Of a stretch of 64,000 nt of DNA, positions 1-64,000 are shown piece by piece (position 1 is the stretch's first letter; each line of letters opens with the position of its first letter). A program made the position numbers and the translations under genes. The DNA is from Favolaschia claudopus (taxonomy: Eukaryota > Basidiomycota > Agaricomycetes > Agaricales > Mycenaceae). The DNA lies in NCBI GenBank assembly GCA_037176885.1, contig JAWWNJ010000014.1, positions 62,001-126,000 on the forward strand, written 5' to 3'. Below the pieces are notes generated by a model, which saw nothing but the letters and a program-made list of their open reading frames with translations, did no database searches and was not told the origin of the DNA.

Positions 1-1582
1 TCTCAACCTTGCTGTTGTAGAATTCAAGTGCACGAGCCGTCAAATAGTACGACAAGTAAAACACTCGTTGATCGGTTGGAACTTTTCCGAGTTGAACATA
101 ATTTGATCCTTCCTTGACGAATCGATGGAAGGCAATGGCATCCGGTGAGCCATCATATTCCTTTGGAGGAATAGGCTTCAAAATCATTTTATTTTTCCTG
201 TGAGAACTCTGTTTCTTCTTAGAGGAACGGCGCTTGCGAAGATGACGCGACGGGTGTGACTTCCCGGAACCTGATCCATCCGAGGGCTCAGAGTCTGAGC
301 TCGACGAGTCAGATGGGTCGGATGGGGTGGGTGAACCATCTACGCGCTCGGCATTGCGCAACGTACGCTCTATAAAGCTGCCTGGCGCGACGCGTGCAGC
401 AGGAGTGGGATCGGGACGGAATCCGCGAGCTCCGTGATCCGCACCGATCTGTCTATCAATGCTGTTTTTAACAGCAGTCTGTGCCCGGGTTAAGTTAACC
501 TTGGGCGTTATCGTCCGAGAACGTTGCAAGCTGCTGATCTGCGCTTGCAGATCAGCAATCTTTTCATCTACACTCTGGCCAGAGTTAATTGAATCCTTCA
601 TCGGCTTGAGCAATGATCTCGGAGTTCGGGGTTCGGTCCGTTCAGAAGCCAAGGTGATTGGCATTTGATCAAAGAACCCAGGTGGCGGTGAAAGCTGTTC
701 TTCTTTGACAGCACGGCGAATTTCGGCGAAATTCTCAAGAGCGGTTCTTTGCGCGTCGATATCGCGCTCAGAGAAATCTTCCGAGAGGTTAGCTGCACCC
801 CAGTTGCGAGGGTCAGCACCTTTACCTTTCTGGCGGGAGGTTCCAACACCAGAAGGTATGGCCGGACTGACAATAGTTTCAGGCACATTCACTGCCGATC
901 TATCATCAATATCTATCAAGTTCGTGTTCTCATCAACGGGCGGGATCTCACGCGGGATAGTTACCCCGCGCCCCGACGCAGCAGCCAAAGCTTCCTGTGC
1001 CAAAGCTTGGTGGCGGCGAGCAACACTCACAAGCTCATCAACACTCATATTCTGAATCGCACGCGAGACAGTGGATGTGGAACGGGATAAAACATTTTGA
1101 GAGTTGATTACAGTGAGTGAATCCACCGAAACATGACGACCGGGCGTTGCCATGCGAGGCGTGGCAAGGCCTTCGTCGAGCATCCCCCAATCCACGGCTG
1201 AGGTCAAGACGGGCCCAACGAGCTCGGTATGCGTCGAGGGTATCGACGATGAGGTCTCGTTGCCCAGAGGCAACGGTTCGACGCCCGAAGGCGAAGCGGT
1301 CTCACCACCCGAAGGTGATGGGGTCTCGCCGCCCGAAGGCAGCGGTGTATCTACACGAGGTGATGGTCGTCCACCCGAGACCGCCTGACTGTAGGAGAAG
1401 TCAGGGGAAACGGGGCGTGATTTTGTCGAGGAGGCACGACTCTCCGTTCGAGGAGTCCCAGAGCGCGGACTCGCGGTGTTGGCAGCGCTAGCAGGTCTTC
1501 CGGTCGACGCAGGCAGTCCAGAGACGGCTTGGTGGGCGTGAGAGCGAAGCGGGTAACGAGCGCGGCCAGCGGGATCAGTCAT
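1..1582 (-). CDS. gag: Gag of Ty3/Gypsy element Gypsy-A copy 1 (3' end beyond left edge)
   Basis: On the minus strand an unbroken frame begins at the ATG at 1582 and stays open for about 527 codons to the window edge; an upstream stop lies at 1670-1672. The product would be the structural Gag polyprotein of a Ty3/Gypsy retrotransposon. The N-terminal 200 residues are rich in Ser, Pro, Thr and Gly. A Lys/Arg-rich and Ser-rich linker follows, then the capsid-like segment ILKPIPPKEYDGSPDAIAFH and HRFVKEGSNYVQLGKV. The same protein, deleted and frameshifted, recurs at 48846-50362, and the motif order matches Gypsy-B Gag (KPIPPTKYNGSVDPYAYFRF). The 5' LTR lies just upstream at 1678-1880. No lesion is visible here, so this copy may be young; its zinc knuckle and pol would lie left of the window. 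Confidence 0.85.
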   Translation of the reverse strand, partial: MTDPAGRARYPLRSHAHQAVSGLPASTGRPASAANTASPRSGTPRTESRASSTKSRPVSPDFSYSQAVSGGRPSPRVDTPLPSGGETPSPSGGETASPSGVEPLPLGNETSSSIPSTHTELVGPVLTSAVDWGMLDEGLATPRMATPGRHVSVDSLTVINSQNVLSRSTSTVSRAIQNMSVDELVSVARRHQALAQEALAAASGRGVTIPREIPPVDENTNLIDIDDRSAVNVPETIVSPAIPSGVGTSRQKGKGADPRNWGAANLSEDFSERDIDAQRTALENFAEIRRAVKEEQLSPPPGFFDQMPITLASERTEPRTPRSLLKPMKDSINSGQSVDEKIADLQAQISSLQRSRTITPKVNLTRAQTAVKNSIDRQIGADHGARGFRPDPTPAARVAPGSFIERTLRNAERVDGSPTPSDPSDSSSSDSEPSDGSGSGKSHPSRHLRKRRSSKKKQSSHRKNKMILKPIPPKEYDGSPDAIAFHRFVKEGSNYVQLGKVPTDQRVFYLSYYLTARALEFYNSKVE

Positions 1583-1677
1583 CGGGGTCGATGTCGAGCT
1601 CAGAGGGGTCAGAGAAGGTCGGGGGAAAGCGTAGTCAAGAGCGTCGACAGTCCAGAGACTTGGTTCAGTTCAAAAGA

Positions 1678-1880
1678 TGTGACGGAAGCGAAGGCGAGTC
1701 GAGTTCCGGCACAAGTGGATCAAACAAAAAGAACTGGTGTAAGTCTTAGATTGACCCAGGGAAAGCAATCTACGACAAAAGCTAACTACTTATACTAGAA
1801 AATGGAGGCTGTGTATCAGAGTCTTGGCAACGACTCGGGGAAATATTGCCGTGAGCAGATGCGAACGTCGATCCGTCACA
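1678..1880 (-). repeat. 5' LTR of Gypsy-A copy 1
   Basis: On the minus strand this 203-bp segment begins TGTGACGGATC and ends CTTCCGTCACA, i.e. TG...CA with an 8-bp inverted terminal repeat TGTGACGG/CCGTCACA. A 202-bp diverged copy with the same ends lies at 48468-48669 on the 3' side of the second gag copy, so the segment occurs both upstream and downstream of gag, as expected for an LTR. Gag starts 96 bp inside. No convincing tRNA-complementary primer site follows the LTR. Confidence 0.8.
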
Positions 1881-2119
1881 GATACGCATTGGACTGTTTC
1901 TGACCAGAATGTCCTGCTTTATGCTCATATACTCACTCAGGCATACTCTGAATGTCATGCAATACCCGGGGCTCTTGCTTTTGCGTCTTGGAAGCGACAC
2001 CGCCCAAGACTGAGCGAGATTTCCATATATGGTAATGCATTTAATTTCGCCGCAACTGTAGTCTCGTGACCAGACTCTTATGCCATCCCAAAGGGAACCC
2101 TGTTCCTTGACTACTGTTA

Positions 2120-2383
2120 CTGTACTAATTCGACCGGTTGTTCACTGGGTGTCACCCGTCACCCAAATTGTTCACTGGACAAGTTGTTCACAACACGTCA
2201 ATCACATCAAAATTACCATATATGGTAGTCCTGCATTGCTCGGCACGCGCCGGCCGGAGATTTTTTCATTTTCTTGCCCATTTTGGGCCAAAAATCTCGG
2301 TGTCACCCGTCACCAAGTTCAAAAAAGTTCAGTTCACGACGGGCCGTCACGCATAACGTGAACAACCGGTCGAATTAGTACAG
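2120..2383. mobile_element. Tc1/mariner-type MITE, 264 bp
   Basis: Terminal inverted repeats of 26 bp are perfect (CTGTACTAATTCGACCGGTT...). A TA dinucleotide flanks each side (2118-2119 and 2384-2385), the usual target duplication of Tc1/mariner elements. The interior has direct repeats of TGTTCAC and GTCACCCGTCAC near the left end and no coding capacity. Confidence 0.85.
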
Positions 2384-2448
2384 TAGTCTTATAAAAATTG
2401 GTAAGTTGGTCGAATTTATCGGGCGCAACCGACGACGTGGCAGTCACG

Positions 2449-2863
2449 CAAGGGGTAGTCACCGGCAAAAGCCGAGACACAGCCTTGGGAGGGAGGGGAT
2501 GGTCCCTGGCCTCTTATTTTGGACAAAGCTGCAGAACACTTCAAAAATGCGTTTGGGAGGGTCGGGAAAAAAATGTCGAAAAAATGTATTGGATCACATA
2601 ATATTGACCGATCTGCCGACCCAGACTGAACACGGGAAATTTTTTTGAGATGAGACTGCAACTCATTTTGGGAGGCTGTCTCAGTGTTTGTACCCAAACT
2701 GCCAGTTATGTGACCCAAAAAATCAGGCTTGGGTAGGAAAACTGTCAAGAAATTACCGTATTCAGTCGGATTACATAAGCATTACGTAGGGAGGGAGGGG
2801 TGGAGAGGCTTCTAAGTCACTTTTCGGACGTTGTATGGAAAATTTTAACAATGAATACCCTTG
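2449..2863. mobile_element. hAT-type MITE, 415 bp, 8-bp TSD
   Basis: The element starts CAAGGGGTAGTCACCGGCAA and ends TACCCTTG, and is flanked by the exact 8-bp duplication CAGTCACG (2441-2448 and 2864-2871). An 8-bp duplication and CA...TG ends are typical of hAT transposons. It is a diverged relative of the 432-bp element at 43404-43835. No transposase is encoded. Confidence 0.85.
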
Positions 2864-2935
2864 CAGTCACGTGTTGCGCTCCATTGTTGGGCGAATCAAG
2901 AGGCAGGCGGCAATTCCCAGACCTCTTTGACAGTA

Positions 2936-3191
2936 TGGTGGGGGACGTGACTTCGTGACAAACTTTTACGGTGAACATTGTGACACTAATAACTCGTGTG
3001 ACAGTCACCGAAATTTCTTGATATTGCATAAATGGCTTCCTCAGCAAAAATTTGGCCATTTCCCATCAAAAAGTTCCCACGGTCCAAAAGTTTGGAAAAC
3101 ACCCACTCTTGGGTATTTCGAGTTGATCTGGCCAGGTTTCAGGTCAAAATTCCAAAAATTCCGGTCTGACATGAAGTCACGTCCCCCACCA
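2936..3191. mobile_element. TA-flanked MITE, family B, 256 bp
   Basis: Inverted ends TGGTGGGGGACGTGACTTC (left) and the reverse complement at the right end, flanked by TA on both sides (2934-2935, 3192-3193). The terminal consensus TGGT-GCGGAC--AACTTCGTGAC is shared with 7258-7808 and 32406-33014, defining one family with divergent copies. No coding capacity. Confidence 0.8.
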
Positions 3192-3252
3192 TACCCCCAA
3201 AATAGGAAGGTGTCATTGCCGACCCGCTTTTCTCAAGCCAAAACTGAGACTA

Positions 3253-3898
3253 CTGTAGCACTTTGTATGGGTGAAACAGACCCTCGAGCGTGACTGGAAA
3301 CGCTACGCATGGAAACCAGAAACGGCCTCAGCGTTATGCGTGACATCATAGAATTTTGGAAACGGGCGGGCAAACACCGATAAAATCTATTTCCAAACGT
3401 TGAACGGATTCTGGGCAATTTTTAGCTCTCGTTTATGCTTTCTTTGTATCCATAGCCCTTGGAGATCGCATTTCTCCTGTTACGGGCTCCGTAATACTTA
3501 CACCTTTTTTCTTTTTCATGAACACTGCGCCGTGGCGCACGCTCAGACACCTAAACCAGCGACGGGTCCACCACAAGCCCTCTTCGAGCGACTAGTTAAA
3601 CTACCTCGGCCAGCTTTCGGTACACCTTCCCAGCACCTTGCCCGTGGTCTCCGATGCACCGTACCGGTTCTATCTTGACGAAGATTGTAGAGAGTGATTG
3701 AGTGCAGTGAGGAGGAGGAGGGTTATAGCTAAGTTATAGCAGTAGATTCAGCTAGATTTTACAGCCACAAACATGATAATTCGACATCTTTGTATGTCAC
3801 GCAGTCCTCAGGGAAACCACCCGACCGTTATGCGTTACCGTTGAAACGAAACAGGGCGGGCGTTACGCGTTACGTTTCACCCATACAAAGTGCTACAG
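3253..3898. mobile_element. TA-flanked MITE, family C, 646 bp (uninterrupted copy)
   Basis: Perfect 25-bp inverted ends CTGTAGCACTTTGTATGGGT..., TA duplications at 3251-3252 and 3899-3900. A near-identical copy at 43218-44303 contains a hAT insertion; subtracting that insertion and its duplication leaves exactly 646 bp. The copy here is therefore the empty site for that insertion. The 92-codon frame inside (3400-3678) has no recognisable domain. Confidence 0.9.
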
Positions 3899-4244
3899 TA
3901 CGTTGTAAAGACTTTCTCTTCAGGCTTTTTGCTCTGGCATCTCGCCTACCCTCCCATTTTGATATATTCCCTATATTTCTGTCTCCTCAGAATGATATTT
4001 TATGTCGGCAACGTCGCACAATAAACGGAATGATTTCTGGGTGCTGAAGTAAAAGGTCATGCCTCACTGGCCTTCTCCGAGGACTCCGACAAGTCCCGAC
4101 CGCGTCGGCAGAGACGAGGGTCCGGATGCGCGGACCGTTGTATGGCTAGTGACCCCTCTCTCTTGGGGGCACAGCATGTCAAAACTTTGCGAGGTTGATG
4201 TCGGAAACTTTATTCCCGCCTGCCTCTTGGGGCGAATATAAGTA
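3899..4244. other. Anonymous spacer
   Basis: No gene, splice pattern or terminal repeat could be supported in this 346-bp stretch between two MITEs. Confidence 0.5.
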
Positions 4245-4855
4245 GTTGTGGACACACAAAACTGACAAGTCGCGTTGCGACTCATCTAGAGTTATTTGGG
4301 ACCCAATTTTAATTTTCCTGGACTCAGAATTACCCAAAGAGCTCAAAAAACATGCTCCGAAGTTTTTCCTACGAGAAAGTTGCGGCGGCTAGATTTTTGG
4401 CCGAAAGTCGTTTCCCAGATTTGCTGTTTGAGGCGGTTTCCGAGGATCGAAAAAAAAAATGAGTTTTTTGGGCACTGCCACCCATTGCCCTTATGGAACA
4501 TCAGCACGGGATCTATGGGAGTGTTGCTGTTTGACAGGTGATGTAATAGGCAAAAACATTTTTATATCTCCGCAACGGCTCGATAGAATCCTTTCTTTCA
4601 TTCAGAATCATATTCTCCCAGCCAAGCTGCGTCTATTTTGTATTTTATCATCATCAATTTATCATGAAATCTATGACGGCAGCCAAAATTTTGAGTGTCA
4701 CGTAACCTGTTCGGCTATTTGCGGGCCAACCGCTCGATAGTTTTGAGTGATTTATATACGTATAGAGAGCGTTCAATGAGATCTATCGATTGGTCCACTT
4801 TTGAAAAAGATCGGGTGGGAAAAGATTTCTTGTCAGTTTTGTGTGTCCACAACTG
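4245..4855. mobile_element. MITE with 25-bp TIRs, about 610 bp
   Basis: Left end GTTGTGGACACACAAAACTG at 4245 (preceded by TA) and its exact inverse ending at 4853, followed by TG then TA. The extra TG makes the right boundary uncertain by 2 bp. The interior is AT-rich without coding capacity. Confidence 0.75.
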
Positions 4856-4857
4856 TA

Positions 4858-5587
4858 CTACTATCCGAATAGCGTTTACTCCCCGGACCGTTTAGCAAGG
4901 GGCGGTCACCGGCAAAAATGCACTTAGCTAGAGAGAAGTTAATTGTTCTATGTGACCACCGGAGGCTTGTTGAATCAACTTGAATGTGCTTCAAGTTGTT
5001 GTTCAGGTTCAGAGAAAGTCCCAATTGGTAGAATTTCGATCGGATATCCGGAACTGAGCCTGAAATCATCAGAGATCGAAGGAAAATTCTGAGTTGTGGC
5101 TCAAGAACCAGCGGAGAAAAAAGAAGAAGAAAGGGCATTGAGACGCGACGCGGTCGCGTCATTTGGTCTAGTTTGCAGTGCCTTCGCCGAGTTGCCGGAG
5201 TTGACGTGAGAGAATATATAAGAATCTTGAAAACCATTGGCTGGTCCTATGTCTTTATCTCCGAGTTTTGAAATCAGAGAAATTTCGCGGAACGGTCGGC
5301 TTCGATAGCCAAATCAAACCGAAAAATCCTCGTTTTCAGCGGTATGACAAGCTCTTGACTGCAGAAATGAGGTAGACGAGCTCAGTATAATTCCTTGAGT
5401 CTCTCCCTTTTTTCTCTCTTTTTTCCCGTTTTTCGTTTTGAAAAAACGCGATTTTCTCGTCGCATCCACAGACATAGTACATGAGCCTTTCTTCGGCCCG
5501 TCCACAGACATGGGACATGGGCCGATCAAAACCCGCATTCTTTTTCTGAAACGGCTGTACTAATGGAACATTAATTGACTGATTTAC
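4858..5587. other. Non-coding stretch with repeat fragments
   Basis: At 4896 a lone hAT-MITE end occurs (CAAGGGGCGGTCACCGGCAA), matching the left ends of the elements at 2449 and 43404, but no partner end was found. At about 5398-5535 a pyrimidine-rich tract is followed by two copies of CCACAGACATRGKACATGRG, a motif shared with 38490-38600. A TATA-like ATATATAAG lies near 5215. No credible gene. Confidence 0.5.
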
Positions 5588-6303
5588 AGGTTCTATGCGG
5601 AAAACGTAAAAAATTCTCAGGGTGGCAGTGCAGGACCCGGGAACCCCTGCCCAGGTCTGCCTTGGTTTCTCGACGGTGCTGCGAAGGATATGGGCTTCAT
5701 TCACTATCCTAATGAGTGTACTAGTACTCTGTATGCTACAGGAAACCTTGTCTGCCAGTTTCTCGCGACCTATGTCTCCTCTGATCGTGGAAAGTAGGGT
5801 CCGCTGGCTTCCACTGTTGGAGTCCTCCAGCTGCGAGAAGGTTCAAAAAAATATGCTTGAATGTATCTGCTCATCATTGCACACTTGAATGACCATCCCC
5901 AGACGTGATGGAAGGCTTGGGAGTGGGCCGCCTGGGTAGAATCCGACAGTACCCCAGGAAAGACCCCTCTTGGAAGCCGCAACAAAGTGTTAGATGAATC
6001 AAGGAAAGTTCCAATGGGCATCCGCGACGATATGAACCATAACTAACCATGCAGAACGACGTACATGGGCCTACAGGAGCCGTATTCAAAACTTCCAAAA
6101 TCTCCTCCGAGTGGCGAGTTCTTGCGGAATTTCGTGCGCTTCAATCCAAAAAATGGGTGGGGTGCGTTGCTAGGAAGTCTATCTTGAAAGACTACCAAGG
6201 ATACTGTTCATAATATGGCGAGAAAGAGAGAGAAACTAAGCGAGGAGTTCCCGGGTCCTGCACTGCCACCCTGAGAATTTTTTACGTTTTCCGCATAGAA
6301 CCT
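5588..6303. mobile_element. Inverted-repeat element with 57-bp perfect TIRs, 716 bp
   Basis: The first 57 bp (AGGTTCTATGCGGAAAACGT...) are repeated exactly in inverse orientation at the right end (6247-6303). No clear target duplication was found, so the superfamily is unknown. The interior from about 5636 reads on the plus strand as decayed protein with few stops: one open run is NPCPGLPWFLDGAAKDMGFI, interrupted by TAG, TGA and TAA before 6050. That suggests a captured and decayed gene fragment, which I cannot name. Confidence 0.7.
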
Positions 6304-7257
6304 AAAACAGCTGTAAGGCCGTGTACACCGCCAATTGGGGAGCTCGTCGGCCGAAGCTTGCCAGATCATCCATCACGGAGGTTGATGGGATGCCAGCGCA
6401 CAAACCTCCTCAGTCGCTCATGAGTAACATCCTCAGGATGCTCTGCGGACCTCCCTCAATATCCTCGTCTATGCTTTGACGAGCATACTTCGTGGCCTCA
6501 TCTTTGATGGCGCTTGACAGATTTGGGTTAATGTCCTGATACAAACATAGGTTTTGTATGCCGGATTCCCGGCCTACAGGTGGGGGAGCTTGCACGAATC
6601 CGCATTTCAAATTCAATGCATGTACACTGTACAGTATGTTAGGTTTACTATGGAACCAGTAGAATAATTTTATGACGATTGGACTTTGGCGATGCTGAAG
6701 AGGACTGGGGGAATGATGATGGCTGAATTTCCGAGTTGTGTGTTGGTTGTGCAAGCTCAAGACTTGAAGAAATTCATGAACGCAATTGTCTACATACAGT
6801 ACCTCGCAAATTTGAAGATTACTCATGGTCTGACATCTGTTTTATGCATGAAGCGGTAAACTGGATGCAGGCAGATTAGAAGCAGAAAAGACACTGCCAG
6901 AGCGTTCCATCAGCAGAATCAGCATTACATCACTCTGGATCAGGCGGGCTTGTGCTGGATCACAAACCATCAGTAATATCAGGTATCGGGACATGTTTTC
7001 ATTGGGGGAGCTTGCTCCCCCCTTTTGTCTGAGGTTCCCGAAAAGTGGATGGCTGTGCAATGTGCCTACTCTCCCACGGGTACGCCATCAGCTGTGATCT
7101 CCCACGGGTACGCCATCAATACGTGATGTTAAACCAAGTGGCCTACTGTACAGCGGCGCAATCAGGGGAAAGTGCAATAAAGAAATACTCTCAGCCAAGG
7201 GCTCGCATCAATAGGAAATTACTCCCGACTTTCGAAGAAACCACAAAGGCAGGAATA
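6304..7257. other. Spacer with palindromic GGGGGAGCTTGC sites and an unclassified ORF
   Basis: A 138-codon minus-strand frame (6826 to 6410) ends in a hydrophilic tail that could be coding, but no family is recognisable and it may be chance. GGGGGAGCTTGC occurs at about 6587 and, as the palindrome GGGGGAGCTTGCTCCCCC, at about 7005. The inverse forms are at about 8048 and 8170, so the block 7005-8190 is bounded by inverted copies of one palindrome. Confidence 0.4.
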
Positions 7258-7808
7258 TGGTTGCGGCCAAAACTTCATGACCAGTCCCAGTTTTGCTCAA
7301 AATCCTTCGGGATTCGAGATTTAGCAGGAACTAGGGTATGTGAAATTTTTGTTTCAGAGGAATCGGAGGTACTCCTAACTTAGGGTTACAAAACACGAAA
7401 TTTGAACAGCGAAAAACCAAAATTGTGTGTACTAAAATTGTGTGTACTAAACTCGCGAGTTTGATGAGGCAGGTAATCAAGTCTTTCTCTGCCATTCTGC
7501 CTCTGCAACCCCGGACTCCTTCTTCCGGACCCCACAGTGAAAGTGAAATATCCTCAAGAAATCGTCAATGGCCAGGCGACATTGATGCTGTTGCACAGCC
7601 ACCGTCCGAGTGATCCGCAATCAAAAGCGCGAAATTGCCGTGCAAAACACGGAAAACTGATTTTTCGAAGTTTTGCTCCAGTACGTTTGTAGATTACCTT
7701 CTTGCAATGCTATTTACACAATCCCAGGATGTCTCAATGAAAACTGACGTGACAGTATCAATTACCAAATTGGGACTGCGACTTGTCACGAAGTTCGGTC
7801 CGCAACCA
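7258..7808. mobile_element. TA-flanked MITE, family B, 551 bp
   Basis: Imperfect inverted ends of about 40 bp (left TGGTTGCGGCCAAAACTTCA; right end the inverse of TGGTTGCGGACCGAACTTCG), with TA at 7256-7257 and 7809-7810. Related in its ends to 2936-3191 and, in opposite orientation, to 32406-33014. No coding capacity. Confidence 0.8.
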
Positions 7809-8628
7809 TACCATCAACTTCAGTTCACACCCATCAATTCCATTCCCCCCCAAAAAAAAATCAGAACCATTAGCCTGGGCAGCAGTCAAAATTGCACAAA
7901 TTCCTGAATTCAGCTCTATGGTAGCAGGTTTTACCGGGACTTCGGCACTAAGACAAGAAGTATGGCTTGAGTTGTGTATGTAAGGCTGATTTAACGAAAC
8001 TTTGCCTCTCACAAGATCATTTCTGTTCAGGCTGGACGGAATTAGCGCAAGCTCCCCCTTTTCTGTAAGCCGGGCACCGGCATTACAATACATAGTTCAC
8101 GGCACATGCTGATTTACGATACCCATCAACGCTCCAGCACAGCCTCATCACCATTTGGTGTCGGCTCTGACAAAAGGGGGAGCAAGCTCCCCCAATAAAT
8201 ATCCTTTTGTTCCCTACGTTCCACCCTGCCTGCTATACAATTGCAAAATACCCGACAACGACGACGAGCTTTGTGTTCCAACTAGCGACCCATTCGAAGA
8301 AGAAGAGCTTGCTAGATACTCGCAACGACACGAGACGCGAGAATATTCAGAGACGCTCATAACAGAGAGCCTTCGCCGGTCAGGGGTCAAGCGGGTGCGG
8401 CGCTCATTATTGGGTGACAATGAAAAGCAAAGCTCGTGCGCTGCCTGTTTCTCCTTCTCAACATCTTCCACCTCATATATCATAGGCTTTGCTCCATCTG
8501 CAATCCTGGAGGACATTCGGCTGTAGCCTCTGCGCAGGCGCGAAACGGAGAACCAGATCTCCCAAGTAAGTGTGCTTCATCTCAAATTCACATGAGTGAA
8601 CGCTAAATCAGAAGGCACAGAAGATAAT
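7809..8628. other. Spacer with unclassified serine/arginine-rich ORF
   Basis: The minus-strand frame 8516 to 8214 (100 codons) begins MSSRIADGAKPMIYEVEDVE and continues with a basic, serine-rich segment. It looks more protein-like than the surrounding frames, but it lies between palindromic repeats and no domain is recognisable. Otherwise no gene seen. Confidence 0.35.
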
Positions 8629-8822
8629 ATGCGAAGCGACCCGGGTCGCTTTGGGACCGCTCAGATCTCGACAACGAGCAGTCTCAGGTGTGAAGTCCCA
8701 GCGACCTAGGAGTGCCCCAGGGCAATACTCTTTTAGGTCGCTTAGAGCTCACACCTGGTATCTTTTGTTTCGGAGATCTGAGCGGTCGAAAAGCGACCTG
8801 GGTCGCTCGCACAAACTCTCTA
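8629..8822. mobile_element. Short MITE with GCGACCCGGGTCGC ends, about 194 bp
   Basis: Inverted ends combine a palindrome (AGCGACCCGGGTCGCT) with CCGCTCAGATCTC. A second copy of about 205 bp lies in opposite orientation at 34071-34278 and shares the outer sequence TAATAGAGAGTTTGTGCGAG. Boundaries are approximate. Confidence 0.7.
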
Positions 8823-8845
8823 TTAATATAGATCTGCTGTTGCTA

Positions 8846-9046
8846 CATTGCCGGAAATTGGAGCAGGAACGCGAAGAAATTCGAGCCGAAGCGATCGACG
8901 CGCATGTGAAGTACCACCATATTCAAGAGGACCGAGACAAAATGGCAGAGGGGTTGCGGCAGTGCAAGCTCGGTCTGAGCTTTTTCAGAAGGAAACTGGC
9001 TGCTGGCGTTGGGCTGCGGCTCACGCTCACACTCGAATACAGATAG
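8846..9046 (+). pseudogene. Coiled-coil gene fragment
   Basis: A plus-strand frame reads KLEQEREEIRAEAIDAHVKY and continues through HHIQEDRDKMAEGLRQCK, a charged heptad-like helix typical of a real protein. It is not preceded by a recognisable start, abuts a MITE on its left, and loses protein character after about 8990. I take it as an exon remnant of an unknown gene. Confidence 0.4.
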
Positions 9047-9070
9047 CTGTCCGAGACTTTCAAGCGGCAC

Positions 9071-9107
9071 TATGGTGCACATCGCATAAACACCACCAAA
9101 CAGGAAC
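9071..9107. repeat. Inverted repeat partner (TATGGTGCACATCGCATAA)
   Basis: The sequence TATGGTGCACATCGCATAA plus ACACCACCAAACAGG here is repeated in inverse orientation at about 9484-9512 with a few mismatches. The second copy encodes the last residues of the gene at 9490-10776, so it may have truncated that gene. Confidence 0.6.
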
Positions 9108-9489
9108 GAAATTTGCACCACATCAGAGCCTTCACACGCCTGATCCTCTGGCCAAAACACTCCGATTAGATAGTAGACTAAACCCTCTAGAGAGATTTCT
9201 CATCCGCTCAAAACTCACAATAAATATATTTTCACGGCATGGATTTGAGACATCACTGATACAATCAATCAATCACTCACGTGTGCTTACGACACATATC
9301 CTTATTGGGTAGCCATAAGTCCGGACGTCGAGTTACATGCTCCCAAAGTCGTTGGAAAGCTATTGGCTGCAACTTATGTCCTTCCCCTAGCGTTTTGAAG
9401 AAGCCCTCCATGAGATTTCAGTACAGAAAATGCAATATAAAATTTGGTTTTTTGTTCTTGGGCGATTTGAGACGTCAATGAGGACCTAT

Positions 9490-10776
9490 TTAGTGGTGCT
9501 TATGCGATGTGCACCATAGGACAACTCTCCAACAACAGCAGATGTGCTCAGAAACCCCGTGTTGCTTTGGTTTTTGCCTGAGTTTCGGCGCGTTTGGCCG
9601 GTCCCGTTTGCCGAAGGCCCGAAGCTGTCCAGGATAACTCGCAGCTAGGTCTCGAAGATATGGAGTTGGGGCTGTAAGAGAGCGAGGAAGGACGTCCCGG
9701 ATAAGGTGAGCATTGTGTAATGCATGCATATTTATGAGAAATCGCTGCTCGGGAGAATGGGATACTCGCAGCTCTGTTGGAGACGTGGTAATGCGTTCTT
9801 GGTGAATGGGAACAGCGGCCGCCGTGCATTTGCATGACACACAGTCATGCTGGGCATTGAGCGCTAACAAAATCTCCTGTGACCTCATTCAGCCTACAGT
9901 TTCTTCTCATTCAGCCTACAGCTTCATAGGAATACTACAGGTCACCTTCGGATACACAAGAATGCTGTCTTCCTGGGCTGGAACAAGAACAGGCATATTC
10001 AATCGAGGGTCTTTGACATCCAAGACGAAGAAGGAGTTTTCTATGACTGCGACATTGCCAGGATATTTCAATGAGGCTGCTCCTTCACGTGCAAGGATCT
10101 CGACGATGCGAACGGCGGTAGGAGCTGAGTTCTTTCAAAACTTGAGCTAAAAGGACGAATCAGTCCGAGTAAGGGCTCATACCTGAGCGCGTTGAACATA
10201 GACCCAAGACTCCGGTTTACAGATGTCTCCTGATTGTGCTCCATTATCAGAGGACACCAAATTGAGGTTTGATGAGGGTTCTGCCGGTGGAGGTGGTGGC
10301 GGCGGGGTTGGAACAGTGTTTGACGCATGAGATGTTGAACCTCGGTAGGTGAGGTTCGGTTGTGGGCGACTGGGAGAAGGCTGGGGGCCACTGCTCGAAC
10401 CGCTAGACGAGGCAGTAGGGGGGCTGGACGCCCGGGGACTATTGAATGGCTGCTCGCGTTGCGTGTGAGCCTCGGGGTACGGAAATTTTTCGCGAGGAGG
10501 GAACGGATCGGGCTTGTGGAATTGCTCGCGATCGCTATCCGCTAAAACAGCAACAAGGAAGGAAAGATATGAGTAAGCAGCTAGCTAATGCAAAAAACGG
10601 GATGTACTTGGATTGAATTCATACAAAGAAGGGTCGTTGTCGGTGTCCATAGCATCGCTCCCGTCGTCGTCGGTCTCAGTCTCGGAGGAGTCCGACGATT
10701 GCGTCTCGGAAGACTCCTCCGATTCAGATAGGTAGAAAAAAGGTTGCCCAGAACGTGTATAGCTATTTGATGACAT
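9490..10776 (-). CDS. Four-exon gene, hypothetical protein of about 366 aa
   Basis: Minus-strand exons 10776-10608, 10541-10183, 10131-9946 and 9876-9490 join in frame across introns of 66, 51 and 69 nt, all GT-AG, giving 366 codons before the stop. Exon 1 is acidic and Ser-rich (ESSETQSSDSSETETDDDGS). Exon 2 is Pro/Ser-rich with a run of eight prolines. Exon 3 is a compact folded-looking segment (TAVRIVEILAREGAASLKYP). Exon 4 has a CVSCKC cysteine cluster and an aliphatic segment (RFLINMHALHNAHLIRDVLP). The layout recalls uncharacterised proteins often seen beside transposons in Agaricomycetes, but that is from memory. Function unknown. The last 15 or so residues come from a repeat shared with 9071, so the C-terminus may be truncated. 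An upstream in-frame ATG at 10923 would extend the N-terminus. Confidence 0.6.
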
Positions 10777-10882
10777 CAGTATCCAATTTGCGCTATCAAA
10801 TCTTGAATAAGACAAGCTTGGGACCCGACTTTGCAGTCTTTGATAACGGCTCGCCTGGAGGTCATGGAGCAGTCGGGGCTGC

Positions 10883-11126
10883 GGCAAGGCCCGAGGGACG
10901 ACTGAGAAAACAGCGCCTGACAATGTAGTGAGGGGCTGGAAATAAAGCAGCGACTAGAGCAGTAGACTCACCATGGAGAAAGGTATATTGACGGCGAGAA
11001 TGGAGGCAAGGCCCGAGGGACGACTAAGAAAACAGCGCCTGACAATGTAGTGAGGGGCTGGAAATAAAGCAGCGACTAGAGCAGTAGACTCACCATGGAG
11101 AAAGGTATATTGACGGCGAGAATGGA
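10883..11126. repeat. Tandem duplication, 2 x 122 bp
   Basis: Units 10883-11004 and 11005-11126 differ at one visible position (CTGAG versus CTAAG). Read on the minus strand each unit contains CCATG followed by GTGAGT and, 36 nt later, CAG. It may therefore duplicate a first exon and donor site just upstream of the 9490-10776 gene. Confidence 0.85.
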
Positions 11127-11959
11127 GCGGAGAGAGGATAGAAGAGGCAGGAGAGAGAAGGAATGAGAAAATAATAGAAGAGAATCAGGCGATGAATATG
11201 GCCAGACGCAGGAAAAAGGGATGCTTCGTCAGAAATGCTTGTGACGGCAATGAAGAACGGCTGGAATTACCTCATAAAGGGAAAAAATTTGAAATGGGTG
11301 GCCAGGGCAATCCAAATAAAGTATGACGATCTGCGTATGACGCCGATCGACTGGGAGCCCAAAGTCGTAATAAGGCGCGACCAGCGGCCCCGGTAAAATC
11401 ATGCGAGGTAAATCAGCGGCATGGCTCATAAATAGCATGCCCTCAATCGTTGAAAAGAAATTTTTGGCATTTCCCGCATATAGTTTAGTGAGGCGAGATC
11501 AAACTAAGAGTCCGAAACAGAAACCAAAACTTTTCCTAAGTCAAAAGTTGCCACCAGACAAAGTTGTCGCCAGATTCAGTTGTAGCCAGACGATTGTTGC
11601 AATCCCAAGTTACAAAAGAAGTTGCCTCCAGAAACAGTTGTAGCCGGAGTTCCATTGCGGACAAAAAGTTGTTGTCGACACTGTTGTGAGCAGAGTGAAA
11701 GTTGTTGATGCCGGCATAGAATCACAATCGGTTGTCACATCACAAACTTGTCACTCCTCAAAGTTGGTGTCTGCGAGATTGTATACTAATTACCATTCAG
11801 CTCGAAGTTGCCGGCGGTACAACAAAGTTGTGGCTAAAAGTGTAAGTTGTACCCTAATTTACCACACATGTCGCAAATAATAAATGTACAGTATATCGCC
11901 CATATATGGGTTCGGCGCCACCAACTACTGAGATGATCTAGGTCAATATGAACAAATAG
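11127..11959. repeat. AGTTGTNGCC-rich degenerate repeat cluster (11543-11848)
   Basis: Between 11543 and 11848 the motif AAGTTGTNGCC or CAGTTGTAGCC recurs about eleven times at irregular 15-40 bp intervals on one strand. The rest of the stretch shows no gene. Confidence 0.55.
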
Positions 11960-12006
11960 ACCATACTAGGAAGCTCCGACTGCGTCGGAAGGCACCTTGC
12001 TTGCTC
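11960..12006. repeat. Dispersed hairpin repeat, copy 1
   Basis: TAGGAAGCTCCGACTGCGTC plus GGAAGGCACCTTGCTTGCT is present in inverse orientation at 37416-37462. It contains the palindrome CTCCGACTGCGTCGGA. Nature unknown. Confidence 0.65.
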
Positions 12007-15000
12007 GAAGGATAGATTCCGCACCCGAGAGATTCTCCGGCGTTTTTTATCAACTGAGTTCGAGGCCGACGTGTAAAGCGCAAGCAACTTTTAATTACTA
12101 GTAGGTAAGTAGTGAAACAATAGATGGTGGTGCGAGAGAGTGACTGCAATGTAGATGATTACTCATTAAGGCCTAGTGTTCAAATGAAACGAGCCGTAGC
12201 AAAATTGTAGAGATGTGACGAGTCCCCAAAGTAAATCGGAGCTACGAGTTCCACTGCGCAGAGCCAGAACAGCGCGTAGGATATGAAATGAGAGCCTTCA
12301 ATAAAGCAAAGTACTGAAACTTGCAACTGAGCGGTGAGGTGAGCGAGTCTGCAGACAGAGAACGACGAAAGCGACGACCTGTCTTTAGCTGGACTCAACA
12401 GAAGATATAGGTCACAGGCGACGAAGACAAAAACAAGTTGAGACGACGAACCGGTAGGCTCAAAGTAAAAGTGTGACTTCGAGTCGATGAGTCTGTGCAT
12501 TGGTTGGAAGCCCAGGGGCTGAATGTGCGTCCATGTGTGCAATGTAGGCAGAAGGGATGCCATTGAAGAGGAGCTACTAGTCTTGTGACTGCCGCTTCAT
12601 TCACTGTGCATCTGTATTCCAGACAGGGCAGTAGTAGACTAGTGTGGGTGAGGAGAAGACAGCCGAAAATCGTAGCCGGCTGATCTCCTGGCCGTGGGGC
12701 GACCAGATGCGCGAGAAGGCACCCAGAGAGCAAGACGCCAGGCGAGGGCATCTGAGAGACCGCGACTAGCCCAAAAGAAGGCGGCTGGATGAAATGAACA
12801 GATGTCGCAGGTGGACATCCACTCTAGATGTGAACACAAGTATCTAGATTCTAGGAGCGTACGGAAACATATGGAAAGAACTTGAGAGGAGATGTCCGGA
12901 CCCGAAATCATGATTTATGAGCGGGATTGAGAATGATGAATATACAAACTGAGTGGCGGCCAATGTTCGAGCTCGGAGCGGCACAGGAGGTTACTTGACT
13001 CGGCGTCAGTCAAGCTGTATATTAGCACTTTTCGCGGCCGTTTGGGTAAAAGTATCCGTGTATGTTGAAAGCGAGACCAGGATCAAGTTCCAAAAGCAGC
13101 CCCCATCAGAGCCCCGGTGTCATAGTAAGTGCAGGCAGCGTAAATTTTGGCAGTTAATTTCATGCGTACTGGATCGGCGAAGGAAGCTCAGTGAAGCAAC
13201 CGGGAGCACAGCTGTAAAGGGTCACTAGTTCAGTAGTTGGAACTCAGAGAACTCCGAATTCGATAGTAGCGGAATCACAATAAGTTGAATCAACCGTGGG
13301 ATCCACGGCTCGCGTGGCTCATCGCAAAACAAGCAGGTCCACCAGAACCAGGACGAACTCGTAATACAGTCGCCGGGAAACAAACTTGAATGTCACCGGG
13401 TTGTGGAGACGGCAGCGCGTATGGAAGTCCGAGGACCAGGAACACTGGACTGAGGTCGTCTTCTGAGCTTTGAAGCAGATAAGCTGAAACGATGCCTCGA
13501 ATACGGCATGAGCTCAAGAATGTAGGCTCAGATCTCCGAATCCGAGGGGGGAAGTAGCCTCGGAGTGAGTTCCGCCGGAAAGAGATGGCATTAAGAGAAC
13601 ACGATGCGTTTGAATTAATGGATAGTGAGTCGATGTGCACAAAGCGCATAGCGCAAGTTCGTTGAATGGGCCTATAAACCGAGACAGCGAGCCGTTCATA
13701 GACATAGACAAGCGCGAGGTTGAGCCTCAGAGCATCCGTATCCGCGTAGGGTCACAAATCGAGAGCAACGAAACTCAATTGAGTGTGTCAGAGTACGGCC
13801 GGCTCATAGTGCGAGCGAGAAGCCCAGGGATAATATAGAAGTGATGGTAATCGGAATCGGAATTGATTCAAATTGTAGCGCAAGTAGCAAGTTTTCGAAT
13901 AGATTTGACATAAGTAAGATTTCACGCCCTAAGCGTAACAGAAGCACAGTAAACGGATTCATGGAGGATAGTTGATCGCCATTATCCGCTCATTGAGGGA
14001 AGCTCGAGTGCGTTGAAACAGAGATAGCGGTCGCGCAAGCAGTGGCGGGTAGAGGAAACCCGCGCTCATAGAAGCCCCGAACGGAGCCCCACACTGGCCG
14101 TCGTCATCCCAAATCGATACGGCAAAACGCATCATGCCCCTGGAGGAAGCGTGCGGAAGAGAGGTATTGGGATCAGTGGTGAGCAGTCGTCGATGGGGCA
14201 CAAGTTGCGTAGCAGACGAGGCTGGTCGAAGCCAAACAGCTAGATCATATCCGGACCATCGGGCGAAGCAACATCGTACATAACCCATTGAGGTGTTTCG
14301 AGGAGCCGCTGGGTATTTAAATCCGGTACAGCAATTCCATGTTGACACAATCAGAGCCGGTAGGAGAGTTCAAGAAGCGGAAACTTGGATGTGGATAGTC
14401 CAGACAGAATTGAACCAATCATACACGGTTTGCATGGCGCATCGACTATATGATCATGATTACTCATTGTAAACACTGAACAAAGGTTCGGAAGGAATCT
14501 ACAATCAGCAGAGCGTTGTTCTAGCTCCGAGATACTGTAGGATAGATCAATTTGCGATGAAACAAGAGCCACGCCGTATCCGCTGTATGCGGGACATGAA
14601 CTGGATGGAATAAAGCAAGCGATGAGGCAGAGATACGCCAGTATACCGTATCAGTAGAGATATCAAAAGACATGCAGAGTTTGGACGCCATGATCCAAGT
14701 AGACCGTGGCAGAGTCACACAGAGATGCTGAGACAAGGTAGACGTAGTCGCGTAGACGGAAAGGAAGAAGGACACGTATGACATCATGGGGAGTAACGAG
14801 GAGGCACCTTAGGTGAACAGCGACGGGTGCAGGTGCGGCATAGAATTGCAACACACACATATGTGGGCGAACAATTCCAACGACTCCGAGTCCTAGATGT
14901 CATGCTTGGCACGTGTAGGTGCAGGTCAACGATTTGAAGATTCAGAAAGCGGAATCGCAAGTGTAGAGTTATCGAAAAGCGACCAGGCGCCGGTCAACGA

Positions 15001-16536
15001 TTTGAAGATTCAAAAAGCGGAATCGCAAGTGTAGAGTTATCGAAAAGCGACCAGGCGCAGGTTCGAGATTGTAAGATTTGACCTGGATGTAATGGAGAAG
15101 GGGGGAGGCGTAACGGCATGATCTGATTGCGAAGCGTAACCTTAGGCAGTGCATGATCGCTTGCAGGTATGGAATGGTAAACCGGTGGAGGCATGAATTT
15201 GACCGAAAACAACTGGAGAAGCATGCTAAGTCGCTAACTGCGGGATGTACCGCTCGGGTATGGAGTCGTGAAGAGAGTAGGCATGAAATCAAACGGGATA
15301 TGATGGGAAAGCGTCCAGAGACACTGGGCCTCGCAGGATGCAGCCACTCACGGGTATGGAGTGATGAACAAAATGAAGTCATAGAGCGTGGGGGTGACGC
15401 TGACCTTCGCGGCCATGGAATCGTAAATAGAATAAAATCGTAGAGCGTGCGGATGCGCTGACACTTGGGGAAAGGTAACCGCTCGCAGGTACAGCATCTT
15501 AAGTAGAAGTAGGTATGAAGATCAAGAGGGAACATGAGCGTCGAGAAGAGGAGAGTCACGTCACACGTCACGTGCACTCCGCTTGTCACAAGACATTGCA
15601 CTCCTCTCGCAAGCTCAGGAGTGCCCCCATCTTGTGACTGTCGCTTCATTCACGCTTGGTTTATTGATAGAGAGGCAGCCATAGTTAGGTGTGGGTGAGG
15701 AGAAGACGCCGGGGAATCTAGCCGGCTGCACTCCTGGTCGTGGGGCGACGGGATGCACGCGAAGGCACCCAAGAGAGAAGACGCCAGGCGAGGGCATCAC
15801 AAGAGACCACGACTAACCCAAAAGAAGGCGGCTGCTGAGATAATTCAGGTAGTAGGCGTCTCGGAAGATAATTAGATCAAGATTGAACTCGGTTGAAATT
15901 CCTGCCGATGAAAATCATTCCCGAGGAATTTACGGTGTCGGTCTTGCTTATATCACTGTATCATGAGCCCATGAGGATACCAGCGGCATTGGCTATAGCA
16001 AATGACCTCAGTGTAACGAGTTTAAGTTATTCCACAGGAATATTGGAGTAAAACCACGGAATATCTTCTAAGCTGAAAAAGTTTGCGGGCGGTTGTCAAT
16101 ACCCTTGTTAAAAGTAATTCGATGCGCAATGAAAGTCTTAGACTCGTAGGATGTGAGCATACAGTCGCTGAAATGAAGTGGCCGGGCTCGAAGAGGGATT
16201 CCCAGGCAAAGGCTGCGGTTCCACATAGCAGATACAACAGCGCGGATATTTAGCGGTTAAGAATACGGTTTTGGTTGTAACACGTCTCTCTTCCCAATAA
16301 GGCTTGCCTGAGTTCCATTATCAGGAGTTTGGACTCATGAGCGAGTTGAACCAGATCAACGTAGACAGCCGCTCTTCCGGAACACTGTGAATTGAGAGGG
16401 AAGAGTCTCAGCGTCGACTACATTTCATGAAAAACTGTAAGAATAATATATGCGCCGTGAAGGAAGGTCGCCAGCATATATCCACCGCGAATTACGCCAG
16501 TCAGGGATGAGAATGGTAGGAAAGACTGGTATCCTT
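12007..16536. other. Gene-free region of degenerate LTR-like repeats
   Basis: No credible gene. A block at 12575-12790 is a diverged direct copy of 15630-15838 (both contain GTGTGGGTGAGGAGAAGAC and CCAAAAGAAGGCGGCTG). A tandem pair of 68 bp lies at 14924-15059 with about two mismatches. From about 15150 to 15500 an imperfect repeat built on CTCGGGTATGGAGTCGTGAA recurs about five times. The hairpin GCACTCCT...AGGAGTGCCCCCAT at 15590-15635 is repeated at 19840-19873. The 226-codon minus-strand frame 15649-14969 simply follows this repetitive DNA. Confidence 0.5.
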
Positions 16537-18106
16537 ACACTGACTCGGAAAAAGTATGGGATCACCTGGTTTTTTGGCTTGAACTGCGGGGCGAGTGAGC
16601 AAATTTTGGGGGTGATAGATAGTGCTTCGTATACCTCTAGGAGTACCCTTTCTACATGTATTAACTCGACGTCCGATGTGCGCGCGTTGTCGTCAGAGAG
16701 CGTGATTATGGCGTACACGTGACCCAATACTTTTTCCGCATAAGACTTTTCACTCTGAATCACCACAACGACGCGCTCGAGTCACCCCCGACCTCTTGTA
16801 ACTCATTCCTCACATCATGTTCAACACCACTGCCGTAAATAAGGCCGCCATAGACGCCCTTAAGAAGGCAGGCATCTCAAATAGAGATGTAGCCTAAAAA
16901 GAGAATGTTGCGCCCTCTACGGTCCCCCAAATCAATGCCCGCTATGGTCCAACGCACGGCTTCAATGAGAAAGCACCTAGGCCGAGTATCCCACGCCAAA
17001 TGAGCGAGCGAAACATCCGTAGAGCCCTCCAATCGCTCTCTTCTGGCAAAGCCAAGAATGCATCAGACCTGCAGCGGAAATATTTCCCGCATTTGCACGT
17101 TGATACGGTCCGGTCTGCGCTACGAGTGCGTGGATTAGGGGCCTATGTAGGCCAATCCGAGTCTCTGTTGAAGCAAGAGCACCGGAGAAAGCGAAAAGAG
17201 TGGGGGGAACTTCATTGTTACCGGACTGCAGAGAATTGGCGGGCCGTTATATTTTCAGATGAGTCAAAATATAACATCATTGGTTCGGGTGGCTGGTAGT
17301 GGTGCTGAAGGGAATTAGAGAAGGCGTATGATCCCAGATATAAGAAGAAGAAGGTCCAACTCGGCGGCGGGAGTGTTATGGTCTGGGGCTGTCTCACCCG
17401 ACACGGTGTCGGTCAACTTCATCGGATCGAAGGGATCATGGATGGCTTCGTTTACACTGACATCCTCTCGGAATCCCTTTTCGACATTCTGGACCAGCAT
17501 AATCTGGACCGCTCGACCATTTATTTCCAGCAAGACGGCGACTCAAAGCATAAATCCAAGCACGCGCAGGGGTGGCTTAATCTCGAGGGCTTTGATGTTC
17601 TTCCCTGGTGCCCGTACTCGCTCGATATGAGCATCATAGAGAATCTTTGGGATCATTTGGAGCTTATGGTACGCGCTCGGGACTCTCTGCCGAAGAACCA
17701 GGATCACTTTGAAGGAGGAGTGTGAGAAAATAGATCAGACATATACTGACAAGTTATACGGCAGTATGCCCAACAGGGTGCGCAAAGTGTTGAAGGAAAA
17801 GGGAGGCCCGACTCACTATTAATGTTCTGTGAGCTTTTCTTGTCCGTTTTCCCTCTCAAACTCATTTTCTGACTTGTATTTCCTAAAGCGGCAAAAAGCA
17901 GATATATAATTGGATCACCCATCACCAATAAATTCATTGCACAGCTCTCATTTTTGGACGCAGCCTCCCGATATCTTACATGCACATACTACACATAGTG
18001 TACTCCATACTGAGTCACAAAAGTTACCAGCCTATCACCACGATCTTGCGCAACACGAGCATCTTTCTCACAGATGCCGTGATCCCATACTTTTTCCGAG
18101 TCAGTG
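16537..18106 (+). mobile_element. Tc1-like DNA transposon, 1570 bp, inactive
   Basis: Perfect 28-bp inverted ends CACTGACTCGGAAAAAGTAT..., with TA duplications at 16535-16536 and 18107-18108. It carries a decayed DD34E transposase (16817-17822). A third, inverted copy of the end sequence (GTGACCCAATACTTTTTCCG) lies inside at about 16718-16743, so the left 208 bp by itself resembles a MITE. Confidence 0.9.
16817..17822 (+). pseudogene. Tc1-family transposase pseudogene
   Basis: The frame starts at the ATG at 16817 (MFNTTAVNKAAIDALKKAGI) and covers 335 codons, the usual length for Tc1 transposases, which cut and paste DNA at TA sites. An N-terminal helix-turn-helix region is followed by the catalytic blocks IFSDESKYN, FQQDGDSKH and SIIENLWDH. 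The second D and the E are separated by 34 residues, the DD34E signature. It is broken by TAA at 16895, TAG at 17297, TGA at 17306 and a frameshift between about 17690 and 17745. The original C-terminus (PNRVRKVLKEKGGPTHY) ends at 17822. Confidence 0.9.
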
Positions 18107-20025
18107 TAGGTTGGTGATGGTCCCGAATACCAAATCTCGAAACTGAACTGGTTATGGCGACTTGAAGCCTCAGGACAAGGTGATATAAAGTTGAACCAAA
18201 TCCAGCTCTTCGCAAGAGTTCAAATTTGAAGGTAATTTCTGACCAGTCAGATGTCCGAGTCAAGAGTGGTCAAGTCCCAGTAGAGTTTATCGAGTCAAGA
18301 GTGGTAAAGTTCAAGTAGATCTCAATCAGGTCAAATTTGAATTCGGATAGATGGAAGCACGGAATCGGAAGATCAAGACAGAGAACAAGATCCAACGGAG
18401 TCAAGACAGGGAACAAAATGGAACGGAACCAATACATGGAAACAATTGGGTAAGATCAACAAGGAGCGATACTTTGAACTGAGCGCGTATTTAATAGGAC
18501 CGATGAGAGTGAGCCCATCGCCCGAATTGGTTGAGGCAGTAAATGAATACACAATGCATTATCAGGTGTACCTGGGCCCGTGGTCGGAGTGAAATATTTC
18601 GAGCAACGTGGTATTCAGCGAGCACTCGCTCTCAAATGATGCGGCAGTGGTCGTGAAGATAGGAACTTGACAGAAGCTGAACAGTCAACCATGGGTAGGC
18701 CTTCTATACTGACGAACGATTAAATCGTAGGTGATACCGCAGAAGTCAATCGACAGTATCGGAACGAAGAACGAGATATTCGAAACCAGGTAAGGACAAA
18801 TGCGAATATCGCGAGATTCGATAAGGAAACCTTGAAAGAGCCAGGAAAATAAAGGTGAAACCGTCGACGATGGATTAACCAATTCGGCAACACAAGTAAG
18901 GCAGACTCAAGGCTTAGCAGGAGACTTAACGGGAAATTCATGGGATAAGAGCTCCGCCGTTCAAGAGTGCTGGGAGCATGAGGCAAAGCCAAAGCGCATC
19001 GACATCCGGGCGGAATATCGCTCTAGGCCAACCCGCGTATTCGTAATTATAATGTTGTCGACATGAAAATCCAGACCAATCTAAATCACAGAATCTGGGA
19101 GGCTGCAGACACCAGCTGAAATATTTCGAGACAGATGTTCAAGTCCCAGATTGCAGTGTAGATGCAGACAAACTTGAAGCCTGAATCATTGGAGAATGTA
19201 ACAACCAGCTCGTCGCCAAACGAAGAGTCGCAACGCACGCTCGCCAAGAGTGGCAATCAGGAAGGCGTAAAATTGGGGTTGTAACCCAACGAACGACGAG
19301 TGAAAAATCGGATAGATACAGTAAAACATTAGGAATAAGGACATGGCAGGATACGGAATGTAGCTCGAGAAATGAGTTGTGGTGGAACATCTGAAGATCA
19401 GCCTTGGACGTGAGAATGACCTACCGTTTTGAATTTTGGATATTCGCAGGAAGATACAATCGGAGGAAGAGATTTTTTGCATGCGATAATATAGACGCTC
19501 CAAGCAAAATAACGGCGAGAATGTGGAGTAGGCGTGTTCGAAGTATTACTTCTTAAGTACGAGATGAAACCAATTCGCGTAAGAACAAAATGTAGGACGG
19601 TGGTAGATACCTTTGGACATGTGTCCATGAATCAGAAACCTTGAGGTTGCAATATTTGCGGCGAACGTAAACCGATGAAATGGATGAAAAGAATATGTTT
19701 ATGCTTGTGGGTGTTCTTGATACTCGTACGAGAGGAAGTCGACTGAAAGACCTTGAAGGGGTCGTGCCGTGTGTCGGACATGGAAGTCAGGAGGAAGAGA
19801 GTCATATCACCCGTCACTCAGCTAGTCACAAGATCATGCACTCCTTTCGCAGGCTCAGGAGTGCCCCCATGAAAATAAGAGGCCGGGAGAGACAATGACA
19901 CTGGAAAGAAGAGAACAGAGCCCGGGAGGACATATCGGAGTGCGAACTGTCGGGATAGGAGGTAGTCGAGGAACGAGGCTCATTGCGGTGATCATTGTCC
20001 AGACGTCATGCTGTCGGTTTTGTTA
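18107..20025. other. Gene-free degenerate repeat region
   Basis: Likely a continuation of the 12-16.5 kb DNA into which the Tc1 element inserted. An imperfect tandem repeat of period about 35 bp (GAGTCAAGAGTGGTMAAG) lies at 18257-18320. The hairpin CTCAGGAGTGCCCCCAT at about 19840-19873 is shared with 15590-15635. No gene seen on either strand. Confidence 0.5.
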
Positions 20026-20437
20026 CTATCCTAACCCGTGATGTGTCCTCGAAATTGATCGAGGCCCATAGTGTTCCGAATTCTACGTATTTTTCGGTCG
20101 GCATTGAAGGGTATGTATAGTCACATGTAGTGCATATTGTCGAATATTTTTGGGATTTATGAGTGAGTGCGGCGGGGAGGATGAACCTTCCGAGGTGAGG
20201 ACAGGAAGTGAACTCGGTTTTGGCCGGCGTTTGGCAGGGTCACAAAATGTCACAAAAACATCCTTTTCATTTGTTTAGGACGCTACAAGCAAAGGATGCC
20301 TCTCAAAATCGATATATATGCTCAAAATGTAAGAAGAATTGTCCTTGATTTTTTCTGAGCACCGGAGAGGGCAAACGGAGCGAGGATCAGCAAAGAGTTC
20401 ACTTCACGGGTCAAGGACACATCACGGGTTAGGATAG
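20026..20437. mobile_element. TA-flanked MITE, 412 bp
   Basis: Inverted ends CTATCCTAACCCGTGATGTG, about 24 bp and near perfect, with TA at 20024-20025 and 20438-20439. No coding capacity. Confidence 0.85.
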
Positions 20438-21435
20438 TATTGACTTGGAAGAGGCATCTTGCGTGTACACATGTACAATAAAACCAGATTTCGTAGTATC
20501 CTGGAGAGTTTTCTCGTTGAACATTGAGCCTTGACAGGTGAGAAATCGTGTCATGTAGAGATTGAATCAAAGGAATTTGTTGGATTGACTATGTTTCGAA
20601 GAGGCTGTAATGGGCACCGGCTGGGCTAGTTGCAGCCAGTTGTAACGAACATCTGACATTATAGGAGACTGAATTGGATGAGTGCTGTGGACGTTGACAG
20701 TTGCCTAGAAGCCTGCCCAAAGAAGTCGTGAAAATGTAAGAGCTGGGAGGGGCCAACTCCGAGCGAGCGAGCGAGAGAGATACTAGCAGAGCCGGAACAA
20801 CTGAGCACTTCAAATATATAGGCCTGACGACTCGGGAAGTCGACATTCAAGATTTGCTAAAGCTTCCCGCCTCTTGAAGAGGATCCCCAAAGAGGATCTA
20901 GATGGCGAGGAGACGTTGCCCGTGTGTTTTCTTGCTTCGAGTAGAACACTTGCTGAGGGCTTCCAGTGCTTTGATAGGGACATTTGCAACAGGCTTTCTA
21001 GGACTCTGAGAGGTGCGCGTTGGGCGCGCTTGGTGGCTTTCTGGCGGGGAAATTGTTTTCGGATCTTCGGATTAGTGCCCCGATAGAATTGTGGTTTCGG
21101 ACGATTTGAAAAGCTGTTTAGCGGGGAGAACCGGGCATCAATGGGTTGCATCCGATGTCCTGCTTAGCTAATTATGAGCTTGTCAAGGTAATTCGTGAAA
21201 TCATCAAGGCCATCGTGGAATAGGGATCGCTGGTCGGCCATGGAAGGCATATTCAGTCAATTTCTTTATAAGAACAGACTCTCAAGGTGTCATTCAAGAG
21301 CAGAGTTGCTTAGAATATTTGCTTCAACTTTGTTTGAGCTCGGCGCTCGTTAAGGCAATTTGATGTGGCTATGCCACGGGCGATAAATCATAAAAGTGGA
21401 CTGCAAGTCCTTTCGCGAAGAAATGACCGAAAAAT
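20438..21435. other. Spacer with a gene fragment related to 35707-36025
   Basis: On the minus strand 21190 to 20850 is a diverged copy of the plus-strand DNA at 35707-35870. Both contain CCCATTGAT, CCGGTTCTCCCCG, CAGCTTTTC and CACAATTC in the same order. The open frame in this copy starts MQPIDARFSPLNSFSNRPKP and is basic. Family not recognised. An exact 110-bp dispersed repeat occupies 21223-21332. Confidence 0.45.
21223..21332. repeat. 110-bp dispersed repeat, copy 1
   Basis: Appears identical to 24550-24659 over 110 bp, with unrelated flanks. It contains a TATA-like CTTTATAAGAAC and could be a promoter or LTR fragment; no terminal structure shows which. Confidence 0.75.
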
Positions 21436-21608
21436 ATGTCTAGTAAAAGTACCGGTAAGAATAATATAGAGAAGGTAACCCTCAGTCGCACTCAGGTGAG
21501 AGGGACAAGCCTGAGCGACACGTATCAATCACATTCAAATTTTTCTGTCGCCTCACAATTCCAATTGAGTACACTTTCAAACTCGAGTTCACCTCGAACA
21601 AGCATGGT

Positions 21609-22319
21609 GTGCCCTTGGCCAGACCACCCCCCCCTCGAGACACAGCGCAGCGGATTATCTTCAGTGACGTATCTATTCAGCGCCAGGGCACTGGTTACAA
21701 AGACGAAGAAGCCACCTGGATGCGATTTTTGGCCACTATGCGAACTTCTCCCCACTTCTTGCGGTATGTGAAGAGCTTAACAGCACCTGTCGAGGACCGC
21801 ATCATAGGGGCACTCAGCGTACTCGAGCTCCCGAATCTACAGAGATTGGCATTTGATTATCTGAATCATCCAGACAAGGATATTTCGTACTTGGCCATTG
21901 CACGAATGATCGCCTTCCCAACAATTCGTTCAGTTTCATTCATACATTTGGATGTGACTCTAGCTCTGTTTCTCGGGCTTTTCAAAAGTTTCACTCCCCG
22001 TATCACACGCCTCGGGATTCACGGGGTGCACGACGAGGCTCAGTCATCTGCGAACGTCGCCTTCACTCTCGAGTCCGTCCAAATTTCCGCCCTTCGAATT
22101 GCCAATATGCCACTTCGGCCAGGTTCGGATTGGATTCTGGACCCATTGTGTCCTTTTGAATTTGGTTCCGTCCGTGAGCTCGTACTTGGGGCGAACATGG
22201 TCGCCACTGGAGATAGCGAGTGCGCAGCGATGTTGGCCGCAATTTTAGACCGAGTGCGGAACAATCTTGAGAAATTGATAGTTCAGGATCAGCGTGCGCT
22301 TATATCCTCAATCGCATAA
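21609..22319 (+). pseudogene. F-box/LRR-type protein fragment, 236 codons
   Basis: The frame contains FLATMRTSPHFLRYVKSLTA, LELPNLQRLAFDYLNHPD and EFGSVRELVLGANM. This is the leucine-rich pattern typical of the large family of F-box-associated proteins in agarics, which bind substrates for SCF ubiquitin ligases. The F-box itself is not visible and the open frame is about half the usual family length, ending at TAA 22317-22319. An alternative upstream start at 21436 lies in another frame. I take this as a truncated gene copy; assignment rests on pattern only. Confidence 0.45.
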
Positions 22320-22566
22320 ATTCGTTGAAGTCTGAGGAAGCGCCGACGTTTCGTCATGGCTGCACGCCTCAGACGCTCATATCAGACGCCTTCGCACTGG
22401 TCTCTTAAGGCTTTTCTTACCTCTCCTCTCGAGACGTCTCCCGCGTGGATGGAATGTCTACGCGCTGCGCACGACTGGCTTCTGGTCGTCTTTAGTTTCA
22501 AGATTTCGACATCGGGGGGCTAGTGTCTCTTGTTTGATTGTCAAGATATTCTTGCAACGCGCTGGC

Positions 22567-22817
22567 TAGACCGGTGACCGTCTGTCTATGAAGCAAGCTG
22601 TCGATAGACAGACCGGTCGATCGGAGTTTAAATTCCCAATACAAGCGGGGACTTCCATAAAAGGCTATTGGTAAGCAACTTTTGACAGTTAATGGCGGAG
22701 GGGTTGCTGACAAATAGCCTTTTTTGGAAGCTCCGCGCTTGTAATGAGAATTTAAACTCCGATCGACCAGCCTGTCTATCGACAGCTTGCTTCATAGACA
22801 GGCGGGTTTCGAGCCTA
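22567..22817. mobile_element. Mutator-type MITE, 251 bp, 9-bp TSD
   Basis: Inverted ends of about 100 bp start TAG...; the exact 9-bp duplication CGCGCTGGC flanks it (22558-22566, 22818-22826). Long inverted ends plus a 9-bp duplication point to the Mutator (MULE) superfamily. Each end carries its own small hairpin (CTGTCTAT...ATAGACAG). Same family as 25697-26077. Confidence 0.9.
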
Positions 22818-24549
22818 CGCGCTGGCGCTTGACAGGGAAACACCGGGCCTGACCAGGCAGCTGCTGGTCTTCCGTATCGGGCCCTTACCTCAGTACAGAA
22901 CCTTAGCGCCGTGTGCGAGCGGCCCATTCCTCCTGGCGCGTTCGTCTTGAAAAGCTCGATAACGAGGGGCCGGCATCCTCAGACTTCTTTGGATGGTCGG
23001 AGGATCTTGGCGCTTCAATATCGGCGAGCCGGTTTCTCGTCTCTATTCATTAAGACCTCTCCTTTCGGACGACGAATCTTCAAGCGATTTTGGAAGGTTG
23101 GGATCGACGGGCGTGCGACTGGGAGCCACCGAGCGCGGTTTTTACTGCTGCTGGTAATATTCTGCTTGTCGATTTTGTGATCGGGGGGCTGGGGATCAAC
23201 GCGTTGGGATGTTGGAAGGTTTCGGAGTGAACGGAACTGCACGCCTCGGATCTTCATGACGACGTCGTTATCCCCCATAAGTACTCCTCTTCACAACGCG
23301 TTGGTCGCTTCGTCTGCAATATCAACGTCAGTACTTGCGCGCCGGCTGTTTCTTGTCCGGGATTCCCGAAACGGTTACCGCGCTGTGCGCATCTGCCGAC
23401 AGCCGCCTATCTGGATTTCGACTTCGCAGACGAGCCGCCTTCGTCTTCCTCCCTTCTTCAAGACTTGTCATTTGGCCGCTTTGGACGACAACACGTTTGT
23501 GGCGAACTATCGAGTCCCTTCGAATCTACCCTTGCACAATCATTCGAGCACGTCGCTCGATACCAAGTGCCATCGCGCTCATGATTTCTTGATCGTGGAC
23601 TTCACGAGACACCCGAAGCGGAACTTCGACGTTGGGGGACCGACTCTCTTCCTTTATTCTCGCTGCCGCTGGTGATAACACGCGCCGATGCATTGTTGAC
23701 ACTGTCTGGACGACGGGTTTGACAAGGGCACCGAGCCCGCTTACGGCCTGCTGTTCTGGCATGAAGACCACTGCGTCGGGGGGCAGAAGTTGGTCTGGAA
23801 GCATTTGGTTTTGAGCGAGAATTCAAGGAGGTTGACGACATTGCCTTCCAAGTTGATGACGCACCTTGGAGCCTCGCCACTGCCGAGACTATGAAGAGCA
23901 AAACCCTGCAGTCGACGTACTGCTGATAGATTAGGATGGGGGGCCAGAAGTGGGAGGGAATGTTCCCAAACTGCTGAGACTGGGGGGATCTGGATGTTGA
24001 GAGTTGAAGGGGATTGGATGATTTCGGACGGTTGACAAGGAAGCGCTGGCGTCTCGCCGTGTAGCCGCATGCCTTCGCCATCTGAAATATACGTGCTTTG
24101 AGAACTCGGGATGGATTGGGTACCACTACACATGAGCATGAGCGATTGATGTACATATCCACTCCTCACTTCAGGTTCTCGTCAGCGAAATTGATTGGGG
24201 AAAAGATATCTCTTCCTGGGCGGCATGTATAGTCCAACAGGCCGTCGTATCGACTGGCATTGGCGCTTATCGATGGAGTGAAGGGTGCGCCGTCGGACGC
24301 GGCCGCCTTTGGATGGGAGTAATTCTCCGTACTCGACGCTGCTGAGACCGGACGAACTTGTGACGTCGAAGTGGATATAGGCAGCTTCGGAGCAGCTTAA
24401 CGAGGATGCGCTGACACTTCGTCGTCTGGCTGCATACCCCGACGTTTGTGTAGACCGCGTTGACTTCCCCGAGCTTCCTCCGCCTTGTCAGCGCGTGAAG
24501 TCACCGATCGGATTGAAGACTTCGTGATTGACAGTCTACGACGCACTTC
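22818..24549. other. Decayed coding sequence, family unknown
   Basis: Plus-strand protein-like runs occur without an intact gene, for example LQDLSFGRFGRQHVCGELSS (about 23455-23515) and EDALTLRRLAAYPDVCVDRV (about 24402-24461), separated by stops and frame changes. They may be exons of one ancient gene or captured fragments. No family is recognised. Confidence 0.35.
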
Positions 24550-24659
24550 GGGATCGCTGGTCGGCCATGGAAGGCATATTCAGTCAATTTCTTTATAAGA
24601 ACAGACTCTCAAGGTGTCATTCAAGAGCAGAGTTGCTTAGAATATTTGCTTCAACTTTG
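24550..24659. repeat. 110-bp dispersed repeat, copy 2
   Basis: Matches 21223-21332 over its full length. Here it abuts the end of the truncated tyrosine-recombinase frame. Confidence 0.75.
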
Positions 24660-24826
24660 CGCTCGAGGGACGAAAAGATGATCCAATTCGAGTCGAAGAT
24701 GTGCGGACTTTAGGGTGGGAGGACATGGTGTTGTCAAAGTTGCAGTCGAGGAAAGAGTCGGACGTCTGAGGTACGGATTCAAATGGGAAGGAGAAATTGA
24801 TGATATTGAAAGGACGAGACGACCAA

Positions 24827-25665
24827 CAAGCTGCACCAAATGGGGAGGAGAGGTCGAGGGACCGACGGAGAGCTCGTAAATGGTCCTTGGTGACAGGGCC
24901 GCGGGGGTGTCGTTTGAAGGAAACACCAGCGCGATCAGCGGCTTTCTTGAGCGACGGTAGCCAACCTTCATCCCCGTGCCACGCAGCGTCGTTGAAGTGG
25001 TGCCAGAGACGAAGGCCGTTGAGCCAGTTACGTACACATTTGCCAGAGCAGGTGCCGAGGGCTTCCGCTACGAATGCTGCCAGGAGAACGCGGTCTGCGG
25101 GCATGCGCGCGTTCTCGGGGATCTGTTCTGGGTCACAAAATTGGTGAAAGCGAAGTAGTCCGGCGCCGTAGGACTCTCTCGTCTCCGAAGTCGTAGCGCG
25201 AAGTACGCCTTCAAAAATCGAGATGCTCGAGGCGAGCAGGCGTTGGTGGGCGGCGAGAGAGTGTGGTGCGGTCCAGAGTAAGACGCGGCGGTCGGCCGGG
25301 ACGTGGGGGCGAAGGGGGCTGGCAGCCAGGACATTGGCGGGGGTAGGACGACGGGCGTGTTTGGGGGGAAGGGTTCTGGCCGCCACACGACGCACATCGA
25401 GCATGGCGGAGGCCGGGTCGATGGCCGGGAGCGTCGACGACATGCGGGTGTCGAAGGGGGCTGGGTGGGGAGGTGAGGGGGGTCGGAACGTGATCCAGTC
25501 GAGCAGAGAGATGGAAAAGTGTCTGCGGGATGTCAGAGGGTTCAAGGGCGACGCAACGAAAGCCAGACCTCGAGTCATCGAGAGATTCGTGGGTCGGGAC
25601 GGACGTGTCTGTAACGAGAGAGAACGGGGGGCTGCGGCGGCGTCAAGCCGAGGATCGCATGCCAA
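24827..25665 (-). pseudogene. Tyrosine recombinase, N-terminal part (DIRS/Ngaro-like element 1)
   Basis: The minus-strand frame from 25665 encodes a basic, Pro-rich leader. It then has the helical core-binding domain of a retroelement tyrosine recombinase (ESYGAGLLRFHQFC, GKCVRNWLNGLRLWHHFNDA, GPVTKDHLRALRRSLDLSSP). Such enzymes integrate circular cDNA by strand exchange through a catalytic tyrosine. Family similarity stops near 24827, before the R-HxR-Y catalytic half; the remaining open frame to 24637 is unrelated. It lies downstream of the reverse transcriptase/RNase H part of the same element, the order expected for DIRS and Ngaro elements. Not functional. Confidence 0.7.
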
Positions 25666-25696
25666 AGGAAATCACTTACCTTGGCACGGAGCGAGC

Positions 25697-26077
25697 TAGG
25701 CTCGAATCCAGCCTGTGTATGAGGGCGAACCCGTCGATACACAGGCTGGTCGATCTGAGTTTGAATTGCCTTGTCAATCGGATTACCAAAAAAGGTTATT
25801 CACTTATTCACCCATTATCGACTCAAATGGCGAGATTTTTTGAGGTAGCTGAACGGTTTGTACGCCAAGGTCATTCGGCGCTTATTTGAAGGTCTAATCG
25901 TAAGTTTTCACAGTGCAGGAGCAAGAATGGTCAGTGTTGTGCTTGTTTGTTCGTGACGTCACCCACTGTAAGCAATAACCTTTTTTGGTAATCGAGATTG
26001 ACGTGGCATTTCAAACTCAGATCGACCGGTCTGTCTATCGACAGGCTTGCCTCCACAGACAGACGGTCACCGGTCTA
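25697..26077. mobile_element. Mutator-type MITE, 381 bp, 9-bp TSD
   Basis: Inverted ends TAGGCTCGAATCCAGCCTGT / inverse of TAGACCGGTGACCGTCTGTC, flanked by the exact 9-bp duplication GGAGCGAGC (25688-25696, 26078-26086). Ends match the element at 22567. It sits between the recombinase and RNase H genes of tyrosine-recombinase element 1. Confidence 0.9.
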
Positions 26078-26273
26078 GGAGCGAGCTAAGGCGAGCGGGG
26101 GAGGTGCGGGAGGGGTGGTCTGATGAAGGGCAGGAGGGCTGAGGGATGGTTAGACGAGAAGAGAGGGTGCGCCCAGGCACGTACGAATCGACGAGCGCGA
26201 GTTTAGAAAGAGAGAAAAAAGAGCGGCTTGACGAGGAGCGTGGCGGCGACGGTGACGGCGACATGGTGAGTCA

Positions 26274-27420
26274 TCAGTCGCCCGCCACGAAGATGTCCTC
26301 GAGGTCGGAGGGTAGTTCGAACTCTCGATGAAGGCGGTTGTGGATGGGAAAGGGAGAGAGACCGCGTGAAGGTGCGTCGGCGACGTTGGAGGCTGTGTTG
26401 ACGTACGTCAGTTTCGGCACGATCATCCGATTGGCCGCAACAGCGTAAGCCCGACGAGCGCAGAGATTCAGCTCGACGTTGGGGCTGCGGTGTTTGGTGA
26501 GGGCGCCAATTGCAGCTTTGTTGTCAGAGTGGATGAGGAGGTGAGTGTTGTTGTAGCCGAGTTGCCCCAGGAAGAGGTATAGGAGTTCCAGAGCCACGGC
26601 TTCCAGCCAGCAGATGTCACGGCCGGGTGTCTTCCAATCATCTGCAAGGCGGAACGAGTACCACCTCTCGCCAATGACGATGCCCAAACCCCAGGAGGTG
26701 GAGGCATCAACATGAATTCGGAGGTCGAGGAGGGGACCAAGGGGGACGGAGTTGGCGGAAGGATGAGGGATCCTCGAGCTTGTGGCGCCACCAAACGAGT
26801 GTGGAAACGGCGCTGTTGGATAGGAAGCGGCGAGCGGCGGTGTTCCCCTTGTAATGGCACATGAGGTTGGAGAAAACTGGGAGACGCGAGCTGCCCTCCT
26901 CGAAGATGAAAGTGATGTGACAAAGCGTTCCGTGAACGCGTTGCAAATCACGTAGAGTGAACTGCTGGCTCGCGCGAGCCTTGTAGATCATCTCCGAGAT
27001 GCGCGCCAGGTATTTCAACCGCTTAGGTTCTGGGAGCGAGACGCGGCGGTGCTGTAGATCCCAGGGGAGGCCGAGGAAAACCATTGAGTCTTCAAAATGG
27101 CTGCCAGACTTCTTCGGATGCCAAGGAACGTTTATGGGGTCGATAGGCGCCATGCAGGAGCTGCGGTCGTAGCGGTATAGAAAAGGGCCGTCGGTGAAGG
27201 GACCCGTCGAGTTTGGGTAGCGGAGTTTGAGCCAGTCGTCTTCGTGGGAGAAGGTGTCGGTGTCGTTAGTGGTTTCTGCGCGCCAGATGTCGACTGTAGC
27301 ATAACCGATTTGGCCGGCGTTGCTGCTAGCTGAAGCGGCGCCAAAAGGATGGCAGTGATCAAGGTAAAAGCCGTTGTCAAGGGAGACAACGAGGAAGGGC
27401 TTGTGGTCAGGGAGGCACAT
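26274..27420 (-). pseudogene. Reverse transcriptase C-half and RNase H (DIRS/Ngaro-like element 1)
   Basis: Minus-strand frames encode the late palm and thumb of a reverse transcriptase (YLDHCHPFGAASASSNAGQI, HEDDWLKLRYPNSTG, MVFLGLPWDLQHRRVSLPEP). RNase H follows (IHVDASTSWGLGIVIGERWY, LLIHSDNKAAIGAL, NVADAPSRGL). The two parts are out of frame: one extra C in the run near 26750 accounts for the shift. The canonical YxDD box reads HEDD. Sequence similarity ends abruptly at about 27420, where element 2 starts in the opposite direction, so the first half of the reverse transcriptase and any gag are missing. Confidence 0.8.
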
Positions 27421-28075
27421 CGACGCCATTGTAAATGGCACCTTCGAAGCCGACGACCTCCCCAAGCTCTCCTCCATCGCCGCTGGCCCCGCTGCCCCCG
27501 TGCCCATCCTCTTCCACCAGACTTCTGGTGTTGCCGCCCCGGAACAACCAGAGGAAGCCCTCGATGCGGGTGTTCCCCGCGCATGGGTCAAGGCATTCCC
27601 CTCCTTACCCCCGCTCCTTGATGCCTGGTCGACCTACACCGGCATCCGCTCCCTCATTGACACCACCAATGGCGGTGTTGCTGCCGCCCTTTCCATCTAC
27701 ACCAGCCAGCTCATGGACTTCACCACACAGTATGAGTGGTCCGCAGTCTTGCGTTACCACTACGAATTTATTCGTGTGCGCATGGCTGAGAATTTTCTCC
27801 CCACGCGCTGGGTGACGCCCGATCAGGGCCTCGTCTCCACCAGGTTGGTTCGCTACCCACTGCCCCCACCATTCTCCTCCAAGCGCAAACGCGACCTGGC
27901 TGAGCGCCTTTCTGAACCCAGCGCCCCTGCATCCCGTCCCAAGGTTGATGAGACCTGCTACAAGTTTCAGGATGCCGCTGGTTGTCGCATGGGCGACAAG
28001 TGCTCTCGCCGCCACGTCTGCATTGCGTGTCAGGGCGCCCACCCCGCACATGCTTGCCCTCAGAAGCGGAAGTAG
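27374..28075 (+). CDS. Gag-like protein of DIRS/Ngaro-like element 2
   Basis: An open frame of 233 codons. The first 15 or so codons lie in the opposite element across the junction, so the original start is probably lost. The middle has the helical pattern of a capsid-like Gag (YTSQLMDFTTQYEWSAVLRY, HYEFIRVRMAENFLPTRWV). The C-terminus has a cysteine/histidine cluster, CYKFQDAAGCRMGDKCSRRH followed by CIACQGAHPAHAC, resembling a CCCH finger plus knuckle that would bind RNA. It is followed by the pol region after about 110 bp. Confidence 0.65.
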   Translation: MSRETTRKGLWSGRHIDAIVNGTFEADDLPKLSSIAAGPAAPVPILFHQTSGVAAPEQPEEALDAGVPRAWVKAFPSLPPLLDAWSTYTGIRSLIDTTNGGVAAALSIYTSQLMDFTTQYEWSAVLRYHYEFIRVRMAENFLPTRWVTPDQGLVSTRLVRYPLPPPFSSKRKRDLAERLSEPSAPASRPKVDETCYKFQDAAGCRMGDKCSRRHVCIACQGAHPAHACPQKRK

Positions 28076-28183
28076 GATGTTTGGGGCACGCCGACCGAGT
28101 CCGGCCTCTGCCCCACTCCGACCAACCCTTCGATTCCTCTTCGTCCACTGGCTCCTCGCACCCCACCCTCTCTATCACCCCTC

Positions 28184-29018
28184 TTGCATACAGCTCATCT
28201 CTCTGCCCATCTAATGCCTCCTCCCGCTGCCCGTCCTAATACACACATCACATTCCCAGTTGCCCCTACCTCCGGTCCTCATGTTACTAGCTCCCTTAAT
28301 CCCGCTATGCTATCTTTCTTACTTCAGGATTATCCTGATCCCTCCTTCGTACAACACCTACATAATATCTGTACCTATGGTACGTCAATTGGATACACCG
28401 GCCCCCGGGTGGGCCGCGCCTTCTCACGAAATCTGGGTGAGCTTCGCCGTGTCGACTCCCTCCCCGTTCATGAGCAGCGCCGGGTCGTTTACTCACCTGT
28501 GGGCACTGTCCCCAAAGCCGATGGTGGTTGGCGCACTGTCCACCACCTCTCTTATCCTCGTGGCTCGTCTATCAACGATAGCATTTCCTCTGACGCAGTG
28601 ACACTCTCCTACACCTCGCTTGACACCTTCTTTGACCGCCTCCGCCGACTTGGTCCTGGTGCTCTCCTCTGGAAGATCGACCTGCGGCGTGCGTTTCGCC
28701 ACATCGTAGTATGCCCAGACGACTCTCTGCTGTATGGCTTCTACTTCGACGGTGTTGGTTACATTGACGTTCGCCTACCATTCGGATCCCGCTCATCACC
28801 CCCCACTTTCAACTTGTTTGCGGAGGCCCTGCACTAGATCTCGGAGCGTATGGGCGCCCCCCTTGACCATTTCCTCGACGACTTCTTTGGTGCTCGCGCA
28901 GCAGGCGAGTATGACCTTGCAGAGCGCGACCGTGCAATTTTCCGCGCAATCTGCGACGCAACTGGTTTCTCTGCCTATCCAGTTGGGAAGGCAGGGAAGG
29001 ACATAGCTGCAGCGCACC
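28184..29018 (+). pseudogene. Reverse transcriptase, DIRS/Ngaro-like element 2
   Basis: Fingers and palm are recognisable: VVYSPVGTVPKADGGWRTVH, LLWKIDLRRAFRHIVVCPDD, VRLPFGSRSSPPTFNLFAEA and the catalytic FLDDFF box. The frame is cut by TAG at 28836-28838, where related enzymes have Trp (a TGG to TAG change would explain it). After about 28985 a stretch of the thumb is missing and the frame changes into the next segment at about 29019. Confidence 0.8.
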
Positions 29019-29720
29019 ATGGCTACTCTCAAGTCCCTTCTAGCCGGAGCGTCAGCTACCCTCTTGGACCTCCAATCCATTGCTGGCCTTCTGCAGTTTG
29101 CAACAAAGGTCCTGCCTGCGGGGCGCGCTTTCATCCGTCGTGTGTACGATGCGCTGTCCCATTTCCCATCCTTTGGCCGGCGTCGCATCCCGAGAGGTGC
29201 ACGCCGTGATCTGGAATGGTGGGCTCGTCTTCTTCCGACTTGGAACGGTATCCAGTCCCTACATCCTCACTGCCCGGGCGTGGTTATCTTTACTGACGCC
29301 AGTGCGTCTTCCTCGAAAGGAATTGGCGGTCATCTTGGGCCCCGGGAGGCACCTATCGATTTTTTTGCGATGCGAGTACCCAGGCGGCACCGGGGAAAGT
29401 GTATCCTTTTCAAGGAGCTGTGGGCCGTGCTCCACGCTCTTCGTATCTGGGCATCTCCAGCCTGGGCCGGGTCCCGGGTCTTACTTCGGGTTGACAACAC
29501 CGGCAGCGTGGCTGGTTTGAATGGAGGTTCTATTCGGGAGGTGCCTGCACAGGCGCTCTTGAGGGAGATCTTCCTTCTTGCGCTATCTTTTGGCTTTTCC
29601 ATCTCCTGCGTGTGGGTTTCCTCTGAACAGAACTACCTTGCTGACGCACTCTCTCGTTTTGACATGCCACGTCTTCGCCCATTGTTACCTCAATTCTTCG
29701 CCTCACAGCACACTCCCTTC
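29019..29720 (+). pseudogene. Reverse transcriptase connection and RNase H, element 2
   Basis: The open frame begins MATLKSLLAGASATLLDLQS (thumb and connection) and continues into RNase H with VVIFTDASASSSKGIGGHLG, CILFKELWAVLHALRIW, LLRVDNTGSVAGLNGGS and NYLADALSRF. Acidic catalytic residues (D in TDAS, E in KEL, D in VDNT, D in ADAL) are present. It belongs to the same element as the frames on either side. Confidence 0.8.
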
Positions 29721-30065
29721 CCCCACCTCCCGCCGGATGGCCTGAACGGGTCGATCAACCACCGCTCGTCGCCTACTTCCTCTGGCACGGCCTCGCTGCC
29801 TCCACCCGGGGCGTCAACCAGACGGCTTGCAACTCCTTCGAGTCTTTCTGCATGCGGAAATACGGCGCCAATGGCGCCTCTCCATACCCCGCCTCAGAAG
29901 CCCGCCTTCTGGAATGGGCGGCATCGCTCCCCCCGGGCTGCAGTGCGAAAACAATCAAGTGCTACATTGGTGCCCTCAAGTCCTTCCACATCGACCTCGG
30001 ATACGAATCCCGCCCTTTCGAATCACGCGTTCTCGAGCGTGTGATTCGTGGTATACGCCGGGTGT
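29720..30065 (+). pseudogene. Tyrosine recombinase N-terminal fragment, element 2
   Basis: In the frame that becomes open at 29852 the protein reads TRGVNQTACNSFESFCMRKY, then PASEARLLEWAASLPPGCSA, KTIKCYIGALKSFHIDLGY and ERVIRGIRRV, the core-binding domain of a retroelement tyrosine recombinase. It overlaps the RNase H frame and breaks off at about 30065, leaving no catalytic domain. A 108-bp direct repeat starts 100 bp further on. Confidence 0.7.
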
Positions 30066-30162
30066 GCTCTCTAGCCGCACCCGTTTTCTTGCTCTCTTGG
30101 CCTCAGCTCACCTTCCTCGCTGTCCCGGCAACCCCTCCTCCCTCGGGCTGCCTTGTCTTCCT

Positions 30163-30270
30163 GGGTTCCGGCCCGAGAGCGCTCGCTGCGAGGGTCACAT
30201 CACCCCTCACCGCAATCATAAATATATCATCCATTTTCCTCCCTCCCTCAGCACGAGCTCGCAGCATTCC
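30163..30270. repeat. 108-bp direct repeat, copy 1
   Basis: GGGTTCCGGCCCGAGAGCGC... recurs at 30468-30575 with one visible mismatch, 305 bp away. Direct repeats just after a tyrosine-recombinase gene recall the split direct repeats of Ngaro elements, but the partner at the element's 5' end is not in the window. Confidence 0.85.
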
Positions 30271-30467
30271 TAGTGAGTGTATACACTCGGAGGAATGCAC
30301 GTGGGAGTCATCACTGTGACTCATCGCGTCTTTTTCCTCTACCACCACCACCGAGCGCGTTCCTTCGCCCGTGCTCTCGTTTTTAGTTCTCCCACCCACC
30401 TCCCATATACATTGCATGTACATCATATTTAGTTTTAGTCTGTTTTGTGCAGCTTCGCGCCGACTTT

Positions 30468-30575
30468 GGGTTCCGGCCCGAGAGCGCTCGCTGCGAGGGT
30501 CACATCACCCCTCACCGCAATCATAAATATATCATCCATTTTGCTCCCTCCCTCAGCACGAGCTCGCAGCATTCC
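30468..30575. repeat. 108-bp direct repeat, copy 2
   Basis: Second copy of the unit at 30163-30270, same orientation. The 197 bp between the copies contain the palindrome GTGTATACAC and a pyrimidine-rich stretch. Confidence 0.85.
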
Positions 30576-30954
30576 CGCGGCAAGGTTCGTGTGAAATCGG
30601 CGTGTGCCGAAGACGTGAGATTCATGCACCTGGGGCTGATTGGCATCATATTGACGCTTTGCTTCACACGTCACATGAATGCATCACATCACACGCCATC
30701 ACAATGTCACAATCCCTCGGTGGTGTATGCAATAGGCACGAGCTGTGGGACCCGTGCCTTCGCCACTCAAGACCCTTCAAATGTTTGACCTGCACTCACT
30801 TGCTGCTTTCAAGGCCGACGGCGCCGCACTGCCGCTCGCTGCACTCGCCGGCGCGCGTCGCCGCGGGGATTCTCAGGCTTTGACAGAAAGTCACGGGGTA
30901 AAATTCCCTTTCCTGGAGCTGAGGCTGTGCTCTTCTTCTTTTCATGTATAGGAT
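30576..30954. other. Spacer with GC-rich island
   Basis: No gene. At 30818-30870 a very GC-rich segment (GCCGCACTGCCGCTCGCTGC...) is followed by TTTGACAGAAAGTCACGGGG. The last motif and an inverted form of the GC-rich segment recur at 44340-44470. Confidence 0.45.
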
Positions 30955-31065
30955 TATGAGGATAATGCATAAAATCCCAGCCTACCAAGTCGGTGGACAC
31001 CAAAAGTCGATGCATAATGAGGTTTATGCATTTTGACCTCATGCATTATGAGATATCCGACTGTA
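30955..31065. repeat. TGCATAA-type repeat, copy 1
   Basis: About 100 bp containing AATGCATAAAATCCCAGCCT and ATGAGGTTTATGCATT. A diverged inverse copy lies at 34285-34400. Inverted ATAATGCAT motifs near both ends suggest a short MITE. Confidence 0.55.
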
Positions 31066-31733
31066 GCATATAGGTGGAAGGAGATGCAGTAAGGGACAGC
31101 TAGCAACTAGATACACACACCTTGGATAATCCAAAAAATGCACACCCTTGAAAATATACACACCTATACACGTCTTCAGAAAAAAATACACAGGTCCCCA
31201 TTGTGCAAGCCCTCGGCAACCATGACCGAAACTGATGATCAATTGATTTGGCCAATGGATCAAAGGCATAAGCATTGAGGATCTTTCCGAGTCCATTTGC
31301 AAGCTGCCTCCTACTCTGCTGGGCAGTGTCCGGAGACCATGTTGGTGTAGATATTGTATATAAAATTTCTTTCCTTCGTTCAACTAGTCTTCAAATCCAA
31401 ACAAATATATCGAATAAGAGTCTCTCCTTTGAGAACGTAGAAACACTAGCAGTTCCAACAATGGATGCAAGTGAATCACTCCAGAAAGTCAGCCAGCCCT
31501 CGCAATTTGAAGCACGCTTCCTGGAACTTAGATTCATAATACATGACCACAATGACTTGATACCAGACGGAAATTCAAATTCGGCGGCCTCTCGGATCAG
31601 ATGCCAACTGATGACTTTTTACGGGCCAAATTCATGGTACACCAAGCACCTGGGAAAAATCTCCATTGTTGTGTATCAACACGTCAAAATTCCTGTAACA
31701 GTGAACAAATAATAATGTTACACTAGAGCATAT
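31066..31733. mobile_element. Relative of the 744-bp insertion at 59871-60614, inverted
   Basis: The right end (GTGAACAAATAATAATGTTA, then CACTAGAGCATATTAG) matches the inverse of the left end of the 59871 element. The left part shares the phrases AAAAAATGCACACCCTTGAA and AAATATACACACC with the inverse of its right part. Outer boundaries are eroded and no target duplication was found. Confidence 0.5.
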
Positions 31734-32405
31734 TAGCAACTGATGTAAAATGTTTTTTTTTTGAACTTGTATCACATCGGCTTGGGCTTGTTAAATTTTG
31801 CTCTGATGCTCTGGTTCTCATACAGACATGCTTGTATTGACCCAGCAAATGGTCAGATTAGCAGGGGGAAAGTCAGAGCCTACCGCTTGCTCAGCTCCCT
31901 TGCTCTATGAGATGTTACACTGTCGGACAAAGCAGACAGTACGTCCATTTTTTGCAACATGCTTCAGCGATTTTGAATCAAGTTTCCGCAAGTTTGATCG
32001 CATTTTGGAAATAAAAATCATCGGTTCAAAATTTTACATCACTTGCTAATATGCTCTACTATTACAGCAGGCCCCCGGTCACTACCTATTCCCCGGGTCG
32101 GCCATAGAGTAAAACAACGTCTCAAAAACGGCTTACTTGGGTCAGGAAAATAGAGTAAATCGAGCTGAAAACACCCAAGGCTGGTCAGAAATAGAGTAAA
32201 TCGCGCGCAGCGCGAGAGAAATTTTGAGGTTAGTAACTCATGAGCGGGTGTGGGACACTGACTTTTCAACGCATCGGCTGAAGTTTCCGAGCAGAAATCA
32301 AGTCGGAGAGGAACGGATGACAACGAGGAAACCAATTTGGCGGGAAATGGGCCGAAATACACGAAAATTGGGCGAAAAACCCAGATTTTAACCCTAATGT
32401 GGGAA
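31734..32405. other. Anonymous spacer
   Basis: No gene, splice pattern or terminal repeat could be supported here. Confidence 0.5.
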
Positions 32406-33014
32406 TGATAGCGGACCGAACTTCGTGACAAGCCGGATACCTAATTTGGAAATTGTTACTGTGCCCTCAGTTTTTACCCAGTCACGTAGGGCATTGTTTT
32501 TTGATCCGGTTTGTAAACCGGTTTATAGTGGGATTGAAACTGTGCAGAAATGACCATAAGAAGGAGGACTAGAGATCCCTCCGGTCAAAAGTCTCAAAAT
32601 CCACAAAATCATTTCTTCTTCCACGGATTTCGCGCTTTCGGTCTGGGCCGAGACATAGCCGGTGGCTGTACGATGCCATCAGCGCATCAAATGTCTGCCG
32701 CACCACTGAACCTTCACCAAATCTCAACCAAATCCAAGGGACTTCTGCTATGGATGTTTGCTGGGGTCAGAATTGAGCTACTGACTAACTTTAGGCTATA
32801 ATTTGATGTCTTTTCCCCCAAAATCACAAGTTAGGTACACACACTTAAATTTTGGGCAAAAATTTCGCGCTTTTCTAACCCTAGACTAGGGTTTCTTCGT
32901 TTTCTCTGAAATGCGAATTTTGCCTATAAACCCACCCCAAGTTCCTGCTAAATCTCAATTTTCAAAGAATTTTGGCCAAAATTCCGGCTTGATATGAAGT
33001 TGTGTCCGCTATCA
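32406..33014. mobile_element. MITE, family B, 609 bp
   Basis: Inverted ends TGATAGCGGACCGAACTTCG / inverse of TGATAGCGGACACAACTTCA. Flanks are AA on the left and TA on the right, so one target base may have mutated. Its left end matches the inverse of the 7258-7808 right end over about 60 bp. Confidence 0.75.
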
Positions 33015-34070
33015 TATCAAACATAATGTTCGCATGAGAATATGTACAGAAACTTCGAGCTCAAGCCACAGCTGGCAGTGTAAAGCTCCGACCTCAACCT
33101 GGACACTCAACCACATAATAAACAACGAAAAAAACATTTATAACCGAGCCTCACTGCGCCTCCCTTCATCTCTGTCGGTGGCAGCTTCTCCCATTCGTTA
33201 GGTGAGTTTTCTGCAATTTTGCAAACTCAAACTCAATCAATCTATCTCATGTCCCAAGGTTCCTTCACTCATTCACTGCCGCTGCTGCTGGAGCCTGGAC
33301 CTATGTTGCCCTATCTTCTTTTCCAGTCCCGGTAAATCGACGTCGTCTTTCATGTCCGCAAGTGATTGAGACCGTTTTAAGTGACTTGGTGGCACAAAAT
33401 GACTTGATGGTACAGGCAACTCAGTGGCACGGGGAGGGGAGGGGAGGAGGAGGAGAGGAGGAGGAGAGGATGGGTTTACGTATGTTGATGGGTGTGTCCG
33501 ATCCGGAGATCTGACACCTCTTGCCATATCATACTACAGTATTTTTTGAGTATTTTGATGCTCCCTTACACACCAAAAATGATTTTGAGATTTGAGTTTC
33601 ATGTTTTGTTCTCATGTCACATCTGAGTACACAGACCTTTTCTAAGTACCCCACTGAGTATCCAACAATATTTTCGAGGATTTAGATGACGAGAGGGTGT
33701 CTAGGTTCACAGATTTGTAGTGTGTAAACGACCGATTGATGAAAGTTGCCAAAATTGATGGCACTGATGTCTCCCTTTTCGCCAGCTCCCGACCATCTAT
33801 GGCCACAACTCGTGCTCAGACATCTAAATGGGGCCTAAATAACTCATATTGAGTATACAGCTACAGATGATTTGCCCAATTTTCCCCGAATGCGGCCAAT
33901 AATCAAAGTGTGTACAGCCGTTTGCATAATTTCGTGAAAAAACGGATTTTTTTCTCGCGCCTTACGTACTGATGCGTCAGAGCCCGGCAACGTGCCGAGT
34001 TTGCCTTCCAGTATCCATGAACGCAACGATGCTCTCAGATTCATTATCCGAGCTACAGTTGAACATCTCA
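33015..34070. other. Spacer with TATA box and purine-rich tract
   Basis: A TATA-like ATTTATAACC lies near 33136, followed by TTAGGTGAGT at 33199, which resembles a donor site, but no coding exon could be identified downstream. A GGGGAGG/GAGGAGG microsatellite-like run spans 33430-33470. Confidence 0.45.
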
Positions 34071-34278
34071 TAATAGAGAGTTTGTGCGAGCGACCCAGGT
34101 CGCTTTTCGATAGCTCAGATCTCCGCAACAATAGATACCAGGTGTGAGCTCTAAGCGACCTATAAGAGTATTGCCCTAGGGCACTCCTAAGTCGCTGGGA
34201 CTTCACACCTGAGACTGCTCGTTGTCGACATCTGAGCGGTCCCAAAGCGACCCGGGTCGCTTTGCACAAACCCGCTAA
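34071..34278. mobile_element. Short MITE with GCGACCCGGGTCGC ends, copy 2
   Basis: Inverse of the 8629-8822 element with about 85-90 percent identity by eye. The ends GAGTTTGTGCGAGCGACCCA and GGGTCGCTTTGCACAAACCC are inverted repeats. Confidence 0.75.
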
Positions 34279-34284
34279 TGCATA

Positions 34285-34400
34285 TGCTCACAATGCATAA
34301 ACCTCATTCTGCATAGTGTTTTGGGGTCCACCAACTTGGTGGGCTGGTGTTTTATGCATTTTCTCATATTGCCTAATGCATAAGGTTTGGGGCAAGTTTT
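34285..34400. repeat. TGCATAA-type repeat, copy 2
   Basis: Inverse diverged copy of 30955-31065 (both have AAAATCCCAGCC or AAACACCAGCCC, then ACCAAGT-GGTGGAC). A further TGCATTATGAGAT occurs at about 34611. Confidence 0.55.
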
Positions 34401-34410
34401 TAGTGCATCA

Positions 34411-34604
34411 GAGACTCTGCGGAAGCCACCGGTGGCTATTTGTGGCTCTTCGTGTGCAATAGTTTTTTGAGCCTCCCGCTAGAGTTAGCCACCCTAGCAT
34501 CCCGTGAATAGGTAGTACAAATAGTGGCTAATCCACCCAGAGGCTGTCATCCGGTCCCGAGAAAAATTAGCCACCAATAGCCACCAGTGGCTACCGCAAA
34601 GTCT
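34411..34604. mobile_element. Short MITE with GAGACTCTGCGG ends, about 194 bp
   Basis: Inverted ends of about 40 bp (left GAGACTCTGCGGAAGCCACC; right end the inverse of GAGACTTTGCGGTAGCCACT). Flanked by CA on the left and TA on the right. The interior contains several GCCACC/GGTGGC palindromes. Confidence 0.7.
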
Positions 34605-34779
34605 CTATTATGCATTATGAGATCGCAAAATTGATACAATTTGGTGGCAATTTGGCCGCTTGTGGCGCTCTTCTAACGCATATGGGTACTATTCACGTCA
34701 AAAATACCAGTTTATAACAGCTCTGTTAGCCCCCTTAGTGTGCAAAAAGACAAGGGGGTGCGGGCCGGAGAAGCCGGGA

Positions 34780-35222
34780 CACCGGCTTAACCCTTAATAA
34801 GCCTTAAGACCTTAGAGGCCTTAATTTCCTTTTTAGGTAGATAATTCCCACCCTCCAAGGCGCCGAATTCTGTGTGTCTGGTGTACTAGTGCTGCAGTTC
34901 TGACCATTGACAAGAGGCATGCCAGGGGTGCCAGAAGATGATTCATTCACACTCAATCCAGTACCAAGCATCATATGTATTATTGCACTTACAGACAAAT
35001 CCTTTTTTTTTTCTTTGCCGAGCTACTTGTATTTTTTCGCTGGCTCACACGGCTTTAAGTGGCACCAGGGAATGCTGAAGCGCTGATGGCCGATGTTCGA
35101 GTGTTGCCCTGCGGTGCCTGTCGGCAATTTCTTTGGTGACGCTCGGCTTTCATTTGCCGGCATCAACCTTAAGGCCTTAACGTTCCAGAGGCTGGGCCTT
35201 AAGGCTTATATGTTAAGACCTT
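34780..35222. repeat. CCTTAAGG-rich inverted-repeat element
   Basis: GGCTTAACCCTTAATAAGCC at the left and an inverse, diverged form (GGGCCTTAAGGCTTATATGT) at the right bound an anonymous interior. A related fragment, AAGCCTTAACCTTAATAAGG, occurs at 37470. Confidence 0.5.
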
Positions 35223-35223
35223 A

Positions 35224-35699
35224 GAGTGTGTACGGGTGGGAGATACTGGCGAGATACGGGATATTGATGGGCACTGATTTCCTTATTGAGTAGAGACCGT
35301 GACACGGATCCCACCTGTCACTCCGGAGTTCCCGCCGAATCCCGACCCTTTGGCATTGTTTCCCGCCCCACTCCTCGCCTCCCGCCTTGTTCCCGCCTCC
35401 GCATACCTCCTTAGCAACGACCTATAAAATTCACAGCGTTATTCTACAATTTATTTAGGGTTACAATACAGGTACCTGCCAAAAACTCGCTCAATTTGAA
35501 ACAAAGAGGCAAGTTGCCGGTAGTTCATCGCGGTCGCAGACGGCGAGGAAGAGACGTCGACGACGATTGAATTTGTTCGCACGTTGGATCAGCGCATAGC
35601 TCGTCATAAAAGTCACAGTCGCCCGTACCTACTCAATAAGGAAATCAGTACCCATCAATATCCAGTATCTCGTCCGTATCTTGCAGCCGTACACACTCT
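35224..35699. mobile_element. MITE with 65-bp TIRs, about 476 bp
   Basis: The left end GAGTGTGTACGGGTGGGAGA... through CTTATTGAGTAG is repeated in inverse orientation at the right end with about eight mismatches. TA precedes the left end and TTA follows the right. The interior includes TATAAAATTC at about 35425 but no gene. Confidence 0.75.
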
Positions 35700-35706
35700 T
35701 ACATAA

Positions 35707-36025
35707 TTACCTTGCTTGACAAGGTCTCTCCAACCTCATAATTAGCTAAGCAGCACATCGGATGTAACCCATTGATCCCCGGTTCTCCCCGATGCACAGC
35801 TTTTCGATCGTCCAAAATCACAATTCCATCGGCTCTAAGCCTCTAAATCCGAAGACGACGAAAACACAGACAAACTTGAGCTCGTTGCATCGAGTACTTT
35901 CAGCAAGACTTTCAGAGCACTACTCAGAACTGGAGGCCCGCCTCAAGCGTATCAAAGCATCGTCGGAGAGCTCAAAGCAAGATTCCTCCGCAAAGCACAA
36001 ACCCGGGCAGCAGCAAACTAAGTAA
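35707..36025 (+). pseudogene. Gene fragment shared with 20850-21190
   Basis: The plus-strand frame 35791-36025 (MHSFSIVQNHNSIGSKPLNP..., ending in a Lys/Ser-rich tail) is homologous at DNA level to the minus strand of 20850-21190. The shared order of words suggests a common gene or element end. Family not recognised. Confidence 0.4.
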
Positions 36026-37415
36026 CCATCTGCGTCAAGTACAGTACTCAGAGAATCAGGGCTTGCCATCCTCATCCTGGTGTCTATCGGGCCTGGAACT
36101 CGTGAACCGAATGCTGGGGTTTCATTATACCTCTATATCTGGTCTCTTTAAGTACTGGGCTATCAGCTTGACATTCAGAGGCGTCATCAAAGGTCATCAA
36201 ATTTCGTGGCTCTTCGTAGGTTCCTACTCATTCAATGCCCTCGATCTTCGCAGCTAGACACGGCTTTCAGAACTCATTGTCTCCTTTGTTATGCACAAAC
36301 TCTTTAAAAATGCAGGATTGGACCAGATCGGGACAATTTCTGGCGACGACGCGCACGCGACACATGGCGCAGGTCGCTGTCAACTGAGCCACTGAAAGTC
36401 TCCCCCGCGACTGCCTCACCTCAGCGGCTTTGCGCAATGCTCGTGCTGGTCGAGCAGGACCTGTACTGTATTGTCACACGCAATCGCCGACGCCGCCTTC
36501 GCACTAAAACTCAAAGTCTTTACACCAACGAAGGTTCAGCATACTGTGCTGAGCCCTCGTGCGCGATCATAGCTGTACCCAACCCAAACCAAACCCATTG
36601 TCACGGGAATCCTGTCCGCGTTCTCGACCTCTTATCCCCCGAAGGAGTGTCAGGAAAACCTGTGGATAAATGATCCGGGGACACCGCAACGAAGAATGGT
36701 GGGTCTATCAACAACCCAAACTTCCGCGGCAATTGCTTCAAAGGCTGCCTTACCATATTAATCCCCACACAGGACCGCAAAATTTATTCTTCACAGCCAA
36801 TGACCAGTTCTCTTGGGAGATTTGGCCTGCCCTCGGGCATCTTCAAGCGCTCGCAAATCGAAAACCAGATTCAGAGCGAGTATCTTCCGCGTCTATTTGT
36901 CCTTGGTTGCCTGTCTTGTGTTGTCTCACAGACTCCAGCTCCCTCTCTTCAAGTTGTCGTTGTCGCCACCGTTCTCTGGCTTTGCTCCCCTTCCCCTCCC
37001 CTTGCCGATTGAAATCGTGGCTTGCTCTCCCTTGCGCCAAGACGGATGTAAGGTGTATCGGGACATGTCGTGAGCGTCGGTATGTCCAGGAAACCACAGG
37101 ATTCGGCTAAGTCTGTTTGCGGAGGCATACATCTGTGTGGGATTGCGGAATTCATTACTGTGCGCGCCACAGACCCTCAACTTGCGCCGTGCATCCTTTG
37201 GGCCCCTTTGCATCACCATGATTTTGCTACGACTCATTTCACTTAGTTGAGCACGCTGAGTCGCGATGCACAGTTCTGATTTTGTAGTCTCTCGCTCACA
37301 CCATCATTCTCACCAAACTTTTTGTAAATTGTTAAAACTTAAATAATGTCTGCCAAAAACCGACAACAATGTGAGCGCAACAGAACTGACCATTCCATTT
37401 GTAAATCTGTCCAGT
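36026..37415. other. Anonymous region, possible decayed exons
   Basis: Short frames such as 36437-36673 and 36813-37073 overlap but none has a start, splice context or domain I can support. Confidence 0.4.
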
Positions 37416-37462
37416 ATCAATCCTTCCAGCAAGCAAGGTGCCTTCCGACGTAGTCGGAGCTT
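37416..37462. repeat. Dispersed hairpin repeat, copy 2
   Basis: Inverse copy of 11960-12006 (GCAAGCAAGGTGCCTTCCGA...), containing CTTCCGACGTAGTCGGAG. It runs directly into CCTTAA-rich repeat DNA. Confidence 0.65.
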
Positions 37463-37545
37463 CCTAGTAAGCCTTAACCTTAATAAGGCCTTATGCCTTA
37501 GGGCGAACACTGACGCAAACTAGGGCTCATGAACTAGGGCTCATG

Positions 37546-37646
37546 TGCGATGGCTGTGGACGCCCATGTCCATATAAGGACATGGGACCTAACGGAACAT
37601 TCCGATGCCCGTGGGTTCAATTCCCGGACGTCGCAACTTCTTTTTA
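37546..37646 (+). other. tRNA-like sequence with RNA polymerase III signals
   Basis: About 90 nt are bounded by complementary TGCGATG and CGTCGCA. They contain a good B-box (GGGTTCAATTCCC) and are followed after 5-6 nt by a T-run (CTTTTT). A strong hairpin CCCATGTCC-ATATAA-GGACATGGG sits inside. The D-arm and anticodon arm do not fold convincingly and the T-stem has mismatches. It is either a tRNA pseudogene or the head of a tRNA-derived SINE. Confidence 0.25.
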
Positions 37647-37649
37647 CCT

Positions 37650-38826
37650 TTTATACACTTTTTAACCTCGGGTGGATGGTGACTCCAAAACATTCACGGC
37701 CCATTGTAGTAAGTTCTAACCCACATATGTACTTTCTCTGCAAAATCTGAGGGGCATTGAGTGTTTGAGAACTGTAAAATGAGAAACATTCATGAATACA
37801 TGGCTTCAGTTTGACTGACTGCAATGAGACATTTAAATACATGTAGTGAGTGCACATAATGTGACCAAGTACTGATATTACTGCCTAGTCTAGTCAAAAT
37901 CTTTGCACCTTTCCATGGGAGAGTTAGTTTGAGGCACAAGGCAAAATTGATGGGAAGCACATATATTGGCAGTCTGTCTACCTCCCATCCTGTATCGAAG
38001 ATATATTGCACTGCACCCACCAAGGAGCTCTGTTAATTAAAGAGTACAAAGGTTTTTCTGCCCCTACCTAGTAGGACTTCAGAATACAACCCAGTTCCGT
38101 TGAACTGGGATTTGCTGGTTATCCATCCACATTTTCTGGCAGAAATTGAATGAATAGAATCAGGTGGGTGCTTGTATGTTTATGCGGCACAAAACAGACA
38201 GATTCTTACAGACGCAAGGAAACGAAAGCGAAATGAAACCGCGGGAAAGCAAATTGATGCCATCAATTTTGTGTTTATTGTGGCAAGCCGACGTCTCGGC
38301 GGAAAATCTTGAATTTTAGGCCAGATCCCATGTCCATTTGGGGAATTCGCTCGAAAAGGGCATGGGTCTTGAAATCACTGATTTTCCTTAAACGGTCTTG
38401 GGATTCAAGTGCCAAAAACCTTCGCAGCGTCATGAATACCATTGTATTACAATCAGAAAGGGGTGCAGGGGAGAGACTAAATCAAGTTGAATCTCTCCCT
38501 CTTTTCTCTTCTCTTTTTCTCTCTTTTTTCAACTTGAATAACTTGATTTCTTCGGCCCGTCCACAGACATAGGACATGGGCCCAAACTAGGTCTATTTTT
38601 CAAGTATTGATATTACGATTATTTTCATTGGATCGGCCGGAATGTTCGGCACCGAAGCCAACGACTTCAGAAGCGTATGTATATCGTTGTATTCGCATTC
38701 AGTCATGTTGCAAGCCCCTCACATATCTACATCCCGCTTGACAGCCTCTGTCGAAAGGAGTCGTCTACATCGCTACCGGTCCGTTTCTTTTCTGAGTATT
38801 ACATACTGCTGCTCCATTGCTCAACC
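37650..38826. other. Spacer with CCCATGTCC-type repeat
   Basis: The segment 38328-38590 is bounded by CCCATGTCCAT and its inverse ATAGGACATGGG and includes a pyrimidine run plus TTCTTCGGCCCGTCCACAGA, shared with 5480-5530. Upstream of the aquaporin start at 38827 no clear TATA box is seen. Confidence 0.4.
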
Positions 38827-39962
38827 ATGATAAGGGACATGCTGCGAGAGCCCATCGCTGAATTTTTGGGCGTTGCAATCCTGGTCATATTTGGATGTGG
38901 GGTCAACTGCTCGGTTCTTCTCTCCTCTGCTCCCGGCATCTCCTCCTACCCTAAAGGTGTATGTATTAGCACTAGCCGTAGGGCTGCGTGCCCAGCTCAT
39001 CTAATTTCTGTCCTAGGACTATCTCGCTGGCTGTTTTGGATGGGCGGTAAGGCTCCATTGTGTTCTAGTGTTTTTTCTTCCCATCGACAATAATGTTCAG
39101 ATTGGCCTATGTCTCGGCGTTTGGGTTGCCGGTGGGGTCTCACCCGCTCACATTAATCCCGCGGTGCGTCGGCGCCACTTTGCCCATTCATTCAAAATGC
39201 TGGCTGAGCGCGTGGTTAGGTCACATTGGCTATGGCCACTTGGCGTGGATTTGCTTGGAAAAAAGTACCGGTCAGTAGGCTCATAAGCCCTTCGTTCAGA
39301 GTAGTAGCTCAGATTCCTCTAGGTTTTTATTTTCGCTCAACTTCTCGGCGGATTTGTCGGCGCAGCTCTTGTCTACGGCACTTATTTCCATGCCATCGAT
39401 ACCTTCGAGGGTGGGGTTGGTATACGTACCTTAAGAACTGCAGGCCTCTTTAGCGCATACTCGGTATGGCATACGTTGTGGAACTCTATACAGTGGCACC
39501 TCGCAATTGACCAATTATCTTAGATTGGCTACATGACTAACGTATCGGCATTTTTTACTGAACTGCTCGCGACGGCCATTCTGGTGCTCGTCATTGTTGC
39601 CCTCACCAACACTAACAATACTGCCCCACCAGCACCCTTTCCCCTCGCAATATTCATCGTCATGCTTGGTATAGGCGTCTCCCTAGGGATGCAAACCGGC
39701 GAGCATTACTCCTTCCAATTGAGATAAGTACAAGGATTGGAATAATTTCCTTTCAGGTTTTGCCATGAATCCTGCGCGAGACTTTGGGCCCCGGCTCTTG
39801 ACAGCTGCTGTTGGTTATCCCGGGACCGTCTTTAGCTTTCGGCATCAATACTGGCTCTGGAATGGAATAATTGCGCCAATCGTCGGCGCACAACTTGCCG
39901 TGGCGTTGTATGACATTTTTCTCTGTCAGGAGGAGGACAGTCTCGTTCTCAAAAAGCTGTAA
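38827..39962 (+). CDS. Aquaglyceroporin (MIP family), seven exons, intact
   Basis: Exons 38827-38958, 39017-39046, 39101-39163, 39220-39270, 39323-39463, 39524-39698 and 39757-39962 join to 266 codons including the stop, with no break. Introns are 52-60 nt; five are GT-AG and the last (39699-39756) begins GC. The protein is a membrane channel for water and glycerol. It has [20 protein letters not shown] as the first membrane helix, HINPA at the first NPA site, and [11 protein letters not shown] at the second. The Asp after NPAR is the hallmark of glycerol-conducting members. Six hydrophobic helices are spaced as expected. At 265 residues it is short: the long N- and C-terminal tails of many fungal family members are absent. 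It is the clearest host-type gene in the window. Confidence 0.9.
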
Positions 39963-40049
39963 GAGTCGTCTTGACCGCTAATTGTCCAACCACTCAGTTG
40001 GTGTAGGTCAAAGGTATATGCTGAATACTAATTAGGTGTGGGTAGACAA

Positions 40050-40251
40050 TGTCGCAACTTTCTTTTTTTCGCGATCGGGCTCAATCGGGCCCGATTGCAC
40101 TCCGAGCCCCTTCAATAACAACTCCGCCACCTTATAACACAAAACATGTAGCATTTAAATGAGCAGGAGGATTTGGTGGGATGGCTGTGGGGCACTATCG
40201 AGGATCGATATCTATATCGGGCTCGATCGGGAAAAAAAGAAATTTGCGACA
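40050..40251. mobile_element. MITE with TGTCGCAA ends, about 202 bp
   Basis: Inverted ends TGTCGCAACTTTCTTTTTTT / inverse of TGTCGCAAATTTCTTTTTTT, each followed by a CGATCGGGCTC-like segment. No clear target duplication. It lies about 90 bp downstream of the aquaglyceroporin stop. Confidence 0.65.
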
Positions 40252-41229
40252 AAGCTGGGTCGTAATCGAGTGATTTATGGCGCTAGCAAGAGGGAGAGAG
40301 AATTAGAGAAATAAGAGCTATAGTGTACAGCCTCTGCCTTCTTCAAGAGTAATAGGAACAAACTGCATGAAGCAATATCTTATAACTGGAAGCTCGTTCT
40401 CCAAGTCTGCGCTTTGAAGAGCCAAATGTTTTGCGCTCAGAAATTGTGGACTCTAGTGCTGGCCATAAATACGATACGAAAAAATATATTTTGAATATAT
40501 TCAAATAAATATGAATACGATACGTTGCTCGAACCCTTCACTGAATATGAATACGGGTGAATATGAATACGCCAGAATATGGATACGAATACGATACGGC
40601 CGTGGCATACTCGAATATATTTGAATACGTTTGAATACCACTGCGGCGTGATTTGGCCCCTCGGCGGTGCCTCCCGGCCGAGATTTTCGGGGTCTATATC
40701 AGCCCTGAATACGACAATCAGCCCAGCAATATCTCCCGTGGTCTTCCGAGGCATTCGGCATAGATCCGACCAGTCTCTCGGGCATCTCGGACAGACATTC
40801 CATAAGATGGAGAGCGTGGGAACCCCGCACCCTGATGTAAGCAGCCCATGTGCCCGTGGGAGGTTCCAAATCTCGAGGTTCGCAACGAAAAATTATTTAT
40901 TTTAGCCTTTTTTGAGGGCTGGGAGCCCTTATCCCTACCTACAACCCTGCTAAGATCTTCGAAACGGTCCTTACTGTGCATACTACACCACTAGACTCCC
41001 CTTTGTTGCTGCCGAGCTGCCCACAACATGACCAAAGCATGGGCCGGGGCGGGCCGATGTGGCAGTGCTGTGGCAGTGCATTCCAAATCTTTCGACAGAT
41101 TTTTGGAAAACGCGCCGCCTAAGCGCAGAAGAGGGAAAAATGCCCCCAAAAAGTTAGCTAAAGACAAAGACTGGCAAATCGGTTGGAGTAGTAGCTCGCC
41201 AGCTGTCTAATGGAGGACTAGGTTCTGTC
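40252..41229. other. Spacer with GAATACG/GAATATG minisatellite (about 40465-40640)
   Basis: From about 40465 to 40640 GAATATGAATACGG, GATACG and TTTGAATA recur about twelve times with irregular spacing. No gene could be supported in the rest, including the 60-codon basic frame at 41028. Confidence 0.5.
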
Positions 41230-42395
41230 AAATCGCATATTTCACTCACAACAGTGAACTGGCATCGAACTCTCCAGGACGGCCCAAAACGGCACATGTC
41301 CAACGCAGATACATTCCTGCCCGCTTATGTTTTCTCGGAAAACGTAGTGGGTACGATTGACCACTCTGTTGAGGACTATCTCACAGGCTTGCCAATCAAA
41401 AATGCTATGCTGAAAGCAATATGCCGTGGGCTCATGGATATAGGGTACCAAGTGAGAATTGGCATTGTCAATGCTGCCCAACTCGGTAGCCCGCAGAATA
41501 GATATCGGGTGGTAGTGTTGGCCGCAAGGCGTGGTCTCATCCTTCCAGACCTGCCACTCCCAACACATGCGGCCCAGAGACCACCCAATTACACGGTGTC
41601 AATGACAGAAGAAAGCCTCCCATGTGCTGTGCGGCCGAGTACTTCTCTATCCCCGCATCCTGGTGTCACCATTCAAGATGCCATTGGAGATATGGTGGGT
41701 TGTACCAGTCGTAAAACGCTATAGAAATACTAACGTCGACAAAGCCTCCATTTCATTGGTAAGGGCCAGGAACGCATTTAATTATTGCTTACAGCTGAGA
41801 AATAGGAAGGTGCCTGGAGCACGCAAGCAGAAAGAGGGAGCTCCCCAATTCGATGCTACGCAATGCTGGGTCGGATACGAGCAACCTATTGAGTATCCAG
41901 TGGCCCCCTTTACTTCCTATCAGGCAGGGATGCGAAGCAATGGCTGCAAAACCCTCTCCTACCATTACACAGGTGGTGCCTGCCAGTCTAGGTGTGGTGC
42001 GTATAACAGCGCAGATACCGTGTATCCCTCTTGCGGACTACAAAGGTAACAGAACAACCTGCGCTAAAGCACTACTAACAAGGCGCAGATGTTCCCGCCA
42101 AGCATTGGGCAAAGATCTCACAGAAATATAAAGCCCCTGCAGACCGCAAGAAATTGTGGTTCGCTCGCACCGATCCGAATGGAAAATTTCATACTGTGAT
42201 GACCTCAATGAAGCCTGATTCTCTAGGAAGACGCGTGCTGCACCCGACGGTAAGAGCGGTTCATAAATAGCGAATGAAGCTAACAGATGGTCAAGCAATC
42301 ACGACCTTTTACATTGGCCGAAGTTAAACGCGCACAAGGCTTCGAGGATGGTTACATACTGAGATACAAACGAAGCAAAGTGACGCTAAGACACG
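41230..42395 (+). pseudogene. DNA (cytosine-5) methyltransferase, C-terminal fragment (DNMT1-like)
   Basis: C5 methyltransferases transfer methyl groups from S-adenosylmethionine to cytosine. This copy begins near motif VI (FSENVVGTIDHS) and has MLKAICRGLMDIGYQVRIGI and motif VIII (GSPQNRYRVVVLAARRG). It continues over probable short introns through PASLGVVRITAQIPCIPLAD, DVPAKHWAKISQKYKAPADR and the motif IX-X approach (SRPFTLAEVKRAQGFEDGYI). The SAM-binding FxGxG, the catalytic PCQ and the final GNAVP are all missing, so it cannot be active. Exons 41254-41692, 41751-41762 and 41811-41918 are plausible; the later frames need a shift near 41930. Confidence 0.75.
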
Positions 42396-42783
42396 ACAGC
42401 CGAATGGAGCCTTTATTCTTCTTAAGTACGACGACTGGGAATGTCAACCGGTCCTAAGTTGCGTCTAATCTGAGAAGTAAGCGCGCGGCTTTACCACTGA
42501 AGACTAGCTTGGCTGAATTTAGGAGAGCGCGCGGCTTCTCTTAAGGTTCACACAAGATTTAGGATGAATCTACGTAGATTGATAGAAGTAAGTTACAGGA
42601 GGGAACGACTCCCTTTTATAATCTACAAGGATCAATTATAGAATCTTCAAGAAGTCAATGGAATATTGAGGAAAGTAGTGGACTATTCTACTATACCTCT
42701 CAGTGAATCGTTCGGATGTTGCAAGTCGTATATTGAATCTGATCGGTGCCGATCCAAGAGGGAGGTATGACGCTTTGCTGCTA
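42396..42783. other. Anonymous spacer
   Basis: No gene. GCGCGCGGCTT occurs twice (about 42480 and 42525), and an inverted pair around TAATCTACAAGGATC is weak. Confidence 0.4.
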
Positions 42784-43205
42784 TGGTGCGCGTCACTTAG
42801 TCACCGCCTCTCCGTGACAACGCTAACTGTGACCCCAGTTTTTGCCCCAATTTTTATTCCTCTTGCAAAACAACTCCTTTTCAACAGAGGAACAACTTCC
42901 CAAGAGGGATTTACAAAATTTAAATAATTGAAGGAGCTACATATAAATTTTCACCCCACCCAATTTGGCAGTATACACCAATTTCGATCTTGCTGGCCTC
43001 CAGAACTCTCAATACGAGGGATATCAAACACCACTCCTATGCCAAACTCAAATCGCACCAGTAGGTGCATCAAAAGTCCACTCAAAAAGTCCCCAAATTG
43101 GTTGAAATCGAAATCCAGGCTTCAATAGGGTGTTTTGAAAAAATTTCGGCCTCCGGCCGATTTGGCAGTAGTGCAAAGGAGGCGGTGACTAAGTGACGCG
43201 CACCA
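42784..43205. mobile_element. MITE with TGGTGCGCGTCAC ends, 422 bp
   Basis: Perfect inverted ends TGGTGCGCGTCACTTAGTCA... of 27 bp. TA precedes the left end (42782-42783); TC follows the right, so one target base may have mutated. It lies 12 bp from the next element. Confidence 0.8.
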
Positions 43206-43217
43206 TCCTATCCTATA

Positions 43218-44303
43218 CTGTAGCACTTTGTATGGGTGAAACAGACCCTCGAGCGTGACTGGAAACGCTACGCATGGAAACCAGAAACGGCCTCAGCGTT
43301 ATGCGTGACATCATAGAATTTTGGAAACGGGCGGGCAAACACCGATAAAATCTATTTCCAAACGTTGAACGGATTCTGGGCAATTTTTAGCTCTCGTTTA
43401 TGCCAAGGGGCACCCACCGGCAAAACCCGAGACACGGGGTTAGAGGGGGGTGGGGGTCTGAAGTACCTTATTTCACTTTTCCGACCCAGCCTCTGATTGA
43501 TCTAAAAACGCGTTTCCGAAGGTCAAAAAAAAAGTAACAGAAAATATTTGATTACATAATATATTATGTATCCCACGACCAGACCCGAACGGCAACTTTT
43601 GGCCAGCTGGGAGGCAGAATTGTGTGGGATAACACGTTTGAGCACCAAAGTGTCCCCGAAGTGTGCTGGTACAATCCAAATCACGGCAAAACTTGGACAA
43701 ATTTTCTCAGTTTTTTGATGGGAATTACCCGTTTTGGGGATTATGTAACACTTACGTATGGGGGGTGGGGGTCGACCGAGCCTTAAGTCAGTTTTCCGAC
43801 CTCGTGTCCAAGATTTTAAGGATGGGTGCCCCTTGGTTTATGCTTTCTTTGTATCCATAGCCCTTGGAGATCGCATTTCTCCTGTTACGGGCTCCGTAAT
43901 ACTTACACCTTTTTTCTTTTTCATGAACACTGCGCCGTGGCGCACGCTCAGACACCTAAACCAGCGACGGGTCCACCACAAGCCCTCTTCGAGCGACTAG
44001 TTAAACTACCTCGGCCAGCTTTCGGTACACCTTCCCAGCACCTTGCCCGTGGTCTCCGATGCACCGTACCGGTTCTATCTTGACGAAGATTGTAGAGAGT
44101 GATTGAGTGCAGTGAGGAGGAGGAGGGTTATAGCTAAGTTATAGCAGTAGATTCAGCTAGATTTTACAGCCACAAACATGATAATTCGACATCTTTGTAT
44201 GTCACGCAGTCCTCAGGGAAACCACCCGACCGTTATGCGTTACCGTTGAAACGAAACAGGGCGGGCGTTACGCGTTACGTTTCACCCATACAAAGTGCTA
44301 CAG
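43218..44303. mobile_element. TA-flanked MITE, family C, interrupted by a hAT MITE
   Basis: Same 25-bp ends as 3253-3898, with TA at 43216-43217 and 44304-44305. Length 1086 bp equals 646 bp plus a 432-bp insertion and an 8-bp duplication. The two copies look almost identical outside the insertion, so both are probably recent. Confidence 0.92.
43404..43835. mobile_element. hAT-type MITE, 432 bp, nested
   Basis: Ends CAAGGGGCACCCACCGGCAA / GATGGGTGCCCCTTG are inverted repeats. The exact 8-bp duplication GTTTATGC (43396-43403, 43836-43843) is present once at the matching place in the uninterrupted family C copy (about 3431-3438). That empty site proves the boundaries. Confidence 0.95.
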
Positions 44304-44857
44304 TACTTGAAAAGAGGGCCAGGCCATCAGTCGCGTGACTTTTGACAGAAAGTCACGGGGTTTTGTCGACATCCTGCAACCGACTGTCGAGATGTTGAAA
44401 CTCACACGCGGTCCCCGGCGCCGCGCGCCGGCGAGTGCAGCGAGTGGCAGTGCGGCGCCGCGGGCAAGGAATCCAGCAAAAAAAATCCAGGCGGGGTTTG
44501 GGGCGGAGCCCCGACAAGCTGTGTACCCCCCGTAGGTAGGGACGCGAGCGCAGCGAGCCGGCCCTGCCGAAGGCGGGGTGCTTAAGCTTGTAAGAGAAAG
44601 AACTTAGCAGCATTAACGTCATGAACACGGTCCCATGACTGTCAATGCCGAGAATGCGCCGAGCGCGCGGGAAGACTCGAGAGCCGGATAATACCGATAT
44701 CCATCACAGAGCTTCATGTGCACGAAGAACTCAAAGGTACAAGATTGTAGACCAGCTAATATTGAACACTAGACAATTTAATGGTACACAGATTCTAGAC
44801 TAGCTTGAAGTAAGCTGCGACTTGCGCATGGTAGGAGTGGTCAACACGAATGTAATC
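44304..44857. other. GC-rich spacer
   Basis: Contains TTTGACAGAAAGTCACGGGG and a GC-rich inverted segment related to 30818-30900, and GCGAGCGCAGCGAGC, which also occurs at 48436. No gene seen. Confidence 0.4.
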
Positions 44858-46233
44858 TTACGCCATGAGCTCGGCTAGCAAATCGTGTACAGATTTGAGC
44901 TGGCGACGACGAATGCCGCGTGAGAGAACATCGTGAGCGGATGCCGGAACAGGGGCAGCTTCAAGCAGCGGAACTTGAATTGCCGGAACGGGCCATGTGG
45001 TGATGTACGAGTTTCCGTTGTAGCTGCCGATAAGAACATGTTCGCAGTCTGGATTAAGCAGCCGAACAAGGGCTGAGTGTTGATTTAAGTTAACGAAGGG
45101 AACTCGCAAGTGAGGACGCATCTTATTTGAGTACTCCTTGTTCGCCATGTAGCCGTGGAGTTGAGTAAAGGCGCCAAAAGGGAAGCGAGCTCGGACGCGA
45201 GGAATAAACTCCGAAGGGTGCATACCAATGAAAGCACCGAAATTCATGGAGGAGTCTAGCCCGTTTTCGAATGAGATGAGCATGGCATAAGCCAACACGA
45301 GAGTGAGATGGCGGCAAATGTCTACAACTTATTCCGACAGTTCAACCCGTGAACATAGGTGAAAGGGCAAGTAGACACACCATAAATGTTTTTGAGAGTC
45401 GTCTGAGCAATCCGCAGTGAAGGATAGGTGCGCATCTCATAAGTCACACCCATCTTCTCGCGCAACAGAGCCGATGCTTGCATGGATAGGCCAAGTTCCT
45501 CGACAACGCGATCCGGTATTGAGGACGGAATGTATGAGCCACCGCCCTTGATCATAGGATCATGATTGTTAGCAGCGCAATGGAAAACAGTGGTGATGAT
45601 CTCAAAGATAGCGCGTGTAGTGAAAGTGATCGCCTCGCGAATCTTGTAGCGAGTCTCGCCGTATTCGAGAACGGTTACGATGTCGTCGTCGGACAGTTCG
45701 GGAAGCTGGAGCCCAGCAACGCCTAAGGCGCGTTGAAAGAGGGAACTGGCAACCGCCTTGAACAGATTGAAAATTAATTATTCTCGAGTAATGGTTTGCG
45801 TACCGAGAAGGCTCTGAATAATGTTTGGTGGAGAACGGATATCACTGTGACGTCGTATTTTGAATACTCCGAAGTAACATTTAAACCAGGCGTTAGGTTA
45901 CGATACTCGGGTGAGTGGATTTGAAGTGCCTTCAGTCCAAAACCAACCCAATTAGGAAATGTTGTCGAGATAGATCAGAAGTCGATCCAGCGCGAAGAAC
46001 TCGGTGTATTTCGATGCGATGCAGAGGGTTTTAGAGAATATGGTGATCTGTTGGTTGGAAGGTTAGAACAAAGTAAGGATCGATTTTACCGTTGGTTATT
46101 TGAATCCAGAGTATTTAGACGGGAGAGCGAGTGTGGCAGAAAGTATGGGTTCCAAGATGTTATTCTTGCAAACCCAACGCAAAGGAGACAGTTGGTCGGC
46201 ACCAGAGGTTTCGTAGAAATGGGTTGCCATCAT
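44858..46233 (-). pseudogene. Four-exon gene of unknown family, two lesions
   Basis: Minus-strand exons 46233-46090, 46047-45804, 45756-45381 and 45321-44858 are separated by GT-AG introns of 42, 47 and 59 nt. Exon phases fit a 408-residue protein if two lesions are allowed: a TAA about 9 nt before the end of exon 1, and one extra T in exon 2 near 45957. Segments include THFYETSGADQLSPLRWVCK, SKYTEFFALDRLLIYLDN, TTRAIFEIITTVFHCAANNH and SMNFGAFIGMHPSEFIPRVR. No family is recognised; no signal peptide, membrane span or nucleotide-binding motif is seen. Long, well-conserved-looking exons argue that this was a real gene until recently. It lies next to a Gypsy integrase remnant, which may be chance. 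Confidence 0.6.
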
Positions 46234-46308
46234 CAAGAGGAAAGCCTTCAGCGAGTTTGGCTAAGCGAAGATCATTGCGGGATATGTAGGGAAGAAGGCG
46301 AGTTGCAG

Positions 46309-46800
46309 CTATTCCTTGAGTACTGACCGCGCCAGATAGTTCTCGAAGAACATAAGAACTCCCAGCGGTCCGGCGAACGACCGCATATGGCCCAAGCCAT
46401 TTAATTTACTCTTCCATTTTCTTCCTAGGTCGGTGGCGAGACGGGAATTACGAACAAGAACTAGTTCATTTGGCTGGTAAGATTCGCGGTAGAACCTTGC
46501 CGAATATCTCCGCTCAAACTCTTCTTTCGATCGAATACGACTTGCTAGCAATCTGTCGGCTGCATCTTTGAGGTCAGAGGTGCGGCGTTCGATTTGGCGA
46601 GTTCTGAGAGCGAGAAGATCCGTGTCGGACATGTTGGAAGTCCAACCTTCAATCATGTAAGTGCATTCGGCGAGATCGAAAGGGAGGATGTGATGGAAGC
46701 CATCAGTAGCTAAGTTGCACGAGCATCTCAATTTGCGGAGGGAAAAAACGGCAATTTCGGTTATTTTTGAGTAGTAGCCGAGCATCGGAACGGGACCAAC
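46309..46800 (-). pseudogene. Ty3/Gypsy integrase C-terminal fragment
   Basis: The minus-strand frame contains LPFDLAECTYMIEGWTSNMS, LLALRTRQIERRTSDLKDAA and QPNELVLVRNSRLATDLGRK. This is the segment after the DDE core of fungal Gypsy integrases up to the GPY/F region. The GPY module is degraded and the catalytic core is absent. It is a different lineage from Gypsy-B, whose integrase tail reads differently. Confidence 0.75.
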
Positions 46801-46872
46801 ATGAGCATGTACGTGACCGTGACCCTTGGCGTCATAGAGCCGACCTTGACTTGTTCCGTCCGACTGCTTCAT

Positions 46873-48467
46873 TTTCGTTTCTGAACCTGCTGCCGACGGG
46901 CACCACCGGCCATCTATCGGCTATTCTATATATAGTCGTTTTCGTTTTCGTTTCTAGTATATACTCCGTAGGAACGTCTGGGCCACTTCGATTGGGGCGC
47001 CTACCATAACCCGCTTCGCGCGTCACTGCGTCGGCCTACAGGACCATGCCTCCAGAGGGTGACGGTCGCCACCCCGCCCTCCGCGAGCACTCTCAACAGC
47101 TCCTACATGATGCGCGGCGGCACGCAGCCGCTACAATTCAAAGCATACACGCGACCCAATGAGCTCAGCGAGGGTTATGCTGGGTTATGGTAGGTCGTCC
47201 AATGGAAGTGACCTGTCGCTGCCCCGACCCGCCAGCGAATCCTCTTGTGTGTCACACATGTTCCTCCGGTATCTGGCTTTCCTCCCCTTGATATCGATAC
47301 GGTTACCTGACAGTAAGTGCTTCTCACCAATGAAACTGCATGTTCCAAATTTTTTTACCTCAAAATTCGAGTTTCTGGCGGATATTTTCAAATCCATGCG
47401 AAGTCATACCAGCTGAAAATATCATTTTGGGGCTTCGTTTAGACCTTGTGAGATATATTTCAGCATAAGAATCGTTTAAACCGGTGATTCTTTGCTGTTT
47501 TCAGCCCGAAACTAGGCTGATCAAGGAGGCACGACAACTTTAGTAGCATAGGCGTTCGCGAACGCCTATTGATGGCTGCGAACACCTATTTTGACCATCC
47601 CGCGATGATTCCACTTCCTCCTCGTCGTTCGCTGCTCCCCGTCCTATTCCCATTGAGCTTCGCGTTGCTCACGTACCCGCATCCACTTCAGCCGTTGTAC
47701 CATCCAAGGCATCCACCTCACCCGTACCGCTGTTGACTTCATTACCCTCCGTCACATTCGAGATTTTGTCCACCGCACCCGCGACGTTTCCTCCGTTGTC
47801 GCTCGAGTCGTATCACGATCCCGTTACATCGCACACACAGATCCCCGGTTACGCCCCGCTCAAGTCCCGAAATTTTGGTTGACCTCGGTCTATTCCGTCG
47901 CGTCTTGGTCGCGTCCAAAAGCGTCGTCATCATCCATGTTTAATTCTATCCCTCATCCTCCTTCTTTGACATTCTCGGTCATCGATTCGTCTCACTCAAT
48001 TCAGGATTTCGATAATCGCATCCTATGTTGCCCGCCAAATTACGTGCTCCCGACCTGTCTCTTGTCCCTCCGGTCGCAGCTCACACAGTTAACTCACGTT
48101 TTCGTTGATCGCTCTAACTCATCGTCGTCGCCCCTCATTCTCGCGGTGGGCTCCAAAATGACGAACCAACCGAGCGCCGGGGCGCGGAAGGATCTGAAAG
48201 TGGACCGGAAACAGAGGGGAAACGCAAGTCTGATGATGGGTGGCAAGGTACAGGCTATAAGGTAGGTTGAACCAACCCAAAATGTCACACTTTTGGCCGG
48301 GAGAATTGACAGCGTGACGCAAGCGCAGTGTTTACGGCTAAACTGCACCAGACGTTATAGCGCAGTCACCCGCGATCAAATCTCACCATCATGACATTTC
48401 GACATCTCAACATTTCTATTTTAGGGCGAATGCGCGAGCGCAGCGAGCGGTGCGGGTGCTGCGCTCA
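46873..48467. other. Region with promoter-like signal and weak coding runs
   Basis: TATATATAG at about 46928 is followed by a 38-codon frame starting at the ATG at 47046. From 47640 to 47880 a Ser/Pro/Thr-rich plus-strand run (AHVPASTSAVVPSKASTSPV) looks like part of a low-complexity protein but has no domain. Nothing further is supported. Confidence 0.35.
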
Positions 48468-48669
48468 TGTGACGGAAGCGAGGGGGAGTCGAGTTCCGGC
48501 ACACAGGGATCAAGAGAGAACTGGTGTAAGTACTAAATTGACCAAGGGAAAAGCTACTACGACAAGAACTAAACTACTTATACAGGAAAATCAAGGCTGT
48601 GTACATGGAGTCATGGGGACGAAACGGGCAGATCTCGCCGTGAGCGGATGCGAACGCCGATCCGTCACA
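48468..48669 (-). repeat. 3' LTR of Gypsy-A copy 2
   Basis: Begins TGTGACGGATC and ends CTTCCGTCACA on the minus strand, 202 bp, diverged copy of 1678-1880. It lies downstream of gag and directly after a polypurine tract. Confidence 0.85.
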
Positions 48670-48680
48670 TCCGCCCTCCA
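48670..48680 (-). other. Polypurine tract
   Basis: On the minus strand GGAGGGCGGA sits immediately before the TG of the 3' LTR, the expected place for the plus-strand primer site of an LTR retrotransposon. Confidence 0.75.
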
Positions 48681-48845
48681 GATCGTCGACCACGACGAGC
48701 TCAATCTTCATACAAAAATCAATGAATCTTGTTCAAAATCAATTCAACGTTCGAAATGGTCTTCGAAAAATCAAAATCAAACCATTTGGGTATCCTCGCC
48801 CTCCTCGACACCCATTTCGATGTCGAGGGAGGAAATTGTGCGAAT

Positions 48846-50362
48846 TTAGAAGTGTTCAAGAACTTCCGTGCTCTCCAACAGAGCATCGTGATCATCGTTC
48901 AGCGCGAAATCAACCGCGTGGGATGCAAAACCAGGAGGCCCTCCTTTCGAAACCATCGTGTTGAGTTCAGGACAGTTACGAGAAAGGTGACCCTGTACAC
49001 CACAGTTAAAGCATAAACCAGCGGCAAGGTATTCATTTTGTTTCTTAACCGAAAGATGCTTGCCGCTGCCGCGAGATTTCGACCCAGTCGTTGAAGGTTC
49101 GGGTTCAGCACTGGAAACCGAGATAACGCGCCCTCCATTACGACGTTTCCCGTTCGAATCTGAGTCCAGTTTCTGGTCATCGGGCTTGGATTGAGTCTTA
49201 CTCGATCCAGCCATATCAATCTCATCATTATCATCGTCAACCTTGACAATAATTTCGGCGCTCTCAGCACCAGCAGTAACTTCAGCCCAAGAAGAGGTTT
49301 CTGGATCAAGTTTATCGCGAAACATTTCCTTTCGAATGTCAGCGTTGAGGCTACGCCAGAACATGACAACCTTCTCTTGGTTGGCTTCAAGACCAATGGT
49401 GTTATAAATTCGTTCCCATTCAGCCTTGTGAATTAACACTGACTTAGTGCCTTGGACACAAGAGCGCAATCGAGTGCGTTGTTTCTCAAATAGTACGACA
49501 AGTAAAACACTCGTTGATCAGTCGGGACTTTGCCAAGTTGCACATAATTCGATCCTTCTTTAACAAATCGATGGAATGCAATGGCATCCGGTGAGCCATC
49601 ATACTCCTTTGGAGGTATAGGCTTCAATATCATTTTATTCTTTCTGTGAGAACTCCGTTTCTTCCTAGAGGAACGGCGCTTGCGACGATGACGTGACGGG
49701 TATGACTTCCCGGAACCTGAACCATCTGAGGACTCAGAGTCGGAGTTCGACGAATCAGAAGGTTCGGATGGGGTGGGTGAACCATCCACACGCTCGGCAT
49801 TGTGCAGGGTGCGCTCAATGAAGCTGCCTGGCGCGACGCGCTTAGCAGGAGTGGGCTCGGGACGGGATCCGCGAGCTCCGTGATCCGCACCGATCTGTCT
49901 ATCAATGCTGTTTTTAACAGCAGTCTGCGCCTTGGTTAAGTCAACCTTTGGCGTCGTCGTCCGAGAACGTTGCAAGCTGCTGATCTGCGCTTGTAAATCA
50001 GCAATCTTTTCGTCTATGCTCTGGCCAGAGGCGACGGTATCTTTCGTTTGCTTTAGCAAAGGTCTCGGAGTTCGGGGTTCGGGAGAAGCCATGATTGGCG
50101 TCCGATCAAAGAACCCAGGTGGCGGTGAATGCTGTTCTTCTTTGACAGCACGGCGAATTTCGGCGAAATTATCAAAAGCGGCTCTTTGCGCGTCGATATC
50201 GCGCTCAGAGAAATCTTCCGAAAAATTTGCTGCACCCCAATTGCGGGGGTCAGCACCTTTGCCCTTCTGGCGGGAGGTTCCTACACCAGATGGTATTGCC
50301 GGACTGACAATATTTTCAGGCACATTCATTGCCGATCTTTCATCAATATCAATCAAGTTCGT
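48846..50362 (-). pseudogene. gag: Gag of Gypsy-A copy 2, deleted and frameshifted
   Basis: The minus-strand N-terminal part (50356-49433) matches copy 1 from about its residue 210 on. It contains the DPRNWGAANFSEDFSERDID motif, the basic Ser-rich linker and the capsid block (KGSNYVQLGKVP-like). Near 49480 about 36 codons are missing and the frame changes. The rest (49469-48846) encodes the late capsid and a CCHC zinc knuckle, CFNCGVQGHLSRNC. All of pol is gone: gag is followed within 200 bp by the polypurine tract and 3' LTR. The 5' part ends at 50362, where an inverted Gypsy-B gag fragment begins. Confidence 0.85.
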
Positions 50363-50655
50363 GATTTAGCGAAATCTCTCGAGGCGAAGGACCTTCTCAG
50401 CCGAAGGGTAAAGGACCGGATCCTCGCAATTGGGGCGAGGTTGATTGGTCGGACCAGTTCTCTGAAGCTGAGTTTGAAGCTCAACGCGCCGCGTTCGCTA
50501 ATTTTGAAGAAATCAATCGAATTAAAAAGGAGCCTATTTCTACTCCTTCTGACTTATTCCGGGATGGGACCGTGAATAATGTACCATCGGATAGTTCTTC
50601 TACTACCGTTGTAATTAATAAACCTGAATATAATTCTCCCCCGAATGAATCAGTG
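50363..50655 (+). pseudogene. gag: Gypsy-B gag, 5' fragment before the Harbinger insertion
   Basis: Reading in the frame with a codon at 50419, the sequence runs GPSQPKGKGPDPRNWGEVDW, then SDQFSEAEFEAQRAAFANFE and a Ser/Thr-rich stretch to NESV at the insertion site. It matches Gypsy-A Gag (QKGKGADPRNWG, SERDIDAQRAAFDNFAEI). The frame resumes at 54782 (SGQTIISLSDEKLNLQKRLK), corresponding to VASGQSIDEKIADLQ in Gypsy-A. Confidence 0.85.
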
Positions 50656-51324
50656 GGTGACTTCCCATAGTGGTAAATAAATGTTTTGGAATATCTGGGA
50701 ATATCCGGAGGAGGGACCCCATCGGGCTCAGATCTCAAATTTCGTGTTATTATCCCGTTGTAAAGCTCTTTAAAGCTTAAATCTGAACGAGGGGTCTTGA
50801 CCCCCCGTTCAAATTTAACACCCTCGAATAAACAACGAATAAACGGATTTGTCGAGCTTGCGCCCCATTGGGCGCTGCGTCACGTATGTCACACCAAGCT
50901 CTCCTCACCTCGCTCTCATGTTCTTCGCGACCGGTCCTCGGTGCGCTCATCGTTGCGCTCATTATCTCGGCGTCCTTGTGTGTCGGAGGACTCTACCCTG
51001 GATTTCCTGTGCCAGCGCAGTTTTTCAATGACGAAACACCCTGCTTCGTACAATGATTTGCCTCAATCTTGGACGGAAACGCTCTGCACACCACAGATGA
51101 AAGCATACCAGGAGATACCAGGGCGACACTGGCAGCAACGACCCTCTCAAAACTCAATCTAACCCTGCGACGCTCCATTGCTCCAATGGAAATCTCTCCA
51201 CGACTCAAACAAACGCAGCAGGGTCGCACTCGTGCCGTTGACGGTCGCCAGTGCATTCAAAATTCGGACGCTCTTACCAGCTTTTGATGTCATCGAGTCT
51301 AAATTCGTGTTGTGCAGGGGACAG

Positions 51325-51330
51325 TATAAA
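51325..51330 (+). promoter_or_regulatory. TATA box of the DUF6818-like gene
   Basis: TATAAA lies 89 bp upstream of the ATG at 51419, followed by a pyrimidine-rich leader (CTTCCCTCAGCTTTCTTC), a common arrangement in basidiomycete promoters. Confidence 0.5.
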
Positions 51331-51418
51331 ATGGTGTGTTCCTTCCCTCAGCTTTCTTCGTTCGACCTCGTCGTTCATTCCGCTCTTTCAGTCTAATCTT
51401 CGCTCTCTCTCTCTAACC

Positions 51419-52987
51419 ATGTCTGATAACTCTTCCCCTCCCTTTACCCAACCCAACACCAACACCGAATACATGCATGACCCCGACGGTCAACCGTGGT
51501 ACCGCAATCCTGGTGGTCCATGGGCTCCGGTGATGATGACTCTGGGAGTACGTCTTTTACTCTGTTTTTTTTACGCACCATTGACCCATTTCAGTCTTCC
51601 GCCGCTCAGACAAACCAGCCTCTGCAGCCTGCCTTCCCGTTCAACGCAGTGTCGCAGGTACTCGATCTATCTTTCATCCTATCCCGTTGTACTTACATCT
51701 AGTATTAGCAGTCGTTCGACTTCCCTGCGGCGAACGTTGGTCCCATCGATCCCCGTCTTCAGTACTCCGCTCCAAGCAGTCTTCCTCGTCTTCCCCCACA
51801 CGAAGCCGCCGCTGCTGTCCTTGGCAAACCGGCTACCAAGATCGCTGGTGTTCGCACCAAGGAGAAGGGCAAGAAGCGCAAACGCACCCCCGACTCGGAC
51901 GACGAGAGCGACGCTGGCCCCGCAGCAAAGCGCGCTCGTCCTGCCGGTCGTCCTGCCGGAGCCCCCAACTACAATAAAGTCGACAAGAAAGCCGTTCTTC
52001 GCCACGTTGAGAAAATCTTGCCGTTGGGAAGGAAGGATTGGAAAGAGGTCGCGGTGCTGTACAACGAGTGGGCCGATGAGAACGATCGGCCTCAGCTGGA
52101 TGCAAAGTCTCTTGAGGAATGGCACAAGCGAGTGCGTATTTATCTCTTTAATTTATTTAATTCACTGCTGACGATCTAGTACTTAGCTCGTTCGCAAGAA
52201 GAAGCCCACTGGATCCGGTACCTGCCCTCCCGAAATCAAGGACGCCCATCGGATCGAGCGCTTGATCAACAGCCGCGCCGACACTCGCGAACTCTCCGAT
52301 TCTGGGTCCGACATCGTCCTCTCCTCGGACGAAGATGTCGACACCTCCGGGAAACCCGCTATCCACACTGCAGTCGCCCAACGCGCGCCTTCCCCTGCCC
52401 CTGCCCCTCGTCGCTCCCGCATCAGTGCTCCAGACCTTGTCAATCAGCTTTCCAAAGCCTTCGATCCCAAGGCTGCTCGGGCTCGTGACGCGGAACGTGC
52501 TGAGCGGTCGTCTCAGACCACGCAGATCCTCACGCTCTCCCAGCAATACCAACAAGCCCAGGCCACCATCGAGTCCCTCCGCACTCAGGTGTCGACGATG
52601 CAGTCCCACATCAACGATGTGGAACGGGCTCGGGATCGAGCTGAGTGGAAGCTTGAGATGTATCAGTCCTCCCCGCCTGTTGTCACTGCCCCACCTGTCG
52701 CCACTGCCTCTCGCAATCGTTCCGCTGTCTACAGGGAGAATCCCGACCTCATCCGTGTGGACGGCAAAGTCAGATGTGAGCGCATCTATGCCGATGGCGG
52801 TGCGACGACTCAATTCTTCTCAGACGCCAGCGACGACGAAGAGAAGGAGAATGTGGATCCAAACTTCGACTCCAGCTTCCGCATTGATGACGACCACTTC
52901 CCCATTCATTCTGCGGACTCCTCCAACTCTGATCTCCACCCGTCTGCTGTTGACTCGTCGTCGTCGTCCGTAGTCGAAGGGGCTTGA
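51419..52987 (+). CDS. DUF6818-like (Myb/SANT-like) protein, four exons, intact
   Basis: Exons 51419-51547, 51595-51657, 51709-52131 and 52187-52987 join to 471 codons plus TGA; introns of 47, 51 and 55 nt are GT-AG. The N-terminus is Pro/Gln-rich. A basic nuclear-localisation-like stretch (KEKGKKRKRTPDSDDESDAG) is followed by the core domain: AVLRHVEKILPLGRKDWKEV, AVLYNEWADENDR, KSLEEWHKRLVRKKKPTG and PPEIKDAHRIERLI. That pattern is what I know as DUF6818, a helical Myb/SANT-like fold probably binding DNA. A coiled coil (ILTLSQQYQQAQATIESLRT...) and an acidic Ser-rich tail with EEKENVDP follow. It is convergent with the transposase gene, 192 bp apart, inside the same inverted repeats. Likely role: recognition of the element ends or partner of the transposase; inferred. 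Confidence 0.85.
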
Positions 52988-53179
52988 AGATTGATGCGGT
53001 AGATTTCTGACTCAAATGTCCCTGCTTGCTATACACGCGCTATACATTGTCAACACTCCTTGCTTCTTACTTACCTTTACTTACACTCTCCTAATCGTTT
53101 GCTCTGTTACTTGTGTCACTCGTTTCCTTAGACCTCGCTACTTCAACTTGTTGTTGTGCCAATAAAAATCAACCCTCGT

Positions 53180-54615
53180 TCATTCGTAAATTGCTACATT
53201 GTGAAACCTTGCGACTCGATCTGAACGACGCTGTTCACCGAATAACATACTCTCAAATCCACTCCATACGGCTTCCTCCTCGCGAGTCTGTTTCCACAAC
53301 GGCATATAGACACTGCGGATCTGGTTGATACCCACCAACTCTGCGCGTACATTGTTCAGCCGGATACAAATTTCCAAAAGATCACCTCGCTCTTTCTGTC
53401 GGCCTATCTCCAGCGGAATGCGTAGCCGCCCAAACGAACCTTGCAAACCTCGCATGCCCCACTCCGCGGTTTGTCGATAGGAAAGCAGCTCCCTGTCGAA
53501 CGCAACTTGTTCCTCAATCTCTTCTTTCGTACCTCGGATCTTTTGTCCTGTCTTAATTGGAGCACGAATCTTTCCTTCAATCTCCTGAACGCCGCGCGGG
53601 AATGCCGTGTCCGCCACGAGATAAAATCCTTCCGGGGTCCGTGTGCGAAGCTTTTCGTAGATTGGCCGAGCTACACGCGAGTCGTGCCAGCTGCCAGGTG
53701 CATTCGTCTGAGCAGTGATGACAGTGCCTATCTCGACGAATGGAGTTGAATAATTCAGACTCAGAGCTTCAAGTGGGACGAACCTTTCGGCGAAAAAACA
53801 AGAACAAAGCTAATGAAATGCTCACAAAGCCAGCCATTGTATGTCGCATTCTCAATTCCAGGATCTGCCGATGTTTGGCACGGCAAATTGAGCCCGTCTA
53901 TACTGGCAAAGGCGCCGGTAAGGCGCGGGTGACGTTCTGTGATCAGATCATTGTACTCCTCGTATTCGTGAAGATGTTGGGGCCATTTGATCCTTGCGGC
54001 AGGCATGCCGCGAAGGGCAAAGAGGAGAAGTTCAAGTCCGAAAGTGATGTAGCGAGAAATTGTGGTGGGAATGCACGCGAATATTTGCTGGAGACTAATC
54101 TCCCGCATCGTTGAGTTCAGGTAATGCAGTACAAGACCTAGCGCGCCAGGAGCGTCAAGAGAGCGACCGGACGGTCGTGTTTTCCCCGTACTTGACGCGT
54201 CTGGGCGCCTGATTGGTGTTGTGTCCCATGCATCACCAAAACCCGCCTCAAGAATGGCGTCAAAGGTCGCGACATCAAAACCCATTGTGGTGATGTACGC
54301 GCGGTCATTCCGTGTACGGTACAGAACCTGCCAAGCAGTGGCGCCGCGCGGATTCCGTAGCAGTTGAGCGCGACAAAGATATAACCTGCTAGGGCGTCTT
54401 CGCTCCGTTCGCAGTCGGTGGGCCTCGATTGCCCCAATGGTTATTATGGCGAGTGTGGAGCCTAGAAGCTGTTGCTCGTGGTCCAATGCGTCGTCCTCCA
54501 TGTCTTCGAGCTCTTGCATGCAGAAAAACGCGTCGATGTCCATGTGTGCTGCAAGCGGGACGCGTTTGTTGAAGCCAAGAGCGTGTTGTGTGGTGTTCTT
54601 TGGTGTATCATGCAT
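53180..54615 (-). CDS. PIF/Harbinger DDE transposase (HARBI1-like), two exons, intact
   Basis: Minus-strand exons 54615-53784 and 53727-53180 join across a 56-nt GT-AG intron to 459 codons plus stop. The enzyme would cut and join DNA at the element ends using metal ions held by three acidic residues. All three are visible: D in FASIDGLNLPC, D in FYLVADTAFPRG, and E in TAEWGMRGLQGSFGRLRIPL. The family landmarks SWHDSRVARPIYEKL and ATYNGWLCEHFISFVLVFSP also fit. The N-terminal half has the usual helical region (TMGFDVATFDAILEAGFGDA). Start chosen at MHDTPKN; an upstream ATG at 54660 would add 15 residues. No stop or frameshift is present. Confidence 0.88.
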
Positions 54616-54781
54616 AAAGCCTGAGAGGAATAATATACGATGAAAACAATGTAAATTCACGGAAAAGTCTTATGGGAACGGCGGCAGATAGAATTTAAGA
54701 GCAAGTACAAGATGCCGTCATTGGTGGCACCCTAAAAATATTCCACCGAAATAAAATACCACTATGGGAAGTCAACCAGTG

Positions 54782-56332
54782 TCTGGCCAGACCATTATTT
54801 CGCTATCAGACGAGAAATTGAACCTTCAGAAACGCTTGAAGGCCATTAAACTTGAGGAGAAACGTCAGAAAGACGTTGAAATAGCGGAAGCGAAACGCAC
54901 CGCTAAGTTGCTTAAGAAAAAGCATGCTAAACAGGTTAAGAACCGCGCTAAGGAAGCGGTTGAGGCGAGCATTGAGCGGGAAATTCGCACCAAAAGTACT
55001 GGTAAAAGCGAACAGAAACGCTCGAATTCCCCTCCTGCTAGACCCCTTGTAGGCGGAACGTTTATTGACAAAGTTATTCGCGAGGCTGCCGCTCGGAATT
55101 CCTCCCCACCTTCGTCAAGCTCGAGCTCGAGTTCATCCAGCTCGAGGTCCTCGAGCTCCCGCTCAGATTCCTCCGAGGAAGATTCCTCTGACTCGGACGA
55201 CGAGTCGAGCAGCTCGGATAGTTCTTCCAGCTCTGACGAGAGTGGTACCGACTCTGGAAAGTCTGTGAAACGGAGTCATCACAAATCTCGTTCCTGTAAA
55301 CACAAGGGAAAACGTAGCCATTCTCGCAAGTCGCGGAAATCTAGTAAATTGCGACGCGCGAAAGGCTCACGTAGGATGAGATCAAAATCTCAACGGGTTT
55401 CTAAAATGAGTTTGAAGCCTATCCCACCTACCAAATACAATGGATCAGTTGATCCTTATGCATATTTCCGGTTTGTTCGTGAAAGCACAAACTACGTTAC
55501 CATGGGTAAAGTCCCTAAAGAAGATCAAATTTTCATTATCAGCTATTTTATGACCGGAACGGCTGGAGACTTTTACCAACGCAAAGTTGTTAAATATGAG
55601 AATCTTGGACTCTAACCAAGTTTTTCACCGAACTTTTGAACTACTGCTTCCCTAAAGATTTTAGGTTGAAACAGCGTACAAAATTGAACGGACTTTTCCA
55701 AGGTTCTAAATCAGTAACTGAACACATCGCTGAATACGAACAGTTACATACTATGATTGGTTTACCAGATGACCAGGAGAAAGTCACCCGTCTCTGGTTA
55801 ACCTTGCGCAAGGACATCAAGAAGGAGATGTCCCGCCAAAAGCTTGATCCTGAGGTTTCAAGTTGGGACGACGTTGTTGTTGAAGCCGAGCATGCTGAAA
55901 AATTGCTTGGTAATTATAGACCTGAGGATGATAAGCCGAAGGCCAGCGCGAGCAAACCTTCTCACTCGTCATCCAAGAACCCTAATCGTGGGCGTGGTGG
56001 TCGCTTTTTCAAGAAGCCGACAATTCAATCTTCTTCCAAACGAACCTTCGATAACCGTAAAATGTCGACTCAACGTCGTAACGAATTAATGGCCGCTGGC
56101 ATGTGCTTAAATTGCGCAGAACCAAGCCATATGGCTCGTAATTGTCCTAAATTAACGAGTATGAATTCAAACCAAAAAGGAAAACCTCCAGGTTTTGGAG
56201 CACACGCAGCGCGAATGCGTACTGCGAACGAATCAGCACTCTCAGCAACCACTGAGGTGTTGGAAACCTTACCCGTTGGGTCTGCGAGTTTCCGTATGGA
56301 AGCTGAGGAGGGCGGGAACCAGGATTTAAATA
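54782..56332 (+). pseudogene. gag: Gypsy-B gag, main part with zinc knuckle
   Basis: After the insertion the frame continues with a Lys/Arg/Glu-rich coiled coil. A serine run with acidic Ser/Asp repeats and a basic linker follow, then the capsid (KPIPPTKYNGSVDPYAYFRF, TEHIAEYEQLHTMIGL) and a CCHC knuckle, CLNCAEPSHMARNC. One base is missing near 55602, shifting frame between KYEN and TKFFTELLNYCFP. The frame then runs open into a MITE at 56333. Gag forms the particle and binds the element RNA. Confidence 0.85.
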
Positions 56333-56807
56333 CAGTCGTCACTGTCATAACCCATAGCCCTCGGGATACACCTCAGGGTATGGGTTATCACAGTGTATGG
56401 CTTTCAAAGGTGATCAGAGGCAGTGTTAGGTCACGTTTTCCGTGAGATATTACTATATATGGGGCGCGGGAACACTTACCTCATCTATGATCGTGCGTGA
56501 CCAGGTGCATGAACAGTGGTAAAATGGCCCATCAACTCGGATTTGGCGTAAATATGGGTGATTTCGGTGCATCTTACAACTTTGCAGGTAAAATCAAGGT
56601 AAAATCATCCCAAACCATGCCGGTTGAAGGGCCCGATATAGAAATTTCATGGGTTATGACCTTCGCAGAAGGTATGGATTATGGGGTATGAGAGAGTTAT
56701 GGGTTATGGCCTCCATTTCACTGCAAACCAACTTGGTGGGGCCAAAAAAGTATGGGTTACAGCAGAGTATGAGTTATCAGAGGTATGGGTTAGGACACTG
56801 ACGACTG
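56333..56807. mobile_element. TA-flanked MITE, 475 bp, in Gypsy-B
   Basis: Inverted ends CAGTCGTCACTGTCATAACC / inverse of CAGTCGTCAGTGTCCTAACC, TA at 56331-56332 and 56808-56809. The sequence TATGGGTTA recurs many times inside. Removal of 477 bp keeps the Gypsy-B frame, joining NQDLN to ILETVNSHPEKPRPIGDL. Confidence 0.9.
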
Positions 56808-56811
56808 TATT

Positions 56812-58316
56812 TTGGAAACTGTCAACTCTCACCCGGAAAAACCGCGACCTATCGGCGATTTGGTGGCTCGATTCGTTCGCATTGTACTGCAGAAAGCTCA
56901 ACCTTACCCTGGAGACGAAGAGGTTCAAGAAGAATCTCGATTCCAAGTGTACGAGACGTCGGAAACTGAGTATGTTGTCATTGACAATTCAACCATGGAG
57001 GATGTGATCTTACCAATGGAATTCTTGTTTGACGAAGATTTCAAGATAGGTCTCTGGTATGCTATTGAGCGCCAGATTGCCATAGGACTTGATCCTGATG
57101 ATGTTGAATGGGAAGACCGCTACACTGCGGAAACCGACGACATGTTCGCAACAATGGCAACATTCATTTTGCAGGACGTTGATCAAGAAATTAATACTCC
57201 TTTAATCAAGGATAATAAGATTCGGGTGGACTCTCTCAACGAAGACTCTTACCTTGTAACCAGTTTATTCCGAAGCATTGAACCGCAAATTCTTCCCAAA
57301 GAATTTCTGCAAAGCCGGGACTTTGATCTCTCGGTCTGGTACCTTGCGGATTTACCATCCTATTCGGACTCAGAAATATCCAGTTTGTCTGGATATGAGC
57401 TTAGTGAGTCGGAAGACGAGTTTGCCGACTTACCTGAATTATTCGAGGCGAGTGATTCAGAATACGAGTTGGATTCGGACTCGGATGATGGGGACCTTGA
57501 TCTCCCTCGTTGCTTCAGAATTCCTGGATTTAGCGATGAATCTGAAAGTCGGATATGCCAGAGTTAATGTCAGTTAGCGACTCCGACTCTGAAATTGATG
57601 AGTTTGATGGCTTTGATGATGAAGAAGACGAACCTGAGTTTTACTCAGCATTGAGACCTTCAGGGAATCTGGGAGAAACGCTGGATGATCGTCTGAATCT
57701 CCTTTGTGAGGTCCTAGACTTACAGGATATTCCATCATCAAATTCGGAAAATAAACGACTTCGAACCGATCGCATTGGTGATCTTGTAGCGGAGGGCGCA
57801 TGTGCCGTCCTTGAATTTCTCCAGCCTTATCCAGGCGATGAACTTGTTGAAATAGACAGACCTTGTCGGGATGAACGTCGTTTTTATCTCGATCAAGTTG
57901 TAGATATGCAATGGACCGTCTGGGATGAATATTTCCATGAGATCACGATAGTTCCCAAAGGTCAATTATTTGACGAAGAATTCGAAATCGCGGCGTGGTA
58001 CGCCAGTGAGCGGTTGTATCAACTTGAAAGGGAAGCCGAACCCCCTCGTCCACTTCATCCAGTGCCAATCGATGATTTACTCTGTAACGGAGCAAATCAA
58101 TATTTGAATGAACGGGTCGAAAAATACCCTGAACTTTCAACTTACCATGTTCGCAAGAAATATCCTGGATTGTATATTGTCTCGGGAGCGAACAAACGAG
58201 GTTGTCGCTGGCAGTTGGACCTGCCGGAGAACTATTTGATGAACTGGAGGTTCAACCTCGTTAATTGGATCCGCCGAAAGCGCGGTAAAATTGAACGTGA
58301 AGAAAGTATTCGTTGA
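56812..58316 (+). pseudogene. Gypsy-B gag-pol spacer: four copies of an approx. 80-aa acidic module
   Basis: Two frames (56812-57567 and 57555-58316, joined by a frameshift near 57550) encode four related blocks starting at about 56851, 57132, 57774 and 58067. Blocks 1 and 3 are clearest: PIGDLVARFVRIVLQKAQPY / RIGDLVAEGACAVLEFLQPY, then LFDEDFKIGLWYAIER / LFDEEFEIAAWYASER. Blocks 2 and 4 keep DD at the start, a YLV or YIV strand, L-P, and a final W-Y or NW. Between blocks 2 and 3 lies a very acidic, Ser-rich linker. I know of no such repeat between gag and protease in described Ty3/Gypsy elements; function unknown. The reading frame ends at TGA 58314-58316 but continues in the same frame into protease. 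Confidence 0.7.
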
Positions 58317-59870
58317 AATACGTTTGATACGGAAGATGGCTTCGGCTATCTGTATCTTCTCTTTGAGACAGCATATTCAGAACAAGAAATCCGGTTGTTT
58401 GAAGTAATTCAATCAATTGAAATTGAACGCGATACAATCGAAGTTGAACTCGGTAGACCAAGTGCGCTACCTAAATTATCATACTTGTTGAAATTGCTTG
58501 CCGATGTTCAATTCCAAGACGCGTTGGAATCGCCTATTCTATACTGTGGAGGAATTCAGGTCCCTGCGGATCAAGTAAATGGAATTTCGCGTACCGCATG
58601 CATGCCTCGAGTCCCTGACAAAATTGTCGCAAAGCCGTTGATTATTGTAGTTCATGTCAACGGGCACCCAGCGCGTGCACTCGTTGACTCGGGGTCACTC
58701 GGGGATCTGATCTCGACCTCTTTGGCAGATCAGCTTCAGTTGAAACGACGGGAATTGGACGAACCAATTGTCCTTCAACTAGCCGTTCAAGGATCTAGGT
58801 CCAAAATTAATCACTCGGTTGAAGTTAACTTCAAGTATCAAGACATTAATTGTCCACGAACTTTCTACCTCGCCAACGTGAGTGGTTACGACTTGATTCT
58901 TGGGACATCGTGGCTGTTTCAACATCAAGTTAATATTGGGCTCAACCCCGCTCGAGTTTGTGTTGGAAGCGCGAAATGCTTACCTATTTCCGGTGTCGCA
59001 ACTGCGAATAATTTGGTCCAATCGGCTCGAGACGAGCTGATAGAATATGCAAAGCCGATCTGTAAGAAGGCGGCCGAAACACCTCTGCCGCCTTTGCGTG
59101 CAATTAACCACACTATTCCTCTGATCGATGAAAAGAAGATCCTACCGTGGAGACCGTCTCGGTGTCCCGAGGCTCTTCGTCCGCAATGGGATGAGAAACG
59201 CCGGAATTATTTGAAAACTGGGTGCTGGAAAGTGACCAGCTCGGGGAATACTGTTCCCATGCTATTAATTCCAAAAGCAAAAACAAACCCGCCGAAGCTA
59301 CGCACCGTTGTTGATTTGCGAGCCCGCAATAAGAACACCCACAAATTGTCGTCTCCACTTCCGGACATGGAAGGTATTTTGCGCCGAGTTGCTCGGTGTA
59401 AATATCGGTCTCTAATTGACGGACAGGATGCCTATGAGCAAATTCGGATTATTCCCGAGCATGTTGACCGTACCACGGCAACTACTCCTGATGGGAATAT
59501 GGTCAGTCTGGTAATCCAGATAGGCGATTGTAATGCGCCGGCAACGTACCAATCTTTAATGAACTATCTATTTTCGGATTTCATTGGGAGATTTATGGAT
59601 GTATATCTTGACGATATCATCATCTACTCGGAATCGTTAGACGAGCACATCAAGCATGTCAAAGCAATTATTGACATCTTAAAACGCGAGACACTGTACC
59701 TAAGCGAGCATAAACTTCAATTTCTGAAGCACGAAAAGAAGGTTCTTGGTCGGATTGTCGATGATGATGGCATCCAAATGGATCCTGATAAAGTCGACAG
59801 TGTCTTGAACTGGAAAACTCCAACTAACAGGGACTTACTTCGTGCGTTTCTGGGATCAATCGGATATCTC
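58317..59870 (+). pseudogene. pol: Gypsy-B protease and reverse transcriptase
   Basis: The frame is open from the codon after TGA 58314 to the insertion at 59871. A retropepsin-like aspartic protease has ALVDSGSLGDLIS with the catalytic DSG and LILGTSWL near its end. Reverse transcriptase follows: VPMLLIPKAKTNPPKLRTVV, RSLIDGQDAYEQIRIIPEHV, NAPATYQSLMNYLF, and the catalytic FMDVYLDDIIIYSES with YLDD. The thumb (KKVLGRIVDDDGIQMDPDKV) is present. Apart from the TGA this segment has no lesion. Confidence 0.9.
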
Positions 59871-60614
59871 GTATGGCTGTAATAGTGTAACATTATTATT
59901 TGTTACACTGCTACAGGGATTTTGACATAGAGTTACACCGCCAATGGAGATTTCTCACAGATTGTGCACAGGTCGCGGAAAAAACACACAACCTGTATAT
60001 TGGAGGGGAAAAATACACTGCTACACACGGCTCGTAAAAAATATGTAGCTCTTTGGTATATACCACGATCTAGGCCCATCAAAGGTCATCAGTTGGCGTC
60101 TGATCCGGATCACGGAGAGCCTGGTTTTGCGCCTGTATATCAAGCCCATTGCATTCATGGTTTCGGAATCTAACCTTTTAAAATTGTGTTTCAAATGGCT
60201 GGAGCTGGCTGACTTCCTTCAGTGGTTCAATTTGATTACATTACTTGAATTGCTATGTTTCTTGAAAGCCTCGTTTGGTTAATATCTTTTGAGCAATGGA
60301 CCCTACATGAAGGCAGAGAAAATCACGTATACCATCTATTTCCGGCCTTGTCCACTGTTGAGCAAAGCAAGAGGCAGTTTTCAGTCTCAGATGAACTCGG
60401 AGGGCTCGCCGATGATTATGAGACTGACCTTGATCCTTTGTTGAGATCAGTTGATGGTCAGTTCGGGGTTGGCTGCCGGTGTCTCATCAAATTCTGAACC
60501 TGTGCATTTTTTATTCTTGAGGACGTGAACCTGTGTATATTTTGGAGGGTGTGTATTTTTTGAGTATTCGAGCTGTGTTTGTTCGCTGAATAATGTTACA
60601 GTATTACCCCCATA
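59871..60614. mobile_element. Insertion element, 744 bp, 5-bp TSD, in Gypsy-B pol
   Basis: Imperfect inverted ends of about 27 bp (GTATGGCTGTAATAGTGTAA / inverse of TTATGGGGGTAATACTGTAA, then CATTATT). Flanked by ATCTC (59866-59870, 60615-60619). Excision rejoins GSIGYL to ADDLARIREPMG of reverse transcriptase/RNase H in frame. A diverged relative lies inverted at 31066-31733. No transposase is encoded; superfamily uncertain. Confidence 0.85.
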
Positions 60615-61254
60615 ATCTCGCCGATGATCTGGCTCGTATTCGCGAGCCAATGGGTATTCTCCATGGTTTAACTGGAGACACTGTGCCGTTTCGCTGGGGT
60701 TACACTCAGCAACGGGCTTTTGAAGACTGCAAGAAGATTATTCAGCAGTCTCGCGAGCATCGTCGTATTCCGTTGAAATACGGACCGGATGCGGACCCTT
60801 CATTTCTCGTGACTGACGGATCGAGTTCTGCTATTGCTGGAGTTGTTAGCCAGGGTGCTGATTGGAAATCAGCGAAAGTTGCCGCATTTTTCAGTGCAAA
60901 ACTCAACTCGGCGCAGCAAAACTATCCTGTGCATGAGATTGAGATGTTAGCAGGTATGCTAAGGCATCGTGACATACTGCAAGGGTTCCATTTTAAATGG
61001 ATAACAGACCACAAGGGTCTCATTCACTTCATGAATCAGAAGAACTTGTCGGGACGACAAGCCCGGTGGATGGAAAAAATCTCTGAATTTGATTTCGAGG
61101 TTGTATATGTTCCTGGAACAGAAAATGTTCTGGCGGACGCATTATCTCGCATCTACTCGAACGAGGCACCCGGAACTTTTCGCGCGAGGAGCGAATACAC
61201 GTACCATGATGTCGTCGACAATGATGCACTCAATATTAACTCCATTTCCATGTT
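60615..61254 (+). pseudogene. pol: Gypsy-B RNase H
   Basis: The frame resumes with LADDLARIREPMGILHGLTG (end of the reverse transcriptase connection). RNase H of the Ty3 type follows: FLVTDGSSSAIAGVVSQG, VHEIEMLAGMLRHRDIL, KWITDHKGLIHFMNQKNLSG and NVLADALSRIYS. The acidic residues D, E, D and D are in place. A one-base shift near 61255 separates it from integrase. Confidence 0.9.
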
Positions 61255-63438
61255 GTTTCCATGCCGGTTTTTGCGGGTTCTGAAGCGAAAGCGATGGCAA
61301 GCGACCGTGTATTGAGGTCTGCAACGAAAGCTGCTGAGCAGAAGCAGAAACAGGATCTTGCTAACGCGAAACAGACCCAAGAAAGTCGTGTCTTAAGGTC
61401 GATGACTCGTGCCGCAAACGAGAGTAAATTTGCTTCCACAGGAGAAGCAAAGGAGGGCGGGAGTACCCAAACGAAATCGAGAACAGCTGACGCGAAGTCA
61501 AGCAGCTCTGACGTGCAGTCAAGAGCAGGCACCGACGCGAAGTCAAGTGCCGAGGCAAAGTCGTTTGACAGCGGGGATCAAACTTTGATCCCGGAAGCAA
61601 ATCCGGCATCAACGGAATCTTTTTCTCCGTCTTCCGCTGCTGACGAGCCTCCGCCTCTCGCGCCGTCGACTCCTCGTCCACCTACGCTCTCGGAGCTTGA
61701 GCAACAACTCAAGGATATAGATCCTTCGATATTTCCTGTGGTCTCTGGAGGGACTGATGGCCTTGATCTGGTCAAATTTTTGCAAAATAAATACGGCGAA
61801 GATTCGTTCTTCAAAGATATTCTGGCGACTCCGAAAGCTTTCAAGAACTTTGAAGTGTCGGATGGCCCAATTTTCCTCTGTGAACACGACCGCAAAGTGC
61901 TCTGTATTCCTCATTTGAAGTACAAGGGCCGAAATATCCGGGAAATAATTATCTCGGAAGCCCACTCCGTTCTGGCGCATCTAGGGCCTCGAAAAACCAC
62001 CGAGTATCTTCGGGAATATGTCTGGTGGAAGGACATGGTGCAGGATACGCAGATATATTGCGATTCATGCAAAACTTGCAAACATAGTAAGCCAAACAAT
62101 CAAAAACCTTACGGGTTGCTTCATTCGCTTAATCCTCCCACTCAGCCTTGGGAAACGATCGGAGTAGACTTTGTGGGACCTTTACCCGAGTCTAAGAACC
62201 GCGATAGCGTGTTCAATTCCATTACTGTTGTAATTTGCTTATTAACAGGAATGGTACATATTATTCCCAGTCGCATCAACTACACTGCGAAGCAAATGGC
62301 CGAACTAATGTTCGGAAATGTCTATAAACTGCACGGACTGCCAAAATCTATTGTGAGCGATAGAGATGTTCTTTTTACAAGTAACTTTTGGCGCCGTCTC
62401 CATGAACTAATTGGAACTAAGCTTCGAATGTCCAGTGCTTATCATCCGGAGACAGATGGTAGCACTGAACGGGCAAATCGTACTGTCACACAGATGATTC
62501 GGCAGTGTATAGGCGACAAGCAGAAAGACTGGGTATCCAAATTACCAGCTGTCGAGTTCGCGATGAACTCTGCTCGATCCAAAACAACGGGCTATGCTCC
62601 GTTCTTCTTGAATAATGGACGCATGCCTCGTTCATTAATTTGGGATTCAGACCGTACCCGAGAATACCCGGGCATAGCTAATTTTGCATTGCAGCGCCGT
62701 CTAGCAATTATGGCTGCACACGATGCAGTTCTTGCTGCCAGGGTCAAACAAACTCGGAATGCTAATCGCCGCAGGCAAGCATCACCATTTTCTAACGGAG
62801 ATTTGGTCTACCTTTCGACGAAGAATCTCAAATTTGAGAAGGGTTTGGCGCGCAAGCTTATTCCAAAATTCATTGGGCCTTACCTTATTCTCCGAGACTT
62901 CGGAAATAACTCGTTCCAGATTGAACTCCCGGCAAATATGAGACAGCGCGGGATTCACGATGTTTTTCATGCATCGCTTCTTAGGATTCATATTCCTAAT
63001 GATGACCGCCGATTTCCGGGAAGACTGGAAACCCAATTAGATGTTTCCACAAATGCAACAACCCATGAGTGGGCTATTGACAAGATTGTTGGTCATTCAG
63101 GACGACGCGCTGACGCCGTCTTTGAGATTCAGTGGCAGTCTGGGGATCGGACTTGGATGCCCTATTCACAGGCGAGTCATCTCACCGCCTTGCGGGATTA
63201 TTTTGAATCTCTCGGAGTGTCAGAAATTTCTGAACTCCCGCGCGGGTCTGGAAAACTACCCGAGGAAGACATTGACATATTTTCAGCGGATATTGTTTTG
63301 ATTCAGGCGGATCAAGAGATTGTCTCAAACCAGAGAGTATATATAAACTCTCTGGATTTGTTCGTTGAACTCAACCCCGAGTTCACCTCTACATCTTATT
63401 CATCCTCTGCTTCCTCAACCGTTGTTCCCTTCCCCGCC
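61255..63438 (+). pseudogene. pol: Gypsy-B integrase with chromodomain
   Basis: Integrase inserts the cDNA into the genome. A long Ala/Ser/Lys-rich linker (about residues 1-150 from 61261) precedes the HHCC zinc domain (SEAHSVLAHLGPRKTTEYL, YCDSCKTCKH). The DDE core has D in TIGVDFVGPLPES, D in SIVSDRDVLFTSNF and E in DGSTERANRTVTQ. A GPY-like module (IPKFIGPYLILRDFGNNSFQ) and a chromodomain follow (HEWAIDKIVGHSGRRADAVF, EIQWQSGDRTWMPYSQASHL), which would steer integration to marked chromatin. No stop is present in this segment. Where it originally ended is unclear because the same frame runs into the next gene at 63439. Confidence 0.88.
63338..63346 (+). promoter_or_regulatory. TATA box upstream of the 63439 gene
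   Basis: TATATAAAC is embedded in the palindrome AGAGTATATATAAACTCT about 95 bp before the ATG at 63439. It may belong to the Gypsy-B 3' LTR or to the following gene. Confidence 0.4.
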
Positions 63439-64000
63439 ATGCCCAACCACAAACATTCCAACAATTCCTCTTCCTCTTCCACAAAATCATCCAGCTTCCG
63501 CGTGAACGGTGTCCTTCGCAATGACATCGTCGCTCTCGCCAAATTCCTCGAGTTTACAGCTGTTCCGGAATACTTTGGCATGTTCACATTTTTTTGCACG
63601 AAACTCGCACATTTGATGGACTGATATGATGCACCTTTAAAGGAAAGGATCACCTCGGCTAGCGACGCCTGGCAGCGGCAGCTCAGCGGCTACGCACCGG
63701 CTATGAAACGGGGAGAAGTCCTCGGAAAATGTGAAGAGATGACAGAAAGCGTCGGGAACAGCGGCATTCGGCCCAAATCTCCATAAATGGTGCATCATAT
63801 CACCTCGATCAAAAAGTGCAAAGTGTGCAAAAAAATGTGAAAGTATTCCGGAACAGCTGTAATAACTCGCACTGGCTTCAGCACATCGATGACCACACCT
63901 TCCTCCTTCGCGACCCGGACCTCGAAACCAGCCACGTTGTTCCCGCGGTTCTCGTCCGCGTGTACATCCTTTTCAATTACCTCCTTAACGACCCCGCCAA
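63439..64000 (+). CDS. Unknown gene, 5' part, interrupted by a MITE, runs off the right edge
   Basis: From the ATG at 63439 the protein reads MPNHKHSNNSSSSSTKSSSF and RVNGVLRNDIVALAKFLEF. A MITE then intrudes (63557-63860) and brings a stop at 63622-63624. Leaving out the MITE and one TA restores the frame: NNSHWLQHIDDHTFLLRDPD and further to VLVRVYILFNYLLNDPA at the window edge. So the gene was intact before the insertion. No family recognised. It could be a host gene or the first gene of another element. Confidence 0.55.
63557..63860. mobile_element. TA-flanked MITE with long TIRs, 304 bp
   Basis: Ends CAGCTGTTCCGGAATACTTT are inverted repeats that continue imperfectly for about 85 bp, including TGATATGATGCACC on both arms. 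TA at 63555-63556 and 63861-63862. Confidence 0.88.

Follow-up and report, generated by a model that had tools for sequence, protein, structure and literature searches.

Structure and insertion site of the element

In the window analysed here (the whole stretch of 64,000 nucleotides of Favolaschia claudopus DNA), a gypsy-like gag is interrupted by an element that carries two convergent genes, one for a DUF6818 protein (ORF1) and one for a DDE transposase, with stops 192 bases apart (Table 1). Neither gene of the window copy contains an internal stop, and together they hold four GT-AG introns, three in ORF1 and one in the transposase gene, as expected from the original prediction of two intact, convergent, intron-containing genes. 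The matching inverted ends of that prediction were also recovered, both as 44-nt arms with 77% complementarity, a looser match that takes in the duplication, and in a comparison of letters in which the outermost 21 nt of the two ends were equal at 20/21 positions. The predicted span, 50651..54781, holds a real element but is too wide by four bases at either border, taking in the 3-bp duplication plus one base of flanking DNA.

Table 1. Coordinates of the element, its genes and the interrupted gag in the window
Feature	Position	Strand	Remark
Transposon, very probably of the Pangu group	50655..54777	.	4123 bp
Left target-site duplication AGT	50652..50654	.	ANT in 25/25 distinct tabulated insertions
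Right target-site duplication AGT	54778..54780	.	
Left terminal inverted repeat GGGTGACTTCCCATAGTGGTA	50655..50675	+	
Right terminal inverted repeat GGTTGACTTCCCATAGTGGTA	54757..54777	-	as read on the - strand
ORF1 (DUF6818 protein) exon 1	51419..51547	+	
ORF1 exon 2	51595..51657	+	
ORF1 exon 3	51709..52131	+	acceptor at AG retained in sister subfamilies
ORF1 exon 4, stop included	52187..52987	+	whole protein 471 aa
Transposase exon 1	53784..54543	-	holds D216; whole protein 435 aa
Transposase exon 2, stop included	53180..53727	-	holds D293 and E342
Gypsy-like gag, portion preceding the insertion	50368..50651	+	host sequence
Gypsy-like gag, portion following the insertion	54781..55615	+	host sequence; empty paralogues in genome

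The genome searched comprises 460 contigs with a total of 264.6 Mb. When the gag sequence downstream of the element served as query, 42 matches were listed, and three among the full-length ones make up the filled group; ten of the remaining places were retrieved, and each of them (10/10) reads AATCAGTGTCTGG at the insertion point. Insertion within a Gypsy gag, as originally proposed, is thus supported by ten paralogous places without the element, all in agreement with its boundaries, and by the gag frames, which by coordinate arithmetic fall into one phase when 4126 bases are taken out. The excised length behind the earlier claim that excision restores the gag frame was therefore sound, but the frame has no power to choose between a 3-bp and a 5-bp duplication, since the empty site is identical under both readings. 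Paralogous empty sites, which serve to confirm the duplication in the Pangu group, are consistent with AGT, and a single site would equally fit CAGTG.

Profile searches matched the ORF1 protein to DUF6818 at E 7.6e-13 and the transposase to DDE_Tnp_4 at E 4.3e-21, both above the curated Pfam cut-off, and the window transposase carries D216, D293 and E342, in line with the predicted DUF6818-like accessory gene and DDE transposase with D, D and E. Across 35 transposase relatives D216 and D293 are invariant and E342 is present in 90% or more; the closest relative listed among the best 120 of 729 matches was Mycena venus P0001, with 76% identity over 95% of the length. Of the 29 DUF6818 relatives, Mycena contributed 25 and Roridomyces one, the other three being without an organism name; the best relatives of both proteins thus point to a probably Mycena-like agaric as host. 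Structure models of Mycena homologues suggested a Myb-like helical domain and a coiled coil for the DUF6818 protein, and for the transposase an alignment with the Tn5, piggyBac and integrase cores. Foldseek gave zero matches at E <= 0.001 for models of either protein, and a PDB sequence search with the transposase returned two irrelevant matches near E 1.

Gene models were refined with 14 aligned full-length rows, of which the window copy, L002 and L003 represent one insertion, as judged from their identical flanks, leaving 12 independent ones. The start of ORF1 exon 3 was set at 51709, three bases off our first model, because sister subfamilies retain only the earlier AG; the 470-aa version or homologues served as input for the family, homology and structure work on ORF1. 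For the transposase, 54543 is the preferred start, with ATG in 14/14 rows; an upstream start at 54615 (ATG in 4/14 rows) was rejected. So was an intron that would begin at the gene's first GT, since in a hand reading it lost the downstream frame. Telomere-repeat sites, considered after a telomere-Myb match, were discarded as well, CCCTAA being present in 3/14 rows, all of the window insertion group.

Target-site duplication and group membership

An identical 3-bp ANT repeat was found at 28/28 two-ended elements. These came from 32 candidate loci, four of which (L078, L079, L082 and L083) were dropped because the second end was absent from the fetched stretch, and since L069, L071, L072 and L073 have identical flanks and were counted once, 25 distinct insertions were tabulated; L007, L008, L013, L019-L025 and L028, with one or both ends missing, gave no duplication test. 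On the fetched strand the duplications read 8 AGT, 6 ATT, 6 ACT and 5 AAT, AGT and ACT being complements, and the base preceding ANT was C or T in 20/25 insertions and the base following it A or G in 18/25. ANT makes up 6.4% of the trinucleotides in the window. Outside the tabulated set, two further cases were read by eye: L009, in which a full copy and an adjoining short element follow the order ACT-full-ACT-short-ACT, and a split copy on C10, the halves of which read ATT and ATT.

The original prediction had proposed a PIF/Harbinger transposon with a 5-bp CAGTG duplication, or at least a 3-bp CAG. Taken by itself, the window copy agrees with CAGTG, the empty site is compatible with both readings, and two more insertions, L004 (CATTG) and L077 (TAATG), likewise have five equal bases. 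However, such five-base readings are confined to 3/25 insertions (L001, L004 and L077) and occur where an adjoining base equals the terminal base of the element itself, while 22/25 have only three bases common to both sides and 25/25 are ANT, the window copy with AGT among them. CAG, TWA, CWG and TNA all fail to fit the 25 insertions; TWA itself, the target of canonical PIF/Harbinger elements, occurred in 0/25, so that a departure from the usual TWA was correctly foreseen, and the CWG or C|TNA|G targets of NuwaI and NuwaII are replaced by ANT in every case. Both CAGTG and CAG were thus rejected, and a canonical PIF/Harbinger or NuwaII-like element with either duplication is extremely improbable. 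The correction from CAGTG to ANT illustrates why a target site cannot be fixed from a single copy.

Given an ANT duplication in place of CAGTG or CAG, we assign the element to Pangu, a known though little-studied branch of the Harbinger superfamily, and not to canonical PIF/Harbinger, which keeps the Harbinger-type two-gene transposon of the original prediction and gives up its canonical placement. According to PMC4482050 (Han et al. 2015), Pangu elements carry two ORFs, duplicate ANT and have ends that start with AG or GG; this group corresponds to Repbase Harbinger2 (PMC12730594) and is kept as a separate clade in PMC11304231. The present element has the ANT duplication in 25/25 distinct insertions, terminal repeats GGGTGACTTCCC / GGTTGACTTCCC that begin with GG and lie within the 11-40 bp of the group, and a DDE_Tnp_4-type transposase together with a second ORF; at 4123 bp it is near the Pangu average of about 3487 bp, and Pangu has been reported in basidiomycetes, like the present host (PMC4482050). 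It is thus very probably a complete two-gene Pangu-group (Harbinger2) transposon with an ANT target within a gypsy gag. What differs from described Pangu elements is that the second ORF carries DUF6818. The results of PMC4482050 describe the second ORF of Pangu as free of known motifs, and the discussion of the same paper lists Pangu with the Myb/SANT-bearing groups, so a Myb-like ORF1 would have some precedent within Pangu. A literature search of limited coverage, Pangu and Harbinger2 papers included, found no paper on DUF6818.

Canonical PIF/Harbinger elements (Ping/Pong) also have two genes, a DDE transposase, a 3-bp duplication and associated MITEs, and their ORF1 is Myb-like, as that of the present element may be (PMC2836001, PMC4482050), but their target is TWA. 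NuwaI and NuwaII resemble the present element in having two genes and ends starting with GG, but not in their CWG and C|TNA|G targets; one of their genes carries Myb/SANT, a type of domain that the present ORF1 may share (PMC4482050). The bacterial IS5 family has an ANT target and a related transposase (PMC4482050), whereas the element described here is eukaryotic and intron-containing, with a second gene for a putative DNA-binding-type domain. ANT duplications and two tail-to-tail genes are also found in the ANT-type Harbingers of Ectocarpus (PMC12477816), a brown alga host, the likeness being one of gene layout and target.

Copies, short elements and selection

Other copies with the same ends exist in the genome: a 16-base end pattern gave 142 matches (61 forward and 81 reverse; the first 100 of 142 were listed), and its reversed control 0. 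Beside the window subfamily there are further copies at ~70-76% identity, as scored for 40 of 209 candidates. Deletion derivatives retain ~450 bases at either end, and the short elements, which have ends and target in common with the full-length element, measure 550-714 bases, with one of 1037. A plant PIF/Harbinger population with deletion derivatives, nested insertions and empty sites has been described (PMC2213677). End-ANT-end junctions (up to 3 mismatches) were found at 8 places, with 0 in the reversed control, and by identical letters represent about five events (C211; C14 and C248; C51 and C91; C119 and C124; C204); L097 and L087 display the arrangement ATT-element-ATT-element-ATT. On the simplest reading, such tandem junctions reflect insertion into the family's own duplication. 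In an enlarged copy on C37 the transposase is interrupted, and its extra DNA contained, by eye, no convincing third gene. No nine-letter words common to both subterminal regions were found in the window copy.

With exon limits projected from the window, both genes are open in 11/14 rows, equivalent to 10/12 independent full-length insertions, the broken copies being L009, L010 and L003, the last of which belongs to the window insertion. In six between-subfamily pairs dN/dS was 0.039-0.071 for the transposase and 0.194-0.215 for ORF1, and in six closer pairs 0.040-0.091 and 0.095-0.312, respectively, indicating that both proteins are maintained by purifying selection. The window copy compared with L002 gave 0.155, and 1.592 for ORF1 (five replacement changes and one silent change), with too few changes to interpret.

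Proposed transposition mechanism, possible activity and probable role of DUF6818

We infer roles for both proteins by analogy with the Ping/Pong system, in which transposition requires two proteins (PMC2836001), as well as present-day activity and mobilisation of the short elements in trans. The DUF6818 protein would bind element DNA through a Myb-type domain, pair through its coiled coil and recruit the DDE transposase, which would cut at the GGKTGACTTCCC ends; these would be joined to a staggered cut across ANT, mostly in a Y-ANT-R context, giving the 3-bp duplication. Mobility of the deletion derivatives, and of the short elements that have this target and these ends, presumably depends on the same proteins. 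Alternatively, the DUF6818 gene may be a captured passenger outside the transposition machinery. All 29 DUF6818 relatives are annotated as hypothetical proteins, and Spy elements are mobile with the transposase alone (PMC4482050). However, the two genes stay paired inside the same ends across subfamilies with a dS of about 0.5 to 1.3, ORF1 evolves under purifying selection, and its position and orientation match those in the Ectocarpus elements; together with the two-protein requirement of Ping/Pong, this makes a passenger gene quite unlikely.

A closer question is whether the window copy has become a silent relic whose sequence is intact but which has ceased to be expressed or mobilised, and whose number has grown only along with duplicated or haplotypic DNA. 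Copies at 100% were reported on C122 and C209, plus C65 and C72, where they are cut by contig ends; the upstream flank of the window copy is common to all four and the downstream flank to C122 and C209. At ~14 kb upstream lies a stretch that is found with 100% identity on six contigs (C14, C122, C209, C65, C72 and C18), and at 7 kb downstream one with 100% matches on C14, C122 and C209 and a 99% match on C59. Because of these common flanks, the near-identical copies represent haplotypic or duplicated DNA rather than fresh insertions; the closest independent copy has 97.0% identity. The idea that the duplicated block came from a subtelomere was discarded, no TTAGGG/CCCTAA being found in six contig-end pieces (five of 400 bases, one of 60). 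On the other hand, both genes and both ends are intact, and transposase may be present in the genome, as suggested by a near-identical pair of a sister subfamily at unrelated sites. This pair, L017 and L018, lies on C59 in opposite orientation, ~23 kb apart, with 2 differences in 4062 bases; both duplications are AGT in element orientation, so the independence of the insertions rests on their 300-base flanks, between which no match was found at E 1e-5. The pair appears to be the best sign of recent transposition. A silent relic is thus a serious possibility for the window copy, at slightly below even chances. The original prediction of a living element is plausible for the family, whose sequences give good but indirect signs of recent movement, and may or may not hold for this copy. 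The rank of this copy as the best candidate active system in the window was not confirmed, since 10/12 independent insertions have both genes open and the near-identical copies all trace back to a single insertion.

It is also conceivable, although we consider it rather unlikely, that DUF6818 is a Pangu accessory DNA-binding protein (a Myb-like reader with a coiled coil) that helps to guide the integration complex towards copies already present; some new insertions would then fall into ANT duplications of the family itself, and tandem arrays would form. Intact Pangu families have been reported as rare, with two potentially active ones in a survey of 836 genomes (PMC4482050). The present elements probably represent a new, well-preserved family of a known group, and probably give a role to DUF6818. 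Its numerous copies, the short elements that match them, the conservation of both genes and the near-identical pair at separate sites make the family a practical candidate for the study of ANT-targeted transposition in yeast, and a testable role is now offered for Pfam DUF6818, which is still filed as a domain of unknown function.

Repeated block and contig ends

Genome matches placed near-100% copies of the block around the Harbinger element on up to six contigs, and several of these copies are situated near contig ends; the repeated block is duplicated or haplotypic DNA. No telomere repeats were found in the contig-end pieces read (six pieces, five of 400 bases and one of 60). Two of the contigs, C65 and C72, both end within the element at nearly the same point, about element position 3600, probably because the assembly broke off within repetitive sequence there.

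Sequence features in the window

Upstream, a second gypsy-like gag (49433-50367, minus strand) lies head to head with the plus-strand gag interrupted by the element, and the similarity of the upstream flank to its copies elsewhere in the genome extends no further than about 50367. Close to the left end, an internal palindrome (about 50777-50822, element positions about 127-168) produces reverse-strand self matches in many element copies. Elsewhere, three long open frames look, by eye, like DIRS-like recombinase and reverse-transcriptase/RNase H pieces.

Locations of features in the window and in the assembly (G000; C, contig)
Feature	Location	Strand
Repeated block	window 36001-37500 and 49951-55581; C14, C122, C209, C65, C72, C18	
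Contig end inside element	C65:1	
Contig end inside element	C72:1307040	
Long open frame	window 24637-25671	-
Long open frame	window 26707-27633	-
Long open frame	window 29007-30044	+
Abutting pair, one common ANT	C211:94410-94444	
Abutting pair, one common ANT	C14:886418	
Abutting pair, one common ANT	C248:149722	
Abutting pair, one common ANT	C51:579883	
Abutting pair, one common ANT	C91:209492	
Abutting pair, one common ANT	C119:512934	
Abutting pair, one common ANT	C124:367425	
Abutting pair, one common ANT	C204:228043	

Enlarged and abutting copies

The copy at locus L095 (C37:1698200-1705100) belongs to a related subfamily and is both decayed and enlarged; its transposase half holds about 2.4 kb of additional DNA, and genome matches revealed the same arrangement on C126 and C274. 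A junction-pattern search of the genome identified 8 places where two elements adjoin with a single common ANT, the family's 3-bp target-site duplication, between them; grouped by identical junction letters, these represent about five events, and the simplest reading is insertion into the target duplication of an element of the same family.
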